64,000 bases of DNA from contig JAFRBB010000056.1 in assembly GCA_017405085.1 (NCBI GenBank), positions 1-64,000 of the forward strand. Direction: 5' to 3'. This document shows positions 1-64,000 of the stretch, piece after piece (within the stretch, counting starts at the first letter, position 1; each line of letters opens with the position of its first letter). The position numbers and the translations under genes are program-made. The notes under the pieces are model-generated. The model was not told where the DNA came from. It was given only the letters and a program-made list of their open reading frames with translations, and ran no database searches. The stretch comes from Eubacteriaceae bacterium (GTDB lineage Bacteria > Bacillota > Clostridia > Eubacteriales > Eubacteriaceae).

Positions 1-355
1 GATAAAGTTTTATGGCTTTCGTCATCAGCGAAATATTTGCATCCAATAGTGCTTTCCTTCAGCCTCGCTGATCCATAATCCCAAAATATCTTTTTTGCCC
101 TCGAGATCATATCCCAATATCACATAAACCGCGCAGTTTTTCGTTTCCATCTCTTTGCGAATAGTAACATACAGGCAGTCCATAAACAGAAATGTATAAA
201 ACTTTTTTAGGGGCCGGTTCTGCCACTCTTCAACTTTATCAAGAACTTTGTCTGTGATGTCCGAATTAGCCTCATGAGAGATTTCAAATCCGTAGATTCT
301 GCAGCCGGATTTCTTTTAATCTTTTTTTACGAGATGCCATGATTATTGTACTCAT
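1..355 (-). pseudogene. IS256/mutator-type transposase remnant
   Basis: Read on the minus strand, about 28-320 encodes the central block of an IS256-family transposase: a YGFEISHEANSDIT segment, then EEWQNRPL, FMDCLYV, AVYVILGYDLEGKKDILG and LWISEAEGKHYW. These match the family region around the second catalytic aspartate. A possible start codon at 355 gives a short basic peptide that hits a stop and must shift frame near 300 to reach the conserved block. A second frame change near 30 separates the YW block from ADDESHKTL. The N-terminal third is absent and the window edge removes the rest. The gene is therefore inactive. No terminal inverted repeat could be located. Confidence 0.8.
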
Positions 356-766
356 TGTCCTTTCTGCTCTTTTTTGATAGAGTACGTCACTTTATATAAA
401 TAATAAAGTGCGTACATGACTTGGTTTATCTTTACCGGTAACTTACACACTTTATTTTACACGCTCCATTCAAAGCTTTTTTATGTCGAAAATCGTTCCA
501 AATAAAAAAGCCGTGCTTAACTCAGAGGTTTAAACACGACTTTGTCTTTGGTCTGAGAAATCCGATAAAATCGGATTTCCACCAGAATTATTCATAGCAG
601 TAGTTTGTTCCCAATCGAACTTCACCTTTGGTTCGTTCTCTTGGACAAACCTTGCATGGGTGTTACGATGTCGATTCCGGCTTCGTCTTCGCCTTGCCAG
701 AATCGAGTGACACCGCAATTCATCATTAATCCGCCGCAATACGCAATAACGCTCAAATTAAGCTTT
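356..766. other. Intergenic stretch with a palindromic repeat
   Basis: No convincing gene lies here. The open frames on both strands lack ribosome-binding sites and family motifs. The stretch contains AAATCCGA-N5-TCGGATTT at 558-578 followed by CCACCAGAATTATTCA. This is the same motif arrangement seen at the other intergenic repeats of the window, and it lies just beyond the 3' end of the MDR oxidoreductase gene. Confidence 0.6.
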
Positions 767-1723
767 TCATTCGACGGTCACCACAATTTTACCGTCGGCG
801 CCGCCTTTGTCTTGCGTTAAACAGGCTTCTTTTATCTGATCAAACGTAAACACCGCGCCAATTTTCGGAACTAAATGATGAATATCCATAAATCGGAAAA
901 TGTCATCAAAGATTGCTTGTGTCGGACTGTTTGAAAAATACCCTGTCAGATAAACACCGTTGGGAATATCTTTGATCGGGTCAAAATCCCGCAATGCTTC
1001 AATACCGCCCAAAATGCCTGTCTGGCAGACAATACCGCCTTCGTCAACAGCGGAAAGGGAATCTTTCAAAACAGCTGGTCCGACCAAATCAAGGACTTTG
1101 GTTACGCCGTTTAATTCTCCAGCCAGCTTTCCGCCATCCAATCGTTTTTCCACCGAATCATCAAGCAAAGACAATTTGCTTTCTCGGTGCGTTGTCGCGA
1201 TGACGCGGCATCCAAGGGCATTCGCAATCTGCATAGCGGCATACCCCAAGGCGCAGGTCGCTCCCCGGACAAGCAGGGTATCATCCACTTCAATTTTAAG
1301 ACAGTCAAAAAGGGATCCCCACGCGGTTAAATAGGTTTCGGGTACCGCGGCGAATGCCGCCCATGACAAAGATGTATCGACATGAAAAACATGATGCGCG
1401 GGAAGCAGCGCGTACTCGGCATAGCTGCCATTAAAGCTTCTTCCCATTCCGCCCATCACAGCGCAAACTTTTTCTCCGACAGTAAAGTCCGTATCCGAAG
1501 CGTCCGCGATTTCACCGACACATTCTATTCCGGGTACCACAGGATGCCTGATATAACGATTGTTGATCTCAGAAAGCCGTAGAATTTTTTCCGAATGATT
1601 CAAACCGAATGCTTTCACCTTAACCAATACCCACCCCGGTTTAACGGCAGGCACGGGAATCGCCGTCAGCTTAACGGACTGTGCCGGCGTGACGCGATCA
1701 ATCAAAACCGCTTTCATTTTCAT
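767..1723 (-). CDS. MDR (alcohol dehydrogenase/quinone oxidoreductase) family protein
   Basis: A 318-residue medium-chain dehydrogenase/reductase. The N-terminal GroES-like half carries the VKAFGLNHSE and VPGIECVGEI motifs. The C-terminal half is a Rossmann domain with an RGATCALGYAAMQIA nucleotide-binding turn. The catalytic and structural zinc cysteines of true alcohol dehydrogenases are missing, which points to a zinc-independent, probably NADPH-dependent, quinone-oxidoreductase-like reductase. The ATG at 1723 overlaps the radical SAM stop as TGATG and is preceded by GGAGG, so the two genes are translationally coupled. That coupling suggests work on the same substrate, possibly RiPP tailoring, but this is inference. 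The true substrate is unknown. Confidence 0.85.
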   Translation of the reverse strand: MKMKAVLIDRVTPAQSVKLTAIPVPAVKPGWVLVKVKAFGLNHSEKILRLSEINNRYIRHPVVPGIECVGEIADASDTDFTVGEKVCAVMGGMGRSFNGSYAEYALLPAHHVFHVDTSLSWAAFAAVPETYLTAWGSLFDCLKIEVDDTLLVRGATCALGYAAMQIANALGCRVIATTHRESKLSLLDDSVEKRLDGGKLAGELNGVTKVLDLVGPAVLKDSLSAVDEGGIVCQTGILGGIEALRDFDPIKDIPNGVYLTGYFSNSPTQAIFDDIFRFMDIHHLVPKIGAVFTFDQIKEACLTQDKGGADGKIVVTVE

Positions 1724-2775
1724 CAATCATCCTCCACTATTTTCCAGCATTGCGGATCAGCGTCATAAAAATCACCGCGCGCGCCGCTGGCAACCGCCGG
1801 GCATCCCCTGCACCAGGCTTTTAACTCACATTTGGCACATTTTTGAAACCGATCAAAATGACGATAATTGTCCATTTGCGACACCCAAACATCAGCCATT
1901 CTGTCAGAATAAACACTGCCTACCCGACTGTTCTGCACGCGTCGGCACGCGTAAATATCTCCGTTGGGCAGTATCGTCAAATGACTGTCGCCGCAATGAC
2001 AACCGCCGTAAATGACATCCGGCCTCGCTTGCTCGGGAATGGAAAAGGCGCCTGTTTCATAATCATAGAGAGTCCAGAGATGATCCTTTTTGTTAAAATA
2101 TGTCTGACAACCGGCTTTCTCATATGCCTTAAATTTGGCATCGCAAACAGAAAGCAAATCGCGATAAGCTTCGGGCGTCATATAATTCGCATTCGATGGA
2201 TCAGCCTTTTCCTCACTGGTCGGACAATAACGTGAAAAAGCGTATACATTGACATCCGCCTGAGCGACAGCGTCAATAATCCCCGGTATTTCTTTAATAT
2301 TCACACCGGAAACCGTGGTCATAATGACCGAACGGATACCGGCATTGTTGATCATGTCGATTTTTTGCAAGGTTTCCCGAAAAGAACCCGGCTTTCGAAA
2401 CCAATCATGCGTTTTTTCCAAGCCGTCAATTGACATTTGATATTTTTGACAGCCTCGCTCCTTTAACGCGGCGCACACTTCCGGTGTCAAATGAAAGGGA
2501 TTTCCCATGATGGTAAAAGGAATACTTTTCTGATTGAATAAATCCAATAGACGCCAGAAATCCGGATGAAGAATCGGATCGCCTCCCGTCAAATAGATGT
2601 AAGGCCTTCTGCCATAAATATGGCAAAAATCCTCAATCTGCGCAAGCGTCACCATCATGTCTTCCCAAGACATTGAATCGATAGCATGCTGTCCTTCGGA
2701 AAAAATATAACAATGCTTGCATCGTTGATCACAAGCATCGGTGATGTGCCATTGAAATGCGAAAAATGGTTTCAT
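1723..2775 (-). CDS. Radical SAM/SPASM peptide maturase
   Basis: A 350-residue radical SAM enzyme. The Cx3Cx2C cluster motif is C15, C19, C22 (CDQRCKHCY), followed by the TGGDP motif at 63-67. The C-terminal SPASM domain has cysteines at about 259, 261, 277, 313, 316, 322, 325 and 343, enough for two auxiliary Fe-S clusters. Such enzymes typically install thioether or C-C crosslinks in ribosomal peptides. The only candidate substrate nearby is the Cys-x3-Asp repeat peptide encoded 670 bases upstream on the same strand. The ACGX-repeat pairing of radical SAM/SPASM enzymes and repeat peptides is recalled as a curated type; membership here is inferred from context. The ATG at 2775 has an upstream AGAGGAA. 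Confidence 0.9.
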   Translation of the reverse strand: MKPFFAFQWHITDACDQRCKHCYIFSEGQHAIDSMSWEDMMVTLAQIEDFCHIYGRRPYIYLTGGDPILHPDFWRLLDLFNQKSIPFTIMGNPFHLTPEVCAALKERGCQKYQMSIDGLEKTHDWFRKPGSFRETLQKIDMINNAGIRSVIMTTVSGVNIKEIPGIIDAVAQADVNVYAFSRYCPTSEEKADPSNANYMTPEAYRDLLSVCDAKFKAYEKAGCQTYFNKKDHLWTLYDYETGAFSIPEQARPDVIYGGCHCGDSHLTILPNGDIYACRRVQNSRVGSVYSDRMADVWVSQMDNYRHFDRFQKCAKCELKAWCRGCPAVASGARGDFYDADPQCWKIVEDD

Positions 2776-2794
2776 ATCTAAAAAGTTCCTCTGA

Positions 2795-3430
2795 TTTTGT
2801 TAAGTGAGCGTCCAAATTTTATATTTGGCACACGCGAACTTACCCCGCGAAGCGGGTGGATAAGTGAGCGTCCAAGTGAATGATGAATGATGATTTGTCT
2901 CTCGCAGATAAAAGATTTAAACGATATGATTAATCAGCGCAATCCGCGAGAAAAATAGACCCTCGTAGGCGGCCCCAAAAAGGCTTCTTGTCCCTTTGGG
3001 AAAAGAAGCTGGCCGGCTTTAGCCGGAGTTAAGTGACGATCCAAGAACACAAGTGAAACGCAGTGTGATTGGAGCATCGGAACTTATCCCTAGCGAAGCG
3101 GAGTGTGATGATAAGGGACGCCGCAAGGCGCATACCCCCCAAAGATGGACATAAAAATCCAAACAGAAATCCGAATTTTTCGGATTTCAACCTGAATTAT
3201 TCATTATTACTTATTCATTATTCATTATTCATTTCCGCGAAGCGGGTGGATAAGTGTTACCGAAAAAATAGGACGGCATCGACAAAACGATAACCGTCCG
3301 GAATTCATAATAAGTGAGCGTCCAAATTTTATATTTGGCACACGCGAACTTATCGAGCGAAGCGGGTGGATAAGTGAGCGTCTGAATTTTTAATCAGCAG
3401 ACGCGAACTTATCAAATGAAATGGATAGAT
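2795..3430. repeat. Mosaic of palindromic intergenic repeats
   Basis: The gap between maturase and precursor genes is built from repeats. TAAGTGAGCGTCCAAAT followed by ATTTGGCACACGCGAACTTA occurs near 2801-2850 and 3311-3355, forming long imperfect hairpins. A derivative with other inner bases follows at 3371-3412. GCGAAGCGGGTGGATAAGTG occurs three times. An AAGTGACGATCCAAGAAC block at 3030-3120 recurs near 13070-13140. An AAATCCGA/TCGGATTT hairpin with an ATTCATTATTCATT tail lies at 3167-3235. No gene is supported inside. The repeats may separate or stabilise transcripts of the flanking genes. Confidence 0.75.
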
Positions 3431-3441
3431 GAGAAATAATT

Positions 3442-3648
3442 TTATTGATCTCCCGCTCCGCAAGCTGAGTTCGCGTCGGAAGCGCCGCAAGCGGCTAACG
3501 CGTCAGAAGCACCGCAAGCTGAGGAACCTGCTTTCAGACCGTCACCGGCACCGCAAGCTGAAAAAGCATCTCCCGCTCCGCAAGCGGTTCCGGTAATCGT
3601 CAAACTCGTATTCTCGGTTTGCCATCCAATGAATTGTGATAATGCCAT
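3442..3648 (-). CDS. Cys-x3-Asp repeat RiPP precursor peptide (ranthipeptide-like)
   Basis: A 68-residue peptide. Residues 1-21 form a leader-like stretch (MALSQFIGWQTENTS...). Residues 22-68 hold five repeats of ACGAGD or ACGASD, with cysteines at 23, 32, 45, 54 and 63, each followed by Asp four residues later (27, 36, 49, 58, 67). Linkers are rich in Ala, Ser and Gly. Cx3D is the crosslink motif described for freyrasin-type ranthipeptides, in which a radical SAM enzyme joins Cys sulfur to the Asp side chain. The start at 3648 is preferred over an upstream ATG because AAAGGAG lies 10 bases before it. Crosslink type and activity are not proven by sequence. Confidence 0.85.
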   Translation of the reverse strand: MALSQFIGWQTENTSLTITGTACGAGDAFSACGAGDGLKAGSSACGASDALAACGASDANSACGAGDQ

Positions 3649-3689
3649 TGTCGACTTCTCCTTTCGGGTTTCAAAAGATTTTGATTGAA

Positions 3690-3708
3690 GCAATGTGATA
3701 ACAATTGC
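3690..3708. promoter_or_regulatory. Candidate LysR operator (GCAAT-N9-ATTGC)
   Basis: A perfect 5+5 interrupted dyad, GCAAT-N9-ATTGC, sits between the divergent precursor and LysR genes, 42 bases upstream of the precursor start. LysR-type regulators usually bind interrupted dyads in such shared intergenic regions. Assignment is by position and symmetry only. Confidence 0.45.
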
Positions 3709-3757
3709 TTTCTATCATCATCATAATCGAATTCTGTCTGCTTGTGAAATGAAAATA

Positions 3758-3766
3758 TGCTATAAT
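3758..3766 (+). promoter_or_regulatory. Extended -10 promoter of the lysR gene
   Basis: TGCTATAAT gives an extended -10 element (TGn plus TATAAT), 32 bases before the LysR start codon. No good -35 box is visible at normal spacing, as is usual for extended -10 promoters. Confidence 0.5.
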
Positions 3767-3798
3767 TAATAACCAAACGGAATTGATAGGAGAAAAAC

Positions 3799-4746
3799 AT
3801 GAACATTCATCAATTAGAATGCTTTGTCAGCCTCGCTTCAACCCTTAATTTTGCCAAGACAGCCGAACAACTCGGATTAACACAACCGGCGGTATCCAAA
3901 CAAATCAGAGCGATGGAAACAGAACTTGACGCATCTCTTTTCGAACGGTCAACCCGTTCCGTTTCTCTAACACCCATAGGCCGTCGTTTTCTTTCCGAAG
4001 CGAACGACATGCTCCAAATCTTTTATCGCGCGAAACAGTGGATCGGATCATATGACCAAGCGGAAAAAAACGTCATTCGCATTGGGTATTCCGACCCGCA
4101 TGCCATTCAGTTCATCAGCCATGCGCTCAAACGCACGCGCGCATCGTTTTCGGAAAATATCACACCTCAACTCGTCCTCGATCAAACCGATGCCAATCTC
4201 GGGCGTCTTCAAAAAGATCAAATAGACTTTGTGATTGGTATGCGAGATGCTAAATTTGACGACCATACGATTACCTTTACCAAAATCAATGAAAACAGGT
4301 TTAAATTTATCATTTCAAAAGAACACCCGTTCACTGAGAAAATTATAAAAAAAGCGTTATCTGAAAATAGTAATACTGACAACAGAAATTTCGAGGATGA
4401 AGAACATATTATTCATACGCAATCATTTCAACACATTCGGCAAATTCTGGCAATACCGCCTTATTTATTAAAGCATTTTTTCTCCAGAGGACATTACCTT
4501 CTTCCGGTTAATGACAATCTGGACAATATCATTTGCGCGAATGTCAATGAAGCTTACGGGATGGTGCTTGCGTGTCTGGGCTATGCTTTGGTTCCGGAAT
4601 ATCTCATTATCGATCATCCGGACATTCTATTTTTTGATTGGGCGGAATCACCCCAAGCCGATTTTGGTATTTATCATAAAAAAATCAGCAACAAGCATTC
4701 CGCATTTTCACATTTTCTAAAAAATGTAAGATACACACCAATCTGA
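3799..4746 (+). CDS. LysR-family transcriptional regulator
   Basis: A 315-residue regulator. The N-terminal winged helix-turn-helix (residues 1-60; NIHQLECFVSLASTLNFAKT, then LGLTQPAVSKQIRAME) is typical of the family, followed by an effector-binding region of about 200 residues. GGAGAAAAACATG provides the ribosome-binding site. The gene is divergent from the RiPP precursor with a 150-base shared region containing a dyad, so the simplest reading is that it controls the RiPP genes and perhaps itself. The effector is unknown. The C-terminal domain is less conserved than the DNA-binding part by eye. Confidence 0.93.
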   Translation: MNIHQLECFVSLASTLNFAKTAEQLGLTQPAVSKQIRAMETELDASLFERSTRSVSLTPIGRRFLSEANDMLQIFYRAKQWIGSYDQAEKNVIRIGYSDPHAIQFISHALKRTRASFSENITPQLVLDQTDANLGRLQKDQIDFVIGMRDAKFDDHTITFTKINENRFKFIISKEHPFTEKIIKKALSENSNTDNRNFEDEEHIIHTQSFQHIRQILAIPPYLLKHFFSRGHYLLPVNDNLDNIICANVNEAYGMVLACLGYALVPEYLIIDHPDILFFDWAESPQADFGIYHKKISNKHSAFSHFLKNVRYTPI

Positions 4747-4791
4747 TTGATTTATTCTTGTTATCCAATTGAAATAAGCAATTCATATTTC

Positions 4792-4826
4792 AAAAAAAAA
4801 AAAAAAGACCGCCATGCGGCAAGGTC
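4792..4826 (-). terminator. Rho-independent terminator after the shell-protein gene
   Basis: On the minus strand GACC, TTGCC, GCAT, GGC, GGTC forms a GC stem followed by a run of about 15 T. It closes the kinase-AraC-shell operon. The long homopolymer lies between convergent genes. Confidence 0.8.
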
Positions 4827-4829
4827 ATA

Positions 4830-5198
4830 TTATTTATTTTTATAATCCCGATACCCTTGCGGTCTTTTTCCGGAAGCGATTTGTTTATCCGTACTAACTG
4901 TCTCAGCGTTGTCAATCAGCTCATCATAAACGATCTTTTCCATCGCGGGATAAACCGAAGCGCTCTCATAACCGGTCAACGTTCCCTCAATTTGTTCTGT
5001 TGCCGCTTCAGCAGCCGCGATCGCTGTTTTGACGGCTGAGACGGGGCCTTCGATTTTTACCACAATGCGGCCAAGCGTTCCGGAGTATTCGTACCCAATC
5101 AACTTAACATTCGCCGCTTTTAACATGGTGTCCGCCGCTTCCAATGCCGACGACATCCCAATCGCCTCAATCACGCCGACGCAGTATCGATTAGACAT
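4830..5198 (-). CDS. Bacterial microcompartment (BMC-domain) shell protein
   Basis: A 122-residue protein. Residues 1-85 form a single BMC domain (VGVIEAIGMSSALEAADTML, then VKLIGYEYSGTLGRIVVKIEGPVSAV), as in hexameric shell proteins of the PduA/EutM type. A C-terminal tail of about 35 residues is charged and may recruit cargo or partners. GGAGGAG precedes the ATG. The gene overlaps the end of the araC gene by 28 bases and is the last gene of the operon. No second shell protein, BMC-P pentamer or typical cargo enzyme lies in the window, so this is a satellite shell gene or a minimal locus. Confidence 0.9.
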   Translation of the reverse strand: MSNRYCVGVIEAIGMSSALEAADTMLKAANVKLIGYEYSGTLGRIVVKIEGPVSAVKTAIAAAEAATEQIEGTLTGYESASVYPAMEKIVYDELIDNAETVSTDKQIASGKRPQGYRDYKNK

Positions 5199-6076
5199 GA
5201 CGACTCCTCCTTTTGTCTCTCTTGTTTTCTATACTCTCCCGGTGATAACCCATAAACTTTTTTAAATCGTGTCGAAAAATAAGACGCGCTGGCAAAACCA
5301 CATTCTTTGGCGATCACCTCAAAATGATCTGAAGTCAAAACAATCCGTTTAGCCGCCTGCGTCACACGATAGCGCATCAAGTAATTCCCGGGCGTTTCCC
5401 CTAAGCGTTCCTTAAAGCAACGGTAGCACTCCCTTTTGCTGATATCAGCACTTTTCGCAATATCAATAATTCCGATATTATCAGCAAAATGCTTCTCAAT
5501 AAAACCCAACATTCGACCGATTCGCTCGCCAATAACACGTTCAGAAGATGCCTCAACAGGAAAAAGTTCAAGCAAACGCAGCCAAAATGCCTCGAGTTCA
5601 TGCCGCACGGAAAGCTCATAACCGCTCTGATTCCCCTCAAATACATTGATGAGTTTTTTAAAAGTCACGTTTAAACGATCGTCATCCGACGTAAAAACCC
5701 TTCTGCTCGATTCTAAAATGGGATAAACAGCGTTTTGATTAATCGCTTCGGGTCCTTTAATCATATTTTCGTGAAAGACAAAACTATAAAACGATCCTCG
5801 TTCTTTTAAAAAACGCATACCATGAACGATATGTGAATTAATAAAATAGCATTGTCCCTCGCGAATCTCCAGATTTTCCGATGCGGTTTCCAGCAAAACA
5901 CGACCGCTATCGACATAACCAATTTCCAGTTCATCATGCCAATGTCCGGGAATCCGATCACGTTTTTTACCATCAATCACAGTATAATACAATTCACAGG
6001 GGAATGCAAATGAACCGTGTTGATCAAATTCCTGATGATTTTTTGATATCTGAATCAATTCCAAACATTTTGCCAT
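5171..6076 (-). CDS. AraC-family transcriptional regulator
   Basis: About 301 residues. The N-terminal half looks like a cupin sensor domain (PGHWHDELEIGYVDSGRVLL). The C-terminal 100 residues hold two helix-turn-helix motifs (IDIAKSADISKRECYRCFKE; AKECGFASASYFSTRFKKVYGLSPGEYRK). The ATG at 6076 begins two bases after the kinase stop; a TTG at 6088 is possible. Kinase, regulator and shell gene are tightly packed or overlapping and must be co-transcribed. The regulator probably senses the substrate or product of the kinase pathway and activates its own operon. The ligand is unknown. Confidence 0.92.
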   Translation of the reverse strand: MAKCLELIQISKNHQEFDQHGSFAFPCELYYTVIDGKKRDRIPGHWHDELEIGYVDSGRVLLETASENLEIREGQCYFINSHIVHGMRFLKERGSFYSFVFHENMIKGPEAINQNAVYPILESSRRVFTSDDDRLNVTFKKLINVFEGNQSGYELSVRHELEAFWLRLLELFPVEASSERVIGERIGRMLGFIEKHFADNIGIIDIAKSADISKRECYRCFKERLGETPGNYLMRYRVTQAAKRIVLTSDHFEVIAKECGFASASYFSTRFKKVYGLSPGEYRKQERQKEESSCLIDTASA

Positions 6077-6078
6077 CG

Positions 6079-7326
6079 TCAATGCCAATTCATTTCGCTT
6101 TTATAGGTTTTTTCCAAAAGAATCAGATCTTCAATAAAAGCATCAAAATCCGAATACTTATCCCGATTTAAGAGCATAAAACGATCTGTCATAACGGATA
6201 GAATGACCGCGTGATGACGTGCTTCACTATCCTCAATCGCTGTGTATTCCGGAAAATCAATAGCTCCGGCAGCGCGAAACATATTTGCTGTTCCGAAAAA
6301 ACCAATTGTGTTTTTAAGCAAAGTCGCCGATACCACTTCTTTTAATCCGTTAATTTGTCTGTAAATCGGTTTGGCATCTTGATCCCAACAGTCAAAAAAC
6401 ACTGAACAATAGGTGTGATACATCTCTTTAGCGGCGGCCAAAATATAGCTTTGAAAAACTTTTCGTGCCTTTTCATCATCAAAAGGCCTAAACGCGGCGC
6501 AAAAATACTGCGAAATAAAATTGGATAACATATAACCGATATCAAAAGCTGCCGGTCCAAAAAATGTATACTCCATATCGATCACTTTCATTTCGTTTTC
6601 ATTAACAAATAGATTTGACGTATGATAATCGCCATGAAGCAGTGTTTCCGCTTTGCTCATGAACAGATCTCGCAGTTTAAATCTTTCCAAAATGACGCGA
6701 TCATCAAATACAATATCTTTGATCTTCGACGCGAGTTCGGGATCCAGTTGAATGCCAAAATCCGGATCGTCTTGATGAAGGGTAATAAAAATAATATTAT
6801 CAAAAATATCGCGCATTCTGTTGCCCATGAAATGCGCGTTCAATTGTCTAAAACGCTGTGTATCCAAATAATATTCTGATGTATAAAAATGTGAACGCGC
6901 GATGAAATCACCCATCTGCGTTCCAAGCCGAGGAAACATGACGTTCTGATTTAATTGAAAGCGCGCTATAGAAAGATATGAAACGTCTTCCGTCGCAAAC
7001 ACATTATTCTCACTGTCGAAAAAATACAGCTCCGGTAGATATTCGGGAACAATCGATTTTCTAATCTGCATTGAATCCCATTCCATTTTCGTGCGCTCCG
7101 ATGGCAAATCCACAAAGCCTTCCACACGGCCCTCAGCCATTCCTTGCTTTAATATAATGTGTTTTTGATGGTCGCTGACGCGAAAGACAAAATTAATATA
7201 TCCATCACCTTCCTCTTCGAGCGAACCCTCTCCGATCGGAATAATCTCAAGAGGTCTGGAAAAATCCAATTCAGGCATTCTTGACTTTAAATATTCGGTA
7301 ATATTTTCACGGCTTAAGACGATCAT
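6079..7326 (-). CDS. S-methyl-5-thioribose kinase-like phosphotransferase
   Basis: A 415-residue APH-fold kinase most like MtnK. The Brenner motif HGDYHTSN is at about 231-238 and the metal-binding segment IDMEYTFFGPAAFDIG at about 249-264 resembles the MtnK form HGDLHTG...IDPEFAFYGP...FDIG. The MtnK catalytic lysine region and G-loop are seen as IGEGSLEEEGDGYINFVFRV. The start at 7326 follows AAGGAG. MtnK phosphorylates methylthioribose or, in some bacteria, 5-deoxyribose. Substitutions at the motifs (Y for L, M for P) allow a different sugar. Its place in an operon with a shell protein suggests that the phosphorylated sugar feeds microcompartment chemistry; this is inference. Confidence 0.75.
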   Translation of the reverse strand: MIVLSRENITEYLKSRMPELDFSRPLEIIPIGEGSLEEEGDGYINFVFRVSDHQKHIILKQGMAEGRVEGFVDLPSERTKMEWDSMQIRKSIVPEYLPELYFFDSENNVFATEDVSYLSIARFQLNQNVMFPRLGTQMGDFIARSHFYTSEYYLDTQRFRQLNAHFMGNRMRDIFDNIIFITLHQDDPDFGIQLDPELASKIKDIVFDDRVILERFKLRDLFMSKAETLLHGDYHTSNLFVNENEMKVIDMEYTFFGPAAFDIGYMLSNFISQYFCAAFRPFDDEKARKVFQSYILAAAKEMYHTYCSVFFDCWDQDAKPIYRQINGLKEVVSATLLKNTIGFFGTANMFRAAGAIDFPEYTAIEDSEARHHAVILSVMTDRFMLLNRDKYSDFDAFIEDLILLEKTYKSEMNWH

Positions 7327-7358
7327 CTTCGACTCCTTAGAAAGTGCTTTATTCAATT

Positions 7359-7364
7359 ATTATA
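7359..7364 (-). promoter_or_regulatory. Possible -10 box of the kinase-araC-shell operon
   Basis: TATAAT on the minus strand, 32 bases upstream of the chosen kinase start. No convincing -35 box is seen at 16-18 bases, so an activator such as the encoded AraC protein may be needed. Confidence 0.35.
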
Positions 7365-7457
7365 AGCCCTTTGAAAGCAAAAAAACAGGATTTGTGAAAA
7401 AATTTAAAGTTTTTGGCATTATGACAAAAGGATGATCATCAAATGCCTGATACCATT

Positions 7458-8393
7458 TTAAAAATTGTCAAAAAAACCGATTTGCCGATTGATCCAGGAC
7501 ACCTGTTTGACGTCATGCACCCATTCATCTTCCCCCAATTGACCGATCAGTAATGGTGAACGCGGATCATGCCGCTTCATATTTTCCAATACAGCATGTC
7601 GGTCGACGTTGGCGTAACAATATCGACAAAAATGCTCGCAACTGTTATAAGCGCCGATATCACAAGACAAATAACAGCTGCAACCCTCGCGACTGGGCTT
7701 TAGCTTCGGAGCCTTCAGACGCTGTCCGATGGCTCTTTCATAATCCGAAATGGTCATGCATCCCGAGGCGTCCGCGCCGTAAGGCGCGAGGATATCCCCT
7801 TCCCCGCAGGTTTTGACGCGCATGCCATACTCAGACGCTATGGCAATCAACTGTCTGCCCAAACGGATCTTCACATTTTCCGGAACCGCTTTAGCCTCCG
7901 GAAAATATCGCCTAACCTTTGGATAAAGGTCGATAAAACTGATCACAACGGTATCTGTCGCGTTTTCTAAAAGCGATGCCATTTTTCGAAACGCTTTGAG
8001 ATGATACTCCTCGGTATATCGCTGTGTGAGGAAAATGGGATCATAACGCCAAATCACCGCTTTTTGACCTAACATTTGAGACAACAGCCGAAAGGATTCA
8101 ATGACTTTCCCGACTTCGGGAACGTTTGGTTCAATATCGCGTCCATATGGCGTCATCGTCACGGACCACACTTGTCCAAAGCCGTCAAGCAAATCCATAT
8201 ATGGCATCATGCTTTCCGGGTTTTTCGTACAAAAACCAATGACATCCACAACATTGGGATCCAAAAGATAACGGCTGACCTGTCCGGCGTTAAATGGATT
8301 ACGCACGCAAACAGTCCCCTCTTTTAACCGTGTCGCAAACCACTTGGCGTAAAACGCGGGAATATCTGTCCGCTGTCCCGTATTGATAATCAT
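7458..8393 (-). CDS. DUF1848 family protein
   Basis: A 311-residue protein of the DUF1848 family. It starts with MIINTGQRTDIPAFYA and ends with a cysteine-rich module (GCSCYLSCDIGAY, then EHFCRYCYAN), where CxxCYAN recalls spore-photoproduct-lyase-like or radical SAM-type Fe-S sites. Family function is not established. The start at 8393 is preferred to the upstream ATG because GGGAG lies about 8 bases ahead. The gene stands alone, between the kinase operon and a 280-base gap. Confidence 0.88.
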   Translation of the reverse strand: MIINTGQRTDIPAFYAKWFATRLKEGTVCVRNPFNAGQVSRYLLDPNVVDVIGFCTKNPESMMPYMDLLDGFGQVWSVTMTPYGRDIEPNVPEVGKVIESFRLLSQMLGQKAVIWRYDPIFLTQRYTEEYHLKAFRKMASLLENATDTVVISFIDLYPKVRRYFPEAKAVPENVKIRLGRQLIAIASEYGMRVKTCGEGDILAPYGADASGCMTISDYERAIGQRLKAPKLKPSREGCSCYLSCDIGAYNSCEHFCRYCYANVDRHAVLENMKRHDPRSPLLIGQLGEDEWVHDVKQVSWINRQIGFFDNF

Positions 8394-8673
8394 CTTTAAC
8401 TCCCGCCTTTCCGACATTCCGCAAAACGACCTGCCCCGAGACCAACAAAACAGAAATCACCTGGGGTCCGAAAAACCTTTCGGTTTCTGTGTCCAATCAG
8501 ACACGATCGACAAATATGACCAACGCGTTTATCAACACATTGGCCATACAGTTTGTCTCTCAAATCGTTATGATTGATCAATGATTGGACAAATTCTCAT
8601 TCTAAAAATATAAAACAATCAATAGATAGATGCATTAAAGACATTTTCTTGCGGCAATCATCAAGGGAGAGTT
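8394..8673. other. Intergenic region, nothing supported
   Basis: Between the DUF1848 and rnhA genes. Overlapping short frames on the minus strand contain a CRSC peptide but have no ribosome-binding site or recognisable domain. No promoter or hairpin stands out. Confidence 0.4.
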
Positions 8674-9153
8674 CTAAACCCCGCCGACTTGCTCCGCCTC
8701 ATCCATCGCTTCATTGACCAGCGCGTCGGCGCGGGCGTTCAGCGCGTCATCGGAATGCCCCTTGACCTTCACAAAACGCACCCGGTGCCGCCGCGTCAGT
8801 TCATCGAGCCGCATCCAAAGCTCACGGTTCTTCAGCTCTCCCGCTTTCCCGCGATGATAGCCCTTGGCGCGCCAGCCGTCCACCCATCCTTGATTAAAGG
8901 CATTGACCACATAAGCCGAATCACTGTGGACCGTGACGTCGCAAGGCGTTTTGAGCATCGACAGCGCCTCAATCACCGCCGTCAACTCCATTTGATTGTT
9001 GGTCGTATCCCGATAGGCCCGCTTGAACTCCTTGCGGTAATTCGCCGCGGGATAGAGCAAAACGCCGCCGATGGCGCCGAGGCTCGGGCCTTCCTGCCCG
9101 TTGCCCCGGCAGCCGCCGTCGGTATAAATGATCACTTCTTTCATCGCCATCAT
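8674..9153 (-). CDS. rnhA: Ribonuclease HI
   Basis: About 159 residues, the normal length for bacterial RNase HI, which removes the RNA strand of RNA-DNA hybrids. The catalytic acidic residues lie in IIYTDGGCRGNG (Asp), NNQMELTAVIEAL (Glu), VHSDSAYVVNAFNQGWV (Asp) and VKGHSDDALNARADALV (His/Asp). The basic protrusion WRAKGYHRGKAGELKNRELW is also present. Three in-frame ATG codons occur within ten bases at 9153-9144, so the exact start is open; the last gives MKEVIIYTDGG. It lies 12 bases after leuS and is probably co-transcribed with it. Confidence 0.95.
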   Translation of the reverse strand: MMAMKEVIIYTDGGCRGNGQEGPSLGAIGGVLLYPAANYRKEFKRAYRDTTNNQMELTAVIEALSMLKTPCDVTVHSDSAYVVNAFNQGWVDGWRAKGYHRGKAGELKNRELWMRLDELTRRHRVRFVKVKGHSDDALNARADALVNEAMDEAEQVGGV

Positions 9154-9165
9154 GAACCCGCTTGA

Positions 9166-11580
9166 TTATTTCACAACGAGGTTAAAAATGCGGCCCGGCA
9201 CAAAAATCTCTTTCACGACTTTTTTGCCTTCCGTAAAGCGCGCGATATTCTCGTTTTGGAAAGCCAGTTCCTTCGCGAGAGCCACATCGGCATCCGCGGG
9301 CATCGTGATGCGCCCCCGGACCTTGCCGTTGACCTGCACGGCCATTTCCATCACGGCGTCAACGGTTTTGGCTTCGTCATAATCCGGCCACGGCGCGTCA
9401 TGGAGCATCCCCGGCAACCCGACAATCTGCCAAAGCTCTTCCGTGATATGAGGCGCCACGGGATAAAGGAGCTTTAACATCGTCGCGTATTCCCCTTTCG
9501 TCACACTGCCCTTGGCACTGAGATCATTGACCAGACTCATCAGCGCGGCGATCGCCGTGTTAAACTTCATCGCCTCATAATCCTCCGAGACTTTCTTGAT
9601 GGTCTTGTGCATCGCGCTTTCCAGTTCAGCGGAAAACCCGTCGCCCTCGGTCACATTGTCCTGCATTTTCCAAATGCGCTCCAGGAAACGCCGGCATCCC
9701 TTGGTGCCGTTTTCCGACCAAGGCGCCGGTTTTTCATAATCACCGATGAACATGATATAGGTTCTCAGGGTGTCCGCGCCGTATTCATCAATGATGTCGT
9801 TGGGATTGACCACATTACCCTTGGATTTAGACATCTTTTCCCCGTCTTCCCCAAGAATCAAGCCTTGAACCGTCCGTTTGGCATAAGGTTCTTTCGTTGG
9901 TACGACACCGATGTCATAGAGGAATTGATGCCAAAAACGCGAATACAGCAAATGGCGCGTCACGTGTTCCATGCCGCCGTTGTACCAATCGACGGGCAAC
10001 CAATATTTCAGTTTATCGGGATCGCCGATAGCCTGGTCATTGTGGGGATCGATATACCGCAGATAATACCAGCTGGAACCTGCCCACTGGGGCATCGTGT
10101 CGGTTTCACGCTTGGCGGGACCGCCGCAATGGGGACAGGTGGTGTTCACCCAATCGGTCATATCAGCCAGCGGCGACTCACCGGTGTCTGTCGGTTCATA
10201 GCTTTTGACATCGGGCAATTTGACCGGCAAATCCGCCTCGGGCACCGGCACCATGCCGCAGGTCGGGCAATGCACAATGGGAATCGGCTCTCCCCAATAG
10301 CGTTGACGGTTAAAAGCCCAGTCCTTCATTTTATAATTAACGGTCTTTTTGCCCAGACCCTTTTCTTCCAGATAAGCGATCATCTTGTTGATGGCATCCT
10401 TCACCGAAAGACCGTTTAAAAAGCCGGAGTTCACCATTTCGCCGTGATCCACATCGGTATAAGCCGCCTCGTCAACATCACCGCCTTTGATGACCTCGAT
10501 AATCGGCAAATCAAACTTTTTCGCGAATTCCCAGTCCCGGGTATCGTGGGCCGGCACAGCCATAATCGCGCCGGTACCGTAACCCATCATGACATAATCG
10601 GCGATAAAAATCGGAATGGGCTTGCCGGTGACCGGATTGACACAGCGAACCCCTTCGAGCTTCACCCCGGTTTTATCCTTGGCCAGCTGCACCCGCTCAA
10701 ATTCCGTTTTATGGGTGGCCGCCTGTTGATAGGCCCGAACGGCGTCAAGGTTGGTGATCTCCGACGCGAGGGTCTCCAAAATCGGATGCTCCGGCGCGAT
10801 CACCATAAACGTGGCGCCGAACATCGTATCCGGACGCGTGGTAAACACCCGAAGGGCGAGATCATCGTGCCCCTCAATGGCAAAATCCGCTTCAGCCCCC
10901 ACGGATTTACCGATCCAGTTTTCCTGTTCCAGTTTAATCCGCGGCAGATAATCCACATCTTTCAAGCCGGCCAACAGCTTTTCCGCATAGTCCCGGATTT
11001 TTAAAAACCAAACATCCTTTTCCATCTGAACCACGTCGGAACCGCAGCGATCGCATTTGCCGTCGCGGAAATCCTCATTGGCCAAAACCACTTTGCAGCC
11101 CTTGCAGAAATTGACATACGTATGATCGCGATAAGCCAGGCCATGTTTGAACAATTGCAGAAAAATCCATTGCGTCCATTTGTAATAATCGGGATCCGTC
11201 GTATCGATTTCAGCGTCCCAATCAAAAGAATAGCCAATGGCTTTGAGTTGTTTCGTAAAGACCTCAATGTTGTGATCCGTCACCTGTCTGGGGTGCTGCC
11301 CCGTTTGGATGGCGTAATTTTCCGTCGGCAGCCCAAAAGCGTCCCATCCGATGGGAAAAAGCACATTGTAGCCCTGCATTCTGCGCTTGCGGGAAATGAC
11401 CTCCATCGAGGTATAGGCCCGGACGTGTCCCACGTGCAGGCCGGCGCCGGATGGATAAGGAAACTCCACCAAACCGTAAAATTTGGGACGTTTCATATCG
11501 CTGTCAACGGCGAACGTCTTGTGATCCTCCCAATATTTTTGCCATTTCTTTTCAATCTGATCGTGATTGTATCGCTCCAT
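9166..11580 (-). CDS. leuS: Leucyl-tRNA synthetase
   Basis: An 804-residue class I aminoacyl-tRNA synthetase. The HIGH motif appears as PYPSGAGLHVGHVRAYTS, and the KMSKS motif as GEDGEKMSKSKGN. The CP1 editing domain contains TTRPDTMFGATFMVIAPEH and the zinc ribbons CKGC...CDRC and CPTC/CPHC. The ATG at 11580 follows GGAGG; the upstream extension of the frame has no support. No T-box leader precedes it, which is notable because many Firmicutes leuS genes have one. Confidence 0.97.
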   Translation of the reverse strand: MERYNHDQIEKKWQKYWEDHKTFAVDSDMKRPKFYGLVEFPYPSGAGLHVGHVRAYTSMEVISRKRRMQGYNVLFPIGWDAFGLPTENYAIQTGQHPRQVTDHNIEVFTKQLKAIGYSFDWDAEIDTTDPDYYKWTQWIFLQLFKHGLAYRDHTYVNFCKGCKVVLANEDFRDGKCDRCGSDVVQMEKDVWFLKIRDYAEKLLAGLKDVDYLPRIKLEQENWIGKSVGAEADFAIEGHDDLALRVFTTRPDTMFGATFMVIAPEHPILETLASEITNLDAVRAYQQAATHKTEFERVQLAKDKTGVKLEGVRCVNPVTGKPIPIFIADYVMMGYGTGAIMAVPAHDTRDWEFAKKFDLPIIEVIKGGDVDEAAYTDVDHGEMVNSGFLNGLSVKDAINKMIAYLEEKGLGKKTVNYKMKDWAFNRQRYWGEPIPIVHCPTCGMVPVPEADLPVKLPDVKSYEPTDTGESPLADMTDWVNTTCPHCGGPAKRETDTMPQWAGSSWYYLRYIDPHNDQAIGDPDKLKYWLPVDWYNGGMEHVTRHLLYSRFWHQFLYDIGVVPTKEPYAKRTVQGLILGEDGEKMSKSKGNVVNPNDIIDEYGADTLRTYIMFIGDYEKPAPWSENGTKGCRRFLERIWKMQDNVTEGDGFSAELESAMHKTIKKVSEDYEAMKFNTAIAALMSLVNDLSAKGSVTKGEYATMLKLLYPVAPHITEELWQIVGLPGMLHDAPWPDYDEAKTVDAVMEMAVQVNGKVRGRITMPADADVALAKELAFQNENIARFTEGKKVVKEIFVPGRIFNLVVK

Positions 11581-11751
11581 ATGATCCTCCGTATAAAGTA
11601 TGGAATAAATTGATATAATTAAAACACATAGACGTAAATCTTTATCAAAAATTCTTGCCATATGTGACAAATTACTGTACAAACGACAATCTTAATAATG
11701 AATATTTAAATTATAAAGATGGTTATTAACAGTGTCAAATACTTTTATGCT

Positions 11752-12333
11752 TCAACCGGCGAAATGAAAGACAATGCCGATGACCGCCGAAATCCCGATA
11801 AACACAATCGGATGCAAATCCTTTGCCTTCGGCACAAAATTCGTGATGACAAACAAAATGGCCGCCAACACAATCACCTTCACATTGGCGGACCCAAGGA
11901 AGGCGGTGAGGTCACCGTTAAATTCAGACGTAAACATCGCCAGCATCATGACGCCGAGTCCCGCGGAAGCGATCAACCCCACGGACGCGGGCCGGATTCC
12001 GTAAAAAGCGGCCTGAACGGTTTTGTTATCCTTAAAAGCCGATAAAAATTGGTAAACGATCAAAATGACGATGATGGACGGCGCGACCAGACTAAGCGTC
12101 GCGAGAATCGCTCCCGGCACACCGGCCGATGTAAAGCCGACATACGTCGCCATGTTCACCCCCATCGGTCCCGGCGTCGATTCCGAAACGGCAATCATAT
12201 CCGCCAGATCCGCTTGGGTAAACCACCCCGTGGATCTGCCGATCTCAGCCAAAAAGGGAATGGTCGCCAGGCCGCCGCCGATGGCAAACAACCCCGTTTT
12301 AAAAAACTCAATACATAAGTTAAGATAAATCAT
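11752..12333 (-). CDS. Chromate transporter, short-chain CHR subunit (second)
   Basis: A 193-residue integral membrane protein with the CHR motif FFKTGLFAIGGGLATIPFLAEI near the N-terminus and PGPMGVNMATYVGF after it. Five or six hydrophobic segments follow. Short CHR proteins occur as adjacent gene pairs that together form one transporter of opposite-topology halves. This gene overlaps the upstream partner by four bases (ATGA), so they are co-translated. The annotated role is chromate/sulfate transport; in anaerobes the true substrate is uncertain. Confidence 0.9.
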   Translation of the reverse strand: MIYLNLCIEFFKTGLFAIGGGLATIPFLAEIGRSTGWFTQADLADMIAVSESTPGPMGVNMATYVGFTSAGVPGAILATLSLVAPSIIVILIVYQFLSAFKDNKTVQAAFYGIRPASVGLIASAGLGVMMLAMFTSEFNGDLTAFLGSANVKVIVLAAILFVITNFVPKAKDLHPIVFIGISAVIGIVFHFAG

Positions 12334-12863
12334 ATCCTTTTCGACTCCAGTGTTTTAATGAGAATGCCCAAAATGAGCGCGGCCATCACAAAAACAATCG
12401 GGCTCACATCAACGGCAAAGGATAAAACGGCCGTCAGCGCGAAAATGGCGGCCGTCCAGCCGTCCACCACCGCTGATTTCACCAGCTTCACCGTCGCGTT
12501 TAAAATGAGCACGCACACACAAGCCCGAATGCCCGAAAAAGCGTTTTTCACCACCGGTAAATCCGCGAAATTCTGGATGAGACCGGCAATGATCGTAATG
12601 ATGATAATCGACGGGGCGACAACCCCCAGCGTCGCCACAATCGCGCCGATGATGCCGCCGTTTTTTCGCCCGATAAAAGTTGACGTATTCACGGCAATGA
12701 CCCCGGGCGTACACTGGCCGATCGCAAAATAATCCAGGAGTTCCTCCTCCGTGGCCCAACCCTTGTTGTCGACAATTTCCCGCTGAAGAATCGGAAGCAT
12801 CGCGTATCCTCCGCCGAAAGTCATAATGCCAACCTTAAAAAAAGTAATAAAAAGTTCTAACAT
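12330..12863 (-). CDS. Chromate transporter, short-chain CHR subunit (first)
   Basis: A 177-residue membrane protein with the CHR signature FFKVGIMTFGGGYAMLPILQREIV and FAIGQCTPGVIAVNTSTFIG. It is the N-terminal partner of the overlapping second CHR gene. GAGGTAAAATATG supplies the ribosome-binding site. The repeat-rich gap upstream separates it from uvrA. Confidence 0.9.
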   Translation of the reverse strand: MLELFITFFKVGIMTFGGGYAMLPILQREIVDNKGWATEEELLDYFAIGQCTPGVIAVNTSTFIGRKNGGIIGAIVATLGVVAPSIIIITIIAGLIQNFADLPVVKNAFSGIRACVCVLILNATVKLVKSAVVDGWTAAIFALTAVLSFAVDVSPIVFVMAALILGILIKTLESKRI

Positions 12864-12889
12864 ATTTTACCTCAAAAACCAAACTGAGC

Positions 12890-13266
12890 CCAAAAAGGCT
12901 CGCCAATGAATGATGAATGTGTCATCGTCTCTCGCAGATGACGCAGATAATCGCAGATCAATAATTTTATATTCATTTCTTAATCTGTGTGAATCTGCGT
13001 GATCAGCGAGAAAACTGCCCAAAAATGGATAACGAAAAGTTCTGCTCCGAAGGGTGACTTAAGTGACGATCCAAGAACGCAAGTGAAACGCAGCGTGATT
13101 GGCATATCGGAACTTATCCGTAGCGAAGCGGAGTGTGAGGGTGGGGTGCGCCGATAGGCGCTCAAGGACAGCCAAAAACCTCACAAAGCACACCGACCCA
13201 AAAGCCGGACCCAAAAATCCAATCAGAAACTCAGCTCGGCTGAGTTTCTACCAGAATCATTCATCA
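12890..13266. repeat. Mosaic intergenic repeat, second large copy
   Basis: This stretch repeats the order of blocks seen at 2880-3235: a CTCTCGCAGAT...GCGAGAAAA segment (12917-13015), an AAGTGACGATCCAAGAAC...GCGAAGCGGAGTGTGA segment (13070-13140) and GAAACTCAGC-N3-GCTGAGTTTC at 13226-13248 followed by TACCAGAATCATTCATCATCA. It ends directly at the uvrA stop. No gene is supported within it. Confidence 0.75.
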
Positions 13267-16080
13267 TCAATCTAGCATCGCCCTCAGATACTGACCGGTA
13301 AAAGACGCGGGATTTTCCGCGACTTCCTCCGGCGTTCCCGCGGCAACCACCGTACCGCCGCCGTCTCCTCCTTCGGGGCCCAGATCAATGATATAATCCG
13401 CCACCTTAATCACGTCAAGCTGATGCTCAATGACCACAACGGTATTGCCCGTATCCGCGAGCTTCTGCAAAATCGCAATCAACCGAGCCACGTCATCCAT
13501 ATGCAGCCCCGTTGTCGGCTCATCCAAAATATACATCGTTTTGCCGGTACTGCGTTTGGAAAGCTCCGTCGCGAGCTTAATGCGCTGCGCTTCCCCGCCG
13601 GAAAGCTCCGTCGACGGCTGCCCGAGCTTAATATAACCGAGTCCGACATCCGAAAGCGTCTGAATTTTATTTTTAATCGACGGCAAATGCTCAAAAAACG
13701 CCAGCGCCTCATCCACCGTCATATCGAGGACATCGGCAATATTTTTGCCTTTATACTTCACCTCAAGGGTCTCCCGATTGTAGCGCTTACCGCCGCAAAC
13801 TTCACAGGGTACATAGACATCCGGAAGAAAATGCATTTCGATGCGCAAGATGCCGTCACCCCGGCAGGTTTCGCAGCGGCCGCCTTTCACATTGAAGCTA
13901 AACCGCCCTTTTTGATAGCCTCTCGATTTGGCCTCATTGGTTTGGGCAAACAAATCGCGGATCAGATCAAAAAGGCCTGTATACGTCGCGGGATTCGACC
14001 GGGGAGAACGGCCGATGGGCGCCTGATCAATGGCGATGATCTTATCAATCTCATCGGTTCCGAGCATTTTTTTGTGTTTCCCCGGACGCCGGTAGCTCTG
14101 ATAGAGCTTTCGGGCGATGCCGTTGTACAAAATCTCGTTGACCAGCGTGCTTTTACCGGAGCCTGAGACCCCGGTCACCAAAATGAGCTTGCCGAGCGGA
14201 AAATCAACATCAATGTTTTTCAGATTGTTTTCCGCCGCGCCGATGACAGAGACGACTTTACCATTGCCTTTCCGTCGTTCTTTGGGAACGGGAATGGATT
14301 TTCTCCCCGAAAGATAAGCCCCGGTCACCGACGCCTCGCAGGCTTTAACCGCCTCAATATCCCCGGCCACGATGACCTCTCCGCCGTGAACGCCGGCCGC
14401 GGGACCAATATCCACAATATAATCAGCCTCGGCCATGGTCTCCTCATCGTGCTCGACCACAATCAGGCTGTTGCCGATGTCCGTCAAATGCCTGAGAGAA
14501 TCCAAAAGCTTGCGGTTATCCCGCTGATGAAGGCCGATACTCGGCTCATCGAGAACATAAAGCACCCCGGTCAAACCGGTGCCGATTTGCGTCGCCAAAC
14601 GAATGCGCTGAGACTCACCGCCGGACAACGTGCCCGCGCTTCTCGACAGCGTCAAATAGTCAAGTCCCACATCGGCAAGGAACCGCAAGCGGCTGTCAAT
14701 TTCGTTGAAAATCAGCTTGCCGACAAGCTGTTCATGTTCCGATAAAGTGTTCCGGATGTCGCCGAAAAACGAGATCAGCTCTTTTACAGACATCTCCGTC
14801 AGCTCAATGATGTTGCGGCCGGCAACCGTCACCGCCAGACTTGTCGGGTTCAGCCTTTTGCCATGACAATCGGGGCACGGGATTTCCGCCATATACCGCT
14901 CGATAAATCCCCGCATCGTGTCGGATTTGGTCTCTTTAAAACGGCGCTCCATATTGTTGATCAGCCCTTCGAAAGTCGAGGTATACGTCCCTTGAAACTT
15001 CCCGTTGTAGGTAATCTCCATCGGATCCTTCGATCCGTAAAACAGCTCATCCATAAAAGCGGAAGGCGCCTCGTCAAGGGGCGTATCCAGGGTGATGCCG
15101 TGTTTTTTCGCGAGCATGTCGATCATATGAACCAGAATTTTATTCTCGTTTTTCAAACCGAAAAACTTAATCGCTCCCCCATTGACCGAAAGCCCTCTGT
15201 CGGGAATCAGACGATCAGGATCGATCTTTTTATAAAACCCGAGGCCGTTGCAAGTCGGGCACATCCCGAATGGATTATTAAAAGAAAAACTCCGAGGCTC
15301 CGGCGTCGGCATCGAAATCCCGCAATCCGGACAGGACAGCTTTTCGCTGTAAAGGGTGCTTTCTCCCCCGATCACCTGACATTTCATCAGGCCGTCCGAA
15401 AGCTTCAGCGCCGTCTCAACGGAATCCGTCAGGCGCTTTTTCATGTTCTCTTTTTTCTTCAGGCGGTCGACGACGATGTCAATGTGATGCTTGATGTTCT
15501 TATTTAAATCAAAATCCTCGGAAAAATCGCGCATTTCCCCGTCGATGATGACTCTGACAAAACCGGCGCGTTTATACTGAGATAGAATCTTTTGATGTTT
15601 GCCTTTCTCGCCGCGAACCACCGGCGCCAAAATCATAAACTTGGTCCCGTCGTCCATCTTTAAAACAGCATCGACAATTTGATCGATGCTTTGGGCGCGG
15701 ATGGGTTTCCCGCATTTCGGACAATGGGGAATGCCGATGCGGGCGTAAAGCAGCCTGAAATAATCATAGATTTCGGTGACGGTTCCCACCGTGGAACGGG
15801 GATTGCGATTGGTCGTCTTTTGATCAATGGCGATGGCCGGCGAAAGCCCCTCGATTTTGTCCACAAGGGGCTTTTGATTATTTCCGAGAAATTGTCTCGC
15901 GTAGGACGACAAAGACTCCATATATCTGCGCTGACCCTCGGCGTAAATCGTGTCGAAAGCCAAAGAGGATTTACCGGATCCGCTGACCCCCGTAAAAACG
16001 ACCAGTTGATCTTTGGGAATGGTTAAGTCAATGTTTTTGAGATTGTGTTCCTTCGCTCCGGAAATGGAGATTGTTTTCAT
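13267..16080 (-). CDS. uvrA: Excinuclease ABC subunit A
   Basis: A 937-residue nucleotide-excision-repair ATPase that finds damage and loads UvrB. The first ABC module has [20 protein letters not shown], a zinc module [20 protein letters not shown]...CPTC, and [16 protein letters not shown]. The second has [17 protein letters not shown], the C-terminal zinc finger [19 protein letters not shown]...CEVC and [15 protein letters not shown]. Length and order are standard. The start overlaps the uvrB stop (ATGA) behind GAAGG, so repair subunits are made together. Confidence 0.98.
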
Positions 16081-18056
16081 GAATGACCTTCTTTTTTCTG
16101 AATTTTTCGGATTTGATCTCTGTATTCGGCAGCCTTTTCAAACTCGAGATTGGCAGCCGCCTCAAGCATCAGACGATGCAGCGTTTTCAGATCCGGCATC
16201 GCCTCATCGGCTTTGTTACCGGCGGCGCCGAAGGGTTCGACATCCTCTGCAACCTTGGTAACCTCAATGGCCGCGTGAATATCTTTGCTGACAGACCGCG
16301 GAACAATATGATGCGCGAAGTTATAGGCCTGCTGAATTTTTCTTCGGCGCTCCGTCTCGTCAATGGCTCTGCGCATGGAGCCGGTGATTTGATCCGCGTA
16401 CATCACCACATGGCCGTCGACATTGCGGGCCGCCCGCCCGATGGTCTGCACCAGCGAGGTTTCCGAGCGCAAATACCCTTCTTTATCGGCGTCCAAAATG
16501 GCAATCAGACCGACTTCGGGCAAATCCAGACCTTCACGAAGCAGATTGATGCCCACCAACACGTCAAACTTCCCAAGACGCAAATCCCTGAGAATCTCGG
16601 TCCGTTCGATGGTCGCGATATCCGAATGGAGATAGCGGACCCGCACGTCGTTTTCGTCCAAATAATCCGTCAAATCCTCTGCCATTTTTTTGGTTAAAGT
16701 CGTAATCAGCACGCGATTGCCCTGGGCGACCGTCTTGTGAATTTCACCGAGCAAATCGTCAATCTGCCCTTTGATCGGCCGGACATCAATGGGCGGGTCC
16801 ACCAGTCCCGTCGGGCGAATTAGCTGCTCAACGACCTGCTGCGTGTGTTCTTTTTCATAGGGACCCGGCGTCGCCGTCGTAAAAACAATTTGATTGATTT
16901 TCCCTTCAAATTCATCAAAGGTCAGCGGACGGTTATCATAGGCCGAAGGCAGACGGAATCCAAAATCCACCAGATTTTTTTTCCGGGAACGGTCCCCCGC
17001 GGACATGCCGCCGATTTGCGGAATCGACACGTGGGATTCATCGGCAATCATCAAAAAATCATCGGGGAAATAATCAATCAGCGTATAGGGCGGACTCCCG
17101 GCCGGAACGCCGTTGATATACCGGGTATAATTTTCAATCCCGGTGCAATACCCCATCTCCTGAAGCATTTCAAGATCATAATTGGTCCGCTGCAAAATAC
17201 GCTGAGCCTCGACAAGCTGATCGTGTTCGATAAAATAATTGTAACGCTCGCCAAGCTCTTTTCGAATCCCGACTATCGCCGTTTCAAGCTTATCCGGTGT
17301 CGTCGTATAATGCGATGCCGGAAAAATGGAAATATGGCTGAGCTCACCGGTAATCTCCCCGGTGATGGTATTGATTTCGGTGATGCGCTCAATTTCATCA
17401 TCAAAAAACTCCAGACGGACAGCATTGCCCGACGATGCCGCGGGATATATTTCCAAAACGTCACCCCGCACGCGAAAGGTGTTTCGCTCGAAGGCAATAT
17501 CGTTACGTATATACTGAATATCTACCAATTTGCGGATAATGTCATCGCGGTCCTTCTGCATGCCGGGCCGCAAAGAGAGCACCAAATTCTCATAGTCAAT
17601 CGGAGAGCCCAAACCGTAAATACAGGAAACCGACGCGATAATAATCACATCCCGCCGCTCAAAAAGCGCCGCCGTTGCCGAATGGCGCAATTTGTCAATT
17701 TCATCATTGATCGACGCGTCCTTTTCGATATACAAATCCCGATTGGGCACATAAGCTTCCGGCTGATAATAGTCGTAATAGGACACAAAATACTCAACGG
17801 CGTTATCCGGAAAAAAACTCCGGAATTCATTGTAAAGCTGAGCGGCCAGGGTTTTATTGTGGGCGATGACCAGCGTCGGTTTTTGCACCGCTTCGATGAC
17901 CTTCGCCATCGTATAGGTTTTACCGGAGCCCGTCACGCCGAGCAGCGTCTGATATTTTAAACCGTCATGAATCCCTTTTGAAATTTTATCGATCGCCTGT
18001 CCCTGATCACCCATCGGCTCAAAATCGGAGACAACTTTAAAAGGCCTGTCAATCAT
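16077..18056 (-). CDS. uvrB: Excinuclease ABC subunit B
   Basis: A 659-residue DNA helicase-like repair subunit. Walker A is [16 protein letters not shown], the beta-hairpin region is [20 protein letters not shown], and the helicase motifs include [25 protein letters not shown] and QTIGRAARN. The C-terminal UVR domain ([25 protein letters not shown]) binds UvrC. The ATG at 18056 lies six bases after GGAGG; the TTG before it is less likely. It is the first gene of a uvrB-uvrA operon. Confidence 0.98.
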
Positions 18057-18153
18057 CAAAAACCTCCGCTATGGTATCAATCATATGTATTCCCTCAAAC
18101 CCGCTTATATCAAGCCGACTTCACACCATAAGGCAACATTCCGCTTCACACCG

Positions 18154-19362
18154 CTATTTCTTTTCATTTCGGATGATTTCAATGGCTTTCTGAAGCTGAT
18201 TATCCGCTTCGTGAGTCATCGTGAAAAAGTTCTCCGGCTTTTCCGACAGCTCAAGATTCACGTCCGGTGTCAACCCCACTTTGTGAATGGCGTGGCCCTT
18301 CGGGGTGAAATTGGTCTCAGTCGTAATTTTATACCCCGATCCGTCGGAAAAAGTACTGAGTTCCTGAACAACACCTTTCCCGAAAGTCTTGGTGCCCACC
18401 AGCTTAGCAAGCCCGTCATCCTGAACCGCACCGGCCAATATTTCGGAAGCGGATGCCGTTCCCTCATTGACCAAAAATACCACCGGCTTATTAAACCTGT
18501 CGCCGTCGCCTCTGTCATAATCAATCCGATTGCCGTTTTGATCGACATGATAACCCACTTCCCCGTCACCGAGAAGTCGATTGGCCACATGCACCGCGTC
18601 GTCGACAATGCCGCCGCCGTTATAGCGTAAATCGACAATCAAGCCATTTATATTCTGTTTTTCTAATTGGGTAAGCTTCTCATCAAATTGATTTCCTGTC
18701 TGAGTAGTAAATTCATTGATTTGAATATATCCTATGCTGCTGTCAAGCATCTCAGCACTCACGCTGTCTTGATTGATTTTAGCGCGTTTGAGTTTCTTGG
18801 TAACCTGTTCGCCGTTATCATGTTCGAAAGTCACTTCAACCTCGGTGCCGGACTCGCCTCGCATTTTAGAGACCGTATAATCCGTTCCTTTGCCGAGGAC
18901 ATCCTCACCGTCCACTTTGACGATCTTGTCATTCATCCGCATGCCCGCTTCCGCTGCCGGCGTTTTTTCATATACCTGCAAAACAACGGTATCTTTGTCC
19001 TCATTGGCATACACGACCACACCGATTCCCTCATATTCACCTGTCGATTCTTCCATCAGCTTCGCGAATTCCTCCGGCGTATAATAATCGCTGTATTCAT
19101 CCTCCAAGGCCGTGAACATTCCCTTGACCGCGCCTTCCAGCAATTTGTTCTCATCGGGTTTTTGATAAAACTTGTCGTTGATCAAATTCTCCGCTTCAAA
19201 AAGCTTTTTGACCTGTGCGGTATTCAGTCTTGACGAAACGCCGATAAACTGCGTCGACGAAAAATTGAGAAAACCGTTGACCGTCAGCACATACGTCGCG
19301 GCATTGCTCAAAACGATGATCAACGTAAAAATCAACAATTGTTTTGTAAATTTGTTTTTCAT
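18154..19362 (-). CDS. Carboxy-terminal processing protease (S41 family)
   Basis: A 402-residue secreted or membrane-anchored serine protease. It has an N-terminal transmembrane segment, a PDZ domain (YEGIGVVVY through AGMRMNDKIVKVDGEDVLGK) and the S41 catalytic domain with LIVDLRYNGGGIVDDAV, the nucleophile serine in NEGTASASEILAGA and the lysine in GTKTFGKGVVQ. CtpA/CtpB-type enzymes cleave at C-termini outside the membrane. It stands directly downstream of the ftsE-ftsX-hydrolase operon but behind a terminator. GGAGAAATTATG starts it. Confidence 0.94.
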   Translation of the reverse strand: MKNKFTKQLLIFTLIIVLSNAATYVLTVNGFLNFSSTQFIGVSSRLNTAQVKKLFEAENLINDKFYQKPDENKLLEGAVKGMFTALEDEYSDYYTPEEFAKLMEESTGEYEGIGVVVYANEDKDTVVLQVYEKTPAAEAGMRMNDKIVKVDGEDVLGKGTDYTVSKMRGESGTEVEVTFEHDNGEQVTKKLKRAKINQDSVSAEMLDSSIGYIQINEFTTQTGNQFDEKLTQLEKQNINGLIVDLRYNGGGIVDDAVHVANRLLGDGEVGYHVDQNGNRIDYDRGDGDRFNKPVVFLVNEGTASASEILAGAVQDDGLAKLVGTKTFGKGVVQELSTFSDGSGYKITTETNFTPKGHAIHKVGLTPDVNLELSEKPENFFTMTHEADNQLQKAIEIIRNEKK

Positions 19363-19552
19363 AATTTCTCCAAAAGTAAATCACTTCAATAACAGACAAA
19401 ATCAAGGGGCAAATCATTTGATGGGCTCGTCAATGATATCATCGATAATCCGACATACCTATTGAACTAAGTCGAAAATGTCAAATGGTATTACTCGATA
19501 GCCGATTAAATGACGGTGCTTTATAAGCATAAAATGTATTATACATGAAAAA

Positions 19553-19578
19553 ACGGAAAGAACCAACGTTCTTTCCGT
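19553..19578 (-). terminator. Terminator of the ftsE-ftsX-hydrolase operon
   Basis: Perfect stem ACGGAAAGAAC/GTTCTTTCCGT with a four-base loop, followed on the minus strand by TTTTTT. Confidence 0.85.
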
Positions 19579-19629
19579 ATTTTATCGCTGTATTAAGTTT
19601 TTTCACGTTGTCCAAGGTGCTTTCCGTCA

Positions 19630-20829
19630 TTACGGAGCAATAAACGAAAGGGGATCAGCATAATTTCCGGCTGCGTCGATAAAGCTGATGTGAAGATGGG
19701 GTCCTGTTGCCCATCCCGTCGCGCCGACATAACCGATCACGTCGCCTTGATTAACCCGTTGTCCCTCAGAAACCGCGATGGCGCTCTGATGCCCGTAAAG
19801 GGTGGAATAGCCATTATCATGGGCGATGATCACGCAGTTTCCGTAACCGCCGTATTCACAGGCAAGGGTAACGGTGCCGGCGGCCGAGGCGTAAATCGGC
19901 TCTCCGGTCCAGGCGCCGATATCGAGGCCATCGTGATCCGCGGTACCCACACCACCGGTCGCTTCATATCCGCGATAGCCGAAATAGGAAGTGATTTCCC
20001 GATTATCGACAGGCCAAATGAATCCGCTGGCAGAGGGGGCCGGCAGCGCTTGCCCGGCCGATTGAGCCGCGGCTTGCTCCGCTGCCCGTTTTTGAGCTTC
20101 GGCTTCAGCGCGGGCTCTGGCAATTTCCGCAAGCTCGGCGTCAAGCTGTTTGACGGCCTGTTCTTGTTTGGCCGCTTCCGCTTTATACGCTTCCAAAATC
20201 CCTTGGTTTTGATTGAGCAAAGCTTCGCGTTGCGCCACAACCTGTTGTTGACTGGCAACCAAAGCCTGTTGCTCGCTTTTAAGCTGCTCCATCTCAGCCA
20301 TTGACGCTTCCAGAGATGTCTTTTTATCTACGAGGGCTTGCTGCGCGTTTTTTAAAGACGCAATCGCCGCCTGATCAGCCCGGGCGATGGTTGCGACTTT
20401 ATCGATGTTGGAAATTAATTCCGCGTAATTTTCAGAAGAGAACACAACCGCAAGGTAACTTTCGTTGCCGAGCATATACATGGTTTGAAGCCGTTTTTCC
20501 AAATCCTGCTGTTGTTTATCCTGTTCAGCAGAAAGGATCGCGATGCCTTCTTGTTTCTCCGCGATTTGCGCGCTCAAGCTGTCGATTTTAGCTTGGGTCT
20601 CTTTATTCTGATTGTCAAGAACGCTTAAATAATCATTGGCTTTCTCGACCTCAGTCATTAATCCGTTGACCGTATTTTGCGTCATATCCACTTGATATTC
20701 CGCTTGTTGTTTTTTTTCGGTCGCTTCTTTTTTTTGCTGATTTAATTCTTCTTCCGTCGCGGCGAAAACCGTTCCGATCGAAAGCAGAATCGCCAGCATC
20801 ACCAAAACAGCGGCGAAATATTTTTTCAA
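19630..20829 (-). CDS. EnvC/PcsB-like murein hydrolase or activator, M23 domain
   Basis: A 399-residue secreted protein: signal peptide (KKYFAAVLVMLAILLSIGTVFA), a long coiled coil from about residue 25 to 250 rich in Gln, Glu, Ala and Lys, and a C-terminal LytM/M23 domain with HDGLDIGAW, NGYSTLYGHQS and GPHLHISF. The metal ligands (H...D, HLH) look intact. In this arrangement FtsEX drives the coiled-coil protein to open the cell wall at division. The start is a TTG at 20829 behind GGGGGAT, which gives a proper signal peptide. Confidence 0.93.
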   Translation of the reverse strand: MKKYFAAVLVMLAILLSIGTVFAATEEELNQQKKEATEKKQQAEYQVDMTQNTVNGLMTEVEKANDYLSVLDNQNKETQAKIDSLSAQIAEKQEGIAILSAEQDKQQQDLEKRLQTMYMLGNESYLAVVFSSENYAELISNIDKVATIARADQAAIASLKNAQQALVDKKTSLEASMAEMEQLKSEQQALVASQQQVVAQREALLNQNQGILEAYKAEAAKQEQAVKQLDAELAEIARARAEAEAQKRAAEQAAAQSAGQALPAPSASGFIWPVDNREITSYFGYRGYEATGGVGTADHDGLDIGAWTGEPIYASAAGTVTLACEYGGYGNCVIIAHDNGYSTLYGHQSAIAVSEGQRVNQGDVIGYVGATGWATGPHLHISFIDAAGNYADPLSFIAP

Positions 20830-20866
20830 TTTAAAATCCCCCTTCAATTCTTCTATACATTGAATT

Positions 20867-21784
20867 TTATACATCCAAGAATTTACGAATCGCAACGCTA
20901 CTACCGAGAATACCGATCAAGATCCCATAAATTAGGAAAAACAACACAACGTTGAGAATGACGAGTTGCGGTGACGCAAAGTTGACGGTGATGGGAAGCA
21001 ACGCGTTACCGCCCAGATAGCCCAAAATGTAAAAATAGCCGGTTCGAATCGCCATCGTCGCCGCAATCGCGGCAATCACACCGAGGCCTGCCCCCTCCAA
21101 AAGAAAAGGCATTCGGATGTAGCTGTCCGTTGCGCCGACGTATTTCATAATGCCGATTTCCTTTCGACGGGCAAACACCGTCAATCGAATCGTATTATAG
21201 ATCAAGAAGAACGAAATGATCGACAGCACGATAATGACAATGATGCAGAGAAGATTGACAAAGTGATTAAAATTGGTCAGCGCTTTGATGTAGTCCTGAC
21301 CGTATTTGACATACTCTATGCCATTGGATTCTTTATAGCCGTCGATAAAGCTCTTGATTTGATCCATGTCCTCCGATCGCTTAGCTTTGACGATGAAGGA
21401 CTCGGGCATCGGATTGTTTTTACTGTTAAAACTGCTCATCAAATCCGAATAGCCCTCAAGGGATTCGGAAAAGTTTTTCAAGGCCTGGTCTTTGGATTCG
21501 TATTGCACTTCCGAAATCAGATCATTGCTTTCCAAAGCCTGTTTTAAAGACGATTTTTGTTCCTCGGTCACTTCCTGTTTAAAAAATACTTGTATTTTAA
21601 GGCCGTTTTCGATATTCGCGGCAATTTGATGAATATTAATCGTCAAAACCAGGAAAATCCCGAGAATAATGAGCGCGGCGGTAATGGACAAAATCGAAGC
21701 CAAACTCATCAAACTGTTGCGGCGGATACTTTGCAAAGTATCTCTGATGATCGAGCGCCGCATGGGGTGTTCGCGATTAAACAT
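20867..21784 (-). CDS. ftsX: Cell division permease FtsX
   Basis: About 305 residues with one N-terminal membrane segment (SLASILSITAALIILGIFLVLTINI), an extracellular domain (IQVFFKQEVTEEQKSSLKQ) and three C-terminal segments, as in FtsX. The conserved KEIGIMKYVGAT motif lies at the cytoplasmic interface. The ATG at 21784 overlaps the ftsE stop by eight bases. With FtsE it forms a non-transporting ABC complex that passes conformational change to the extracellular hydrolase encoded next. Confidence 0.96.
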   Translation of the reverse strand: MFNREHPMRRSIIRDTLQSIRRNSLMSLASILSITAALIILGIFLVLTINIHQIAANIENGLKIQVFFKQEVTEEQKSSLKQALESNDLISEVQYESKDQALKNFSESLEGYSDLMSSFNSKNNPMPESFIVKAKRSEDMDQIKSFIDGYKESNGIEYVKYGQDYIKALTNFNHFVNLLCIIVIIVLSIISFFLIYNTIRLTVFARRKEIGIMKYVGATDSYIRMPFLLEGAGLGVIAAIAATMAIRTGYFYILGYLGGNALLPITVNFASPQLVILNVVLFFLIYGILIGILGSSVAIRKFLDV

Positions 21785-22499
21785 GGCTTTGACCGCCTTC
21801 AATATAGTCTATGCCGCCTTCAGGTACATTGATGCTGTCATGGGTCAGCACGCCGCCTTCCAAAGTCAGGACACGTTTATTCATGAGTTTGACCATTTCC
21901 ATATCGTGGGTAACCACGACAACCGTGGTGCCGTGGCGATTGATTTCTAGCAAAATCCGCATAATGTCTTTGGATGTGTCAGGGTCTAAGTTACCTGTCG
22001 GTTCATCGCAAATCAAAATACTCGGATTGTTGATAATCGCTCTGGCAATAACGACACGTTGTTGTTCTCCGCCGGAAAGCTCGTGGGGATAATGATACAT
22101 CCGTTGAGAAAGTCCGACCATTTCCAAAGCCAACGGCACTTTTTTTCGAATGGCTTTTTCGGGCCGTCCGATAATTTCCATGGCGTAAGCGACATTTTCA
22201 TAAACGTTTTTACTTTCAAGCAAGCGGAAATCCTGAAACACAACGCCTAATTTACGGCGCAAATACGGGATCTCTTTTTTGGAAAGCTCGGAAATGTCAT
22301 GGCCCTGAATCTTAACGGTTCCGCTGGTCACATCAATTTCTCTCAACAGCAATTTGATGAAGGTCGATTTACCGGCGCCGCTTCGTCCGACCAGAAAGAC
22401 AAACTCCCCGTTATCTATAAATAGGTTGAGATCCCTCAAAGCGTCTTTTTCGTTTTTTTCATATGTTTTGGTGACATTGATAAATTCAATCATAATCAT
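21777..22499 (-). CDS. ftsE: Cell division ATP-binding protein FtsE
   Basis: A 240-residue ABC ATPase with Walker A GRSGAGKSTFIKLLLR, Q-loop VVFQDFRLLESKNVYENVA, signature LSGGEQQRVVIARAI, Walker B ILICDEPTGNLD and the switch histidine in VVVVTHDMEMV. The C-terminal tail is about 15 residues longer than the shortest FtsE proteins. Two ATG starts (22499, 22493) are possible. The AAGAAAGAGACGATG context at 22499 also precedes the M24 peptidase gene, which favours it. Confidence 0.96.
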   Translation of the reverse strand: MIMIEFINVTKTYEKNEKDALRDLNLFIDNGEFVFLVGRSGAGKSTFIKLLLREIDVTSGTVKIQGHDISELSKKEIPYLRRKLGVVFQDFRLLESKNVYENVAYAMEIIGRPEKAIRKKVPLALEMVGLSQRMYHYPHELSGGEQQRVVIARAIINNPSILICDEPTGNLDPDTSKDIMRILLEINRHGTTVVVVTHDMEMVKLMNKRVLTLEGGVLTHDSINVPEGGIDYIEGGQSHV

Positions 22500-23002
22500 C
22501 GTCTCTTTCTTTAATTACTCATGGTATAAAAACCAATTCCGGAACCGTCCGTCCTGCTATTGTACCGTATATATCATTGGATTTTCTTAATCAATATTTA
22601 AAATACTGTCTTAACAAAACGGCAGACTCCGCTTTGGAAAATATTATATCCCATCAACCTTTCGAAAACCATAGATGAAATTTATAAAAGTGAAAAATCT
22701 CGTATCTATCCTGTTGCTTTTTCGATGATTTAAAGCAAAATTTTTTACATCTTCAAAAGACACAACATGGTCAGTAGAATCAAAAATTCCACGCGGATTC
22801 GATCGTCATCACTTTCATCAATCGTTTTTTCACATCAATGATTCACCGAAAAAACGCAAAAGACTTTCCCGAAGGTTTTTGGGGAAAGCCTTTTTATAAA
22901 TGGATTTAAATTTGATTGTTATTGTGATTTACCGTACAACCAAGGGCCATTTAAGAGGTTGGCGTTGCGTTAAGATTTAAACCGCAAGTATTCCAACAAA
23001 TA
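22500..23002. other. Intergenic region between metK and ftsE
   Basis: AT-rich, with no supported gene. It holds a hairpin, GACTTTCCC-N11-GGGAAAGCC at 22862-22890, with T-rich flanks on both sides, which probably ends metK transcripts. The remainder must contain the ftsE promoter, but no clear one is seen. Confidence 0.5.
22850..22895 (-). terminator. Probable metK terminator
   Basis: Stem GGCTTTCCC/GGGAAAGTC with one wobble, followed on the minus strand by CTTTTGCGTTTTTT. It can also act on the plus strand, where TTTTT follows. Confidence 0.65.
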
Positions 23003-24163
23003 TTATTTCTTAAAGCAATCGACCAAATCTGTCTTTTCCCAAGGTAAATCCAAATCGTTACGTCCGAAATGGCCGTATGCCGCAGTTTGTTTATAAATCG
23101 GTCGTCTGAGATCTAATTTCTGGATGATGGCATCGGGACGAAGATCAACGTTCTTTTGGATTAAGTCGACAATTTCATCATCGGAAATTTTCCCTGTTCC
23201 AAAGGTATCGACATAAATCGACACCGGTTCGGCCACGCCGATGGCATATGCCAACTGCACTTCGCATTTGCTTGCCAATCCGGCAGCCACCACATTTTTC
23301 GCCACGTATCTGGCCGCGTATGCCGCGGAACGATCGACCTTTGTCGGATCCTTTCCTGAAAAGGCCCCGCCGCCGTGACGGCCGACACCGCCATAGGTAT
23401 CAACGATAATTTTTCGTCCGGTAAGTCCCGCATCTCCCTGGGGACCGCCGATGACAAAACGTCCGGTCGGATTAATAAAAATTTTCGTTTTTTCATCCAT
23501 CCATTGGTCTCCGATGACGGGTTTGATCACTTTGTCAATGATATCTTTTTCGATGGTGTCGTGATCAACTTCTTCGCCATGCTGGGTCGAAATGACCACA
23601 GTGTCGACACGGACCGGTTTGCCGTCATCATATTCCACTGTCACTTGGGATTTTCCGTCGGGACGGAGATAATCGATCTCTCCGGATTTACGCACTTCGG
23701 AAAGTTTTCTGGTCAATTTATGGGCCAAGCTGATCGGCATCGGCATGAGTTCATCCGTTTCATCGCAAGCGTACCCGAACATCATGCCTTGGTCCCCGGC
23801 GCCGGTATTGAGTTCATCCGTATCGCGGGTTTCAAGGGCCGAATCGACACCCATGGCGATATCCGAGGATTGTTCATCAATCGATGTTAATACCGCGCAG
23901 GTATCGCAATCAAATCCGTATTTGGCCCGATCATAGCCAATCTCGCGAACGGTATCGCGCACGATTTTCGGAATATCAACGTAGGCTTTTGTTGAAATTT
24001 CGCCGGTGACCAACACCAATCCCGTAGCCACCGAGGTTTCGCAGGCGACACGGGCCATCGGATCCTTTTCCATCAGCGCGTCCAAAACGGCATCGGAAAT
24101 CTGATCGCAAATCTTGTCGGGATGACCTTCGGTCACGGATTCTGATGTAAACAGTCTTTTCAT
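23003..24163 (-). CDS. metK: S-adenosylmethionine synthetase
   Basis: A 386-residue enzyme making S-adenosylmethionine from methionine and ATP. Signature stretches are [36 protein letters not shown] and [20 protein letters not shown], with the ATP-binding [20 protein letters not shown]. The second of two ATG codons (24163) is used because AGGAG is only three bases from the first. A SAM-I riboswitch with terminator lies in the leader, so the enzyme is repressed by its own product. Stand-alone gene. Confidence 0.98.
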
Positions 24164-24209
24164 CATTTACTCCTATGTATAATTATTTAATTAAGCATTG
24201 ACCTAAATG

Positions 24210-24340
24210 AAAAAACCCCATGTCGGACATGGGGCGCTTGTTTTCCCCATCATTTCAATTTCTGAAGGTATTGGCACCATACAAACTGCTGGTTGCCGGG
24301 TTTCATCGGGCCTTTCCCTCCGCCACTCTGGATAGGTAAT
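24210..24340 (-). promoter_or_regulatory. SAM-I (S-box) riboswitch with terminator
   Basis: On the minus strand the leader reads TATCCAGAGTGGCGGAGGGA, then GGCCCGATGAAACCCGGCAA, then GGTGCCAATACC, the core of the S-box aptamer (P1 strand, P2 kink-turn, conserved GATGAAACCCGGCAACC and the P3/P4 segments). It is followed by a terminator CCCCATGTC/GACATGGGG plus T6 at 24210-24234. Binding of SAM stops transcription of metK. Confidence 0.95.
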
Positions 24341-24356
24341 GTTAATTATTGTTTAA

Positions 24357-24385
24357 ATGATATGCTTATTTAATTTCAATGTCAA
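24357..24385 (-). promoter_or_regulatory. metK promoter
   Basis: TTGACA (24380-24385), a 17-base spacer, and TATCAT (24357-24362) on the minus strand, just upstream of the riboswitch. Near-consensus sigma-A promoter. Confidence 0.85.
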
Positions 24386-24469
24386 GTGTAATTTTTTTCA
24401 TTAAGATTTGAAAAAGATATAATTTTCATAAAATGATTTTGATCAGCAACATCTCTATTGTTCATATGA

Positions 24470-25657
24470 TCAGCGCATTCGACGTTCTATGTCCTCAATC
24501 GTTTTTGGGATGCCCACAGATAAATTGACAGGACCGTCTTCGGTAATCAAAATATCATCTTCAATCCTGACACCCATACCCCGATGCGCGAGATATAACC
24601 CCGGCTCGCAGGTGATGACCATTCCGGGCGCCAAAGTCAAATTGCGATCAAGACACAGGTCATGGGTGTCCAGCCCGAGAGAATGCCCGATGCCGTGATA
24701 ATAATAATCGTCGATTTCGGCGCCTGCGGCAAACAAACCCGTTTTTAATCCCTGTTCCCACAAAATCTCACGGGAATACGCTTGAATGTCTTTCATTGAC
24801 GCGCCAACGCGGTAAGCATCAATAATCAGTTCTTGAGCGGTCAAGACGGCATCGTATAATTTCGCTGCGTCATCACTGAATTTGCCCCCCGCGGGAAGGG
24901 TTCTGCTGATATCCGCCGCGTAGCCTTGAACTTTCGCGCCCAAATCAAACAACACCATGGCATTTTCAGGAACCGTATCCTTGTTTTCAACATAATGCAA
25001 AATCGGCGCGTTTTGCCCCGATGCCGCGATCGTCGCGAAGGCTGTACCGTCCGCTCCGCCGTCTTTGATCATATACTCAAACAGCGCGGCCAATTCATAT
25101 TCTTTTACGCCGGGTACGGTGATATCACACAACGCGTCAATCCCTTTTGCCGTGATTGAGATTGCGTTTTGCATCATTTCTATTTCTTCCGGCTCTTTAA
25201 TTAGTCTTAAACGCACTAAAAATGGTGTTAAATCATCGCTGTTTTCCGCATAAGATGGTTTTTGATGATCCGGTATTGTTTGATCAAAATAGATCAATTG
25301 ATCACCGCGAAGCAAAGAATCCGGTAAAAAATCATCGATATATCGAATATCGCCGATCCCGGAAACCTCTGACGCCCGCGCCGTTGTGATGTATCTTCCA
25401 ATCCATTTTTCTCGATCATAATCGGGTTTTCGGATATAGAGCGTCTCGGTAAGTTCCCCTTCGTCTTTTTGAATGACGAGCAATCCCTCGGGTTCTCTGA
25501 TTCCCGTCAAATAAAAATAATTATTATTGGCGTAAAACGGATAGCAGTCATCCAAAGAAGACGCCACTTCTTTTCCGGCCGGGACAACCGCAACACTTTT
25601 TTCGGGAAGCAGATTTCCCAGTTCCCTGCGTTTCTTTTGATAAAATGGTTGTTTCAT
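24470..25657 (-). CDS. Xaa-Pro aminopeptidase family (M24) protein
   Basis: A 395-residue metallopeptidase with an N-terminal AMP_N domain (NNNYFYLTGIREPEGLLVI) and a C-terminal creatinase-fold M24 domain. Metal ligands are in VLFDLGAKVQGYAADISRT (two Asp), HGIGHSLGLDTHD (His), TCEPGLY (Glu) and RIEDDILIT (Glu). It removes N-terminal residues before proline from peptides. It lies 18 bases upstream of nothing else on its strand but follows the HAD gene closely (25676), so the two are likely co-transcribed with the membrane protein gene. Confidence 0.93.
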   Translation of the reverse strand: MKQPFYQKKRRELGNLLPEKSVAVVPAGKEVASSLDDCYPFYANNNYFYLTGIREPEGLLVIQKDEGELTETLYIRKPDYDREKWIGRYITTARASEVSGIGDIRYIDDFLPDSLLRGDQLIYFDQTIPDHQKPSYAENSDDLTPFLVRLRLIKEPEEIEMMQNAISITAKGIDALCDITVPGVKEYELAALFEYMIKDGGADGTAFATIAASGQNAPILHYVENKDTVPENAMVLFDLGAKVQGYAADISRTLPAGGKFSDDAAKLYDAVLTAQELIIDAYRVGASMKDIQAYSREILWEQGLKTGLFAAGAEIDDYYYHGIGHSLGLDTHDLCLDRNLTLAPGMVITCEPGLYLAHRGMGVRIEDDILITEDGPVNLSVGIPKTIEDIERRMR

Positions 25658-25675
25658 CGTCTCTTTCTTTTTGAA

Positions 25676-26470
25676 TTACAGAATATATTTCTCAATTAAT
25701 TCCGCCACGGCGCCATGATCGTTATCCTGACTCGAGGTGTACGCCGCGGCTTTTTTTATCTTCGGTGACGCGTTGGCAACGGCCAGTCCGAGACCGACCC
25801 CTTCGATCATCGGCAAATCATTATCGCTGTCTCCGACGGCAGCAATATGATCAAGGGGAATATCGACCATGTCGGATAAAACCTTGATTCCCCTTAGTTT
25901 ATTGAGATGAACAGGCGCGATTTCCATAATATTGCGTCCGGCGTGATAACAAGACAGGGAATCATCCGCCAACGTCTTGAAAAGTTCTTTCTCGATTTCC
26001 GAAGAATACTTAAAAATCACCCGCATCGGATCGGAAATCTCGGTTAAATCCGAAACGCGGCGAGCCATGAGATGATTTTCGGACATGATTTCCGGATAAA
26101 ACGCGCCCAACGCGGGATCTTCGAAAAACACGCCTTCCGGTGTCGTCACAGCTATCGATAAATTTTTTTCTTTGATCCGGCGAAGAAGAAAACGATATTG
26201 CCGCTCGGTAAAAAAACCTTGCGCGAAAACAAGCCGCTCCCGGGTAAAAATCGTTCCGCCCCCATCGCCGATGTGAAGCGTGTCCGCATCACCCAATTCG
26301 AGTTTTTCTAAAAAAATGCGTTGTGAACCGTAAAACCGGCCGCTGGCCGATGTCACGAAGATTCCTCTTTCTTCACAAGCCCCAAGGGCTTTCCGGTCTA
26401 TGGGATTAATGCTTTTATCGGTCATCAAAAGCGTATCGTCAAGGTCTAAAACAAGCATTTTAATCGTCAT
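25676..26470 (-). CDS. Cof-type HAD-superfamily phosphatase
   Basis: A 264-residue HAD hydrolase. Motif I is LDLDDTLL, motif II is SASGRF, the lysine is in NKLRGIKVLSDMV and motif III/IV is AVGDSDNDLPMIEG followed by GLAVANASPKIK. The C2B cap and this order are typical of the Cof/YbiV group, which hydrolyses sugar phosphates and flavin or pyridoxal phosphates. The specific substrate cannot be read from sequence. GGGGATGACATG provides the start. Confidence 0.92.
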   Translation of the reverse strand: MTIKMLVLDLDDTLLMTDKSINPIDRKALGACEERGIFVTSASGRFYGSQRIFLEKLELGDADTLHIGDGGGTIFTRERLVFAQGFFTERQYRFLLRRIKEKNLSIAVTTPEGVFFEDPALGAFYPEIMSENHLMARRVSDLTEISDPMRVIFKYSSEIEKELFKTLADDSLSCYHAGRNIMEIAPVHLNKLRGIKVLSDMVDIPLDHIAAVGDSDNDLPMIEGVGLGLAVANASPKIKKAAAYTSSQDNDHGAVAELIEKYIL

Positions 26471-26500
26471 GTCATCCCCACTTATACGGCTTTATCGTGT

Positions 26501-26992
26501 TTAAGCGCCGACAGCCATCAAACCCAACGAACAAAGCAGTGTGATCACACACCCCGCTATGGCCGCGCCCAACGCCGCGGAAATCATCCCGCGTTTAAAA
26601 TCCATCCCGAGCAGTGATCCCGCGAGACACCCGGTCCAAACGCCGGTTCCCGGCAGCGGAATCGCAATGAAAATGGTCAAACCCCAAAATTTATATTTCG
26701 CGATTTGTTCGGTTTTGCTCATGCCTTTATTGTAAATCCAATCTCCCAGGGGTTTTAAAAAGGACACGCCGCGCATCCATTGAATGATCGCCGGAATAAA
26801 TAATAAAATAAACGGCGCCGGTATCATATTGCCAATCCATGCCAGCGCAAAGGTCGTAAGCGGTGACATGTGCTTAACAAGCATGCCGAAAGGAATGGCG
26901 CCGCGCAGCTCGATGATCGGAATCATGGAAATGACAAACACCTCAAGCCATCCCGGTAAAAAAGATAATGCATTAATTATTGATTGTGACAT
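26501..26992 (-). CDS. COG2426 small multidrug export-type membrane protein
   Basis: A 163-residue membrane protein with about four or five hydrophobic segments. Family markers are MIPIIELRGAIPFGM near the N-terminus and IAIPLPGTGVWTGCLAGSLLG later. The family carries the label putative small multidrug export protein, but its function is not proven; the two re-entrant-like PIIELRGAIP and PLPGTG loops recall DedA/VTT proteins. AAAGGAG precedes the ATG. Confidence 0.85.
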   Translation of the reverse strand: MSQSIINALSFLPGWLEVFVISMIPIIELRGAIPFGMLVKHMSPLTTFALAWIGNMIPAPFILLFIPAIIQWMRGVSFLKPLGDWIYNKGMSKTEQIAKYKFWGLTIFIAIPLPGTGVWTGCLAGSLLGMDFKRGMISAALGAAIAGCVITLLCSLGLMAVGA

Positions 26993-27244
26993 TGATTCTC
27001 CTTTGTTTTATTTCAAAAAAATGTTACAATATAGACATAATGGATAAACACGTGATAGAATAGTCCATATTGACATCTGTCAACACGTTTTTGCCCAATC
27101 ATTCATCACAACAAACGCGCAATGTTTATCACGCTCAACAAATGATGTGGTTTATTATATCGAAAAGTCAATCATTTGCCAAATTATTTTTAATCCGATG
27201 AGCTTCGGAAAGCCGGCGTCAGTCGATCAAGGAGGAAAATTTTA
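26993..27244. other. Divergent intergenic region before the two-component operon
   Basis: About 250 AT-rich bases between divergent transcripts. An AAGGAGG ribosome-binding site for the response regulator is at its right end. No clear promoter or hairpin is identified. Confidence 0.4.
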
Positions 27245-27931
27245 ATGAACGAAAAAATTCTGATTGTAGATGATGAAAAATCCATTGTCGACTTAATTCA
27301 AATGGAATTGGAATTTGAAGGATATGAAATCAACACTGCCTTTGATGGCGAAGAAGCCGTTTCAAAAGCTTTGTCCTGGCAACCGGATTTGATGGTGCTC
27401 GATATTATGCTTCCCAAAAAGAACGGATACGATGTCTGCCGGGAAATTCAACCGGTTTTGGATATTCCGATCATTTTGCTGACGGCCAAAACAGATATTA
27501 TCGATAAAGTTCTCGGATTGGAACTGGGCGCCGATGACTATTTGACCAAACCCTTTGATAATCGTGAGCTTTTGGCGCGCATCAAAGCCCATTTACGACG
27601 CGCTCAAAAAAATCAGGTTCCGACCAAAAAGAGCAAAGAAATTGTCAACGGGCCGCTTCATATTCTTCCCGAAGAGCGCTCCGTTTTATTAGACGGCGAG
27701 GAAATTCATCTGACACCCAAAGAATTCGATCTGTTATACCTGTTGGCCTCCTATCCGGAACAGGTCTTTCCCCGGGATGAGCTGCTTAAAAAAATCTGGG
27801 GTTACGGCTATTACGGCGACACGCGAACGGTCGACATGCACGTTCAGCGCATTCGCAGAAAGATCGACAAGCCTTCCAACAAATTTATTCAAACTGTATT
27901 CGGCATCGGCTATAAAATGAGGAAACTCTAA
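27245..27931 (+). CDS. OmpR-family response regulator
   Basis: A 228-residue regulator. The receiver domain (1-120) has the acidic pair DD at 9-10, phospho-acceptor D53 (LMVLDIMLPKKNG), T80 and K102 (TKPFD). The C-terminal winged helix (about 130-228) has LTPKEFDLLYLLASYPEQVF, then TRTVDMHVQRIRRKID. This is the WalR/PhoP/ResD group. AAGGAGG precedes the ATG. The stop overlaps the kinase start (TAATG), so regulator and sensor are co-translated. Confidence 0.96.
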   Translation: MNEKILIVDDEKSIVDLIQMELEFEGYEINTAFDGEEAVSKALSWQPDLMVLDIMLPKKNGYDVCREIQPVLDIPIILLTAKTDIIDKVLGLELGADDYLTKPFDNRELLARIKAHLRRAQKNQVPTKKSKEIVNGPLHILPEERSVLLDGEEIHLTPKEFDLLYLLASYPEQVFPRDELLKKIWGYGYYGDTRTVDMHVQRIRRKIDKPSNKFIQTVFGIGYKMRKL

Positions 27932-29727
27932 TGCACTTAACTTACCGCGGAAGGATGATCGCATATAACATCGCGATCTTCCTCCTTTTATTTTGTATTA
28001 TTCTTTTTTGCGTTGTTCAAGGGACCATCTTCGTGAATATTCTCGGCGCGGAGAATGACCTTTTTCAAATCAAAAAAGATTCCGAACTCTACGTCACCCA
28101 AGCGATCTCATCAGACCAAACCCACCGGGATCCCGCTTCGGTTTTTTCAAAAAACGCCAATCAATACGCGTCCTATTTAGCCGAAGTCGAAAATCAACAC
28201 ATCTTTTTTTACGATGAAAAACAAAATTTGATCGCCGACTCTTCCCTGCATACAGAGACCAATCTGTCCGATTCATTGGCGCGTCTGAACAGCGATAACA
28301 CGCCCGTTTTTCAATACCGCGTGACCGGCGGAGTCACATCTCTGTACTATTTATCACCGCTTTTTTATAACGATAAACGCATCGGCTTTATGGGCTGTCA
28401 ATACAATATGCAAAAAATGGACAGTCTGCTTAGCCATATCATTCTGTTTTTTTGTTTAGCGGGCCTCGTCGGTTTCTGCATCCTGATTGTCGTCACCCTT
28501 TCCTATGCCGATCATTTCACCGGCCCCATCAAAGAACTCACCCAAATCGCCGGAGAGATCAATAACGAAAACTACGACGCCATCATATACTATAAGCGAA
28601 ACGATGAAATCGGCGAGTTAACCGACGCCTTCAACACCATGACCCAAAACATCAACCGCGTCATCAAACAGCTCAACACCGAAAGAAACCGTCTGGCAAG
28701 CGTTCTCGCGTCTTTGGACGACGGCGTTTTGGCCATCGATCAAAAAGGCTATATCATCACCTCCAACGCCTATATCAAAAAATATTTTAACGTCAGCAAT
28801 CCAAAGACCATTTATGACTTTCGCTATCAATCATTTTTGCGTGACATGTATGACGATCTTCGCAACGGGAAAAATCATGTTTCCGAAGAAATTGACTGCA
28901 ACAGCAGAAATCTACTCATCATCGGAAGTCCGATCAGTGATTCGGGTCTGGAAGAAAACTATCTGATTATCATTCGCAACATCACCGCCGATAAACAATT
29001 TGAAAGCGAGCAAAAAAAATTCATCAGCTCCGTTTCTCACGAGCTCAGAACACCGCTGACCACCATTATCGGCTACACCGATATGCTCATGCGGCGCAAT
29101 GTCACTGATCCGGAAATGTTAAACAAATCCTTGACGACGATCAATCATGAGGGTTATCGGTTGCTGAGGCTTGTGGATGACCTTTTAAACGCCAACCGCC
29201 TGGATAAAACAGAATTTGACGTTCACCGGACCAATCTGGATTTGCGGGCTTTAATCTCAAGCGTCATCGAACAAATGCAGTTTAAAGCCGTGGCCAAAGA
29301 AATCGTCATTAATTACAAATACGATGAATCCATTCCGGAGGTTTTGGGAGATTATGACCGACTTCAACAGCTGTTTATCAATATTCTCCACAATGCCATC
29401 AAATATTCCGATGTCGGCGATATTATTGATGTTGTCTCCACCCTCGAGAACAATATGATGGTCACCTCGGTGCGTGATTACGGCGTCGGCATGAGCGAAA
29501 ATGAGCAGATTCATATTTTTGACGCTTTTTATCGCGTGGATGAAGACCGCGCGCGCAGCAACGGTGAAGGCGGCGCCGGACTCGGCCTTTATCTCGTTAA
29601 ACAAATCGTTGATAAACACGACGGCACCATCACCATCAACAGCATTCCCGATGAAGGAACCAACGTCACAGTCAAAATCCCCGTCATTAACGATGACAGC
29701 GCGATGGACAAAGGAGATGCGTCATGA
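27931..29727 (+). CDS. Sensor histidine kinase (HAMP-PAS-HisKA-HATPase)
   Basis: A 598-residue membrane kinase. Membrane segments at about 10-33 and 168-190 flank an extracellular domain of about 130 residues. HAMP (HFTGPIKELTQIAGEI), a PAS-like domain (250-350), HisKA with H370 (SSVSHELRTPL) and an ATPase domain with N box ILHNAIKYSD and G boxes GVGMSENEQIHIFDAFYRVD and GAGLGLYLVKQIVDKH follow. Architecture matches WalK/PhoR kinases, but the YycH/YycI partners of the Wal system are absent. The lipoprotein gene overlaps its end. Confidence 0.96.
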   Translation: MHLTYRGRMIAYNIAIFLLLFCIILFCVVQGTIFVNILGAENDLFQIKKDSELYVTQAISSDQTHRDPASVFSKNANQYASYLAEVENQHIFFYDEKQNLIADSSLHTETNLSDSLARLNSDNTPVFQYRVTGGVTSLYYLSPLFYNDKRIGFMGCQYNMQKMDSLLSHIILFFCLAGLVGFCILIVVTLSYADHFTGPIKELTQIAGEINNENYDAIIYYKRNDEIGELTDAFNTMTQNINRVIKQLNTERNRLASVLASLDDGVLAIDQKGYIITSNAYIKKYFNVSNPKTIYDFRYQSFLRDMYDDLRNGKNHVSEEIDCNSRNLLIIGSPISDSGLEENYLIIIRNITADKQFESEQKKFISSVSHELRTPLTTIIGYTDMLMRRNVTDPEMLNKSLTTINHEGYRLLRLVDDLLNANRLDKTEFDVHRTNLDLRALISSVIEQMQFKAVAKEIVINYKYDESIPEVLGDYDRLQQLFINILHNAIKYSDVGDIIDVVSTLENNMMVTSVRDYGVGMSENEQIHIFDAFYRVDEDRARSNGEGGAGLGLYLVKQIVDKHDGTITINSIPDEGTNVTVKIPVINDDSAMDKGDAS

Positions 29728-30902
29728 GAAAAAAAACAATTCATCGTCTTTTGCTCGGATGCGTGCTCATGTCTGTGTTTTTACTCTCGGGATGCACAAG
29801 CATCTTGATACCCCAAAACACACCGCTGAGCCTAAATCCTTTTGAGGCTCAAGGGGACAATCATCAAGACAGCGATATAAAATCCAACACAATGACCAAC
29901 ATCGGAGACGGAACTCTGTATGATGTTTCCGAATCGGGAAACGCCCTTTTGATCAATGAAACCACCAAAGTCCCCCCTTTCAGCAACAATATCAATATGT
30001 TAAAGCCCGAGACAAAAACCGTATCAAGCTTTATATCATCTGACAAAAGGCTGACCAACGCCCTTTTCGACAAAGAAAACAGCGGCATTTTTTATACTGA
30101 AAAAAGCGCGGATACCGCCAACGGCGGAAGTACCCAGCTTTTTTGGACATCTGCCGATAGACGAACCACAAAAAGTATGTCCCAACCGGCGGAAAAAATT
30201 CAAGCGCCGCTATGCTTAAAAAAACAAAATACCATTCTTTATATCAATAAAGACAATGCAGTCATTGAAAAAAACACCAACGGAAAAAGCAAGACTTATC
30301 AAACGCCCAATCACCTTTTCATTGATAAAATGCTTTATGACAGTACCCGGCAGGAACTCATTTTTCTCGGAAAAAGAACCGAAGACGCGGAACAGGCCGA
30401 TCTGTATAAAGCATCCATGAAAGATAATGAAACGGATAACGAAGGAAATCTCATTTTAACGCCCAAGTGTATTGCCAGAAATGTCTTTGATTTTTCTCTG
30501 AGTTCGGATAACAAACACATTGGATATATTTCGGTTTTCAACAAAGACAGACGGCTATCAATTTATGACAATGAAACCAATCGCATAAAAAATATTGCCG
30601 AAGATACCTATGATACTGTGACGTATACCGCTGACAATTATCATATCGTTGTCACCAAACACAGTGTTTTCGGCAATCAAAATTATCAAAGCCTGTGGCT
30701 ATTATCCGATGACGGAAAATCTATCTCGCAGCTCACCGCGCCTATCCTCATCATGTCCAAAGTCATAGCTTCGCCTACGGAGAACGCAATCTATTTCTCA
30801 TCCAATAAGGACAACGAACAAACCTCTGCGGATACGGGCTCACAATATGTCTACTGTATCAATTTTGAATTCTTAGATGAAAAAAATAATTCAAAACCAT
30901 AA
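29724..30902 (+). CDS. Lipoprotein of unknown function, coupled to the sensor kinase
   Basis: A 392-residue lipoprotein. The signal peptide ends in the lipobox LLSGC with acylated Cys at residue 24. The mature part is polar, rich in Asn, Asp, Lys and Ser, and contains repeated segments such as SLSSDNKHIGYISVFNKD and ENAIYFSSNKDNE that look like TolB/beta-propeller blades. ATGA overlap with the kinase gene shows translational coupling. A surface lipoprotein coupled to a kinase often modulates signal sensing (as YycH/YycI do for WalK), but this role is inferred. A terminator follows. Confidence 0.85.
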   Translation: MRKKTIHRLLLGCVLMSVFLLSGCTSILIPQNTPLSLNPFEAQGDNHQDSDIKSNTMTNIGDGTLYDVSESGNALLINETTKVPPFSNNINMLKPETKTVSSFISSDKRLTNALFDKENSGIFYTEKSADTANGGSTQLFWTSADRRTTKSMSQPAEKIQAPLCLKKQNTILYINKDNAVIEKNTNGKSKTYQTPNHLFIDKMLYDSTRQELIFLGKRTEDAEQADLYKASMKDNETDNEGNLILTPKCIARNVFDFSLSSDNKHIGYISVFNKDRRLSIYDNETNRIKNIAEDTYDTVTYTADNYHIVVTKHSVFGNQNYQSLWLLSDDGKSISQLTAPILIMSKVIASPTENAIYFSSNKDNEQTSADTGSQYVYCINFEFLDEKNNSKP

Positions 30903-30926
30903 GATTAAAAATGACAATACACAAAA

Positions 30927-30969
30927 CGGGATCCCCGACAATCTATTTGTTAAGGGATCCCGCTTTTTT
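30927..30969 (+). terminator. Terminator of the two-component/lipoprotein operon
   Basis: CGGGATCCC and GGGATCCCG pair around an 18-base loop and are followed by CTTTTTT. Confidence 0.85.
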
Positions 30970-31086
30970 GCGCAGAAACGGATTTATTTCCGATATTATT
31001 TTTCTGACACAACCTTTGATTTTCTCAAAAGCTGTTTTGATGCAAACTAAAAATACGATGACGCAATTGTGAAAAAACGCCTAGCA

Positions 31087-31578
31087 TCAGCCGCGTTTAT
31101 TTCTGAAAAGATCCGAATATGAAATAAACAAATCTTTATAGGTGTTGACTCGGATGCGCTGCGGTGTTCTGAAAATATCGGGTACCAGACCATTCTTTTT
31201 AAAGTTGTAGACCATGATAAGATTTTGATCAACGTCGATAATCCAATATTCATTGACGCCCGCTTCACGATAAATGCCGGTCTTGACCAGATATGTCATC
31301 TCCGCATTGTCGGCACCGGCCACCTCAATTACCCAATCGGGAAAAGTTTTTCCGTTTAATGTCACGGTTAAAGACGGGCAAACCAATGTGTTTTCCATTC
31401 CCTCAATGTGAAGCGGCACGTTCGGATCGGAAATCACATCCAACGGACGATGTCTAAGTTTATATGCCCCCAAAAGTTTAATCAAATAAGAAAGCACTTT
31501 TTCTTCATTTTCACCGATGGTTTCAATGGCGTATTCAACACCGTTAATCATTTCACTCGTTTTTTTATCTTCATTCAT
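31087..31578 (-). CDS. Uma2-family (DUF820) protein
   Basis: A 163-residue PD-(D/E)xK-fold protein. The conserved core reads FPDWVIEVAGAD, then YLVKTGIYREAGVNEYWIIDVDQN, as in Uma2 proteins. Families of this kind are common in cyanobacteria and Firmicutes and are thought to be nucleases related to restriction enzymes, without a fixed role. The start at 31578 follows AGAAGGAAAAAACCT; the longer upstream extension (MEEVHF...) lacks support. Single-gene unit. Confidence 0.85.
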   Translation of the reverse strand: MNEDKKTSEMINGVEYAIETIGENEEKVLSYLIKLLGAYKLRHRPLDVISDPNVPLHIEGMENTLVCPSLTVTLNGKTFPDWVIEVAGADNAEMTYLVKTGIYREAGVNEYWIIDVDQNLIMVYNFKKNGLVPDIFRTPQRIRVNTYKDLFISYSDLFRNKRG

Positions 31579-31748
31579 AGGTTTTTTCCTTCTTTGCATC
31601 ATTTTCGGAAAATGCACTTCTTCCAATGGCCTGTTAACTCAAAAAATCAAAAATTACTTTAAAGACATCAATGATAATTTGATGTATGACTATTATTATT
31701 TTAGCATAAAATCAACGCGTGCATCACTTTTTTTCGCTAAAATTTAGG

Positions 31749-32720
31749 CTATGACAGTTTTTCTGACATCATATTTTTCAATCTTTTTCTTTGTGAGCCC
31801 TGCACAATCCCTTCTTGTCTCATTCGCTCAATTAAAAGATCTCTGACCTTCCACCATCCCATATGCCAATTGCTGACAACGCTGTCTTTTTCCGGGATTC
31901 GACCGATGATGCGTTGAACGGCAATGCGTTCATCGAGGAAGGAAAGAAAGATGATGGCTCTTTCCAAATAATCATCCATTGTCAAAAGGGCCACATCACC
32001 GGCTTTAAACATCGTTTCAAGGGCCGTGTTTTTTTCGATATATAACGCGTGACACTTGACGAAGTCAGCGCCGACGCCGGAGATGATTGCCGCCGTTTCC
32101 CGAACGTCCAAAAGATCATCCCAAGGCAAATCCAAAATGGTGTGAACACAAAGCTGCAAGTCCCTCTGTTTGATGCGAAAAGCGGCGTCAATAAAATCAC
32201 CGAGTCCATGATGGCGATTCAATCGCTCCAGTGTGTGATAATTGACGGTTTGAAGCCCAAGCTCAATGCATATATCGACATGATGCTTCAAACCGAACGC
32301 TTCAAAAAAATCCAATTGATCATCCGTGATTGAGTCCGGTCTGGTTGAGACGGCTATGGCGACAACATCCTCTGCCAGACACGACTTCAAATGACGCTTT
32401 AAATCATTTAGCGGCAAATAGGTATTGGTGTAATTTTGAAAAAAAGGAATGAATTTCTTCGCCTTATAACGCCGTCCGATATAGGCCTTGTTTGTCGATA
32501 ATTGTTCTGTCACCGGGAGATTTTTTGAAAGCGACTCGCTGCTTCCTCCCGATTCACCGCAAAATATGCACCCTTTGTCATCCAAAAAGCCATCCCGATT
32601 GGGACAACCGCAGCCGATATTAACGGGGATTTTGTAGACGCGTTCGCCATAACGGCTTTTCAGCCAGTCGGAATACGGATAATACGGATAATCGAGTTTC
32701 GCGTTATGATCGTCCATCAT
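31749..32720 (-). CDS. TIGR01212-family radical SAM protein (YhcC-like)
   Basis: A 323-residue radical SAM enzyme with the unusual cysteine spacing GCGCPNRDGFLDDKGCIFC of the YhcC/TIGR01212 group. The AIAVSTRPDSITDDQLDFFE and ELGLQTVNYHTLERLNRHHG stretches are diagnostic for the related Elp3-like fold. The function of the group is not settled; a role in RNA modification or oxidative stress has been proposed. No Shine-Dalgarno sequence is visible before the ATG at 32720, which lies only a few bases after a terminator for the upstream gene. Confidence 0.9.
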   Translation of the reverse strand: MMDDHNAKLDYPYYPYSDWLKSRYGERVYKIPVNIGCGCPNRDGFLDDKGCIFCGESGGSSESLSKNLPVTEQLSTNKAYIGRRYKAKKFIPFFQNYTNTYLPLNDLKRHLKSCLAEDVVAIAVSTRPDSITDDQLDFFEAFGLKHHVDICIELGLQTVNYHTLERLNRHHGLGDFIDAAFRIKQRDLQLCVHTILDLPWDDLLDVRETAAIISGVGADFVKCHALYIEKNTALETMFKAGDVALLTMDDYLERAIIFLSFLDERIAVQRIIGRIPEKDSVVSNWHMGWWKVRDLLIERMRQEGIVQGSQRKRLKNMMSEKLS

Positions 32721-32724
32721 GGTT

Positions 32725-32753
32725 AAAAAAGCCGATTGCGTTGAAGCAATCGG
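32725..32753 (-). terminator. Terminator of the P-loop protein gene
   Basis: CCGATTGC/GCAATCGG stem with a six-base loop, followed on the minus strand by CTTTTTT. It lies between the P-loop gene and the TIGR01212 gene. Confidence 0.85.
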
Positions 32754-32764
32754 TTGTATAATCT

Positions 32765-33175
32765 TTATTGGTATTGTTTAACGAATTCCGGAACGGCATC
32801 TTCTTCGCAGCTTAAGCTTAAAACAAATTTGACATCCTGGCTTTTCTGAATGAAGTCCAAACGCTTTAATAATCCTTCAATATCTTCCGGACCATTGGCG
32901 TTTAAAATACGCAATAAATTGTCGATATAGACAATATCAACATCATAATTGCCGGCAATTACACCGCTGATAAAACCGTATAGCTGTTCTTCGCCTTTTA
33001 TATCAAAATCCTCGGAGTTGACAAAACGAATTTGATTATTAACCGTCACGCGATATTTATCACGATCATTAATGAAAAGAATATAGCCTTTTGCGTGTTC
33101 GATTTCAGCATTGGCCATTTCGATCATTTTTTTTGTTTTTCCGCTGCCTTTTGCTCCGTATACAAATTCTATCAT
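32765..33175 (-). CDS. Small P-loop NTPase, unknown function
   Basis: A 136-residue protein with Walker A GAKGSGKT at residues 7-14 and a Walker B-like VDIVYIDNLL near 80-88. It resembles a small family in Clostridia that databases sometimes name twitching-motility protein PilT, although it lacks the other PilT domains. About the size of a minimal ATPase core. A role cannot be given. It is a single-gene unit with its own terminator. Confidence 0.7.
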   Translation of the reverse strand: MIEFVYGAKGSGKTKKMIEMANAEIEHAKGYILFINDRDKYRVTVNNQIRFVNSEDFDIKGEEQLYGFISGVIAGNYDVDIVYIDNLLRILNANGPEDIEGLLKRLDFIQKSQDVKFVLSLSCEEDAVPEFVKQYQ

Positions 33176-33545
33176 GTTAAGACACCTACTTTCTAAGATT
33201 ATATGCTTATTATACTAGTGAAAACGATGCGTTACAAGCCTTTTTTAATTTTCATCTCAATCAAAATGGTTTCATCCGCTTTCATACGGCGTATTTTTGT
33301 TTGCCCTGCCTTTTTTACCTTTTCCATTCGGGATATATTATATCACAAAACATCCCGTGTTTTGGCCGAATGAGAAGATTTCCCTTTATATTTTAATGTG
33401 AACACGCTTATGTCCGCTTTTAAATAAGATGAAATGTCAGTCATCCGGATTTCATCGTGATGGAACACATATTCTGAAAAAGTTTCTAATAAAACTCTAA
33501 TTTCATTCATTTACAATGGTAGACATAGTAAGAGAGGTCTACAAA
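33176..33545. other. Divergent promoter region before ugtP
   Basis: About 370 bases between the P-loop gene and ugtP, AT-rich at both ends. An AGAGAGGT ribosome-binding site for ugtP is at the right end. No RNA gene, repeat or clear promoter is recognised. Confidence 0.4.
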
Positions 33546-34688
33546 ATGAATAAAAAACGCATTTTAATCTTAACCTGTTCCCACGGAACGGGACATAAAA
33601 TGGTGGCTTCCACCCTATCGGAGGCTTTAATCAAGCGAGGTTGCGAAACCTATACTTATGATTTGTTTGACGAAGTTAACGCGCCCCTCAATCGATTATT
33701 CGGAAAAGCCTATCTGCTCTCCTACGGAATCGGCCGCGGCGCTTATGAAAAATTATACGATCGTATTGACGATAAACCCAATACCAAAGGCATAAGCTTC
33801 TTTTGGGATTTGACCAAAAAGAAAATGCTTGAGCTGGTTGACACGATTGAACCCGATGCCATCATCAATACCTATGGCTACGTGATATCCTCCATGTTAA
33901 AAGAAAGCCACTATCCCCATATTCCGGTGGTATCCGTGGTGACGGATTTCTGTGTTCCTTCTCCCTGGGCGCATCCCGCCACCGATCGTTATTATGTTGC
34001 CTGCGACAATGTCACCGATCGTTTGAAAGAATTGGGCGTGTTGGACAATCGGATTTTGGAAACCGGTATTCCCATCCGCGATATTTTCGAAGAAACCATC
34101 GATCGAAAAGAGGTCGCGCAAAAATACGGCTTGGATCCCGACAAAAAAACATTATTGATTTTTGCCGGAACCTACGGCGTCCTAAAAAATTTACCCCAGA
34201 TTTGCAAAAGCATCGAAGAACAAACCGATTTGCAAACCATTGTTGTTTGCGGTAAAAACAAAAAACTCTACGACAAATTAAATCGCGAATCCTTTAACAA
34301 TACGCGCATTCTCGGTTATGTCTCCGAAATTAATGAATTGTACCGTTTCTGTCATTTGATGATCACCAAGCCCGGCGGTATTTCCTTGAGTGAAGCCGCG
34401 ACGACGGCGGTTCCCGTCATTCTTTACAGACCCACCCCGGGACAGGAAATGGAAAACGCCAAATGGTTTGAGAAAAAGAACGCTGCCGTCATTGTGAACA
34501 ATGAGGACCAATTGATGCTGGCCGTTAAGGCGCTGAATAATAACGACATTCAAAAACAGCGCATGAAAAACAATATGAGCCGCATCGGACATCATCATGC
34601 CGCTTCCGTCATTGCCGATGATCTGCTGCAGTTGATGAACGGACAATATCATCAAAATGACACCGAACAGAAAATTGCCGAATTATAA
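33546..34688 (+). CDS. UgtP/MGDG synthase-type diacylglycerol glucosyltransferase
   Basis: A 380-residue GT28-family glycosyltransferase. The N-terminal MGDG_synth domain starts with RILILTCSHGTGHKMVASTL and has PVVSVVTDFCVPSPWAHP. The C-terminal UDP-sugar domain has LLIFAGTYGVLKNLPQI and the motif ELYRFCHLMITKPGGISLSEA. UgtP makes glucosyl-diacylglycerols that serve as membrane lipids and lipoteichoic acid anchors. The start at 33546 is preferred because AGAGAGGTCTACAAAATG gives a good site; the upstream ten residues lack one. Confidence 0.92.
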   Translation: MNKKRILILTCSHGTGHKMVASTLSEALIKRGCETYTYDLFDEVNAPLNRLFGKAYLLSYGIGRGAYEKLYDRIDDKPNTKGISFFWDLTKKKMLELVDTIEPDAIINTYGYVISSMLKESHYPHIPVVSVVTDFCVPSPWAHPATDRYYVACDNVTDRLKELGVLDNRILETGIPIRDIFEETIDRKEVAQKYGLDPDKKTLLIFAGTYGVLKNLPQICKSIEEQTDLQTIVVCGKNKKLYDKLNRESFNNTRILGYVSEINELYRFCHLMITKPGGISLSEAATTAVPVILYRPTPGQEMENAKWFEKKNAAVIVNNEDQLMLAVKALNNNDIQKQRMKNNMSRIGHHHAASVIADDLLQLMNGQYHQNDTEQKIAEL

Positions 34689-34696
34689 AAAAATTT

Positions 34697-34729
34697 CCGC
34701 TGTGATGACATGATCACAGCGGTTTTTTT
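34697..34729 (+). terminator. ugtP terminator
   Basis: CCGCTGTGATGACATGATCACAGCGG folds into a nine- to ten-base stem and is followed by TTTTTTT. Confidence 0.9.
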
Positions 34730-34774
34730 AATACGTTAAATCGTATTTCTTTCAATAAGCGGACGAAACAGAAA

Positions 34775-34804
34775 TAATAAAACGCCCCGTTTATCGGGGC
34801 GTTA
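34775..34804 (-). terminator. Terminator of the 21-residue gene
   Basis: Perfect AACGCCCCG/CGGGGCGTT stem with four-base loop, followed on the minus strand by TTATTATTTC. Lies 26 bases after the small gene on the same strand. Confidence 0.8.
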
Positions 34805-34829
34805 GCATTTTAAAATAGGGTTTACTCGA

Positions 34830-34895
34830 TTAGCCGAAAAAAGTCCACATAAATATGGCAGGAAATAGTATTAGACAAATCAATCCCATAATCAT
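34830..34895 (-). CDS. 21-residue hydrophobic peptide
   Basis: A very short frame: MIMGLICLILFPAIF, followed by a Trp, aromatic residues and Gly. Nearly all residues are hydrophobic and would span a membrane once. Support comes from a strong AAAGGAG site eight to ten bases before the ATG, a perfect terminator just downstream, and its place as a separate divergent unit. Possible roles are a membrane regulator or a toxin-like peptide, but nothing in the sequence decides this. Confidence 0.6.
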   Translation of the reverse strand: MIMGLICLILFPAIFMWTFFG

Positions 34896-35004
34896 TTTAA
34901 TCACTCTCCTTTATATCACTATATTATATTGCATAAACTGAAATAAAGCTTAATTTTTTTATATAATTATAAATTAAAGGAAATGAGAGAAAGGTGGTGA
35001 GGCC

Positions 35005-35196
35005 ATGGCAAGCACTGTATCGACAAGACTGACGCTGCAAGACGGCATGAGCGGTACGCTTCAGAAAATCAGCAAGAATATCGGTGGTGTCGTTGACGGT
35101 TTTCAGCGCGTGCAGAACGGAGCCGCCGGTGTAGCCTCAGGATCAAAATTGATTTTCGATTTAAAACCTTTTGTAACGGCAATCAAAAGCGGATAG
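35005..35196 (+). CDS. Orphan small protein like the N-terminus of phage tape-measure proteins
   Basis: A 63-residue protein with AAAGGTGGTGAGGCCATG at its start and a terminator 8 bases after its stop, so it is a complete single-gene unit. The segment STRLTLQDGMSGTLQKISKN then VVDGFQRVQNGAAG matches the opening of many Firmicutes phage tail tape-measure proteins (IQDGMTP...FEAMQ). No other phage gene is present. It could be a domesticated fragment, a bacteriocin-like peptide, or an unrelated amphipathic protein. Confidence 0.6.
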   Translation: MASTVSTRLTLQDGMSGTLQKISKNIGGVVDGFQRVQNGAAGVASGSKLIFDLKPFVTAIKSG

Positions 35197-35200
35197 AGCA

Positions 35201-35235
35201 AAAAACCTCCGATCGTTGGGATACGGAGGTTTTTA
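35201..35235. terminator. Bidirectional terminator between the small gene and rex
   Basis: AACCTCCG and CGGAGGTT pair around a 12-base loop with TTTTTATTT on the plus strand and TTTTTTGC on the minus strand. It ends both convergent units. Confidence 0.85.
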
Positions 35236-35242
35236 TTTATTA

Positions 35243-35872
35243 TCATTCACCGAGCAAAAAAGTTAACGTATAGAGACTATCGGTGATATTGACATTTTCC
35301 ACGACAACATCATCGGGGACTGTTAAATCAAGGGGAACAAAATTGAGAATCGCTTTAATTCCCATCGCGCAAACCCGGTTAACCATTTCCTGACCGGCCT
35401 CCCTGGGAATCGCCAAAATGCAAATATCAATGGCATTTTCGGAAACAAAATTTTCCAAATCATCGGTATGATAAATCGGAATTGAACCGGTATTCATCCC
35501 GATAAGCTTACGATTATTGTCAAACATCGCCAAAATATGAATGCCTTCATTGCGAAACCGTTCATAATGGGAAATGGCCATGCCGAGATTACCGGAGCCG
35601 ATGATAATGCAGTTATAGGGTTTTGTCAGTCCCAAAATTTCTTTGACAGCGTTTTTCAGTTCATCGACCGGATAGCCATATCCCTGTTGCCCGTAAGCGC
35701 CAAAGGAATTTAGATCCTGACGAATTTGCGACGCGGTCAATCCCATGAGATCCGCCAATTCCTTTGAAGAAATTTTTTCAACATCGCGGTCTGATAAATC
35801 TTTCAAATACTGATAGTATCTGGGTAATCGCTTTACAACTGTCATCGAAACTTTTTTGGAATAACTTTGCAT
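35243..35872 (-). CDS. rex: Redox-sensing transcriptional repressor Rex
   Basis: A 209-residue repressor that releases DNA when NADH is high. The N-terminal winged helix has VVKRLPRYYQYLKDL and ISSKELADLMGLTASQIRQD. The C-terminal Rossmann domain has CIIIGSGNLGMAI and the GIKAILNFVPLDLTVPD stretch. The start at 35872 follows GAGGAA, and the length matches Rex; the 24-residue upstream extension is unsupported. In anaerobes Rex controls fermentation and energy genes. Its targets are not visible here. Confidence 0.96.
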   Translation of the reverse strand: MQSYSKKVSMTVVKRLPRYYQYLKDLSDRDVEKISSKELADLMGLTASQIRQDLNSFGAYGQQGYGYPVDELKNAVKEILGLTKPYNCIIIGSGNLGMAISHYERFRNEGIHILAMFDNNRKLIGMNTGSIPIYHTDDLENFVSENAIDICILAIPREAGQEMVNRVCAMGIKAILNFVPLDLTVPDDVVVENVNITDSLYTLTFLLGE

Positions 35873-36065
35873 TTCCTCACCTTCAAAACGGATTAAGACG
35901 ATAAAATCTTGTCTTATTATAACCATTTGTGAAAAAAAAATCAATTCAATTTAATAGGCTTTCGTGTTTTATTAAGCTAATCATAATGATTGAGCGTGCG
36001 GATATGATAGATTTTCGATATATTTTCTGATACAATAATGTCAAATTAAAATCAGGAAACAAATT

Positions 36066-37985
36066 ATGATCATCACCATCGAAAATCTCAGCTTCAGCTA
36101 TGGGATTAACACCATATTTGAAAACACGAGCTTCGCCATTGACGACAATGAAAAAATCGGACTCATCGGATCCAACGGTTCGGGAAAATCCACCCTGTTC
36201 AAATTGATAACCGGTGAGCTTAAACCCGAAGGCGGCAATATCCATCAGCGCTCCGATTTAAAAATCGGCTATTTAAAACAGACGGCCCTATCCCCAGAGG
36301 AAGGCACCTTGCGTGACGTGATGCGTTCGGTTTTTAATCCGATTATCGAATTGGCCGCCGAAATCGACAAAATAAGAGAATCATTGGATACACTCCCAAT
36401 GGAGGAACAGATGTCAGCGGTTCAAAAGCTTTCGGATATGGAAGAAGATTTTGTGCAAAGGGGCGGTTACGAATATCCCGGTCGAATTCGAGGCGTTGTC
36501 AAGGGCCTCGGCTTCACCGATGCGGACATGGAAAAACCGGTTTCCTCTTTTTCCGGCGGCCAAAAAACCCGCATTGCCCTGGGGACCATGCTCCTTCAAA
36601 ATCCCGATTTACTGCTTTTGGACGAGCCGACAAACTATCTGGATTTTGATACAATGGCCTGGCTCGAAAATTATCTGAAAAACGAAGCCAAAACCTTTAT
36701 CGTCATCTCCCATGACCGATATTTTTTAAATAAAATATGCACCCGTATCGCCGAAATTGAAAATCATCGGATCATCAGTTTTAAAGGCGATTACACAGCT
36801 TATCTGTCAAAAAAAGCCAAACGGGACACGGCCCTTAAAGCAAAGATCAAAAAAAATAATCAGGAAATCAAAAGACAGCAGCATATTATCGACGACTTAA
36901 GGTCCCGTCATTCCATCAAGAGCATGAAGCGGGCCAAAAGCCGGGAAACCAAACTGGAAAAAATGACAACAATGCGGGAATTCTCATCCCCTGAGGATAT
37001 CCGGTTTCAATTAACACCAAAAATCCGCTCGGCCGATGACGTTTTAAAAGTTGACGCGCTGTCCAAATCTTTCGGAGACCATCTGCTTTTCAGCGATATA
37101 TCCTTTGACGTCTTTCGTGGTGACCGCATCGGCATTATCGGACCGAACGGTATCGGAAAAACAACGCTGATTAAAATTTTATTCAGACAAATCGCTTCGG
37201 ATTCAGGCAAGATGATCTTCGGTCCGAAGGTCTATCCCGGCTACTACAGCCAGGAAGGGACGGAAATAACCTTTTCCGATTCCGAGACCCTCATTGATAT
37301 CATTCGGGAAGGTGATATCAGTCTGACCGACGGCGAAATCAGAAATCTCCTCGCCCGTTTTCTTTTTACCGGAGATGACGTCTTTAAAAACGCCTCGGAG
37401 CTTTCCGGCGGCGAACTGGCCCGGGTGCGATTGGCTTTGTTGATGATTTCCGAGGCCAATTTTCTCCTGCTTGATGAACCGACCAATCATATAGACATTT
37501 CGACAAAAGAAATTATCGAAGACGCGCTGTCAAGTTATGACGGTACCATCATTGCCGTTTCCCACGACCGCTATTTTCTCAATCGCGTCGCGAATCGTAT
37601 TTTTTGCCTCACCAAAGACGGCCTTCTTCAATACGAGGGCAATTATGACGATTATGTCGAGCGCAAATTGTCGCAGGCTGTCGAAGACAACGGCACCGTG
37701 AAACCCCATGTGACAAAAACAGAGATGCGCAAGCAAAAAAAAGAAGAAAAAGCCGAAAGGGTCAAAAAACAAAACCTGAAAAAACAGCTTAAGCAATTGG
37801 AAAAAACCATCGAGCAAACGGATGAACGCATCGCCTCCATCGAAAACGACATGTGTCAATCGGATTTTTACAATGACGCCGATCGGGCAAGAGCGCTGAC
37901 CGAGGAATACGACAGCCTGAAAATCAAATCCGAAGAGCTGCTCAACGAATGGGAAAAAACCGCTTTGTTAATTGACGAAGGGTGA
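36066..37985 (+). CDS. ABC-F family ATPase
   Basis: A 639-residue protein with two ABC domains and no membrane part. The first has GSNGSGKSTLFKLITGE, FSGGQKTRIALGTML and LLLLDEPTNYLD; the second has GPNGIGKTTLIKIL, LSGGELARVRLALLM and LLLDEPTNHID. The linker between them (about 240-300) is charged, and the C-terminal tail is a Lys/Glu-rich coiled coil, as in YdiF/Uup-type ABC-F proteins. Members act on the ribosome as translation factors, and some give antibiotic resistance; the linker suggests a housekeeping type. It has no close partner gene. Confidence 0.93.
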   Translation: MIITIENLSFSYGINTIFENTSFAIDDNEKIGLIGSNGSGKSTLFKLITGELKPEGGNIHQRSDLKIGYLKQTALSPEEGTLRDVMRSVFNPIIELAAEIDKIRESLDTLPMEEQMSAVQKLSDMEEDFVQRGGYEYPGRIRGVVKGLGFTDADMEKPVSSFSGGQKTRIALGTMLLQNPDLLLLDEPTNYLDFDTMAWLENYLKNEAKTFIVISHDRYFLNKICTRIAEIENHRIISFKGDYTAYLSKKAKRDTALKAKIKKNNQEIKRQQHIIDDLRSRHSIKSMKRAKSRETKLEKMTTMREFSSPEDIRFQLTPKIRSADDVLKVDALSKSFGDHLLFSDISFDVFRGDRIGIIGPNGIGKTTLIKILFRQIASDSGKMIFGPKVYPGYYSQEGTEITFSDSETLIDIIREGDISLTDGEIRNLLARFLFTGDDVFKNASELSGGELARVRLALLMISEANFLLLDEPTNHIDISTKEIIEDALSSYDGTIIAVSHDRYFLNRVANRIFCLTKDGLLQYEGNYDDYVERKLSQAVEDNGTVKPHVTKTEMRKQKKEEKAERVKKQNLKKQLKQLEKTIEQTDERIASIENDMCQSDFYNDADRARALTEEYDSLKIKSEELLNEWEKTALLIDEG

Positions 37986-38118
37986 GCCGATCAAATATCC
38001 GACACTCCCCTATTTTAAAGGTAATCATTCGAAATCATCCGATTATTGAGGATGTTTGCTTGCAGGGCGTTTATTCCCCTGTTATAATAAAACAAAAGCC
38101 AAAGAGAAGGAAAAAATC

Positions 38119-38352
38119 ATGGAACTGAATCAAGATGAAAAACGCGTACTCAATACCTTATTTACGGGCCTGAAAGGCACCACGAGAAACGAAATGCTGA
38201 TGACTTTATACGCCGCGAAGCCGGAAGCGGACGGCAGCGTCGACAGTGAATTCATTCACGGTGTCATCAATGGTTTGATTGTCAAAATCTATCATGCAAA
38301 GCGCAGCGAAATGGAAGAGGTTTTCGCCGGCATTCCCTACGAAATTGACTGA
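38119..38352 (+). CDS. Small protein of unknown function
   Basis: A 77-residue protein (MELNQDEKRVLNTLFTG...). The start at 38119 is chosen because AGAGAAGGAAAAAATCATG precedes it; the in-frame extension upstream has no site. It is predicted to be helical and acidic, with no membrane segment or cysteine. No family is recognised. It stands 130 bases after the ABC-F gene with a bidirectional terminator beyond it. Confidence 0.65.
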   Translation: MELNQDEKRVLNTLFTGLKGTTRNEMLMTLYAAKPEADGSVDSEFIHGVINGLIVKIYHAKRSEMEEVFAGIPYEID

Positions 38353-38429
38353 CTCCCTTATTAATCTTTCTCACTGACGCGGTTTTTTACAAAACAGCGC
38401 ATTGAGATGATGACACATAAAAAGACATG

Positions 38430-38474
38430 AAAAAACGAGATTTCCATCAAATGACATGGAAATCTCGTTTTTTA
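38430..38474. terminator. Bidirectional terminator
   Basis: ACGAGATTTCCAT and ATGGAAATCTCGT form a perfect 13-base stem, with TTTTTT on each outer side. It separates the convergent 77-residue gene and ArsD-like gene. Confidence 0.92.
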
Positions 38475-38482
38475 TTGTTTAT

Positions 38483-38791
38483 CTAAGCCTGTGTTTCGAA
38501 TAATTCGGTCGGTACGCCGGAGCTCCAGGCCATCAGTTCGTTATAATGAGGATATTCTTTTTTCAAAAAGACTTCGCCGTCAACCACCGTCACGGGAAAG
38601 GCGTCGGGGCCATCCTGCATTAAAATCGCTTCGATGAGGGCATCGTCCAAATACGGAGCGGCATCCTGTTCAAAATTATAAAGATCGACGTCGACGCCGC
38701 GTTTTTTTAAATCGTCAACGGTTACGGCGATCTTGAGCGCTTCCGGGGCGTTTAAATTAATCGTAATCGGTTGATAAATGGCAATACACAT
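38483..38791 (-). CDS. ArsD-like protein lacking the metal-binding cysteines
   Basis: A 102-residue thioredoxin-like-fold protein whose middle and end resemble the arsenic metallochaperone ArsD: LKKRGVDVDLYNFEQDAAPY, then LMQDGPDAFPVTVVDGEVFLKKEYPHYNEL. In ArsD the N-terminus carries a Cys-Cys pair and a further Cys that bind As(III). Here that region reads MCIAIYQPITINLNAPEAL with one cysteine only. No arsA, arsB or arsR gene is near. It is probably not an arsenite chaperone. AGAGAGGC precedes the ATG. Confidence 0.7.
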   Translation of the reverse strand: MCIAIYQPITINLNAPEALKIAVTVDDLKKRGVDVDLYNFEQDAAPYLDDALIEAILMQDGPDAFPVTVVDGEVFLKKEYPHYNELMAWSSGVPTELFETQA

Positions 38792-38896
38792 CGCATAAGC
38801 CTCTCTTTTATTTAATAAATGTATTATACAAAAGCAGACGACCGTTTACAAGGCAATGATTGGCTGTAAAACAGTAGAAAGTTGGTTTCGGATGAT

Positions 38897-39394
38897 TTAG
38901 CTTTCAATGTTGGACAGGGCATGATAATAAGGCGCGAAGTCGTCTGTGACGTTGGCAATCAGTTTTTCAAGATATTGTCCGTAGACTTCGGTATTTAATC
39001 TCTGCTCATTGCACAATTCTTCCCTCACCTGATCGAGCATGGCGAACATGCGTTCATAGTAGATCTGCGAGGGCGTTATTTTTTCCTGATCAAAATGAAG
39101 GGTTTGGTCAAAAGGCGCGTCAATGAAATCATCGGAATGACAATCGATGATTTTCAACACATCGCCGTTGTGAATATCGGCGATGGCCCATTGATCAGGC
39201 CGTTTGATGGCGCCGTGCATCAGCTCGTCGGATTTAAAATGATTAATAAAAATCGCGAGATAATAGTTGCCTTCCTCCAAGCGTAAAACCGGATAGGACA
39301 CGCTGTGGGTTTCATGATTTTTTTCGAAAACAACATTACGAATCTTTTGGATCAAAAATTGACTTCGTACGAATCCAAAATGATCTGATATCAT
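38897..39394 (-). CDS. Conserved-looking protein of unknown function
   Basis: A 165-residue acidic soluble protein (MISDHFGFVRSQFLIQKIRN...). GAGAGG lies ten bases before the ATG, and codon use looks like that of neighbouring genes. No signal peptide, membrane segment or known motif is seen. It sits between groEL and the ArsD-like gene on the same strand, about 100 bases from the latter. Confidence 0.65.
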   Translation of the reverse strand: MISDHFGFVRSQFLIQKIRNVVFEKNHETHSVSYPVLRLEEGNYYLAIFINHFKSDELMHGAIKRPDQWAIADIHNGDVLKIIDCHSDDFIDAPFDQTLHFDQEKITPSQIYYERMFAMLDQVREELCNEQRLNTEVYGQYLEKLIANVTDDFAPYYHALSNIES

Positions 39395-39508
39395 AAATCA
39401 TACCTCTCTATCAATAAAATTAAAAAATAATGATCAATTTGATTGATAGCTTTATTTTAACGTATTTTCTTATTTTTTACAATAGATGAAGGCAGAGATC
39501 TTGATGAT

Positions 39509-39540
39509 AAAAAAGCCCGCAAGGCTATTGCGGACTTTTT
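39509..39540 (-). terminator. groESL terminator
   Basis: Stem of GTCCGCAA with TTGCGGGC (one wobble) followed on the minus strand by TTTTTTATC, 37 bases after the groEL stop. Confidence 0.85.
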
Positions 39541-39571
39541 TGGATAGATTAGATAAATTGATGGGATGATA

Positions 39572-41514
<1,943 letters not shown>

Positions 41515-41547
41515 TATGATGCCTCCGATCAATTATTCGCAAAATTA

Positions 41548-41574
41548 TTAGCACTCGATCTGTTTGAGTGCTAA
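41548..41574. promoter_or_regulatory. CIRCE element (HrcA operator)
   Basis: TTAGCACTC-N9-GAGTGCTAA, an exact match to the consensus CIRCE dyad, 34 bases before groES and just downstream of the promoter. HrcA bound here represses the operon until heat stress. hrcA is not in this window. Confidence 0.98.
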
Positions 41575-41578
41575 TAAT

Positions 41579-41607
41579 ATATTAGACGATTGTTTTGCTT
41601 TTTTCAA
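41579..41607 (-). promoter_or_regulatory. groESL sigma-A promoter
   Basis: TTGAAA (41602-41607), 17-base spacer, TAATAT (41579-41584). The CIRCE dyad covers the start point. Confidence 0.8.
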
Positions 41608-41645
41608 TAGCTTTTTCACAATTTTTTAATTTTCTTTATTTTTAT

Positions 41646-42656
41646 TTAAGATTCACCGATGGCAAGGGAGGGATCCGCCGCCAGATCAAGGCCCGCGATT
41701 TTGCCGGTTTGATAGTCATAGAAGGCCATGGCGCCGATCATCGCGGCGTTGTCGGTGCATAAAATCGGTGACGGATAATAGAGGGCCGCGCCGGCCTTGT
41801 CGGCCGCCGAAGCCATTGCCCGCCTGAGACCTTCATTGGCGGAAACGCCCCCGGCCATGGCGATTTTTGTAAGGCCCAATCGTTTGGCGCAATGCATGGT
41901 TTTTTCAACCAGCACATCAATGACAGCCCTTTGAAAAGACGCGGCGATGTCTTCTTTCCGGTAGGCTTCGCCTTTCATTTTTTTGGCGTTGATGGTATTG
42001 AGCACGGCGGATTTCAGACCGGAGAAGCTGAAATCGTCATTGTCTTTTTCGGACAAGGCCCTGGGAAAATCAAAGGCGTCGGGATTGCCTGTTTTGGCCG
42101 CCGCGTCAATTTGCGGACCGCCGGGATAGGGAAATCCCAACACGCGGGCCACTTTATCGTAGGCCTCCCCCGCGGCGTCATCGTAGGTCGAGCCCAAAAT
42201 GTCGTATTGTGTATAATCTTTGACGTGAACGAGGTTGGTGTGTCCTCCCGAGACCACCAAGCACAAAAAAGGCGGCGTGAGTTCGGGATGCTCAAGATAG
42301 TTGGCGGCGATATGCCCTTCGATATGATGGACCGGAATAAGCGGTTTGTCCGCGGCGTAGGCCATGGCCTTGGCGGCGGAGACCCCGACCAACAAGGCGC
42401 CGATGAGGCCCGGCCCCCGGGTCACGGCAAAAGCGTCGATGTCGGCAAGGGTCATCCCCGCGTCATCAAGGGCGTTGTCCAGCACGAACGGCAGCTTGTC
42501 GACATGGTTTCGCGAGGCGATTTCGGGAACAACGCCGCCGAATTTTTTATGAATCGCGATTTGGGAATAGATTTGGTTTGTGATGATGTGACGGCCGTCT
42601 TCGACGATGGCCACCGCCGTTTCATCACACGAGGATTCAATGGCTAATATTTTCAT
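41646..42656 (-). CDS. tsaD: tRNA threonylcarbamoyladenosine transferase TsaD
   Basis: A 336-residue Kae1/TsaD protein that transfers threonylcarbamoyl to A37 of ANN-decoding tRNAs. The metal site is HHIEGHIAAN, with the ASKHA-fold motifs ILAIESSCDETAVAIVEDG, VSGGHTNLV and AMAGGVSANEGLR. The start overlaps the rimI stop by four bases behind GGAGGAG. With TsaB (next but one) it forms the modification complex; TsaE and TsaC are not in the window. Confidence 0.98.
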   Translation of the reverse strand: MKILAIESSCDETAVAIVEDGRHIITNQIYSQIAIHKKFGGVVPEIASRNHVDKLPFVLDNALDDAGMTLADIDAFAVTRGPGLIGALLVGVSAAKAMAYAADKPLIPVHHIEGHIAANYLEHPELTPPFLCLVVSGGHTNLVHVKDYTQYDILGSTYDDAAGEAYDKVARVLGFPYPGGPQIDAAAKTGNPDAFDFPRALSEKDNDDFSFSGLKSAVLNTINAKKMKGEAYRKEDIAASFQRAVIDVLVEKTMHCAKRLGLTKIAMAGGVSANEGLRRAMASAADKAGAALYYPSPILCTDNAAMIGAMAFYDYQTGKIAGLDLAADPSLAIGES

Positions 42657-43117
42657 TTGGACTCCTCCTTTTTGTCGTGGATTAATTCACTGGTCATTAA
42701 AAGCGCGTCGCTGCCGTCGGCGTAGTAGGATGAACGTTTGCCGACCCTTTGAAAGCCGCAGCGCTCATAAAGGGCAATTGCCGCCGCGTTTTGACTTTTG
42801 ACCTCCAGGGTCATGGTGACGCAGCCTTTTTGCCTAGCGTCGTCCATCAAGGCATCGATGAGTTGTTTGCCGATTCCCTGTTTCCGACAGTCGGGAATGA
42901 CCCCGACACGCATGATCTGGGCTTCCTCGGCCACGCACCAGTCCCCGGCAAAGCCGACGGGACTTTCATCGATCTCGGCGATGACATAGACCGAGAGAAC
43001 ATTGTCTAATTCCGAGGCGTATGAGGATTCCCGCCATGTGCCGAGCACGCAGGCGAGCTCCATTTGCGCCAGGATTTTTTCGTCGCCTTTTTTAGCCCTT
43101 CGAATGCGCGCGCTCAT
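42653..43117 (-). CDS. rimI: RimI-type N-acetyltransferase
   Basis: A 154-residue GNAT acetyltransferase. The acetyl-CoA loop reads RVGVIPDCRKQGIGKQLIDAL, with LEVKSQNAAAIALYERCGF after it, as in RimI, which acetylates the N-terminus of ribosomal protein S18 in E. coli. The ATG at 43117 follows GAGGAAAATT; the long upstream extension is read-through of the tsaB region in another frame. It overlaps tsaB by 26 bases and tsaD by four, in the usual tsaB-rimI-tsaD order. Confidence 0.95.
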   Translation of the reverse strand: MSARIRRAKKGDEKILAQMELACVLGTWRESSYASELDNVLSVYVIAEIDESPVGFAGDWCVAEEAQIMRVGVIPDCRKQGIGKQLIDALMDDARQKGCVTMTLEVKSQNAAAIALYERCGFQRVGKRSSYYADGSDALLMTSELIHDKKEESK

Positions 43118-43793
43118 AATTTTCCTCTGCCGACGCCCGTCGGATATAATTAATTGTCGCCGAGTAGCAATCCGTCGTGTTGCCGGTTTCGGCTTGTCCC
43201 GCGGCGTAAACCGCGGCCCCCGCCAAATTGCCCATTTGAAAAGCCGGCTCGGTATAATGAAGGTTCTCCGTCTCTTCAAATTGTTCTTTTAAAAGCGGTG
43301 TCGCGTCTCCGAGGACAACACGCGCGCCGTCGATGCTGTTGATATGGTCATAAAAAGATCGATAATCATATATTTTTTCTTCCAAAAGGCACCAAAGATC
43401 GTCGCCCCGATGTTGATAGGCCGCGCCGAAAACCTGTCCCCTTCTGGCGTCGATGACCGGGCAAAGGATGCCCTCGCTCCGCGGGAGAGAAAGGGCCAGG
43501 GCTTTAAGGGATGAGACGGTGACCATCGGTTTGTCCGCGGCCCGGGCAAAGCCTTTGGCCGTTGCCATGCCGATGCGAAGGCCCGTGAAGGATCCGGGGC
43601 CGTTGACGACACCGAAGGCATCCATATCGGCGATGGTCATGCCCGAATCCGATAGAAGATGATGGGTCAGGGGCATGAGGTTGACCCCGTGTTTGAAAGC
43701 GCTGTCGGCGAAGACCTCGGCGATCAAATGTCCGGGCTCGGCAATGGCAAGCTTTGCCGCCCGCGCCGACGTATCGATCATTAATAATTTCAT
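43092..43793 (-). CDS. tsaB: tRNA threonylcarbamoyladenosine biosynthesis protein TsaB
   Basis: A 233-residue TsaD paralogue and partner. It starts MKLLMIDTSARAAKLAIAEP and has FGVVNGPGSFTGLRIGMATAKG, the TsaB signature, and LCPVIDARRGQVFGAAY. It lacks the metal-binding histidines of TsaD, as expected. The start at 43793 follows AAAGGACACGA; the longer frame runs back through the tRNA-Gly gene and is not real. The C-terminus is at the rimI overlap. Confidence 0.95.
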   Translation of the reverse strand: MKLLMIDTSARAAKLAIAEPGHLIAEVFADSAFKHGVNLMPLTHHLLSDSGMTIADMDAFGVVNGPGSFTGLRIGMATAKGFARAADKPMVTVSSLKALALSLPRSEGILCPVIDARRGQVFGAAYQHRGDDLWCLLEEKIYDYRSFYDHINSIDGARVVLGDATPLLKEQFEETENLHYTEPAFQMGNLAGAAVYAAGQAETGNTTDCYSATINYIRRASAEENYERAHSKG

Positions 43794-43872
43794 TCGTGTC
43801 CTTTCACGCAAGGGATTGTCGCGTTTTTTGGTGATAATAAAAAAACCGACTGATGTCGGTTCATTCGCAAAT

Positions 43873-43946
43873 GGAGCGGAAGACGAGATTTGAACTCGCG
43901 ACCCTCGCCTTGGCAAGGCGATGCTCTACCACTGAGCCACTTCCGC
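43873..43946 (-). tRNA. tRNA-Gly (GCC)
   Basis: The 74-nt minus-strand sequence starts GCGGAAGTGGCTCAGTGGTA and folds as a cloverleaf. The anticodon loop TTGCCAA gives anticodon GCC; the T arm is GGTCGCGAGTTCAAATCTC, and a 3' CCA is encoded. It follows tRNA-Leu by 11 bases. Confidence 0.97.
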
Positions 43947-43957
43947 ATGATATAAAA

Positions 43958-44047
43958 TGGTGCGAGGAAAGGGATTCGAACCCTCACTGCTGTATGTTAG
44001 CAACAGGTCCCTCAAACCTGCGTGTCTGCCAATTTCACCATCCTCGC
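43958..44047 (-). tRNA. tRNA-Leu (GAG)
   Basis: A 90-nt class II tRNA starting GCGAGGATGGTGAAATTGGC. Anticodon loop TTTGAGG gives anticodon GAG. A long variable arm (TGTTGCTAACATACAGCA) is present, as required for leucine tRNA. CCA is encoded. Confidence 0.97.
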
Positions 44048-44081
44048 ATCACTGCCGTTGCTTTGTGATGCAACGTAAAGT

Positions 44082-44109
44082 ATTATAGCAAACATTCTGA
44101 AAAACACAA
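44082..44109 (-). promoter_or_regulatory. Promoter of the tRNA-Leu/tRNA-Gly pair
   Basis: TTGTGT (44104-44109), a 16-base spacer ending in TGC, and TATAAT (44082-44087) on the minus strand, about 35 bases before the tRNA-Leu 5' end. The extended -10 form suggests strong expression. Confidence 0.75.
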
Positions 44110-44307
44110 GGCTTTTTTTGAAAAAATTTAATTTTTATTCAAACCGGGCTTTTCACGTCCCGAAACACGCTTTCTCAATGCCTTTGATGCCATTGACCGC
44201 TATTCCAACAAGCAGACTCGGTTGTCGGGCCGAACCCCGGGGAAAAAGACGAGACAAGCTGACGCCGCTGCCTTTTATCCCCGGTATGTCCAAAACAAAC
44301 AATTGAT

Positions 44308-44904
44308 TTACAGACGGTCGATTTTGTCCATTACGAAGGCCACCGCCCGGTTTAAATCATCGATGCTGCCGTTGTTGTCAATGACGATATCCGCCCGGGA
44401 GACCATTTGCTCCTGGGGCAATTGAATGGCCATCATTTTTCGCGCGTCCTCTTCCGTGCAGCGATCGCGTTTTACAATTCGCCGCGTTCGCTCTTCATCG
44501 TCGCAGACGACAACAACCGTTAAGTCCACAAATTTTTCTTGACGCGCCTCAAACAAAAGCGGACAGTCATAGACCATATGTTTTTCCCCTAAACGGGTAT
44601 ATTCCTCTATTTGCGCTTTGACTTCGCTTTCAATCAGCGGATGTAAAACGCTGTTGAGCATTCGCATGTCATCATCATTTTGGGAAATCCTTTGGCGCAG
44701 GACCTCTCGATTCAATTCCCCGTCGTCCGTTAAAACCGCTTCGCCGAAGGCCCGGGAAACAGCTTGCAAACCCTTTCTTCCCGGCTTCACCAAATCCTCG
44801 GAGATGGTGTCCGCGTCAATAATGGGAAGATGAAATTGGTTTTTCAAAATGGCGGATACTTCGCTTTTTCCCGAGCCGATTCCTCCCGTTAATCCGATAA
44901 TCAT
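44308..44904 (-). CDS. coaE: Dephospho-CoA kinase
   Basis: A 198-residue kinase for the last step of coenzyme A synthesis. The P-loop is GLTGGIGSGKSE, followed by IDADTISEDLVKPG; VYDCPLLFEARQEKFVD and RIVKRDRCTEEDARKMMAIQ are the CoA-binding and lid parts. AGGAGAAAAAATG starts it. It lies just after polA on the same strand with an 80-base gap, a common Firmicutes order (polA-coaE). Confidence 0.97.
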   Translation of the reverse strand: MIIGLTGGIGSGKSEVSAILKNQFHLPIIDADTISEDLVKPGRKGLQAVSRAFGEAVLTDDGELNREVLRQRISQNDDDMRMLNSVLHPLIESEVKAQIEEYTRLGEKHMVYDCPLLFEARQEKFVDLTVVVVCDDEERTRRIVKRDRCTEEDARKMMAIQLPQEQMVSRADIVIDNNGSIDDLNRAVAFVMDKIDRL

Positions 44905-44982
44905 TTTTTCTCCTGTTTCATCTTTATCATCTATTCTAATATCATCACTTCTTAGGCGCCGCGTTATCTGTTGTCCCTTTGC

Positions 44983-47634
44983 TTATTTTATATCATACCA
45001 AGATTTCCCGATATGAGCGTCTACAATTAGAGGCACTTTGAGTTCGGCGGCGTTTTCCATTTCCCTGACGAGCAGACCGAGCACTTTTTCTTTGTCGGCG
45101 TCGGATGAATCGATGATGAGCTCATCGTGAACCTGCAGGACAATGCGGGCGTCGAGACGCTCCGCTTTGAGGGCTTGGTCAACGCGAATCATCGCGAGCT
45201 TCATGATGTCCGCCGCCGTGCCCTGAATCGGGGTGTTGAGCGCCATGCGCTCTCCGGATTGGACGAGCATGCGGTTGCGGGATTTGATTTCGGGGATGTC
45301 CCGCCGTCTTCCCCACAATGTGGTCACGTAGCCCTTTTCCTTCGCCAGTTGTTTGATGTTGTCCATATAGGCCGAAACGCCGGGATAGCGTTCAAAGTAT
45401 CTATCGATATAATTTTGGGCTTCACCGCGGCTGATGCCGAGCTCTTTGCCCAGACTGAAGGCCTGTTTGCCGTAGATGAGGCCGAAATTGATGGCTTTGG
45501 CCCGGCTCCGCTGAATCGGCGTCACCTCATCCATCGGCACGGAAAAGATTTCCGACGCGGTCCGGGTGTGAATGTCCTGCTCCTCGATGAAGGCTTCGAT
45601 GAGATTCTCGTCCCCGGAGAGGTGCGCGAGAACCCGAAGCTCCACCTGGGAATAATCGGCGTCGACCAGATAACGATCGGGGCGCTCGGGAATGAATACC
45701 CGGCGGATTTCCCGCCCCAATTCGGTCTTGACCGGGATGTTTTGCAAATTGGGTTCCGAGGAACTGATGCGCCCCGTGGCCGTCACGGTTTGATTAAAAT
45801 GGGAATAAATCTTCTCGGTTCGCGGATCAACGAGTTTGATTAATCCCTGTCCGTAGGTCGAGTCGAGCTTTGACACGGTTCGGTATTCCAAAATTTTGTC
45901 GATGATCGCGTGGTAGGGCCTCAGCTCCTCAAGGACGTCGACGGAGGTGGAATAGCCGGTTTTGGTTTTTTTGATGACGGGCAGGCCCAGCTCCTCAAAG
46001 AGGATCACGCCGAGCTGTTTGGTGGAATTGATGTTGAAGGTTTTGCCCGCGAGGTCATAGATTTCATCGGTGAGGGCGTTGATTTTTTTCTCGAAAAAGG
46101 CCGATAAATCCTTGAGGGCTTCGAGATCGATTTTAAATCCTTCGGATTCCATGTCGGACAAAACGGAAATCAGCGGCGTTTCAATGGTCTCATAGAGTTT
46201 TGTCATGCCGAGTTCGCCGACACGGGCCGGAATATCTTTGGACAGCTTCGCGGTGACGTCGGCGTTTCGGATCATAAACGCTGCCATGTCCCCTTCGCTT
46301 TTTTCCGCGATGGTCACGCGGCTTTTGCCTTTTCCGAAAAATTCTTCGTCATCGTCGATGGTCATGTCCAGATATTTCGCCGCCAGGGTCTTGAGATCAT
46401 AGCGGTTGTCCGACGGCGCGAGGAGATAGGCCGCGACGTAAATGTCATCACCGTAACGGCCGATGGCGCTTTGGTTTTTCCCAAAGAGGTGGGAGAGTTT
46501 TTTTAAGTCGTGGCCGATGATGCTGATGTCGTCGGCATTGGGCAAATCGGCCAGCCGGTGAAGACAGCTTTGGGCAAGGGATGTTTGATTGATATAGTAA
46601 AGACCGCCGCCGAAATCGAGGACAAGGCGCAAATCCGTCCCGTCATCGCAAGTGGTGAGAATCACCTCGCCTTTGTCCCCGATTCGTGTGAGCAGATAGT
46701 TTAATTCCTTATCCCCGTCGACGGTTTGATAGGCCGGCAGTTTCCCCAGCGCCTGATCTCCCGTCTGTCCGGAGGGTTTGTCAAGCTTGTTTAAAATCGC
46801 GCGAAATTCCCATTCTTTGAGAAGCTCAATGGCCTCGTCCGTGAAAATCGTATCGATTTTCAAGTCGTCCAGGCTGATGTCCAACGGAACATGCCGGTCG
46901 ATTTCCCCGAGGAAACGGCTTAAATAGGCATCGTCCTTGCCGGTGACGATTCTTTCTTTTTGTTTACCTTTCAAATCGTCTGTGTGGTCGTACAAGGTGT
47001 CGATATTGTGATAGGCGGCGATGAGCTTGAGCGCCGTTTTTTCGCCGATGCCTTTAATCCCGGGAATATTGTCCGAGGTATCCCCCATTAACGCTTTGAC
47101 CTCAATGAGTTCTTTGGGGGTGACGCCGTATTTGTCGTCGATATAGGCAGGATCCACCACGGTGAATTGATTGCCGCTTCTGGTGGTGGTGTACAAAATG
47201 TGAACGCGCTCGCTGACCAACTGGAAAGAATCTCTGTCGCCGGTGATGATCTCGACGGTCATGTCCCGCTCCTCACCCATTCGGGAGACGGTGCCGATGA
47301 TGTCGTCGGCCTCGTAGCCGCTTTGGGAGAGTACCGAGATGCCCATCCGCTCAAGCAGCTTCTTAATTAAGGGCAGCTGGGTGAGTAAATCCTCGGGCAT
47401 TTTTTCCCGGCCGGCTTTGTACTCATCATATTTTTGATGTCTAAAAGTCGGTTCCGGCAGGTCAAAGGCGACGGCCAGGGCGTCGGGATGATATTGGGTG
47501 TCGATTTTATACAGAATATTCACAAAGCCATAAAGGGCGTTGGTCGGAACGCCTTTGCTGTTTGACATGTCACGGATGCCGTAAAACATGCGAAACAACA
47601 AACTGTTTCCGTCGATAAGCATTAGTTTTTTCAT
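44983..47634 (-). CDS. polA: DNA polymerase I
   Basis: An 883-residue family A polymerase. The N-terminal 5' nuclease (1-300) has LMLIDGNSLLFRMFYG and YEADDIIGTVSRMGEE. The central 3'-5' exonuclease-like domain lacks the DxE metal site (LRLVLDFGGGLYYINQ), so it is probably inactive, as in many Firmicutes. The polymerase has VDADYSQVELRVLAHLSGD, RSRAKAINFGLIYGK and LQVHDELIID. The start at 47634 follows GGAGCGAGTA; the earlier ATG is less well placed. Confidence 0.98.
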   Translation of the reverse strand: MKKLMLIDGNSLLFRMFYGIRDMSNSKGVPTNALYGFVNILYKIDTQYHPDALAVAFDLPEPTFRHQKYDEYKAGREKMPEDLLTQLPLIKKLLERMGISVLSQSGYEADDIIGTVSRMGEERDMTVEIITGDRDSFQLVSERVHILYTTTRSGNQFTVVDPAYIDDKYGVTPKELIEVKALMGDTSDNIPGIKGIGEKTALKLIAAYHNIDTLYDHTDDLKGKQKERIVTGKDDAYLSRFLGEIDRHVPLDISLDDLKIDTIFTDEAIELLKEWEFRAILNKLDKPSGQTGDQALGKLPAYQTVDGDKELNYLLTRIGDKGEVILTTCDDGTDLRLVLDFGGGLYYINQTSLAQSCLHRLADLPNADDISIIGHDLKKLSHLFGKNQSAIGRYGDDIYVAAYLLAPSDNRYDLKTLAAKYLDMTIDDDEEFFGKGKSRVTIAEKSEGDMAAFMIRNADVTAKLSKDIPARVGELGMTKLYETIETPLISVLSDMESEGFKIDLEALKDLSAFFEKKINALTDEIYDLAGKTFNINSTKQLGVILFEELGLPVIKKTKTGYSTSVDVLEELRPYHAIIDKILEYRTVSKLDSTYGQGLIKLVDPRTEKIYSHFNQTVTATGRISSSEPNLQNIPVKTELGREIRRVFIPERPDRYLVDADYSQVELRVLAHLSGDENLIEAFIEEQDIHTRTASEIFSVPMDEVTPIQRSRAKAINFGLIYGKQAFSLGKELGISRGEAQNYIDRYFERYPGVSAYMDNIKQLAKEKGYVTTLWGRRRDIPEIKSRNRMLVQSGERMALNTPIQGTAADIMKLAMIRVDQALKAERLDARIVLQVHDELIIDSSDADKEKVLGLLVREMENAAELKVPLIVDAHIGKSWYDIK

Positions 47635-47789
47635 TACTCGCTCCATCACGTATTAAATTCGAATGAGAATGGGTGAACCAACTCAAAAAGAACGCAAGCG
47701 GCAAAAGGGGTTGCCTTATCTCAAAAGGCTCATCATGATGTAAATGATGTTAATGAACCCATGAAAGCGCCGCAAGGCCCTTGATTGAA

Positions 47790-48806
47790 TTAGCCGTCAT
47801 AGCCCATCGGGTTTTTCACTTGAAAGCGATAGCTGTCGACGCACATGGCGTCGATGTCTTTTTCGGCCCGCCATCCGAGGACGGCTTCGGCCTTTGAGGG
47901 ATCGCAATAACATTCGGCGATATCCCCGGCCCGCCTGGGCTTGATGACGTAGGGCAATTTTTTTCCGCAGGCTTTCTCAAAGGCGTGAAGCACTTCAAGC
48001 ACACTGTATCCTTGGCCGGTTCCGAGATTAAAAATGTCCACGCCTTTTTGCTCCGCCAGAACGGACAAGGCCCGCACATGGCCTTTGGCCAAATCCACCA
48101 CATGGATGTAATCCCGGACGCCGGTGCCGTCGGGGGTCGGATAGTCGTCCCCGAACACCGAGAGTTCATCCCGTCTGCCGACGGCCACCTGGGCGATATA
48201 GGGCAACAGATTGTTGGGAATGCCCTTGGGGTCCTCGCCGAGCAAGCCGCTTTCGTGGGCGCCGATGGGATTGAAATATCGAAGTAAAATCACATGCCAA
48301 TCGGGATCCGCCGCCGCGATGTCCGTCAGAATTTGTTCCAGCATGGCTTTTGTCCGGCCGTAGGGATTGGTCACGCGTCCCAACGGACAATCCTCGGTAA
48401 TCGGCACAAAGGCCGGATCGCCGTAGACCGTCGCCGAGGAGCTGAAGACCATGGTTTTGACATCGTGGGCAGCCATCACGCGGCAAAGGGACAAGCACCC
48501 CGAAATGTTGTTATGATAATAAGCCAGGGGTTTCTCGACGGATTCGCCGACGGCTTTGAGTCCCGCGAAATTGATGACGGCATCGATGGGATGATCGTCA
48601 AACACCCGGGAGAGTCCCGCTTCATCCAAAATATCAATGTTGTAAAAGGTCACGGCTTTTCCGGTGATGGCCTCGATCCGTTTGATGGCCGTTTCACTGG
48701 CGTTCACAAGATTGTCGACCACAACGACGTCGTATCCGGCGCCAATCAGTTCGACGCAGGTGTGGCTTCCGATATAACCGGCGCCGCCGGTAACAAGCAC
48801 TGTCAT
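47790..48806 (-). CDS. galE: UDP-glucose 4-epimerase
   Basis: A 338-residue short-chain dehydrogenase-type epimerase that converts UDP-galactose and UDP-glucose. NAD is bound by VTGGAGYIGSHTCVEL; the catalytic triad residues are in VFSSSATVYGD and NPYGRTKAMLEQIL (Tyr-x3-Lys). The sugar-binding TNPYG, LRYFNPIGAHESGLLGEDP and TGVRDYIHVVDLAKGHV segments are complete. GAGGAAAAAACATG starts it. It supplies sugars for glycolipid or wall polymers. Stand-alone gene. Confidence 0.98.
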   Translation of the reverse strand: MTVLVTGGAGYIGSHTCVELIGAGYDVVVVDNLVNASETAIKRIEAITGKAVTFYNIDILDEAGLSRVFDDHPIDAVINFAGLKAVGESVEKPLAYYHNNISGCLSLCRVMAAHDVKTMVFSSSATVYGDPAFVPITEDCPLGRVTNPYGRTKAMLEQILTDIAAADPDWHVILLRYFNPIGAHESGLLGEDPKGIPNNLLPYIAQVAVGRRDELSVFGDDYPTPDGTGVRDYIHVVDLAKGHVRALSVLAEQKGVDIFNLGTGQGYSVLEVLHAFEKACGKKLPYVIKPRRAGDIAECYCDPSKAEAVLGWRAEKDIDAMCVDSYRFQVKNPMGYDG

Positions 48807-49130
48807 GTTTTTTCCTCATTTCGTTGATCGTGATGGGTCTATTATAAACGTCCTGGGAATAAAAGGCAAAAGAATTCGGCGGCTCCCCTGTTCTTAGGCG
48901 TTTTGAATTTTCGCTGACGAAGCGTATTGATGAATTGATGATTCACGCGTGACAAATAATGCCGGACGACATTCGACCGGCCGCGTTTCCTCTTTTGATT
49001 GTTGTTCGCTGTCTTGAGCTTTTATTGATTCACTGTTTTTTGATGTCGTCAGCTTTTGACGACGGCTATCGATAGGCCCAACCATGATTTGATTGTTTGA
49101 CCAAAACGACCGCGCCGCGGGTCCGGCCAT
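48807..49130. other. Region between galE and the ncRNA terminator
   Basis: About 320 bases. A minus-strand frame ends at 48894 and could start with ATG at 49127, five bases beyond the terminator T-run, giving a hydrophilic 77-residue product. GGTGG of the terminator stem lies about ten bases before this ATG. No family is recognised, so it is not called as a gene. Confidence 0.35.
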
Positions 49131-49541
49131 AAAAAAATAACCACCTTCACGGAACATTGCTCCCGGAAGGTGGTTAGGCCGATACGTCCTCACTTATCAT
49201 TTTTTTGGACTCACCCCTTTCTGCATAGGTTGACCAAATGTTGAAAATCCTTTAACGCTATCGCGAATATATGAATCGATTGTTCCTGTGTTCTGCCCCT
49301 GGGTCTCTATATGCCACAGGTCGCGCCCCAACTTGACAATCGTTATCGCTTTTATGATGAATCTGCTTTGTCGTTCTGATCAGCGGATGCTGTCATACTG
49401 GAATACATTTGTAAACCTCAAAAGAACGAATGAAGTAATTTGTCAAATCACTTTTCCGACTCACCCGAGCCGTCCAACAGAAGTGCGATACACGTTAATT
49501 GATTTTCCCAACAGCTTGACTGAACTGTTTGCTTTGGTTTG
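49131..49541 (-). ncRNA. Unassigned ~410-nt transcript with promoter and terminator
   Basis: A near-consensus promoter at 49547-49574 and a strong terminator (AACCACCTT/AAGGTGGTT stem at 49139-49175, then ATTTTTTTA) define a minus-strand transcript with no supported gene inside. It has several local hairpins: CGGCTC-GGGT-GAGTCG within CACTT/AAGTG, a long-range CGTTCT/AGAACG pairing, and CCTGTG...CACAGG. It lacks the signatures of RNase P RNA, tmRNA, SRP RNA, 6S RNA, T-box and common riboswitches. It is most likely a structured non-coding RNA. Confidence 0.65.
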
Positions 49542-49546
49542 ACTCT

Positions 49547-49574
49547 ATTATATCACCTTTCGCGGGAATGTAAA
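49547..49574 (-). promoter_or_regulatory. Promoter of the ~410-nt RNA
   Basis: TTTACA (49569-49574), a 16-base spacer and TATAAT (49547-49552) on the minus strand. Confidence 0.8.
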
Positions 49575-49690
49575 GGTTTTTTTGATCATTTTAATGATGA
49601 AAATCCTTTTTTAAGGTTACAGCTTTTCATATTTTCATCATAAATAAAAAGCGCTTTTCATAGTGATAAAAAGCCGCCAAAAGCCGCGGA

Positions 49691-50362
49691 CTACTTCTCC
49701 GCCAGCACCAATTCGTGACGATGAACCCGCCACAGCGCTTCCCGGTCGAAGGCGATCCCGCTCTCTTTTTCGAAAGAGGCGATGAGCGCCGAGGGCGAGA
49801 CGGTTTTTTGATCGATGTAGCGCATCGTCATCTCGAAGGCCGCGACCCCGTCAGTCAAGGAATCAAGGGAAAATTCCCGGAGATAGGGCTTGATGTCCAT
49901 GGTAACGAGTTTTTTCTTTTTGTTCCGTTTTTCGGTCAGTATTTCGTCCAGCTTCATGTAAGCGCCGATGGCTTGCCGAAGGGCCGTCTCGTCGGCGTCG
50001 GTTTCGGTCCGCACGGTATAGGCGGCGGAGACGATGGCGGCATTTAGGGCTCGGGGTTTTTCGTGATGCATGGCCGCGAAGGTGACGCGGTAGCCCTCGG
50101 GCAATTCGCGGTTTAAAGCCCGGATGAAGGCTTCGGGCGCGACGTCCTCGGTCAATTCCACATCCCCGTATTCCCCGCTTGATGTCATGCCGACGGCCAT
50201 GGCCTGGGCAAAGGCCAGCTTGGGATGCGGGTTGAAGCCCGCCGAATAGGCCATCGGGACCGCTGCCCGGCGAAAGGCCCGTTGAAACATTTTTTGTTGA
50301 TCGAGGTGGGAAACGTATTTGAGCGCCTCACCTCGGGAAAATTTAAAACGCATGAGATTCAT
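49691..50362 (-). CDS. TIGR03936-family radical SAM-associated protein (DUF2344)
   Basis: A 223-residue protein that starts with MRFKFSRGEALKYVSHLDQQKMFQRAFRRA and has MAYSAGFNPHPKLAFAQAMAVG, both markers of DUF2344. In many Firmicutes it is fused to, or follows, the TIGR03960 radical SAM protein, as it does here with a 580-base repeat-filled gap between them. The pair is usually found before RNase E/G and ribosomal protein L21 genes; its reaction is unknown. AAAGGG precedes the ATG. Confidence 0.92.
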   Translation of the reverse strand: MNLMRFKFSRGEALKYVSHLDQQKMFQRAFRRAAVPMAYSAGFNPHPKLAFAQAMAVGMTSSGEYGDVELTEDVAPEAFIRALNRELPEGYRVTFAAMHHEKPRALNAAIVSAAYTVRTETDADETALRQAIGAYMKLDEILTEKRNKKKKLVTMDIKPYLREFSLDSLTDGVAAFEMTMRYIDQKTVSPSALIASFEKESGIAFDREALWRVHRHELVLAEK

Positions 50363-50429
50363 GGAGAAACCCTTTCAGTGTCAATTCGATTGGTTGCCGA
50401 TGGCTATGGATTTGCCGCCTAAACCCAAT

Positions 50430-50943
50430 GGCAAGACGAATGATGCCGGATTAAACCCGGTCCGGCGGATTGCTTTTTATCATGTTGGATAGGCTTTGTG
50501 AGCTGTGCGCTCAGCAAACTTGCGATACACAGGCAAAGCCTCTCATATCCAGTTTGAAACTCGGATTTTTTTAAGCTTGATTCACAATCATTATTCGTTA
50601 ATCATCAATACCTCATCGAGGATAGAGCCTTTTTGTATTCAGCAAACTTATTTCCAAATTGAAACTCGGCAAAGCCATTTTTCCTTCAAAGAAATCATCA
50701 ATTCTTCTCCACAGCTGTTTATCGCCTGTCTCTCGGGACTATCAGCGCGGCCCAACCTCCGTCTTTCTTAGGCGGCAATTCACGCTTGCGGGTAAGTGAG
50801 TAGACAAATCTCAGATTTGACCCAAGCGAACTTACCCCGCGAAGCGGATAGAGAGGAAGCCTTTTTGTATTCGGCAACCTTTTTCCAAATTGAAACTCGG
50901 CAAAGCCGAGTTTCCACCACAATTATTCATTATTCATTATTCA
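50430..50943. repeat. Intergenic repeat cluster (GAAACTCGGC family)
   Basis: Three copies of a motif ending in TTTGAAACTCGG or TTGAAACTCGGC start near 50553, 50659 and 50890. The last is a perfect hairpin AAACTCGGC-AAA-GCCGAGTTT (50893-50913) followed by CCACCACAATTATTCATT. AGCCTTTTTGTATTC precedes two of the copies. A TAAGTGAG...CGAACTTACCCCGCGAAGCGG block lies at 50790-50850. No gene is seen. The cluster lies directly beyond the stop of the TIGR03960 gene. Confidence 0.75.
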
Positions 50944-52827
50944 TTAGTCATTATTCATTGCCTTCTCCGGATGGCATTGCCATTTGCCGTCAAAGGCCAT
51001 GATCCCGCATCCGGCGCAGCCTTCTCGGCAAAACACCGTGGTGTTTTCATCAATGGCTTTTGTCCATTCCCTTTGAAGAAACGCCTTGCTCACGCCCATG
51101 TCGATGTGATCCCAGGGAAGCGTCTCCTCGAAGGGACGGGTCCGCAGGGCGTAAAAATCCGGATCGATCCCGCAAAGGTCAAACGCTTGCCGCCATTTTC
51201 CGGCGTCAAAATAATCATTCCAACCGTCAAGCTTACAGCCCAGCTCAAAAGCGGTTTTGAGCACAGCGCCGAGCCTTCGGTCGCCTCTGGCCAACACGGC
51301 TTCATAAAAGCTGACGTCGGAGGCGTGCCAGTTGTACTTGATTTTGCGGCTTTTGATGCGCTGCTTCAAGAGATTTTGTTTTTGAATCAGTTCGTCCATC
51401 GGCACCTGACCGAACCATTGAAAAGGCGTGAAGGGCTTGGGCACAAAGCAAGACGTGCTGACCACGACTTGGCAGCTTTTGTTGCGCGTCTCTTTGGGTT
51501 CGGCGAAATAGGCGTCGACCACCTTTTCGGCCAACTCGGCAATGCCCGCCACATCGTCGTCGGTCTCCGTGGGCAGACCGATCATAAAATAGAGTTTAAT
51601 GTGGCCCCAGCCTTTGGCAAAGGCCCGGGTGACGGTGGAGATGAGATCCTCCTCGGTGACGCCTTTGTTGATGACGTCCCGCATGCGCTGGGTCCCGGCT
51701 TCCGGCGCCAGGGTGATGCCGGATTTTCTGATCTTTTGGATTTCCTCCAGCATATCGACGCTGACCGAGTCGATGCGAAGGGACGGCAGCGCCACGCTGA
51801 CCCGCTTCGATTCATACGTCTCAACCAGATCGGAAATGAGCTTTTCGATGTCGGGATAATCCCCCGAGGACAGGGACAACAGCGAGACCTCTTCATAGCC
51901 GGTGGCGCCCACCAAAGTCGCGATGCCCGATTCGATGCAATCCACGCTTTTGTCCCGGGTCGGGCGGTAAATCATGCCGGCCTGGCAAAACCGGCATCCC
52001 CGGCCGCAGCCCCGGAAAATTTCGAAGGGAATGCGGTCATGGACGGTCTGGGCATAGGGAATGACCAGATCCTCGGGAAAATAGGCATTCTCCAAATCGC
52101 GGACGAAGCGCTTGCGCACCGGCAGAGGCGCGGTATCCGCCAAAGCCGTCACGCCCTTAATCGTGCCGTCCTCGTGATAGGCGACGTCGTAAAGCGCCGG
52201 CACATAGACGCCTTCGATGGCCGCCGCCGCTTTTAAAAACGCTTTTTTCTCAAAGCTTGTCGATTGCTTATGGGCGCGGTACAAGTCCATGAGCTCTGTG
52301 ATCACGTCCTCCCCTTCCCCGATGACAAAGAGATCGAAAAAATCACAGAGGGGCTCGGGATTGCAGCAGCACGGCCCGCCGCCGATGATGATCGGGTCGT
52401 CCGCTCCACGGTCGGCGCGAAGAAGGGGAATGCCCGCCAGATCGAGCATGTTGAGCACCGTCGTGTAGCACATTTCGTATTGGAGGGTGAAGCCGACAAA
52501 ATCGAAGGCGCCGATGGGATCCATGGTTTCCAGCGCGAAAAGGGGAACGTCATGCTCCCGCATCAACGCTTCCATGTCGCCCTGGGGGGCGAAGACCCGC
52601 TCGCAATAGATGTCCGCCTGCTTGTTCAGCAAGCCGTATAAAATGCGCATGCCGAGGTGGGACATGCCGACCTCATAGAGATCGGGAAAGGCGAAGGCAA
52701 AGCGTATGGACACGTCCTCGGGGTTTTTATGGACGGCGTTGACCTCATTGCCCTGATAGGTGACGGGTTTTAGCACCCGGGGCAAGAGTTTATCGATGAT
52801 GGTTTGTTTATCAATGCTTTTATTCAT
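50944..52827 (-). CDS. TIGR03960-family radical SAM protein with B12-binding-like domain
   Basis: A 627-residue radical SAM protein. The N-terminal third resembles a B12-binding domain (FPDLYEVGMSHLGMRILYGLLN). The radical SAM cysteines are C274, C278 and C281 (FRGCGRGCRFCQAG). The C-terminus carries a further cysteine group (FCREGCAGCGI). It is the partner of the TIGR03936 protein encoded downstream. The ATG at 52827 has no Shine-Dalgarno sequence; a TATAAT only 11 bases upstream suggests that a nearly leaderless transcript may be made. Confidence 0.93.
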   Translation of the reverse strand: MNKSIDKQTIIDKLLPRVLKPVTYQGNEVNAVHKNPEDVSIRFAFAFPDLYEVGMSHLGMRILYGLLNKQADIYCERVFAPQGDMEALMREHDVPLFALETMDPIGAFDFVGFTLQYEMCYTTVLNMLDLAGIPLLRADRGADDPIIIGGGPCCCNPEPLCDFFDLFVIGEGEDVITELMDLYRAHKQSTSFEKKAFLKAAAAIEGVYVPALYDVAYHEDGTIKGVTALADTAPLPVRKRFVRDLENAYFPEDLVIPYAQTVHDRIPFEIFRGCGRGCRFCQAGMIYRPTRDKSVDCIESGIATLVGATGYEEVSLLSLSSGDYPDIEKLISDLVETYESKRVSVALPSLRIDSVSVDMLEEIQKIRKSGITLAPEAGTQRMRDVINKGVTEEDLISTVTRAFAKGWGHIKLYFMIGLPTETDDDVAGIAELAEKVVDAYFAEPKETRNKSCQVVVSTSCFVPKPFTPFQWFGQVPMDELIQKQNLLKQRIKSRKIKYNWHASDVSFYEAVLARGDRRLGAVLKTAFELGCKLDGWNDYFDAGKWRQAFDLCGIDPDFYALRTRPFEETLPWDHIDMGVSKAFLQREWTKAIDENTTVFCREGCAGCGIMAFDGKWQCHPEKAMNND

Positions 52828-53340
52828 GGGGATATCGTATTATACAAAGGGCCGTTTGTCAAAACGCTTTTGACCTTTTTTCCCGGAAATGTCAAGAGGA
52901 CGGCGTTTTTTAAGCCTTGCGCTGAAACGGAGATGGAGCGAAAAATCATCGCTGTCACGGCGTGAAACGGGCAAAGGAACGGCGTTTTTCCGTAACGTTG
53001 ACCACAGCCCGTCAATCGAGCTGAGTCCGCTCCCCTTCGTGATATAAAAACCCACCGGAATCTTGGCCGTGATACGTCAAGGCCATCACCGCTCGCTTCC
53101 CGTTTTGTCAAATCCGTCGCCGCGATTCGTCAAAATCATTCCCTCGCGCGGAGCTCCCGAACGCTTCACGCAAGCCCGGCAAAATCCCCGCGTCATTTTC
53201 CTTTCGCCCGGACCGAAATCATCTCTCCCCTTTTCGCGTCGAAGCCTTTCCCCAAAGGCCCGATGGGATATATTAAAGCCCGCGGTGTCATCCCTCGCCT
53301 AACCCCTAATGACCGCGAGCCCTTAAGTGGTTCTTCTGTC
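52828..53340 (-). other. Long GC-rich leader or RNA upstream of the TIGR03960 gene
   Basis: About 510 bases run from a strong promoter to the TIGR03960 start. The 5' end can form a long stem: GCTCGCGGTCAT near 53314-53325 with ATGACACCGCGGGC near 53278-53291. Further GC-rich helices and two AAAAACGCCGT copies follow. Frames on both strands have no site or family match. No known riboswitch core was recognised. It is either a structured 5' leader or an independent RNA. Confidence 0.45.
52839..52844 (-). promoter_or_regulatory. Possible -10 box just before the TIGR03960 start
   Basis: TATAAT on the minus strand with only 11 bases to the ATG. A -35 box at normal spacing is poor; TTGACA lies 12 bases upstream, which is too close. 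Confidence 0.3.
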
Positions 53341-53343
53341 GCT

Positions 53344-53372
53344 ATTATACCACGATTCCCGATTAATTTCAA
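53344..53372 (-). promoter_or_regulatory. Promoter of the long leader
   Basis: TTGAAA (53367-53372), a 17-base spacer, and TATAAT (53344-53349) on the minus strand. This is one of the best promoters in the window. Confidence 0.75.
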
Positions 53373-53402
53373 TCCCAAAATTTTATATAATTTATATCAA
53401 TT

Positions 53403-53427
53403 TCGCATAAATTATGATATTATGCGA
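53403..53427. promoter_or_regulatory. Inverted repeat TCGCATAA-N9-TTATGCGA
   Basis: A perfect 8+8 dyad in an AT-rich stretch, about 30 bases upstream of the leader promoter on the minus strand. It may bind a dimeric regulator. No T-run follows, so it is not a terminator. Confidence 0.4.
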
Positions 53428-53754
53428 TATACTCGTCTCTATAACACGACTTGTATGTGTTTTGTTTAGAAATTTATAAAAACATGATTGGCTTTAACAA
53501 CGATATCGCCTTCGTCTAGTCGTCCATTTTCGCCGATCGCCAAAGCTTCTCCCTAAAAAGCTCGATGAAACAGCTTAAGCTTACGGCGTCAACCCCCGAA
53601 AGCCGATGGATCCGCGATCTTTCTGCCATAACCCATCAGTGATACCGCCATTTCAAGGGACACGCCATGATAAGTTTTTAACGCCGTGACGCTTGCGTGA
53701 AAATTTGGCGCTTGACAATTATTGTCAAAGGCATTAAGATTTGACAACAGGACT

Positions 53755-54050
53755 GTTCACACCCTTTATGCGGTTTTAGACGTTCGTATAAACGCCGCAC
53801 CACACAATCCTCGGCTGCGTAAGCAGCCGTGTTCATTTGCCCTGTGTCAATGGTGCAAACAATCTTGCAATTTTTTGCACGTATAGTATTCTTACCTTCA
53901 CTTAACTTATCTTCACTTAAGTTAGGCCGGATTTTGCGATTGTCAGCGAGCAGATAACAGGCCCCGCTCTCATCGATGCCGGGCATGGATTTTTCGGCGG
54001 TATGAAGCCGTTTCTTCGAACGGATACCACGTTATACAACACTGAATTTC
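53755..54050. repeat. Intergenic cassette, copy A
   Basis: First of two diverged copies spaced about 395 bases apart. It holds a conserved block at 53807-53849 (ATCCTCGGCTGCGT, then GCAGCCGTGTTCATTTGC), two adjacent 15-base repeats CTTACCTTCACTTAA and CTTATCTTCACTTAA at 53891-53920, then GTTAGGCCGG, and a TTTTCGGCGGTATGAAGC block near 53991. A short minus-strand frame (MNTAAYAAED...) crosses it. No gene is assigned. Confidence 0.7.
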
Positions 54051-54149
54051 AGAGAGAAAATGCACCCTCAAAAAATGAGAAAAAATAATTTTCCCGGACT
54101 TTTCATCGTTATTTCATCGACATTTCGTGGGCTTTTTTGGGCTTTTCAG

Positions 54150-54472
54150 CGATGATAGCGAAAGCGCCATCTCAAAAACGGCTTTATAAAGCCATTCGCG
54201 TCATCCTCGGTTGCGTGTGCAGCCGTGTTCATTTGCCCCGTGTCAGCAGAATCGCGAACATTTTTGCGCCAATTTGCCCGTATATGATAATACCCTAACC
54301 TAACCTATCTTATCCTAACCTAGGCCGACATTTTGCAGCATTGCGACGCGGGTTTTTTACCCCTGAAAACCCTAAAAGCCATCATCCCTCAGCATCGATT
54401 TTCGGCGGTGTGAAGCGGTTTTTCTAAACAAAAACTTCGTATCACAGCGCTGAGATTTCAGCTGGCGTCCAT
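54150..54472. repeat. Intergenic cassette, copy B
   Basis: Second copy. The conserved block at 54203-54246 differs from copy A at about five of 43 positions. The paired 15-base repeats at 54294-54323 read CCCTAACCTAACCTA and TCTTATCCTAACCTA, then GGCCGAC. The ATTTTCGGCGGTGTGAAGC block lies near 54398. The matching minus-strand frame (MNTAAHATED...) stops after 28 residues, so coding conservation is weak. Confidence 0.7.
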
Positions 54473-54918
54473 TTACGAGATTGGGAAGCGCGTGTGTATT
54501 GCACATCATTTGCGCCTATCGTGCAATGATGGTGCGATGACGTTCTCTTAACTTTGATCGGTCCTTGCGCAGATGATTTTTTATAGCAACATGTCTAAAA
54601 TTTATCATAACTGATATTAATTTTTCAGCGGTGTTGAGAATTTCACGGTCCTTTGACGGGTCCCCTTGGTCACCTTGTGCCGGTGACTGATAACCGGCAA
54701 TTCACCAAAAGCTGAATCATATAGCCGTTTTCAAACCGTTCCTAAATTGTCTTTCTTCGGTCTTCAACCGGGGTTAACATTGCTATTAAAGCGGCCTCGC
54801 GTGAGATTGAAGAGCCTCATGACATCACGGATTGTTTTGTTTCGGACGCTTAGCGCTCCGGCTTTCATCCGCGAGTCAAATTGATTGGGACTTTATCAAT
54901 AATCGGCGGGGCAAGCGC
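54473..54918. other. Intergenic region, nothing supported
   Basis: About 440 bases between cassette B and the ectB terminator. No gene, RNA motif or repeat is recognised. Confidence 0.4.
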
Positions 54919-54942
54919 AAAAAAGGAAGCCCTCAGGCTCCC
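54919..54942 (-). terminator. ectB terminator
   Basis: Minus-strand stem GGGAGCC-TGA-GGGCTTCC (with G-U pairs) followed by TTTTTTGC, 28 bases after the ectB stop. Confidence 0.8.
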
Positions 54943-54969
54943 TCATTGGATTGTTTAACAAGATGCGTT

Positions 54970-56229
54970 TTAAATTTCAGCGAGCTTTTCGGCTAAGGAC
55001 GCCGCGATAATGTCAAGGCCCTGAAGCAATTCGTCGTCGGGAATAATCAGCGGCGGAAGCAGCTTAATCACGCTGTCTTTTCGCCCGGCCAGCTCAATGA
55101 TCAACCCCTTTTCAAAACAGCGTTTGGCCACGCTGTCCGCCAGGCCGTCAATGCCAAAGGCCGACAGATCAATGCCGTGAATCAGACCGATGCCCCGATG
55201 GGACACGCGCTCATCCATCGGCAAAATCTTGTTGTCGATATAGTCGTTCACCATGGCTTCTTTGCGCCTCACTTCGTTTAACAAATCCGTGTCGCTAACC
55301 AGGTCCACCGCCGCCTTGGCGCCGACAAATCCCAATTGATTGCCGCGGAAAGTGCCGTTGTGTTCCGCCGGGAGAAAAACATCGATTTCGGGCTTCAAAA
55401 GCAGCATGGCCATCGGCAGGCCGGAACCGCTGATGGATTTGCTCAAGGTGACCATATCCGGCACGATGCCCGCGCGCTCGAAGGAGAAGAAATTCCCCGT
55501 TCTGCCGCAGCCGACCTGAATATCATCGCAAATGAGCAGCATGTCGTGGCGGTCGCACAAATCCCGCAGGCGTTTGAGCCATTCGATATCGGCCACGCAA
55601 ATGCCGCCTTCGGCCTGAACGGTTTCCACAATGACCGCCGCCGGATAATCGACGCCGCTGTGATCGTCATTCAGGACGTTTTCGATATAGGCGATGGTGT
55701 CAAAGCTTTCGTTAAAGCCGAAGGGAAAAGGCATAAAGCTGACATTTCCCAGGGGGACGCCGGCGCCGTGGCGCGCTTTGGCTTCCGTCGTCGCCGCCAG
55801 AGAGCCCAAGCTCATCCCGTGAAAAGCGCCGGAAAAAGCCAAAATATTCTGGCGTTTTTTGACCTTTCGGGCCAGCTTCAACGCCGCTTCGACGGAATTG
55901 GTTCCCGTCGCGCCGCAAAACATGAGTTTATAATCCAGACCTCTCGGCTTTAAAATTTTGTTTTCAAAGGCGTCGATGAAATCTTTTTTGGCTTCGGTTG
56001 TCAAATCAAGACCGTGCATGATGCCGTCGGATTCGATATAGTCAATTAAGGCCCGGTTGATTTTCGGATGATTATGACCGTAATTCAGCGCGCCGGCGCC
56101 GTCAAAAAAATCAATATAGCGATGGCCGTTCTCATCGGTCATCACCGCGCCTTTGGCCTTTGTAAAAACAGCCGGAAAACGCCTGCAATAAGATCTGACT
56201 TCCGACTCGTATTGTTCAATAATTGTCAT
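54970..56229 (-). CDS. ectB: EctB-type diaminobutyrate--2-oxoglutarate aminotransferase
   Basis: A 419-residue class III PLP aminotransferase, the usual EctB length. Signature parts are RYIDFFDGAGALNYGHNHP, MFCGATGTNSVEAALKLAR, FSGAFHGMSLGSLAATTEAK and the PLP lysine in VTLSKSISGSGLPMA. EctB makes 2,4-diaminobutyrate from aspartate semialdehyde, the first ectoine step. No ectA or ectC is next to it, so it may serve another diaminobutyrate use, or a related class III reaction. AAAGGAGAACCATG starts it; it is a single-gene unit. Confidence 0.88.
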   Translation of the reverse strand: MTIIEQYESEVRSYCRRFPAVFTKAKGAVMTDENGHRYIDFFDGAGALNYGHNHPKINRALIDYIESDGIMHGLDLTTEAKKDFIDAFENKILKPRGLDYKLMFCGATGTNSVEAALKLARKVKKRQNILAFSGAFHGMSLGSLAATTEAKARHGAGVPLGNVSFMPFPFGFNESFDTIAYIENVLNDDHSGVDYPAAVIVETVQAEGGICVADIEWLKRLRDLCDRHDMLLICDDIQVGCGRTGNFFSFERAGIVPDMVTLSKSISGSGLPMAMLLLKPEIDVFLPAEHNGTFRGNQLGFVGAKAAVDLVSDTDLLNEVRRKEAMVNDYIDNKILPMDERVSHRGIGLIHGIDLSAFGIDGLADSVAKRCFEKGLIIELAGRKDSVIKLLPPLIIPDDELLQGLDIIAASLAEKLAEI

Positions 56230-56780
56230 GGTTCTCCTTTTATCTTCACATTGATTAATCGTTACGTTGATTGAATGTCAAATGGTCAAACGATAAGTCC
56301 CAAAATAATTCTTGTCCCTATTGTATACTTTCTTGTGTTGAATTGCAAATTTTTTTCATACGTATTTTCAATATTATTTTCAATGGCCGATAGATTAAAT
56401 GAATTGAAGCGTTAAGACCGGGCGGTCTTGTAAGCGGGGGTCAAGTTATAGACATCTAGAAGTCTTTGGGTTGTGGTCAAGTCATATGATAAACACCCGA
56501 CATATCCATTCAATGCCACGCATCATCATGCGTTATTTTGCGTTTATTTGCGTTTAATTACCCATTTATGATATTGATGGATATGTATTGCCGATTGTCG
56601 CATGATGTTAGCGGAGCGAAAAAAGATGGGCATAAATCGGGCGTTGATATATTTATAATTATTCATCGCAGCGCTCGGGGGTTACACCTTTCGGCGTAAC
56701 CCTCGGATGGAAAATGAATAATTAATCATTTTGTTGAAGCGCGGCTTTGACGAGTTTTTGATGGACCAAGCGGTGTGTCC
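56230..56780. other. Intergenic region upstream of ectB with inverted repeats
   Basis: No supported gene. CATATCCATTCAAT (56501-56514) and ATTGATGGATATG (56573-56585) form an inverted pair around 58 bases that contain TTTGCGTTTATTTGCGTTTAATTA repeats in shorter units. GGGTTAC/GTAACCC (56678-56702) forms a hairpin. The ectB promoter should be here but is not clear. Confidence 0.45.
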
Positions 56781-57240
56781 AGCAAGCAAACATAATTCTC
56801 GCAAAGCCCGACCTCAATACCCAATTTGAAACTCAGTCTTGCCAATTTTCTTCCTGATTAATTGATCGGAAAGAAGCATTTTTTATTTTCAGCAAGCCAA
56901 CATAAGACCCCAAAGCCCGACCCCAAAGTCTAATTTGAAACTCATCTTTGCCAAATTTCATCCTGAATGATTGATGATTTATCAGGCAAAAATCCTTTTT
57001 GTACTCGGTGAGCTAACGACAGACCCCAAAGCCCAATCCATAATCCAATTTGAAACTCAGCTTTGCCAAATTTCATCCTGGATAATTGATTGGGAAGATT
57101 TTCGTTCTCAGCAAATTGACAAAAGGCCCCAAAGCCTGACCAAAAAATCCAATTTGAAACTCGGCCCTGCCGAGTTTCTTCCAGAATTATTCATTATTCA
57201 TTATTAATTATTCATTATTAATTATTCATTATTCATTTTC
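56781..57240. repeat. Four-unit tandem array of the GAAACTC repeat family
   Basis: Units of about 104-115 bases each contain AGCAAGC or GAGCTAA, a CCCCAAAGCCC-like stretch, AATTTGAAACTC (starting 56823, 56932, 57047, 57151) and a TCCTGAATGATTGAT-like end. Only the last unit keeps a perfect hairpin, AAACTCGGC-CCT-GCCGAGTTT, followed by the ATTATTCATTATTCATT tail. Units differ too much and spacers are too regular in content for CRISPR. It lies just beyond the 3' end of the following dehydrogenase gene. Confidence 0.75.
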
Positions 57241-57305
57241 AAAGAAATAGCGCAGCGGCGAAGACCACTACGCTATGAGACGTCCGTCCCGTGACGAACC
57301 GATGA

Positions 57306-58505
57306 TTATTGTTGATAACTTTGATAGACGTCTTCCAAATCTTCTCTGGAGAGGGTGTCCATCAGGTATTCGGCGTATTCGGCGCCGGTGGCTCCCGTGT
57401 CTCTGCCGGTGAGTACTAATTTTTTCTCGTATTGACCGCAGATATCCAGCGCCATTTGCAGGCGTTTCGCCTCGTCGGCATAGCCGATATGATCGAGGAG
57501 CATTCCCGCCGCGCGAATGATGCTGCAGGGATCCGCGTACTGAGCGCGGCCTTCGTCGACCATTCGGGGCGCGGAGCCGTGAATGGCTTCAAACATGGCG
57601 TAACGCTTGCCGATATTGGCAGAGCCCGCGGTTCCGACGCCACCTTGGAATTCCGCCGCTTCGTCGGTCAAAATATCCCCGTACAAATTGGGCAGCACCA
57701 GCACCTTAAACTGGGTTCTTCTTTTTTCGTCAACGAGCTTGGCCGTCATGATGTCGATGTACCAGTCGTCCATTTCCACTTCGGGATATTCTTCAGCGAT
57801 TTTTTTCGCGGTGTCGAGGAATTTGCCGTCGGTGGTTTTGATGACGTTGGCTTTGGTCACCACCGTGACCTTATTTTTCCCGGAATTTTTGGCGTATTCG
57901 AAGGCCGCGCGGATAATGCGTTCGCTGCCGCCCTGGGTCGCCACCGTAAAGTCGATGGCCAAATCGTCATTGACGTTGACGCCCTGACTGCCGACGGCAT
58001 AACCGCCTTCGGTGTTTTCACGATAAAATGTCCAGTCGATGCCTTGTTCGGGCACGGACACCGGACGCACGTTGGCAAACAAATCAAGGGCCTTGCGCAT
58101 GGCGACGTTGGCGCTTTCGATGTTGGGCATGCCGTCGCCTTTGCGGGGCGTGGTGGTCGGTCCTTTGAGGATGACGTCGCAGGCTTTGAGCTCTTCCATC
58201 ACGTCATCGGGAATCGCTTTGCCGCAGGCCACGCGGTTTTCAATGGTCAAGCCGTCAATTTCTTTGAGCTTGATCTTACCGGCGTCAATATCGTCCTTGA
58301 GCAGGAAGGCCAGGACTTTTTCCGCTTCCTTGGTGATGAAAGGGCCGATACCGTCGCCGCCCACAACACCGATGACAATTTCGTCCTTGCTTTGATAGTC
58401 GACGAAATCGCCTTCGTTTTTCATATTTTCAATTCGCGCCAATTGATCTTCGATGATTTTGCCGAAGTGCTCCTTGGCTTGCTCGATCATGGTTTGTTTA
58501 TCCAT
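57306..58505 (-). CDS. Isocitrate/isopropylmalate-family dehydrogenase
   Basis: A 399-residue beta-decarboxylating dehydrogenase. It has VGGDGIGPFITKEAEKVL, FYRENTEGGYAVGSQG, VTVVTKANVIKTTDGKFLD, VLPNLYGDILTDEAAEFQGGVGTAGSANIG and EAIHGSAPRM, the family substrate and cofactor sites. An N-terminal extension of about 40 residues precedes the fold. Neighbours give no leucine or lysine operon, so NAD-dependent isocitrate dehydrogenase is more likely than isopropylmalate dehydrogenase, but the substrate is not settled. AAGGAGAGTTCAATG starts it. Confidence 0.88.
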   Translation of the reverse strand: MDKQTMIEQAKEHFGKIIEDQLARIENMKNEGDFVDYQSKDEIVIGVVGGDGIGPFITKEAEKVLAFLLKDDIDAGKIKLKEIDGLTIENRVACGKAIPDDVMEELKACDVILKGPTTTPRKGDGMPNIESANVAMRKALDLFANVRPVSVPEQGIDWTFYRENTEGGYAVGSQGVNVNDDLAIDFTVATQGGSERIIRAAFEYAKNSGKNKVTVVTKANVIKTTDGKFLDTAKKIAEEYPEVEMDDWYIDIMTAKLVDEKRRTQFKVLVLPNLYGDILTDEAAEFQGGVGTAGSANIGKRYAMFEAIHGSAPRMVDEGRAQYADPCSIIRAAGMLLDHIGYADEAKRLQMALDICGQYEKKLVLTGRDTGATGAEYAEYLMDTLSREDLEDVYQSYQQ

Positions 58506-58671
58506 TGAACTCTCCTTACTTCTCTAAACTTGTGTTTATTATTCTATAAACGGCGCCAAAACTCAAGGGTTTCCGGGTGGGTTTTATCCATGTATTTCAA
58601 AAAAAGCATGACCGCCCGGCATAAATCCCCCCGTCAACGTCGGGATGATTCCCAAAGGAAATGGCCGTTTT

Positions 58672-59400
58672 TCAGGCCAAAACAATTTTGTTTTCGCAGA
58701 TGATTTCCTCGTCTCTGACGATGTCCGCCCGCAGGGTGTTCTCGTCTAACATCACGCCCCGAACCGTCAGCGTGTCCTCCAAAAAGGCCTGCTGTTTAAA
58801 ATAAATATCGAGGGTTTTCACCCGTTCCCCGGCGGCCAGACGGGCCGCCACCGGCATCAGCGCCCAGTTGAAATAGTTGACGTGATTGACATGGCCGTTA
58901 AAATCGATGTCACCGATCTGCACCTTCACGGTGTCCGAAAAAGTATGATCCCCAAGCCGTTTGATTTTCGGAAAACGGTAGGGATAGGGGTTGCCCGTGA
59001 CGCCGTAAACGTCGTTTTCGGGGACTTGCTCCAGGCGAAGCATCTCTCCGGTTTTTCTGTCGAGCATCGCCCATTGGGTTTTGGCGTCGATGAGGAGTTC
59101 TCCCCCGGCGTTAAACAAGGCAAAACGCCGCTGAGAGAAAAAGCTTTTGACGGCTTTGGCGTCGGTCATCACCGTGACTCTGTCGTCGCAGGCCGGATAA
59201 TCATCAAAATCAACGTGATATTTAATGAGCACCCAGCTGAGTCCGTGAGACGTCAAAAACGATTGCCCCACGCCCAAAGCCTCGCTCTGCTCATGACTGC
59301 TCTGCTGAAAATAATCCAGGACGCGAACCGGCGAAATCAGGTGATTGCCCAGGCAATCATAGCAGGCGACGCGTCTCTCATAGGTGTAGTCGGTTTTCAA
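58672..59400 (-). CDS. Acyl-ACP thioesterase
   Basis: A 242-residue double-hotdog thioesterase of the FatA/FatB-like bacterial family, which releases fatty acids from acyl carrier protein. The start YERRVACYDCLGNHLISPVR and RVLDYFQQSSHEQSEALGVG mark the first hotdog. The second contains the catalytic region IGDIDFNGHVNHVNYFNWAL. Its ATG overlaps the gshA stop (ATGA), so translation is coupled to glutamate-cysteine ligase; the biological link is unclear. Confidence 0.92.
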   Translation of the reverse strand: MKTDYTYERRVACYDCLGNHLISPVRVLDYFQQSSHEQSEALGVGQSFLTSHGLSWVLIKYHVDFDDYPACDDRVTVMTDAKAVKSFFSQRRFALFNAGGELLIDAKTQWAMLDRKTGEMLRLEQVPENDVYGVTGNPYPYRFPKIKRLGDHTFSDTVKVQIGDIDFNGHVNHVNYFNWALMPVAARLAAGERVKTLDIYFKQQAFLEDTLTVRGVMLDENTLRADIVRDEEIICENKIVLA

Positions 59401-60809
59401 TGGGTTTGTCCTCCGGTCAAGGTTTTGTTTAACATCGTTTGAATGGTCGGATCATCAGGCGCGGGGCGCGAGACAAAATCAATGTGATAGGATTTTGCCA
59501 GGCGAAGCTGTCCGGCCAGATAGCCCTCCTCCTCTATCAGGCGCATCAAGCGTCTGGCGTAAGTGCGGTCGGGGTAATCCACGCGGCAGGCGGCCTTTTT
59601 AATGATGTCGCCGCAGCCCAGATTCAACTGCCGGTTTAAGCGCTGCATCTCCCGGATGATTTGCTTTGCCCGGCAAAACAGATTGATCGACTCGCCGTCT
59701 TGCTGAAGGGAAAGCCCCGGATCGAGTCCCCGGGTCGACACGCTGTTTTCGTTGGTCAGCCCCTCGATTTGCCAGTTTTCGTAAGGCGTTTCGGGGACGG
59801 CGAAAAGATAAATCATGAACAGGCGCATAAAAGCGATATCATCCTCGGCAATTCCGCAGGGATCAAAGGGATTTAAATCAATGGTGCGGGTCTCGACGTA
59901 TTGAATGCCGTCCTCCTCCAGAGAATCCAAAAGATTTCCCACATCCTTCGGCTTCATCCGGATTTGGGTGTAGAGCTCCTTGGCCTCCGAGAGCAGGCCG
60001 CCTTTAATGTAGGCGCGAATATCCGAGGTAAAATGCGCGACGCTGTCATAGCGAGGAAACAAGGGATTGATGTTTCGGTAGCCGCAATCGGAATTGCGAA
60101 GGGACATGCCGTATTCCCAATAGGAAGCGCCGTGACCGTCCCGTCGGGAAAGGGATGACAGACAGGTTGAGGTGAAGCTGTCGTCGGCCCCCACGGAGGC
60201 GCTCATCAAATAGATGACAAACCAGCGGTGGCGCAGATAATTGCGGACGATTTTTAAGTACACGCCGTTTTTATAATCTTTAAACGTCATCTCCTTTTGA
60301 TGGGGCGCCCATAATTTTTTTAACGTCGCGTCGGAAAAAGAAAAATTAAAATGAATGCCCGAAATCAGCTGTTTTTTCTTGCCGTAACGCCGGGCAAGGC
60401 CCTCTCTGTAGGCCATGGCCTTGCGGGCCGCCTCCCCGCTTCCGTAATCGGCGATGGGAATGAGATCCTCCTCCGGGACAATGCCGGGCACCGACTGAGG
60501 CCAATAGAGTTCCCCTTCGTTTAAGTGTTGATGGACCGCCGTCGTCAACGCCGAAAGCAAATGGTAGATTTCTTCGGGAGATGAGCCTGTCGGTGTCACA
60601 ATCTCAATTTGACTCTCGGAAAAATCCGTCGTCACATAAGGATTGGTTAACTTCGGCTCAAAAACCGCGGGATGGGGCGTCAAAGCCAACTCTCCGCGCC
60701 CGTTCACCCGGAGGCCTTCCCGCTCAATGCCGATGCCGCCCTCCAAAATTTCCTCTGGGGACAACTGCCCCAGGGCATCCGTGTTAAAAAGATCATTGGG
60801 ATTTCGCAT
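59397..60809 (-). CDS. gshA: Glutamate-cysteine ligase
   Basis: A 470-residue GshA of the bacterial GCS type. Conserved parts include GGIGIEREGLRVNGRGELAL, TDFSESQIEIVTPTGSS, SGIHFNFSF and DSLEEDGIQYVETRTIDLNP. It makes gamma-glutamylcysteine from Glu, Cys and ATP. There is no ATP-grasp GshB domain at the C-terminus, and no gshB follows; the cell may use gamma-glutamylcysteine or have gshB elsewhere. The start at 60809 follows GGAGAAGAAAA. The preceding frame extension is not supported. Confidence 0.93.
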   Translation of the reverse strand: MRNPNDLFNTDALGQLSPEEILEGGIGIEREGLRVNGRGELALTPHPAVFEPKLTNPYVTTDFSESQIEIVTPTGSSPEEIYHLLSALTTAVHQHLNEGELYWPQSVPGIVPEEDLIPIADYGSGEAARKAMAYREGLARRYGKKKQLISGIHFNFSFSDATLKKLWAPHQKEMTFKDYKNGVYLKIVRNYLRHRWFVIYLMSASVGADDSFTSTCLSSLSRRDGHGASYWEYGMSLRNSDCGYRNINPLFPRYDSVAHFTSDIRAYIKGGLLSEAKELYTQIRMKPKDVGNLLDSLEEDGIQYVETRTIDLNPFDPCGIAEDDIAFMRLFMIYLFAVPETPYENWQIEGLTNENSVSTRGLDPGLSLQQDGESINLFCRAKQIIREMQRLNRQLNLGCGDIIKKAACRVDYPDRTYARRLMRLIEEEGYLAGQLRLAKSYHIDFVSRPAPDDPTIQTMLNKTLTGGQTH

Positions 60810-60990
60810 TTTTCTTCTCCAATATATAATAAACAAGGTCTCAGGCCGATAAAGCCAAAAGTTCAAGAGCGTTTCCGCTGTCAATTTGTCCATTTTGACA
60901 AGATCACCCTCAGATGACGCGCCGGAAAAAGACGATGAATGATATAAAAAAACGACAAGCCGTCATGGCCTGTCGTCAACCTTTTTAAAA

Positions 60991-61067
60991 TGGTCGGAGT
61001 GAGAGGATTTGAACCTCCGGCCTCATGGTCCCGAACCATGCGCTCTACCAAACTGAGCCACACCCCG
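60991..61067 (-). tRNA. tRNA-Pro (CGG)
   Basis: A 77-nt cloverleaf starting CGGGGTGTGGCTCAGTTTGG. The anticodon loop TTCGGGA gives CGG. The T arm is GGAGGTTCAAATCCTC and CCA is encoded. Acceptor stem CGGGGTG/CACTCCG has one G-U pair. Confidence 0.97.
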
Positions 61068-61100
61068 ATTAAATTATTCTGTTGCAAATCAACGATGTTT

Positions 61101-61129
61101 ATTGTAATATAGTTTTGTTTTTAAATCAA
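61101..61129 (-). promoter_or_regulatory. tRNA-Pro promoter
   Basis: TTGATT (61124-61129), 17-base spacer, TACAAT (61101-61106) on the minus strand, about 33 bases before the tRNA. Confidence 0.7.
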
Positions 61130-61148
61130 GTATTTTTTAAGGAGATTT

Positions 61149-61751
61149 ATGAAAAAATTAGATATTTCTTTTACCAAGAAAGATAATCTCGTGGATATCA
61201 CCGACATTGTCAAGGCATATGTCGCCGAAAGTCGCCTTAAAAACGGCATGCTTTGCCTCTATGCCCCGGACACCACCGTCGGCCTCACGATGATCGATGT
61301 CGATAATAAAAAAGCCGAATATGACTTCATGCACCGCTGGGGACACATTATGCCCCGCTATGACGGCATGCAATGGACAGGCCCGGCCACTTCGGGACTC
61401 AAAGCCTCCGCCGTGGGAAAAACCCTCCAGGTCATGGTGGCCGGCGGCGAAATGCTTTTAGGTCTTCATCAAGGCGTCGTTGCCATCGACTTTGAGGGAC
61501 CGTCGGAACGCGCCCTTTTCGCCGAAGTCTACGGCGACATGCTCGAAGAAGGCGAAACCGCCCAAGCCCCCGCGATGTTCACCGACTACGTCGCCATGCT
61601 GCGCCAAAACGAAATCGACGAAGAAGAGGAAACCCGCCGAATCGTCGAGGAAATGCGCCGGGAATACCGCGAGCAGCATCCGGAAATGTTCCCCGAGGAT
61701 CACCCCGAGACGCAAACCAAAACCGAAGAAAAAAACGGCTCTGACCAATAA
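61149..61751 (+). CDS. YjbQ/UPF0047-family protein
   Basis: A 200-residue protein. Residues 1-135 form the YjbQ fold, with LCLYAPDTTVGLTMIDVDN, SGLKASAVGKTLQVMVAGGE and LGLHQGVVAIDFEGP, the conserved core of the family. The C-terminal 60 residues are strongly charged (EEEETRRIVEEMRREYREQ) and are not part of the usual 130-140 residue family fold. Some YjbQ members show weak thiamine-phosphate synthase activity; the main role is unknown. AAGGAGATTTATG starts it. Confidence 0.9.
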   Translation: MKKLDISFTKKDNLVDITDIVKAYVAESRLKNGMLCLYAPDTTVGLTMIDVDNKKAEYDFMHRWGHIMPRYDGMQWTGPATSGLKASAVGKTLQVMVAGGEMLLGLHQGVVAIDFEGPSERALFAEVYGDMLEEGETAQAPAMFTDYVAMLRQNEIDEEEETRRIVEEMRREYREQHPEMFPEDHPETQTKTEEKNGSDQ

Positions 61752-62076
61752 CGCGACCGGATCATAAAAGTTTAAGGAAAATAATCCAGCAAAAGACCGG
61801 CCGGAGATGCGGACGGCCATCGAGAAAAGAACCGGGACAAAAACATCGCGGCGGATAGTCGCTCATCCTTATTAAAACGCCAAAGCCTTTCTCTCACAAA
61901 AGGATCACCCTCGTGTCTTGAACTGATTGAAAGCGGGCGTCCTCCAAATCCCTTTGTCCGGTCCATCAAAAAAAGCGCCGTCAAAATCAACAATCATCAA
62001 ATTTCAGATGAATTGTCAGCCAAAATTAAGCTTTAATTTGTAAAATACGTCAGAATGTCATAAGAAAGGAATTATC
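61752..62076. other. Intergenic region before the 52-residue gene
   Basis: About 325 bases. GC-rich at first, then AT-rich. No gene or known RNA is recognised. An AAGAAAGGA site for the next gene is at its right end. Confidence 0.4.
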
Positions 62077-62235
62077 ATGGCTAACAAAAGAAAAAGAAAA
62101 AACAGCAACTACACCAAAGAGAAACGTGAATACAAAGAAAAAGGCGGCACCAAAACCATCTATCGTATCGGCGCTTTGGTCCTCGTCGGCGCCCTGATCG
62201 TCGGGATGATCGCCATGTACGGTTTTCGTTTCTAA
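62077..62235 (+). CDS. Small basic single-pass membrane protein
   Basis: A 52-residue protein. The first 28 residues are very basic (MANKRKRKNSNYTKEKREYK), and a hydrophobic segment follows (IGALVLVGALIVGMIAMYG), ending near the stop. AAGAAAGGAATTATCATG gives a strong start. It lies 12 bases before rlmH and is probably in one operon with it. The layout predicts a cytoplasmic positive tail and one membrane helix. No family is recognised; it could be a small membrane anchor or regulator. Confidence 0.75.
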   Translation: MANKRKRKNSNYTKEKREYKEKGGTKTIYRIGALVLVGALIVGMIAMYGFRF

Positions 62236-62247
62236 TCCGACGCCTCA

Positions 62248-62724
62248 TTGAAAATCACGATCATCGCCGTCGGCAAAATAAAAGAGAAATATTTACGGGA
62301 CGGGATTAGCGAATACTTAAAGCGGTTGTCGCGTTTCGCGAAAGTCAATATCATTGAGATCAAAGACAGATCTCCCGTCAGCGAATCCCCTTCCGACATC
62401 AACAAAGTCATTGAATCCGAAGGTCTTGACATTTTAAAACACCTCAAAAAAGAAGCGTACACCATCGCTTTGGATATTGAAGGAAAAAAAATGACCTCCC
62501 GGGCCTTCGCGGATATGATGGACACCCAAGCCGTTCACGGTATCGCGGAATTTATTTTTATTATCGGCGGCTCTTACGGGCTCTCCCCTCAGGTGAAAAA
62601 AGCTGTCGATTTTCGGTTATCCTTCTCGGATATGACCTTTCCCCATCAGCTTTTTCGCATGATGCTTTTAGAACAGATCTACCGCGCCTTCAAAATCAAT
62701 CATCACGAGACCTATCACAAATAA
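62248..62724 (+). CDS. rlmH: 23S rRNA (pseudouridine1915-N3)-methyltransferase RlmH
   Basis: A 158-residue SPOUT methyltransferase that modifies helix 69 of 23S rRNA. The start ITIIAVGKIKEKYLRDGISEY, the cofactor region FIIGGSYGLSPQVK and the C-terminus EQIYRAFKINHHETYHK are complete. It uses a TTG start at 62248, giving MKITIIAVGK. A terminator follows at 62876. It is preceded closely by a small membrane protein gene. Confidence 0.97.
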   Translation: MKITIIAVGKIKEKYLRDGISEYLKRLSRFAKVNIIEIKDRSPVSESPSDINKVIESEGLDILKHLKKEAYTIALDIEGKKMTSRAFADMMDTQAVHGIAEFIFIIGGSYGLSPQVKKAVDFRLSFSDMTFPHQLFRMMLLEQIYRAFKINHHETYHK

Positions 62725-62875
62725 AGCGCGGAGGCAAAATGAAGCATCTCCTCCGGGACACGCCCACGCCTCAAGGCGAAACAAACAGCGCTCACCCGGG
62801 ACAATCCCGAAAAACCCTTCATGATAAAAGTGAAACCGTCCCGATAACCAAGCGATTGATTGCCCATTAACCATT

Positions 62876-62902
62876 AAAACCGGTGAGACCGGTTTTCTTT
62901 TA
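62876..62902 (+). terminator. Terminator between rlmH and proA
   Basis: AAAACCGG-TGAGA-CCGGTTTT hairpin followed by CTTTTA. It lies 150 bases after rlmH and 30 bases before proA; a leader role for proA is also possible. Confidence 0.6.
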
Positions 62903-62931
62903 TCACCTCTCTCGAAAAAGGAGGAGTACTC

Positions 62932-64000
62932 ATGGTAACATCAACTCAAACCATCGAAATGGCCGGCATTGCGGCTAAAGACGCCGGCATTACCCTCTCG
63001 GCAAAATCCGAAGCCGACAGAAACCGCGCCCTTCGGGCCGTCGCGGATGCCCTTGATCAAAACCGGCAAAAAATCATCGAGGCCAACGAGCAGGACATCG
63101 AGCGGGGCAAAGCGGAAAACCTGTCAGATCCCCTTTTAAAGCGCCTGCGTTTTGGCGATGACAAAATCAAAGACGTCATCAAAGGCATCGACGACTTAAT
63201 CAAACTGCCCGATCCCCTGGGCAAAACCCTCAAAGCCTCCGAGCTCGACGAGGGTCTTACCCTCTATCAGGTGACCACGGCCATCGGCGTGATCGGCGTG
63301 ATTTTTGAGTCCCGTCCCGACGCCTTCGTTCAAATATCCACCCTTTGCCTCAAATCCGGCAACGCCGTCATGCTCAAAGGCGGCAAAGAAGCGCTTCTAA
63401 CCAACCGCGTCCTCTTTGAGATCATTCATGACGCCGCTCGAGACGCCGGCATGCCCGAAGGCTGGATCTACAATTTGGAAAGCAGAGAAAACGTGAACGC
63501 CATTTTGGCCCTCGACGAGTATATTGATCTGCTCATTCCCCGGGGATCAAATGCCTTTGTGCGCTACATCATGGAGCACACTAAAATCCCCGTCATGGGC
63601 CACGCCGACGGTATTTGTCATGTCTATATCGATGAGGACGCCGACCTCGAAAAAGCCCTGGCCATCGCCGTTGACGCCAAAACCCAATACGTTTCGGTAT
63701 GCAACGCCATGGAGACGCTCCTGATTCACGAAAAAATCGCCCCGTCTGTGCTCCCCGCCCTGAGCGAGGCCTTTGCCAAAGCCCAAGTCAAACTCATCGG
63801 AGACGAGAAAGTACGGACAATCATCACGGCTCAAGCCGCGACGGAAGACGATTGGAAAACCGAATATCTCGATTACGTCCTCTCGGTCAAAATCGTTGAT
63901 TCCTTGGACGACGCCATCGCCCACATCAACCGTTACGGCTCAGGACACACCGACACCATCGTCACCGAAAACACGGCTAACGCGGCGCGATTCTGTTCCC
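62932..64000 (+). CDS. proA: Gamma-glutamyl phosphate reductase (partial)
   Basis: The first 356 residues of ProA, cut by the window edge (full proteins have about 415). It reduces gamma-glutamyl phosphate to glutamate semialdehyde in proline synthesis. Visible parts are GVIGVIFESRPDAFVQISTLCLKSGNAVMLKGG, given here in pieces: GVIGVIFESRPDAF, LKSGNAVMLKGGKEA, LIPRGSNAFVRYIMEHT, and the catalytic cysteine in YVSVCNAMETLLIH. GGAGGAG precedes the ATG. proB is not upstream, so it is elsewhere or downstream. Confidence 0.97.
   Translation, partial: MVTSTQTIEMAGIAAKDAGITLSAKSEADRNRALRAVADALDQNRQKIIEANEQDIERGKAENLSDPLLKRLRFGDDKIKDVIKGIDDLIKLPDPLGKTLKASELDEGLTLYQVTTAIGVIGVIFESRPDAFVQISTLCLKSGNAVMLKGGKEALLTNRVLFEIIHDAARDAGMPEGWIYNLESRENVNAILALDEYIDLLIPRGSNAFVRYIMEHTKIPVMGHADGICHVYIDEDADLEKALAIAVDAKTQYVSVCNAMETLLIHEKIAPSVLPALSEAFAKAQVKLIGDEKVRTIITAQAATEDDWKTEYLDYVLSVKIVDSLDDAIAHINRYGSGHTDTIVTENTANAARFCS

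Follow-up and report, generated by a model that had tools for sequence, protein, structure and literature searches.

What does an MDR-superfamily reductase contribute when its gene overlaps that of a radical SAM maturase? The question arises from the first few kilobases of the 64,000-nucleotide stretch of Eubacteriaceae DNA analysed here (the window), where the minus strand encodes, in this order, a repeat-containing precursor peptide (3442-3648; 68 aa from its ATG), a radical SAM/SPASM maturase (1723-2775; 350 aa) and an MDR-superfamily, NADPH-type reductase (767-1723; 318 aa). A divergent LysR-type regulator gene occupies the opposite side on the plus strand (3799-4746), where most other loci have an HxlR regulator. 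Base 1 of the window is also base 1 of its contig, C34, so that the window cannot reveal genes once located 3′ of the MDR gene; between that gene and the contig end lies a remnant of a Mutator-family transposase (25-183, minus strand; PF00872, 42 bits). Elsewhere in the window, a single gene for a BMC-domain shell protein (4830-5198, minus strand) adjoins an AraC-type regulator gene.

The maturase is AcgM, the radical SAM/SPASM enzyme of the ACGX system, as judged by its score of 562.1 bits with the NCBIfam model TIGR04340 (cut-off 400). The earlier note had filed it among the ranthipeptide enzymes, an assignment that we dropped because the PapB ranthipeptide model NF047865 gives 64.8 bits, far below its cut-off of 340; the second-best curated model, that of the thio(seleno)oxazole maturase SbtM, reaches 169 bits, far under its own cut-off. 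The neighboring peptide, which would comprise 83 aa if started at an upstream TTG (3693), contains five cysteines, each opening a Cys-Gly-Ala-(Gly/Ser)-Asp unit; despite these five ACG repeats and its position by AcgM, it scores 24.5 bits with the precursor model TIGR04341, just below the cut-off of 28. All five cysteines conform to the repeated Cys-x3-Asp/Glu pattern of PapA-type peptides and, given that this spacing matches PapA as portrayed in the available text of PMC9413430, a Cys-x3-Asp thioether crosslink in the ACGX peptide is plausible. Among the peptides found at 96 of the 100 loci that we surveyed, Asp or Glu stands at i+4 for 360 of the 633 scored cysteines; 251 have Cys at i+4, and 241 of the latter have Asp or Glu at i+8 (96 peptides). 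The peptide and maturase genes of the window are separated by 666 nt (2776-3441), compared with a median of about 102 nt across 96 loci, and this gap contains direct repeats, 47-72 nt long (2801-2872, 3311-3382 and 3387-3433). One candidate family member, L101/L130, was rejected: it scores 308 bits, below the AcgM cut-off, and no ACGX peptide was found beside it. This AcgM-related radical SAM/SPASM gene (L130, G240:C66) adjoins genes that, by eye, are AgrB- and AgrC-like.

The reductase gene begins where the maturase gene ends. As the earlier note had observed, the maturase stop and the MDR start overlap by one base in the sequence TGATG (TGA at 1725-1723, ATG at 1723-1721), and a GGAGG (1735-1731) lies within the maturase gene, seven bases 5′ of the MDR ATG, so that the whole junction falls within 1721-1735; on the minus strand it reads GTGGAGGATGATTGATGAAAATGAAAGC. 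The ATG at 1723 is a putative MDR start, a TTG at 1726 and a second ATG at 1717 also being possible, and the alignment of several MDR homologs begins at the position of this second ATG. When start positions were picked by a script favoring Shine-Dalgarno matches, the reductase start overlapped the maturase stop, or fell within 30 nt of it, in 21 of 23 scored MDR loci (12 overlapping) and 51 of 57 scored loci with a nitroreductase in place of the MDR (29 overlapping). Thus, the geometry of the junction is a family trait rather than a product of chance, and it can fairly be inferred from this geometry that the maturase and the MDR are translationally coupled and made together.

The survey sample of 100 loci was gathered in three sets (6 + 80 + 14), and leans toward the kin of the window maturase because 80 of the 100 were found by similarity to it; exclusion of L101 (below the cut-off) and L082 (lacking sequence beyond the maturase) left 98 assessable loci. 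In 96 of these, a reductase is encoded downstream of AcgM, mostly by the next gene, which marks the MDR as a partner dedicated to the maturase and agrees with the link between the two enzymes drawn in the earlier note. The identity of the reductase varies: 29 loci have only an MDR, 62 only a nitroreductase, five have both and two (L016 and L094) have neither while keeping the peptide and AcgM, for an MDR-family total of 34 (L009 and L031, labeled 'none' and 'short' by the script, were counted as MDR loci by hand). After de-duplication at 97% maturase identity, the corresponding numbers among 88 loci are 23, 60, 3 and 2, and the mutual exclusion of the two families is strong (Fisher 8e-16, with descent ignored). 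Moreover, for the four of the five 'both' loci that were compared (L070 was left out), the nitroreductases are less than 30% identical to the slot nitroreductases or yield no match, whereas identity among 47 slot nitroreductases is about 35% or higher; since the 'both'-locus enzymes compared belong to another subfamily, none of the 98 loci was shown, within the scope of this comparison, to combine an MDR with a slot-type nitroreductase. As to whether maturase homologs keep the MDR neighbor, a check that the earlier note had suggested, 34 of 98 do and 64 do not. That note had taken frequent absence of the MDR, together with relatives in other contexts, as grounds for abandoning the partnership; both are observed, literally speaking, but the absence amounts to replacement rather than irrelevance because 62 of the 64 loci lacking the MDR carry a nitroreductase. 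The notion that a missing MDR marks an unimportant one was dropped, the nitroreductase occupying the slot instead.

Several comparisons bear on how this exchange came about. On the maturase tree, a quick tree with many open forks, the MDR label switches about 12 times, and L032 and L041, whose maturases group together at 97% identity, have different reductases. An independent-pairs test on well-supported branches points toward replacement in 3.1 of 4 pairs on average, although four pairs cannot reach 0.05. MDR and maturase distances are correlated (r 0.81, 0 of 1000 permutations, n 28), a result that shared descent alone would also give. The MDR tree, from which four MDR fragments (L026, L032, L069 and L076) were left out, joins two long branches (L006 and L106), which makes the placement of an MDR from a genome lacking AcgM (see below) uncertain. 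Five further loci from the phylum, which partly repeat the main set, have a nitroreductase in four cases and an MDR in one; loci from whole genomes likewise overlap with the main set, the L137 and L079 MDRs being identical. The choice of reductase is not linked to the peptide, given that a single precursor motif is common to MDR and nitroreductase loci.

The window MDR itself consists of the ADH_N and ADH_zinc_N domains, with N42-H43-S44-E45 and I66 at positions where zinc MDRs carry their Cys and His ligands. Its AlphaFold model (mean pLDDT 89) fits zeta-crystallin-type quinone oxidoreductases, with 7vem, 1yb5 and 4dup as the best structures. The earlier description of the enzyme as zinc-independent is consistent with both the residues and this predicted fold. 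The relationship is distant: the fold and the zinc-free site are those of zeta-crystallin/PIG3-type enzymes, whereas sequence identity is only about 19-26%, the PIG3 model TIGR02824 gives 140 bits against a cut-off of 296.8, and no curated NCBIfam model reached its cut-off with this protein.

Only a few close relatives of the MDR lie outside ACGX loci. In overlapping genome samples, each searched with a limited number of scored candidates per genome, strong matches to the MDR profile occur in 4 of 391 class genomes (E limit 1e-60), 2 of 299 phylum genomes (1e-80) and 5 of 101 relatives (1e-60), that is, in eight distinct genomes, five of which (G000, G016, G057, G167 and G653) have the MDR beside AcgM and three of which do not. 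The near-complete genome G186 encodes a 55%-identical MDR and contains neither AcgM nor the zinc macrodomain discussed below; this ACGX-type MDR (L106, G186:C3) adjoins a ferredoxin-nitroreductase with two 4Fe-4S motifs. Weaker MDR relatives in G011 and G021 have other surroundings. A search of 72,556 plasmid records gave its best match on a plasmid of the archaeon Methanosphaera (present in two versions), in which an HxlR-like regulator, an ACGX peptide and a split AcgM are followed directly by the MDR, in the same order as in the window, with a flavin/ferredoxin protein adjoining. In this locus (L144, Methanosphaera sp. ISO3-F5), AcgM consists of two ORFs and the peptide has CGTE/CGSE rather than CGxxD units. 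There are seven other plasmid matches; the three annotated ones examined sit in unrelated contexts, with MDR relatives at 40-43%, and a fourth record carries no annotation.

Contextual information from gene neighborhoods defines a usual module that consists of a redox-type regulator, the ACGX peptide, AcgM, an MDR or nitroreductase, a flavin/ferredoxin fusion, a zinc macrodomain and a SirTM sirtuin. A regulator is encoded nearby in 77 of the 82 loci with enough upstream sequence (HxlR 67, LysR 7, Rrf2 4); one HxlR representative matches RrpB best and one Rrf2 representative HypR, both redox regulators, with scores below the respective cut-offs. According to the accessible part of the literature, quinones and oxidants are sensed by HxlR/DUF24- and Rrf2-type regulators, and in Bacillus and Staphylococcus the DUF24/HxlR group has quinone- and nitroreductases under its control (PMC6798810). 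Among the 54 loci with at least 4 kb downstream, a PNPOx/ferredoxin fusion is present in 38, a zinc macrodomain in 31 and a sirtuin in 33. The sirtuin was identified as SirTM from one representative (L045), which is closer to SpySirTM than to deacylase sirtuins (240 bits with 5a3a versus 22.7 bits with the canonical 1ma3), and the macrodomain likewise from one (L044; NF003163, 350.8 bits, cut-off 272; closest structures 8rsi and 5kiv), both identities being carried to other loci by similarity. The zinc macrodomain is found in all 15 class genomes with an AcgM over the cut-off compared to 56 of 376 others (Fisher 2e-12, with descent ignored), and in 12 of the 15 it lies within a few kilobases of AcgM. 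Linkage to SirTM and the macrodomain is weaker for MDR loci (5 of 17) than for nitroreductase loci (26 of 37). The genome of the window has two SirTM/zinc-macrodomain operons elsewhere, away from the ACGX genes (L127 and L128, contigs C6 and C17), both led by an Rrf2 gene and one carrying the PNPOx/ferredoxin fusion. A DUF1848 gene (PF08902) is located in the window (7458-8417, minus strand); because this family also appears downstream of AcgM in 5 of the 100 loci (L012, L062, L080, L097 and L102) and in a Roseburia plasmid ACGX operon, it may sometimes belong to the module.

At the level of sequence, our interpretation is supported by the geometry of the coupled genes, by a reductase that is present almost without exception, by the exchange of two such enzymes and by the redox-type company of the operon. 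That the MDR is a partner of the ACGX module appears highly probable. The complete picture, that of a dedicated, NADPH-dependent reductase of the ACGX operon, coupled to AcgM and exchangeable with an unrelated enzyme of the nitroreductase family, we consider about equally open to being right or wrong. The MDR and nitroreductase families share NAD(P)H-driven two-electron reduction of electrophiles. Given this shared chemistry, the quinone- and oxidant-sensing regulators, and the ties of SirTM/macrodomain operons to oxidative stress and oxidoreductases that are reported in the available sections of PMC4518038 and PMC11490716, we favor, with belief and doubt in balance, a role for the MDR as an NADPH-dependent redox-stress effector of an ACGX stress operon. 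In this scheme, the operon would respond to oxidative or electrophile stress, AcgM would introduce crosslinks into an intracellular peptide at its Cys-x3-Asp repeats, and either reductase would use NAD(P)H as a hydride donor for an electrophile within the system, most likely a small molecule of the quinone or enone type or the adduct that such a molecule forms on the ACGX peptide. Against this stand the LysR rather than HxlR regulator of the window, the weaker SirTM/macrodomain linkage of MDR loci, the two loci that have no reductase (L016 and L094), and G186.

The main competitor, to which we assign perhaps a chance in four, is the second modification step that the earlier note had envisaged, in which the MDR or nitroreductase would reduce an unsaturated or oxidized residue made by AcgM in the ACGX peptide. 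Such a role would fit a reductase that is almost always present and whose gene is coupled to that of the maturase, and an oxidized ring product is conceivable because AcgM's second-best model is the SbtM maturase (169 bits). Precedent exists in lanthipeptides, where the unrelated reductases LanJA, LanJB and LanJC fill one accessory role in RiPP operons by acting on dehydroamino acids, although LanJA is described, in the text available, as zinc-dependent and the window MDR has no such ligands (PMC11519912). A PapB-type Cys-x3-Asp thioether corresponds, according to the portion of PMC9413430 at hand, to a loss of 2 Da and offers no double bond to reduce. L016 and L094 retain the peptide and AcgM with no reductase, and the redox-type surroundings need no such step and suggest redox stress. 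We know of no source of dehydro residues in the ACGX system, unlike in the lanthipeptide LanJ case.

A bolder and rather doubtful reading casts the entire operon as a redox-signaling module, in which the crosslinked Cys/Asp peptide would replace lipoyl-GcvH-L as a redox carrier, SirTM would ADP-ribosylate the peptide Asp (or AcgM), the zinc macrodomain would remove this modification, and the MDR or nitroreductase would act on the peptide as an NAD(P)H oxidoreductase. The extended SirTM operons of S. aureus and S. pyogenes similarly combine SirTM, a zinc macrodomain and oxidoreductases in a redox-linked setting, as outlined in the accessible parts of PMC4518038 and PMC11490716, whereas the ACGX operons have the peptide and AcgM instead of lipoyl-GcvH-L and its ligase, and no GcvH-L carrier was found. 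Specifically, searches of five genomes for GcvH (PF01597) returned nothing convincing: three had no match, and the weak matches in the other two (22.2 and 21.3 bits against a cut-off of 22.2) were not near the macrodomain.

A role for the reductase, together with the flavin/ferredoxin fusion, in supplying electrons to the iron-sulfur clusters of AcgM is quite unlikely. PapB can be activated by FMN plus NADPH (PMC10470005, in the text available), and the two 4Fe-4S motifs of the PNPOx protein would suit such a route, but the MDR, which shares the slot with the nitroreductase, has no one-electron cofactor, that is, neither a flavin nor a metal centre to split a hydride, and NADPH alone, as a hydride donor, cannot do so according to the same partial source. 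Least likely of all is a general detoxifying reductase caught in the operon by chance: MDRs are common, with 40-43% relatives in unrelated plasmid contexts and weaker ones in G011 and G021, but the slot reductase is kept in 96 of 98 loci, the MDR adjoins AcgM in loci spread over a phylum as well as in an archaeon, and it does so in five of the eight genomes with a strong match in the three surveys.

The redox-effector interpretation, which we retain as the preferred one, builds on known components. The genes of the window correspond to the NCBIfam ACGX system (AcgM TIGR04340, AcgA TIGR04341), with the maturase over its cut-off and the ACGX peptide adjacent, and have the same layout as the annotated acgA/acgM of the Roseburia plasmid; these models name the peptide and maturase only and apparently cover neither the reductase slot nor the link to SirTM and the macrodomain. 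The PapA/PapB (freyrasin) ranthipeptide system is similar in its radical SAM/SPASM enzyme and repeated Cys-x3-Asp peptide, so far as the excerpted PMC9413430 describes it, and differs in that the window maturase falls far short of the PapB model and the ACGX crosslink is putative. The open-access literature that we searched yielded no paper on the ACGX names or on a radical SAM enzyme combined with a macrodomain, nitroreductase or SirTM, although such papers may exist elsewhere. Thus, the component families are known, whereas the reductase swap and the make-up of the operon appear undescribed in that literature.

These findings equip the ACGX system with a testable set of partner genes, and the repeated swapping of two unrelated reductases beside one maturase narrows the range of roles that the reductase could have. 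Furthermore, targets of SirTM/zinc-macrodomain pairs beyond GcvH-L are stated to be unknown in the available part of PMC11490716; the ACGX operons set a specific, small, Cys- and Asp-rich candidate target beside such pairs, in genomes that, in all five searched, seemingly lack GcvH.

Follow-up and report, generated by a model that had tools for sequence, protein, structure and literature searches.

A multi-copy family of long structured RNAs in Eubacteriaceae with a very strong Shine-Dalgarno sequence and a putative minigene at the terminator

Introduction

What is encoded between two protein-coding genes of a Eubacteriaceae bacterium, where a stretch of about 410 nt is bracketed by promoter and terminator signals? 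The window analysed here comprises 64,000 nucleotides (positions 1 to 64,000 of contig JAFRBB010000056.1, assembly GCA_017405085.1). The interval in question lies between a TIGR03936/DUF2344-type protein gene (49,691-50,362, minus strand) and galE (47,790-48,806, minus strand), the latter with its own promoter-like site at 48,869-48,841. The labels TIGR03936 and galE were taken from the initial annotation, which had described the interval as a folded RNA with no plausible gene, either a divergent 6S-type RNA or a new large non-coding RNA. We examined the boundaries of the gene, its fold, its relatives and its coding potential.

Results

The interval contains an RNA gene with its own promoter and terminator

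Both strands of the interval were read, and the RNA gene was placed on the minus strand at about 49,541-49,131; all its features given below lie on that strand. The predicted RNA of about 410 nt (49,131-49,543) starts at about 49,543-49,540 and ends in a T run. Its promoter (49,547-49,574) consists of a -35 element TTTACA (49,574-49,569), a 16-nt spacer, and an extended -10 element TGaTATAAT with the -10 hexamer at 49,552-49,547, so that 11 of the 12 σ70 consensus positions are matched and a TG precedes the -10 element. A promoter scan of the region by itself was not above chance (2 found versus 1.6 expected). Promoters of the same type were found upstream of homologues: nearly all copies with enough upstream sequence carried TTTACa-N16/17-TGnTATAAT followed by an AUCAA-type 5' end. 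The intrinsic terminator (49,131-49,176) is formed by a hairpin at about 49,176-49,138 and a T run at 49,138-49,131. A simple terminator scanner missed it, probably owing to a bulge in the hairpin; hairpin and T run were kept in homologues with compensatory changes. The RNA gene proposed in the initial annotation is therefore real with respect to both of its ends. That it is strongly expressed, as was also proposed, may be expected solely from the consensus of its promoter and of the Shine-Dalgarno (SD) sequence described below.

The RNA body is folded and closed by a conserved helix

The fold calculated for 417 nt of the window RNA had a free energy of -123.8 kcal/mol (z = -3.45), and none of 100 shuffled sequences was as good, in agreement with the earlier proposal of a folded RNA. 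For the domain upstream of the SD on its own, z was -2.0 in the window copy and -3.6 in L071, its homologue from the same genus; when 14 copies were compared, the upstream domains had z values between -0.9 and -7.4, with ten below -2.7. Minimum-energy folds calculated independently for the window RNA and L071 agreed in most helices. When 123 pairs of the window fold were checked in L071, 99 were unchanged, 13 half-changed, 2 compensatory and 9 broken.

In this fold the closing helix, P1, is made by the 5' end of the RNA and a segment that shortly precedes the SD (5' strand ACCAAA, 49,533-49,538; 3' strand UUUGGU, 49,233-49,238, about 11 nt before the SD). P1 was examined over 23 copies with strands chosen by position, that is, by distance from the promoter and from the AUG. 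Cognate duplexes had a mean energy of -14.0 kcal/mol versus -9.5 kcal/mol for non-cognate ones, and 0 of 20,000 permutations were as good. Examples are AUCAAAG/CUUUGAU (L073), UCAAUAAAUC/GAUUUAUUGA (L160), AUCAAC/GUUGAU (L161) and GCCAAAU/AUUUGGU (L071). The window copy was not distinctive in this comparison, its P1 alone having just 6 bp, and P1 is assigned there from the fold and from L071. A second helix, P2, extends the closing helix (5' strand GAAAAUC..UUAACGU.AUCGC, 49,485-49,507; 3' strand GCGAUAGCGUUAA..GAUUUUC, 49,243-49,264). The same helix was present in the L071 fold; between the two sequences, one of its pairs had changed in a compensatory manner (U-G to A-U) and two were broken.

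A third element, the hairpin CCUG-UG-GCAUAUAGAGAC-C-CAGG (49,298-49,320), was found in five genera and occurred twice in L088. Its stem showed compensatory changes at 4 of 4 pairs, with 100% of cells paired. The loop letters GCAUAUAGAGAC served to find the copies, and loop invariance is thus partly due to selection, which was not applied to the stem. A covariance model of the hairpin (R2) found no match outside these RNAs when run over the order, and the hairpin was not found in Acetobacterium, whose RNA bodies differ.

The RNA belongs to no Rfam family

Neither the window copy nor nine homologous loci matched an Rfam 15 family at gathering score, and the matches obtained at permissive settings were chance noise from eukaryotic snoRNA and miRNA models. 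The interval was without match to the models of 6S RNA (RF00013), tmRNA (RF00023) and RNase P RNA (RF00010), and no tRNA-like domain with a tag ORF fitting the tmRNA model was found. The true genes were located elsewhere in the genome: 6S RNA at G000:C64:14718-14897 (79 bits), tmRNA on G000:C7, and RNase P RNA at G000:C1:80417-80759 (277 bits). Because 6S RNA is separately present here and in 37 of the 40 family genomes, the 6S-type reading is refuted. A SAM riboswitch (RF00162, 68.9 bits) was observed elsewhere in the window, at 24,244-24,338 on the minus strand. A phage or plasmid origin was rejected: blastn gave no match, and a motif search of viral contigs gave none either. No description of these RNAs was found in the open-licence literature, which is weak evidence of novelty.

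The RNA occurs in multiple copies across Eubacteriaceae

A DNA search of 40 family genomes yielded one homologue from the same genus (G037, loci L009/L071; 85% identity over 490 nt); in other genera the match was limited to a short segment around GAAAGGGGTGAGTCC. This exact 15-mer was present in 20 of the 67 genomes of the order, all of this family, with 34 exact copies versus 0 for the reversed control. Scanning a genome collection for the motif followed by ATG returned 25 stretches, nearly all from Acetobacterium, Eubacterium barkeri/aggregans or Eubacteriaceae MAGs. A covariance model built on the 3' module (R1) found further, more divergent copies, with 4-10 per genome in most Acetobacterium, 3-4 in the genus of G023-G027, and 1 strong match in the genus of the window. 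Strong matches (E below 1e-8) were obtained in about 30 of the 40 family genomes, spanning 7 genera. Copies in G018 lie on the minus strand at 2379702-2379812, 2713157-2713270, 2715470-2715579 and 538913-539021, and copies in G024 on the plus strand at 3746190-3746314, 3752872-3752991 and 46311-46426. Outside the family, no convincing copy emerged from the 391 class genomes searched with the model; the best match (E 2e-7) was without SD and mini-ORF. As judged from these comparisons, the RNAs form a real and undescribed family of long structured RNAs within Eubacteriaceae.

Several copies depart from the common form. In E. barkeri and E. aggregans (L073 and L074), two tandem copies about 357 nt apart each have their own promoter, and the second differs in its body and in its peptide (MVIEQHC). 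A subtype at a separate locus (L170, L150, L174, L178) has a short body of about 170-220 nt, the spacer GAGACCACC, and the peptide MQTEPKN or MQTQTEK. Some Acetobacterium bodies (L027/L070, L028, L019/L084) contain internal direct repeats upstream of the SD, e.g. CCTGGATTTAGAAAAAC-like units, which suggests growth of the body by duplication. At L176:7064-7175 and L177:5139-5245, the module of SD, mini-ORF (MTMEKRS, MTIGKQN) and terminator directly follows a protein-coding gene, without structured RNA, as if the module could be attached to an mRNA. An outlier from an uncultured Clostridia MAG (L077:7403-7510) has the exact SD motif, an AUG and the 5-codon ORF MQHEQ; a conserved P1 or recognisable closing helix was not evident there.

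The RNA is a free-standing gene

In most of the 7 genera one copy follows a TIGR03936/DUF2344-type gene, recognised between loci by sequence similarity. This arrangement was found in the window, Acetobacterium, the genus of G023-G027, L088 and L161, and probably also exists in L160. This position is likely the ancestral locus, for which the gene serves as a syntenic marker. In L088 and L160, the RNA at this locus is followed by a convergent gene that was labelled argH-like by eye from the sequence. Among distinct copies, the downstream gene was co-directional in 52 of 71 cases and convergent in 19 of 71, and it differed between loci. A cis-acting galE leader was rejected, since the same RNA stands at other loci before unrelated or convergent genes. 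Because the downstream genes differ and are partly convergent, the RNA is, by genomic context, predicted to be a free-standing gene.

The conserved motif is an exceptionally strong Shine-Dalgarno sequence

Immediately before the terminator, a feature was found that the initial annotation had overlooked: a conserved SD followed by a mini-ORF. In the window the SD is GAAAGGGGUGAGUCC (49,207-49,221), which is predicted to form about 15 bp with the 16S rRNA 3' end (-21.6 kcal/mol). The 16S tail used, GCUGGAUCACCUCCUUUCU, is that of four relatives, as it was not found in the draft assembly of the window genome. Over 76 distinct copies the predicted pairing had a median of -19.5 kcal/mol and extended over at most about 15 nt at the 16S 3' end. 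Ordinary start sites, taken from 203 long ORFs at the same loci, gave -9.8 kcal/mol, and 1.5% of them were as strong as the module SDs. The SD-to-AUG spacing was 5-7 nt in 72 of the 76 copies.

The invariance of GAAAGGGGTGAGTCC in the first alignment was partly due to selection, since the copies had been found with that motif. In divergent paralogues, GAAAGGGGTGAGTCC was swapped for other SDs (AATAGGAGGAGTCC, AGAAGGAGTCC, AAAAGGAGGACG), indicating that SD function was kept rather than sequence. The invariant-looking motif is thus best read as an SD of exceptional predicted strength. Very strong SDs can slow start-codon clearance, and efficient translation is therefore not certain. Extended SD pairing is used by ribosomes of S. 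aureus (PMC13009471).

A conserved mini-ORF ends within the terminator stem

The initial annotation had described the interval as having no plausible gene, whereas an 8-codon frame, ATG ATA AGT GAG GAC GTA TCG GCC TAA (MISEDVSA; 49,174-49,200, stop at 49,176-49,174), follows the SD in the window. At the same position, the frame after the SD-linked AUG was open for 5-10 codons in 76 of 76 distinct copies and for exactly seven in 70 of them, while the two alternative frames closed at once in most copies. Peptide types include MTTEIVS, MTSEIES, MLTESER and MQTEPKN. Of 50 distinct 7-codon ORFs, 44 had GAG or GAA (Glu) as codon 4; the base entropies at its three positions, 0.14, 0.47 and 1.11 bits, look like those of a selected Glu codon. 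Codons 2, 3, 5 and 6 were variable at all three positions, and the peptide varied much outside Glu4. In L154/L155 one extra codon was present (MTTEEILD) and the frame was preserved. All three stop codons (UAA, UAG and UGA) occur, in stems of unrelated sequence; in 74 of 75 copies, including the window copy, the stop lay in the foot of the terminator stem. Conservation of an RNA motif and conservation of coding appear not to be fully separated by these data. We infer that the mini-ORF is translated. Of the earlier proposal of a new large non-coding RNA, the large structured RNA stands, being found in 7 genera with covarying helices, conserved promoter and terminator and no Rfam match, but because of the SD and mini-ORF the notion of a purely non-coding RNA is probably wrong.

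Discussion

We consider it probable that these loci encode a free-standing structured RNA on which ribosomes dock and translate a minigene. In this proposed mechanism, the RNA would be transcribed from its own promoter, and a helix between its 5' end and the sequence immediately preceding the SD would close a multi-branched body. The SD, single-stranded and just 3' of the closing helix, would pair with most of the 16S rRNA 3' tail and capture the 30S subunit. The ribosome would then initiate at the AUG 5-7 nt past the SD and read the mini-ORF, which has 5-10 codons and in most copies seven, before terminating at a stop buried in the terminator hairpin. The terminator stem starts at about +20 relative to the AUG in seven-codon copies and at about +25 in the 8-codon window copy. 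Since a tripeptide uORF of Bacillus gave a 30S toeprint at +16 (PMC9226507), an initiating ribosome would just fit between closing helix and terminator. The gene boundaries, the fold, the strength and spacing of the SD, the conserved open frame and the stop position of this model are each shown by comparison between copies. More speculative is its purpose, which may be for the RNA to retain ribosomes, acting as a tether or a sink, rather than to make a peptide or merely protect the RNA. It is possible, and we propose it tentatively, that these are a new class of multi-copy structured ribosome-capture RNAs with a minigene of about seven codons, regulating ribosome availability or tethering the body to the ribosome.

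The same module can be read in other ways. The 30S subunit might be recruited mainly as a shield against nucleases, with the body doing the work (e.g. by base-pairing in trans or protein binding) and the mini-ORF merely freeing the ribosome. Such a role has precedents in the strong non-initiating SD of B. thuringiensis cry3A, where bound 30S subunits stop RNase J1 (PMC4113751), and in the reported ability of a strong SD before a minigene to stabilise a transcript independently of the peptide (PMC8708949), and it would suit an RNA whose 5' end is tied into a helix. We regard it as rather unlikely, for a stabiliser needs neither an AUG at fixed spacing, nor an open frame, nor a fixed stop, all three of which are conserved here, and known stabilising SDs sit at 5' ends. 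If the product were instead the peptide of about seven residues (M-T-T-E-I-x-S/N/D), with the long structured 5' part controlling its translation, then the conserved Glu4 with free wobble, the codon-sized insertion and the very strong SD would be accounted for. The 76 copies encode at least 41 different peptides, however, with little conserved beyond Met1 and Glu4, and neither an export signal, a processing partner nor a dedicated neighbour gene was seen at the examined loci, which makes a micropeptide gene improbable in our judgement.

A short uORF before a terminator is also typical of ribosome-mediated attenuators such as the vmlR leader (PMC9226507), in which the minigene would be a leader peptide and a stalled ribosome would open the terminator and allow read-through into the downstream gene. 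Ribosomes near a terminator are known to repress it (PMC4824070), and most downstream genes here are co-directional. Attenuation is nevertheless very unlikely because the transcript lacks a consistent downstream gene: those genes differ between copies and include convergent ones, the ancestral copies of L088 and L160 being examples, a separate promoter-like site was found for galE in the window, and a conserved antiterminator was not seen. There is very little chance that the RNA is an ordinary base-pairing regulator, whose seed would be the G-rich single-stranded 3' segment and whose likeness to an SD would be incidental. A conserved single-stranded segment beside the terminator is typical of sRNAs, but paralogues switch between SD variants and yet keep the spacing to the AUG and the open frame.

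If ribosomes dock on these RNAs as the docking model predicts, this would add a new mode of contact between RNAs and the translation machinery. The family is absent from Rfam 15 and reaches up to ten copies in acetogens of biotechnological use (Acetobacterium, E. limosum), and it is directly testable with the published dRNA-seq and Ribo-seq of A. woodii (PMC8407422) and E. limosum (PMC6260860).

To our knowledge, this architecture, which combines a hyper-strong SD with an ORF of usually seven codons whose stop is embedded in the terminator, is not known from any described RNA class. The RNA appears to resemble in part translational minigenes, stabilising SDs, attenuation leaders and dual-function RNAs, and the full definition of any of these could not be shown. 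6S RNA, tmRNA and RNase P RNA are likewise structured RNA genes in a similar size class, with housekeeping roles, but match the window RNA in neither sequence nor architecture. RNAIII of S. aureus, a dual-function RNA, is likewise long and folded, is transcribed from its own promoter to its own terminator, and contains a small ORF preceded by an SD. These features are shared, and the structured RNA gene with its own promoter and terminator is found here on sequence evidence. In contrast to RNAIII, the ORF here has 5-10 codons, lies at the extreme 3' end and has its stop in the terminator, and several to ten paralogues occur per genome. We know of no sequence relation between RNAIII and these RNAs.

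The vmlR attenuation leader (PMC9226507) also has a tiny ORF with a strong SD and then an intrinsic terminator, and in the present RNAs, too, a short ORF with an SD was found directly before an intrinsic terminator. The transcripts described here are predicted to be free-standing, however, with 160-690 nt of mostly structured RNA between the promoter-proximal 5' end and the SD, and a conserved co-directional regulated gene was not found downstream of the copies, where the genes are variable and often convergent. The stabilising SD of cry3A (PMC4113751) resembles the present one in being strongly complementary to the 16S tail and in lying in a segment that is otherwise non-coding, whereas here the SD lies at the 3' end and is followed by a conserved AUG, an open frame and a stop. 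Translational minigenes (PMC8708949) share a very short ORF after a strong SD, which in the RNAs described here is part of a long, conserved folded RNA and is fused with the terminator.
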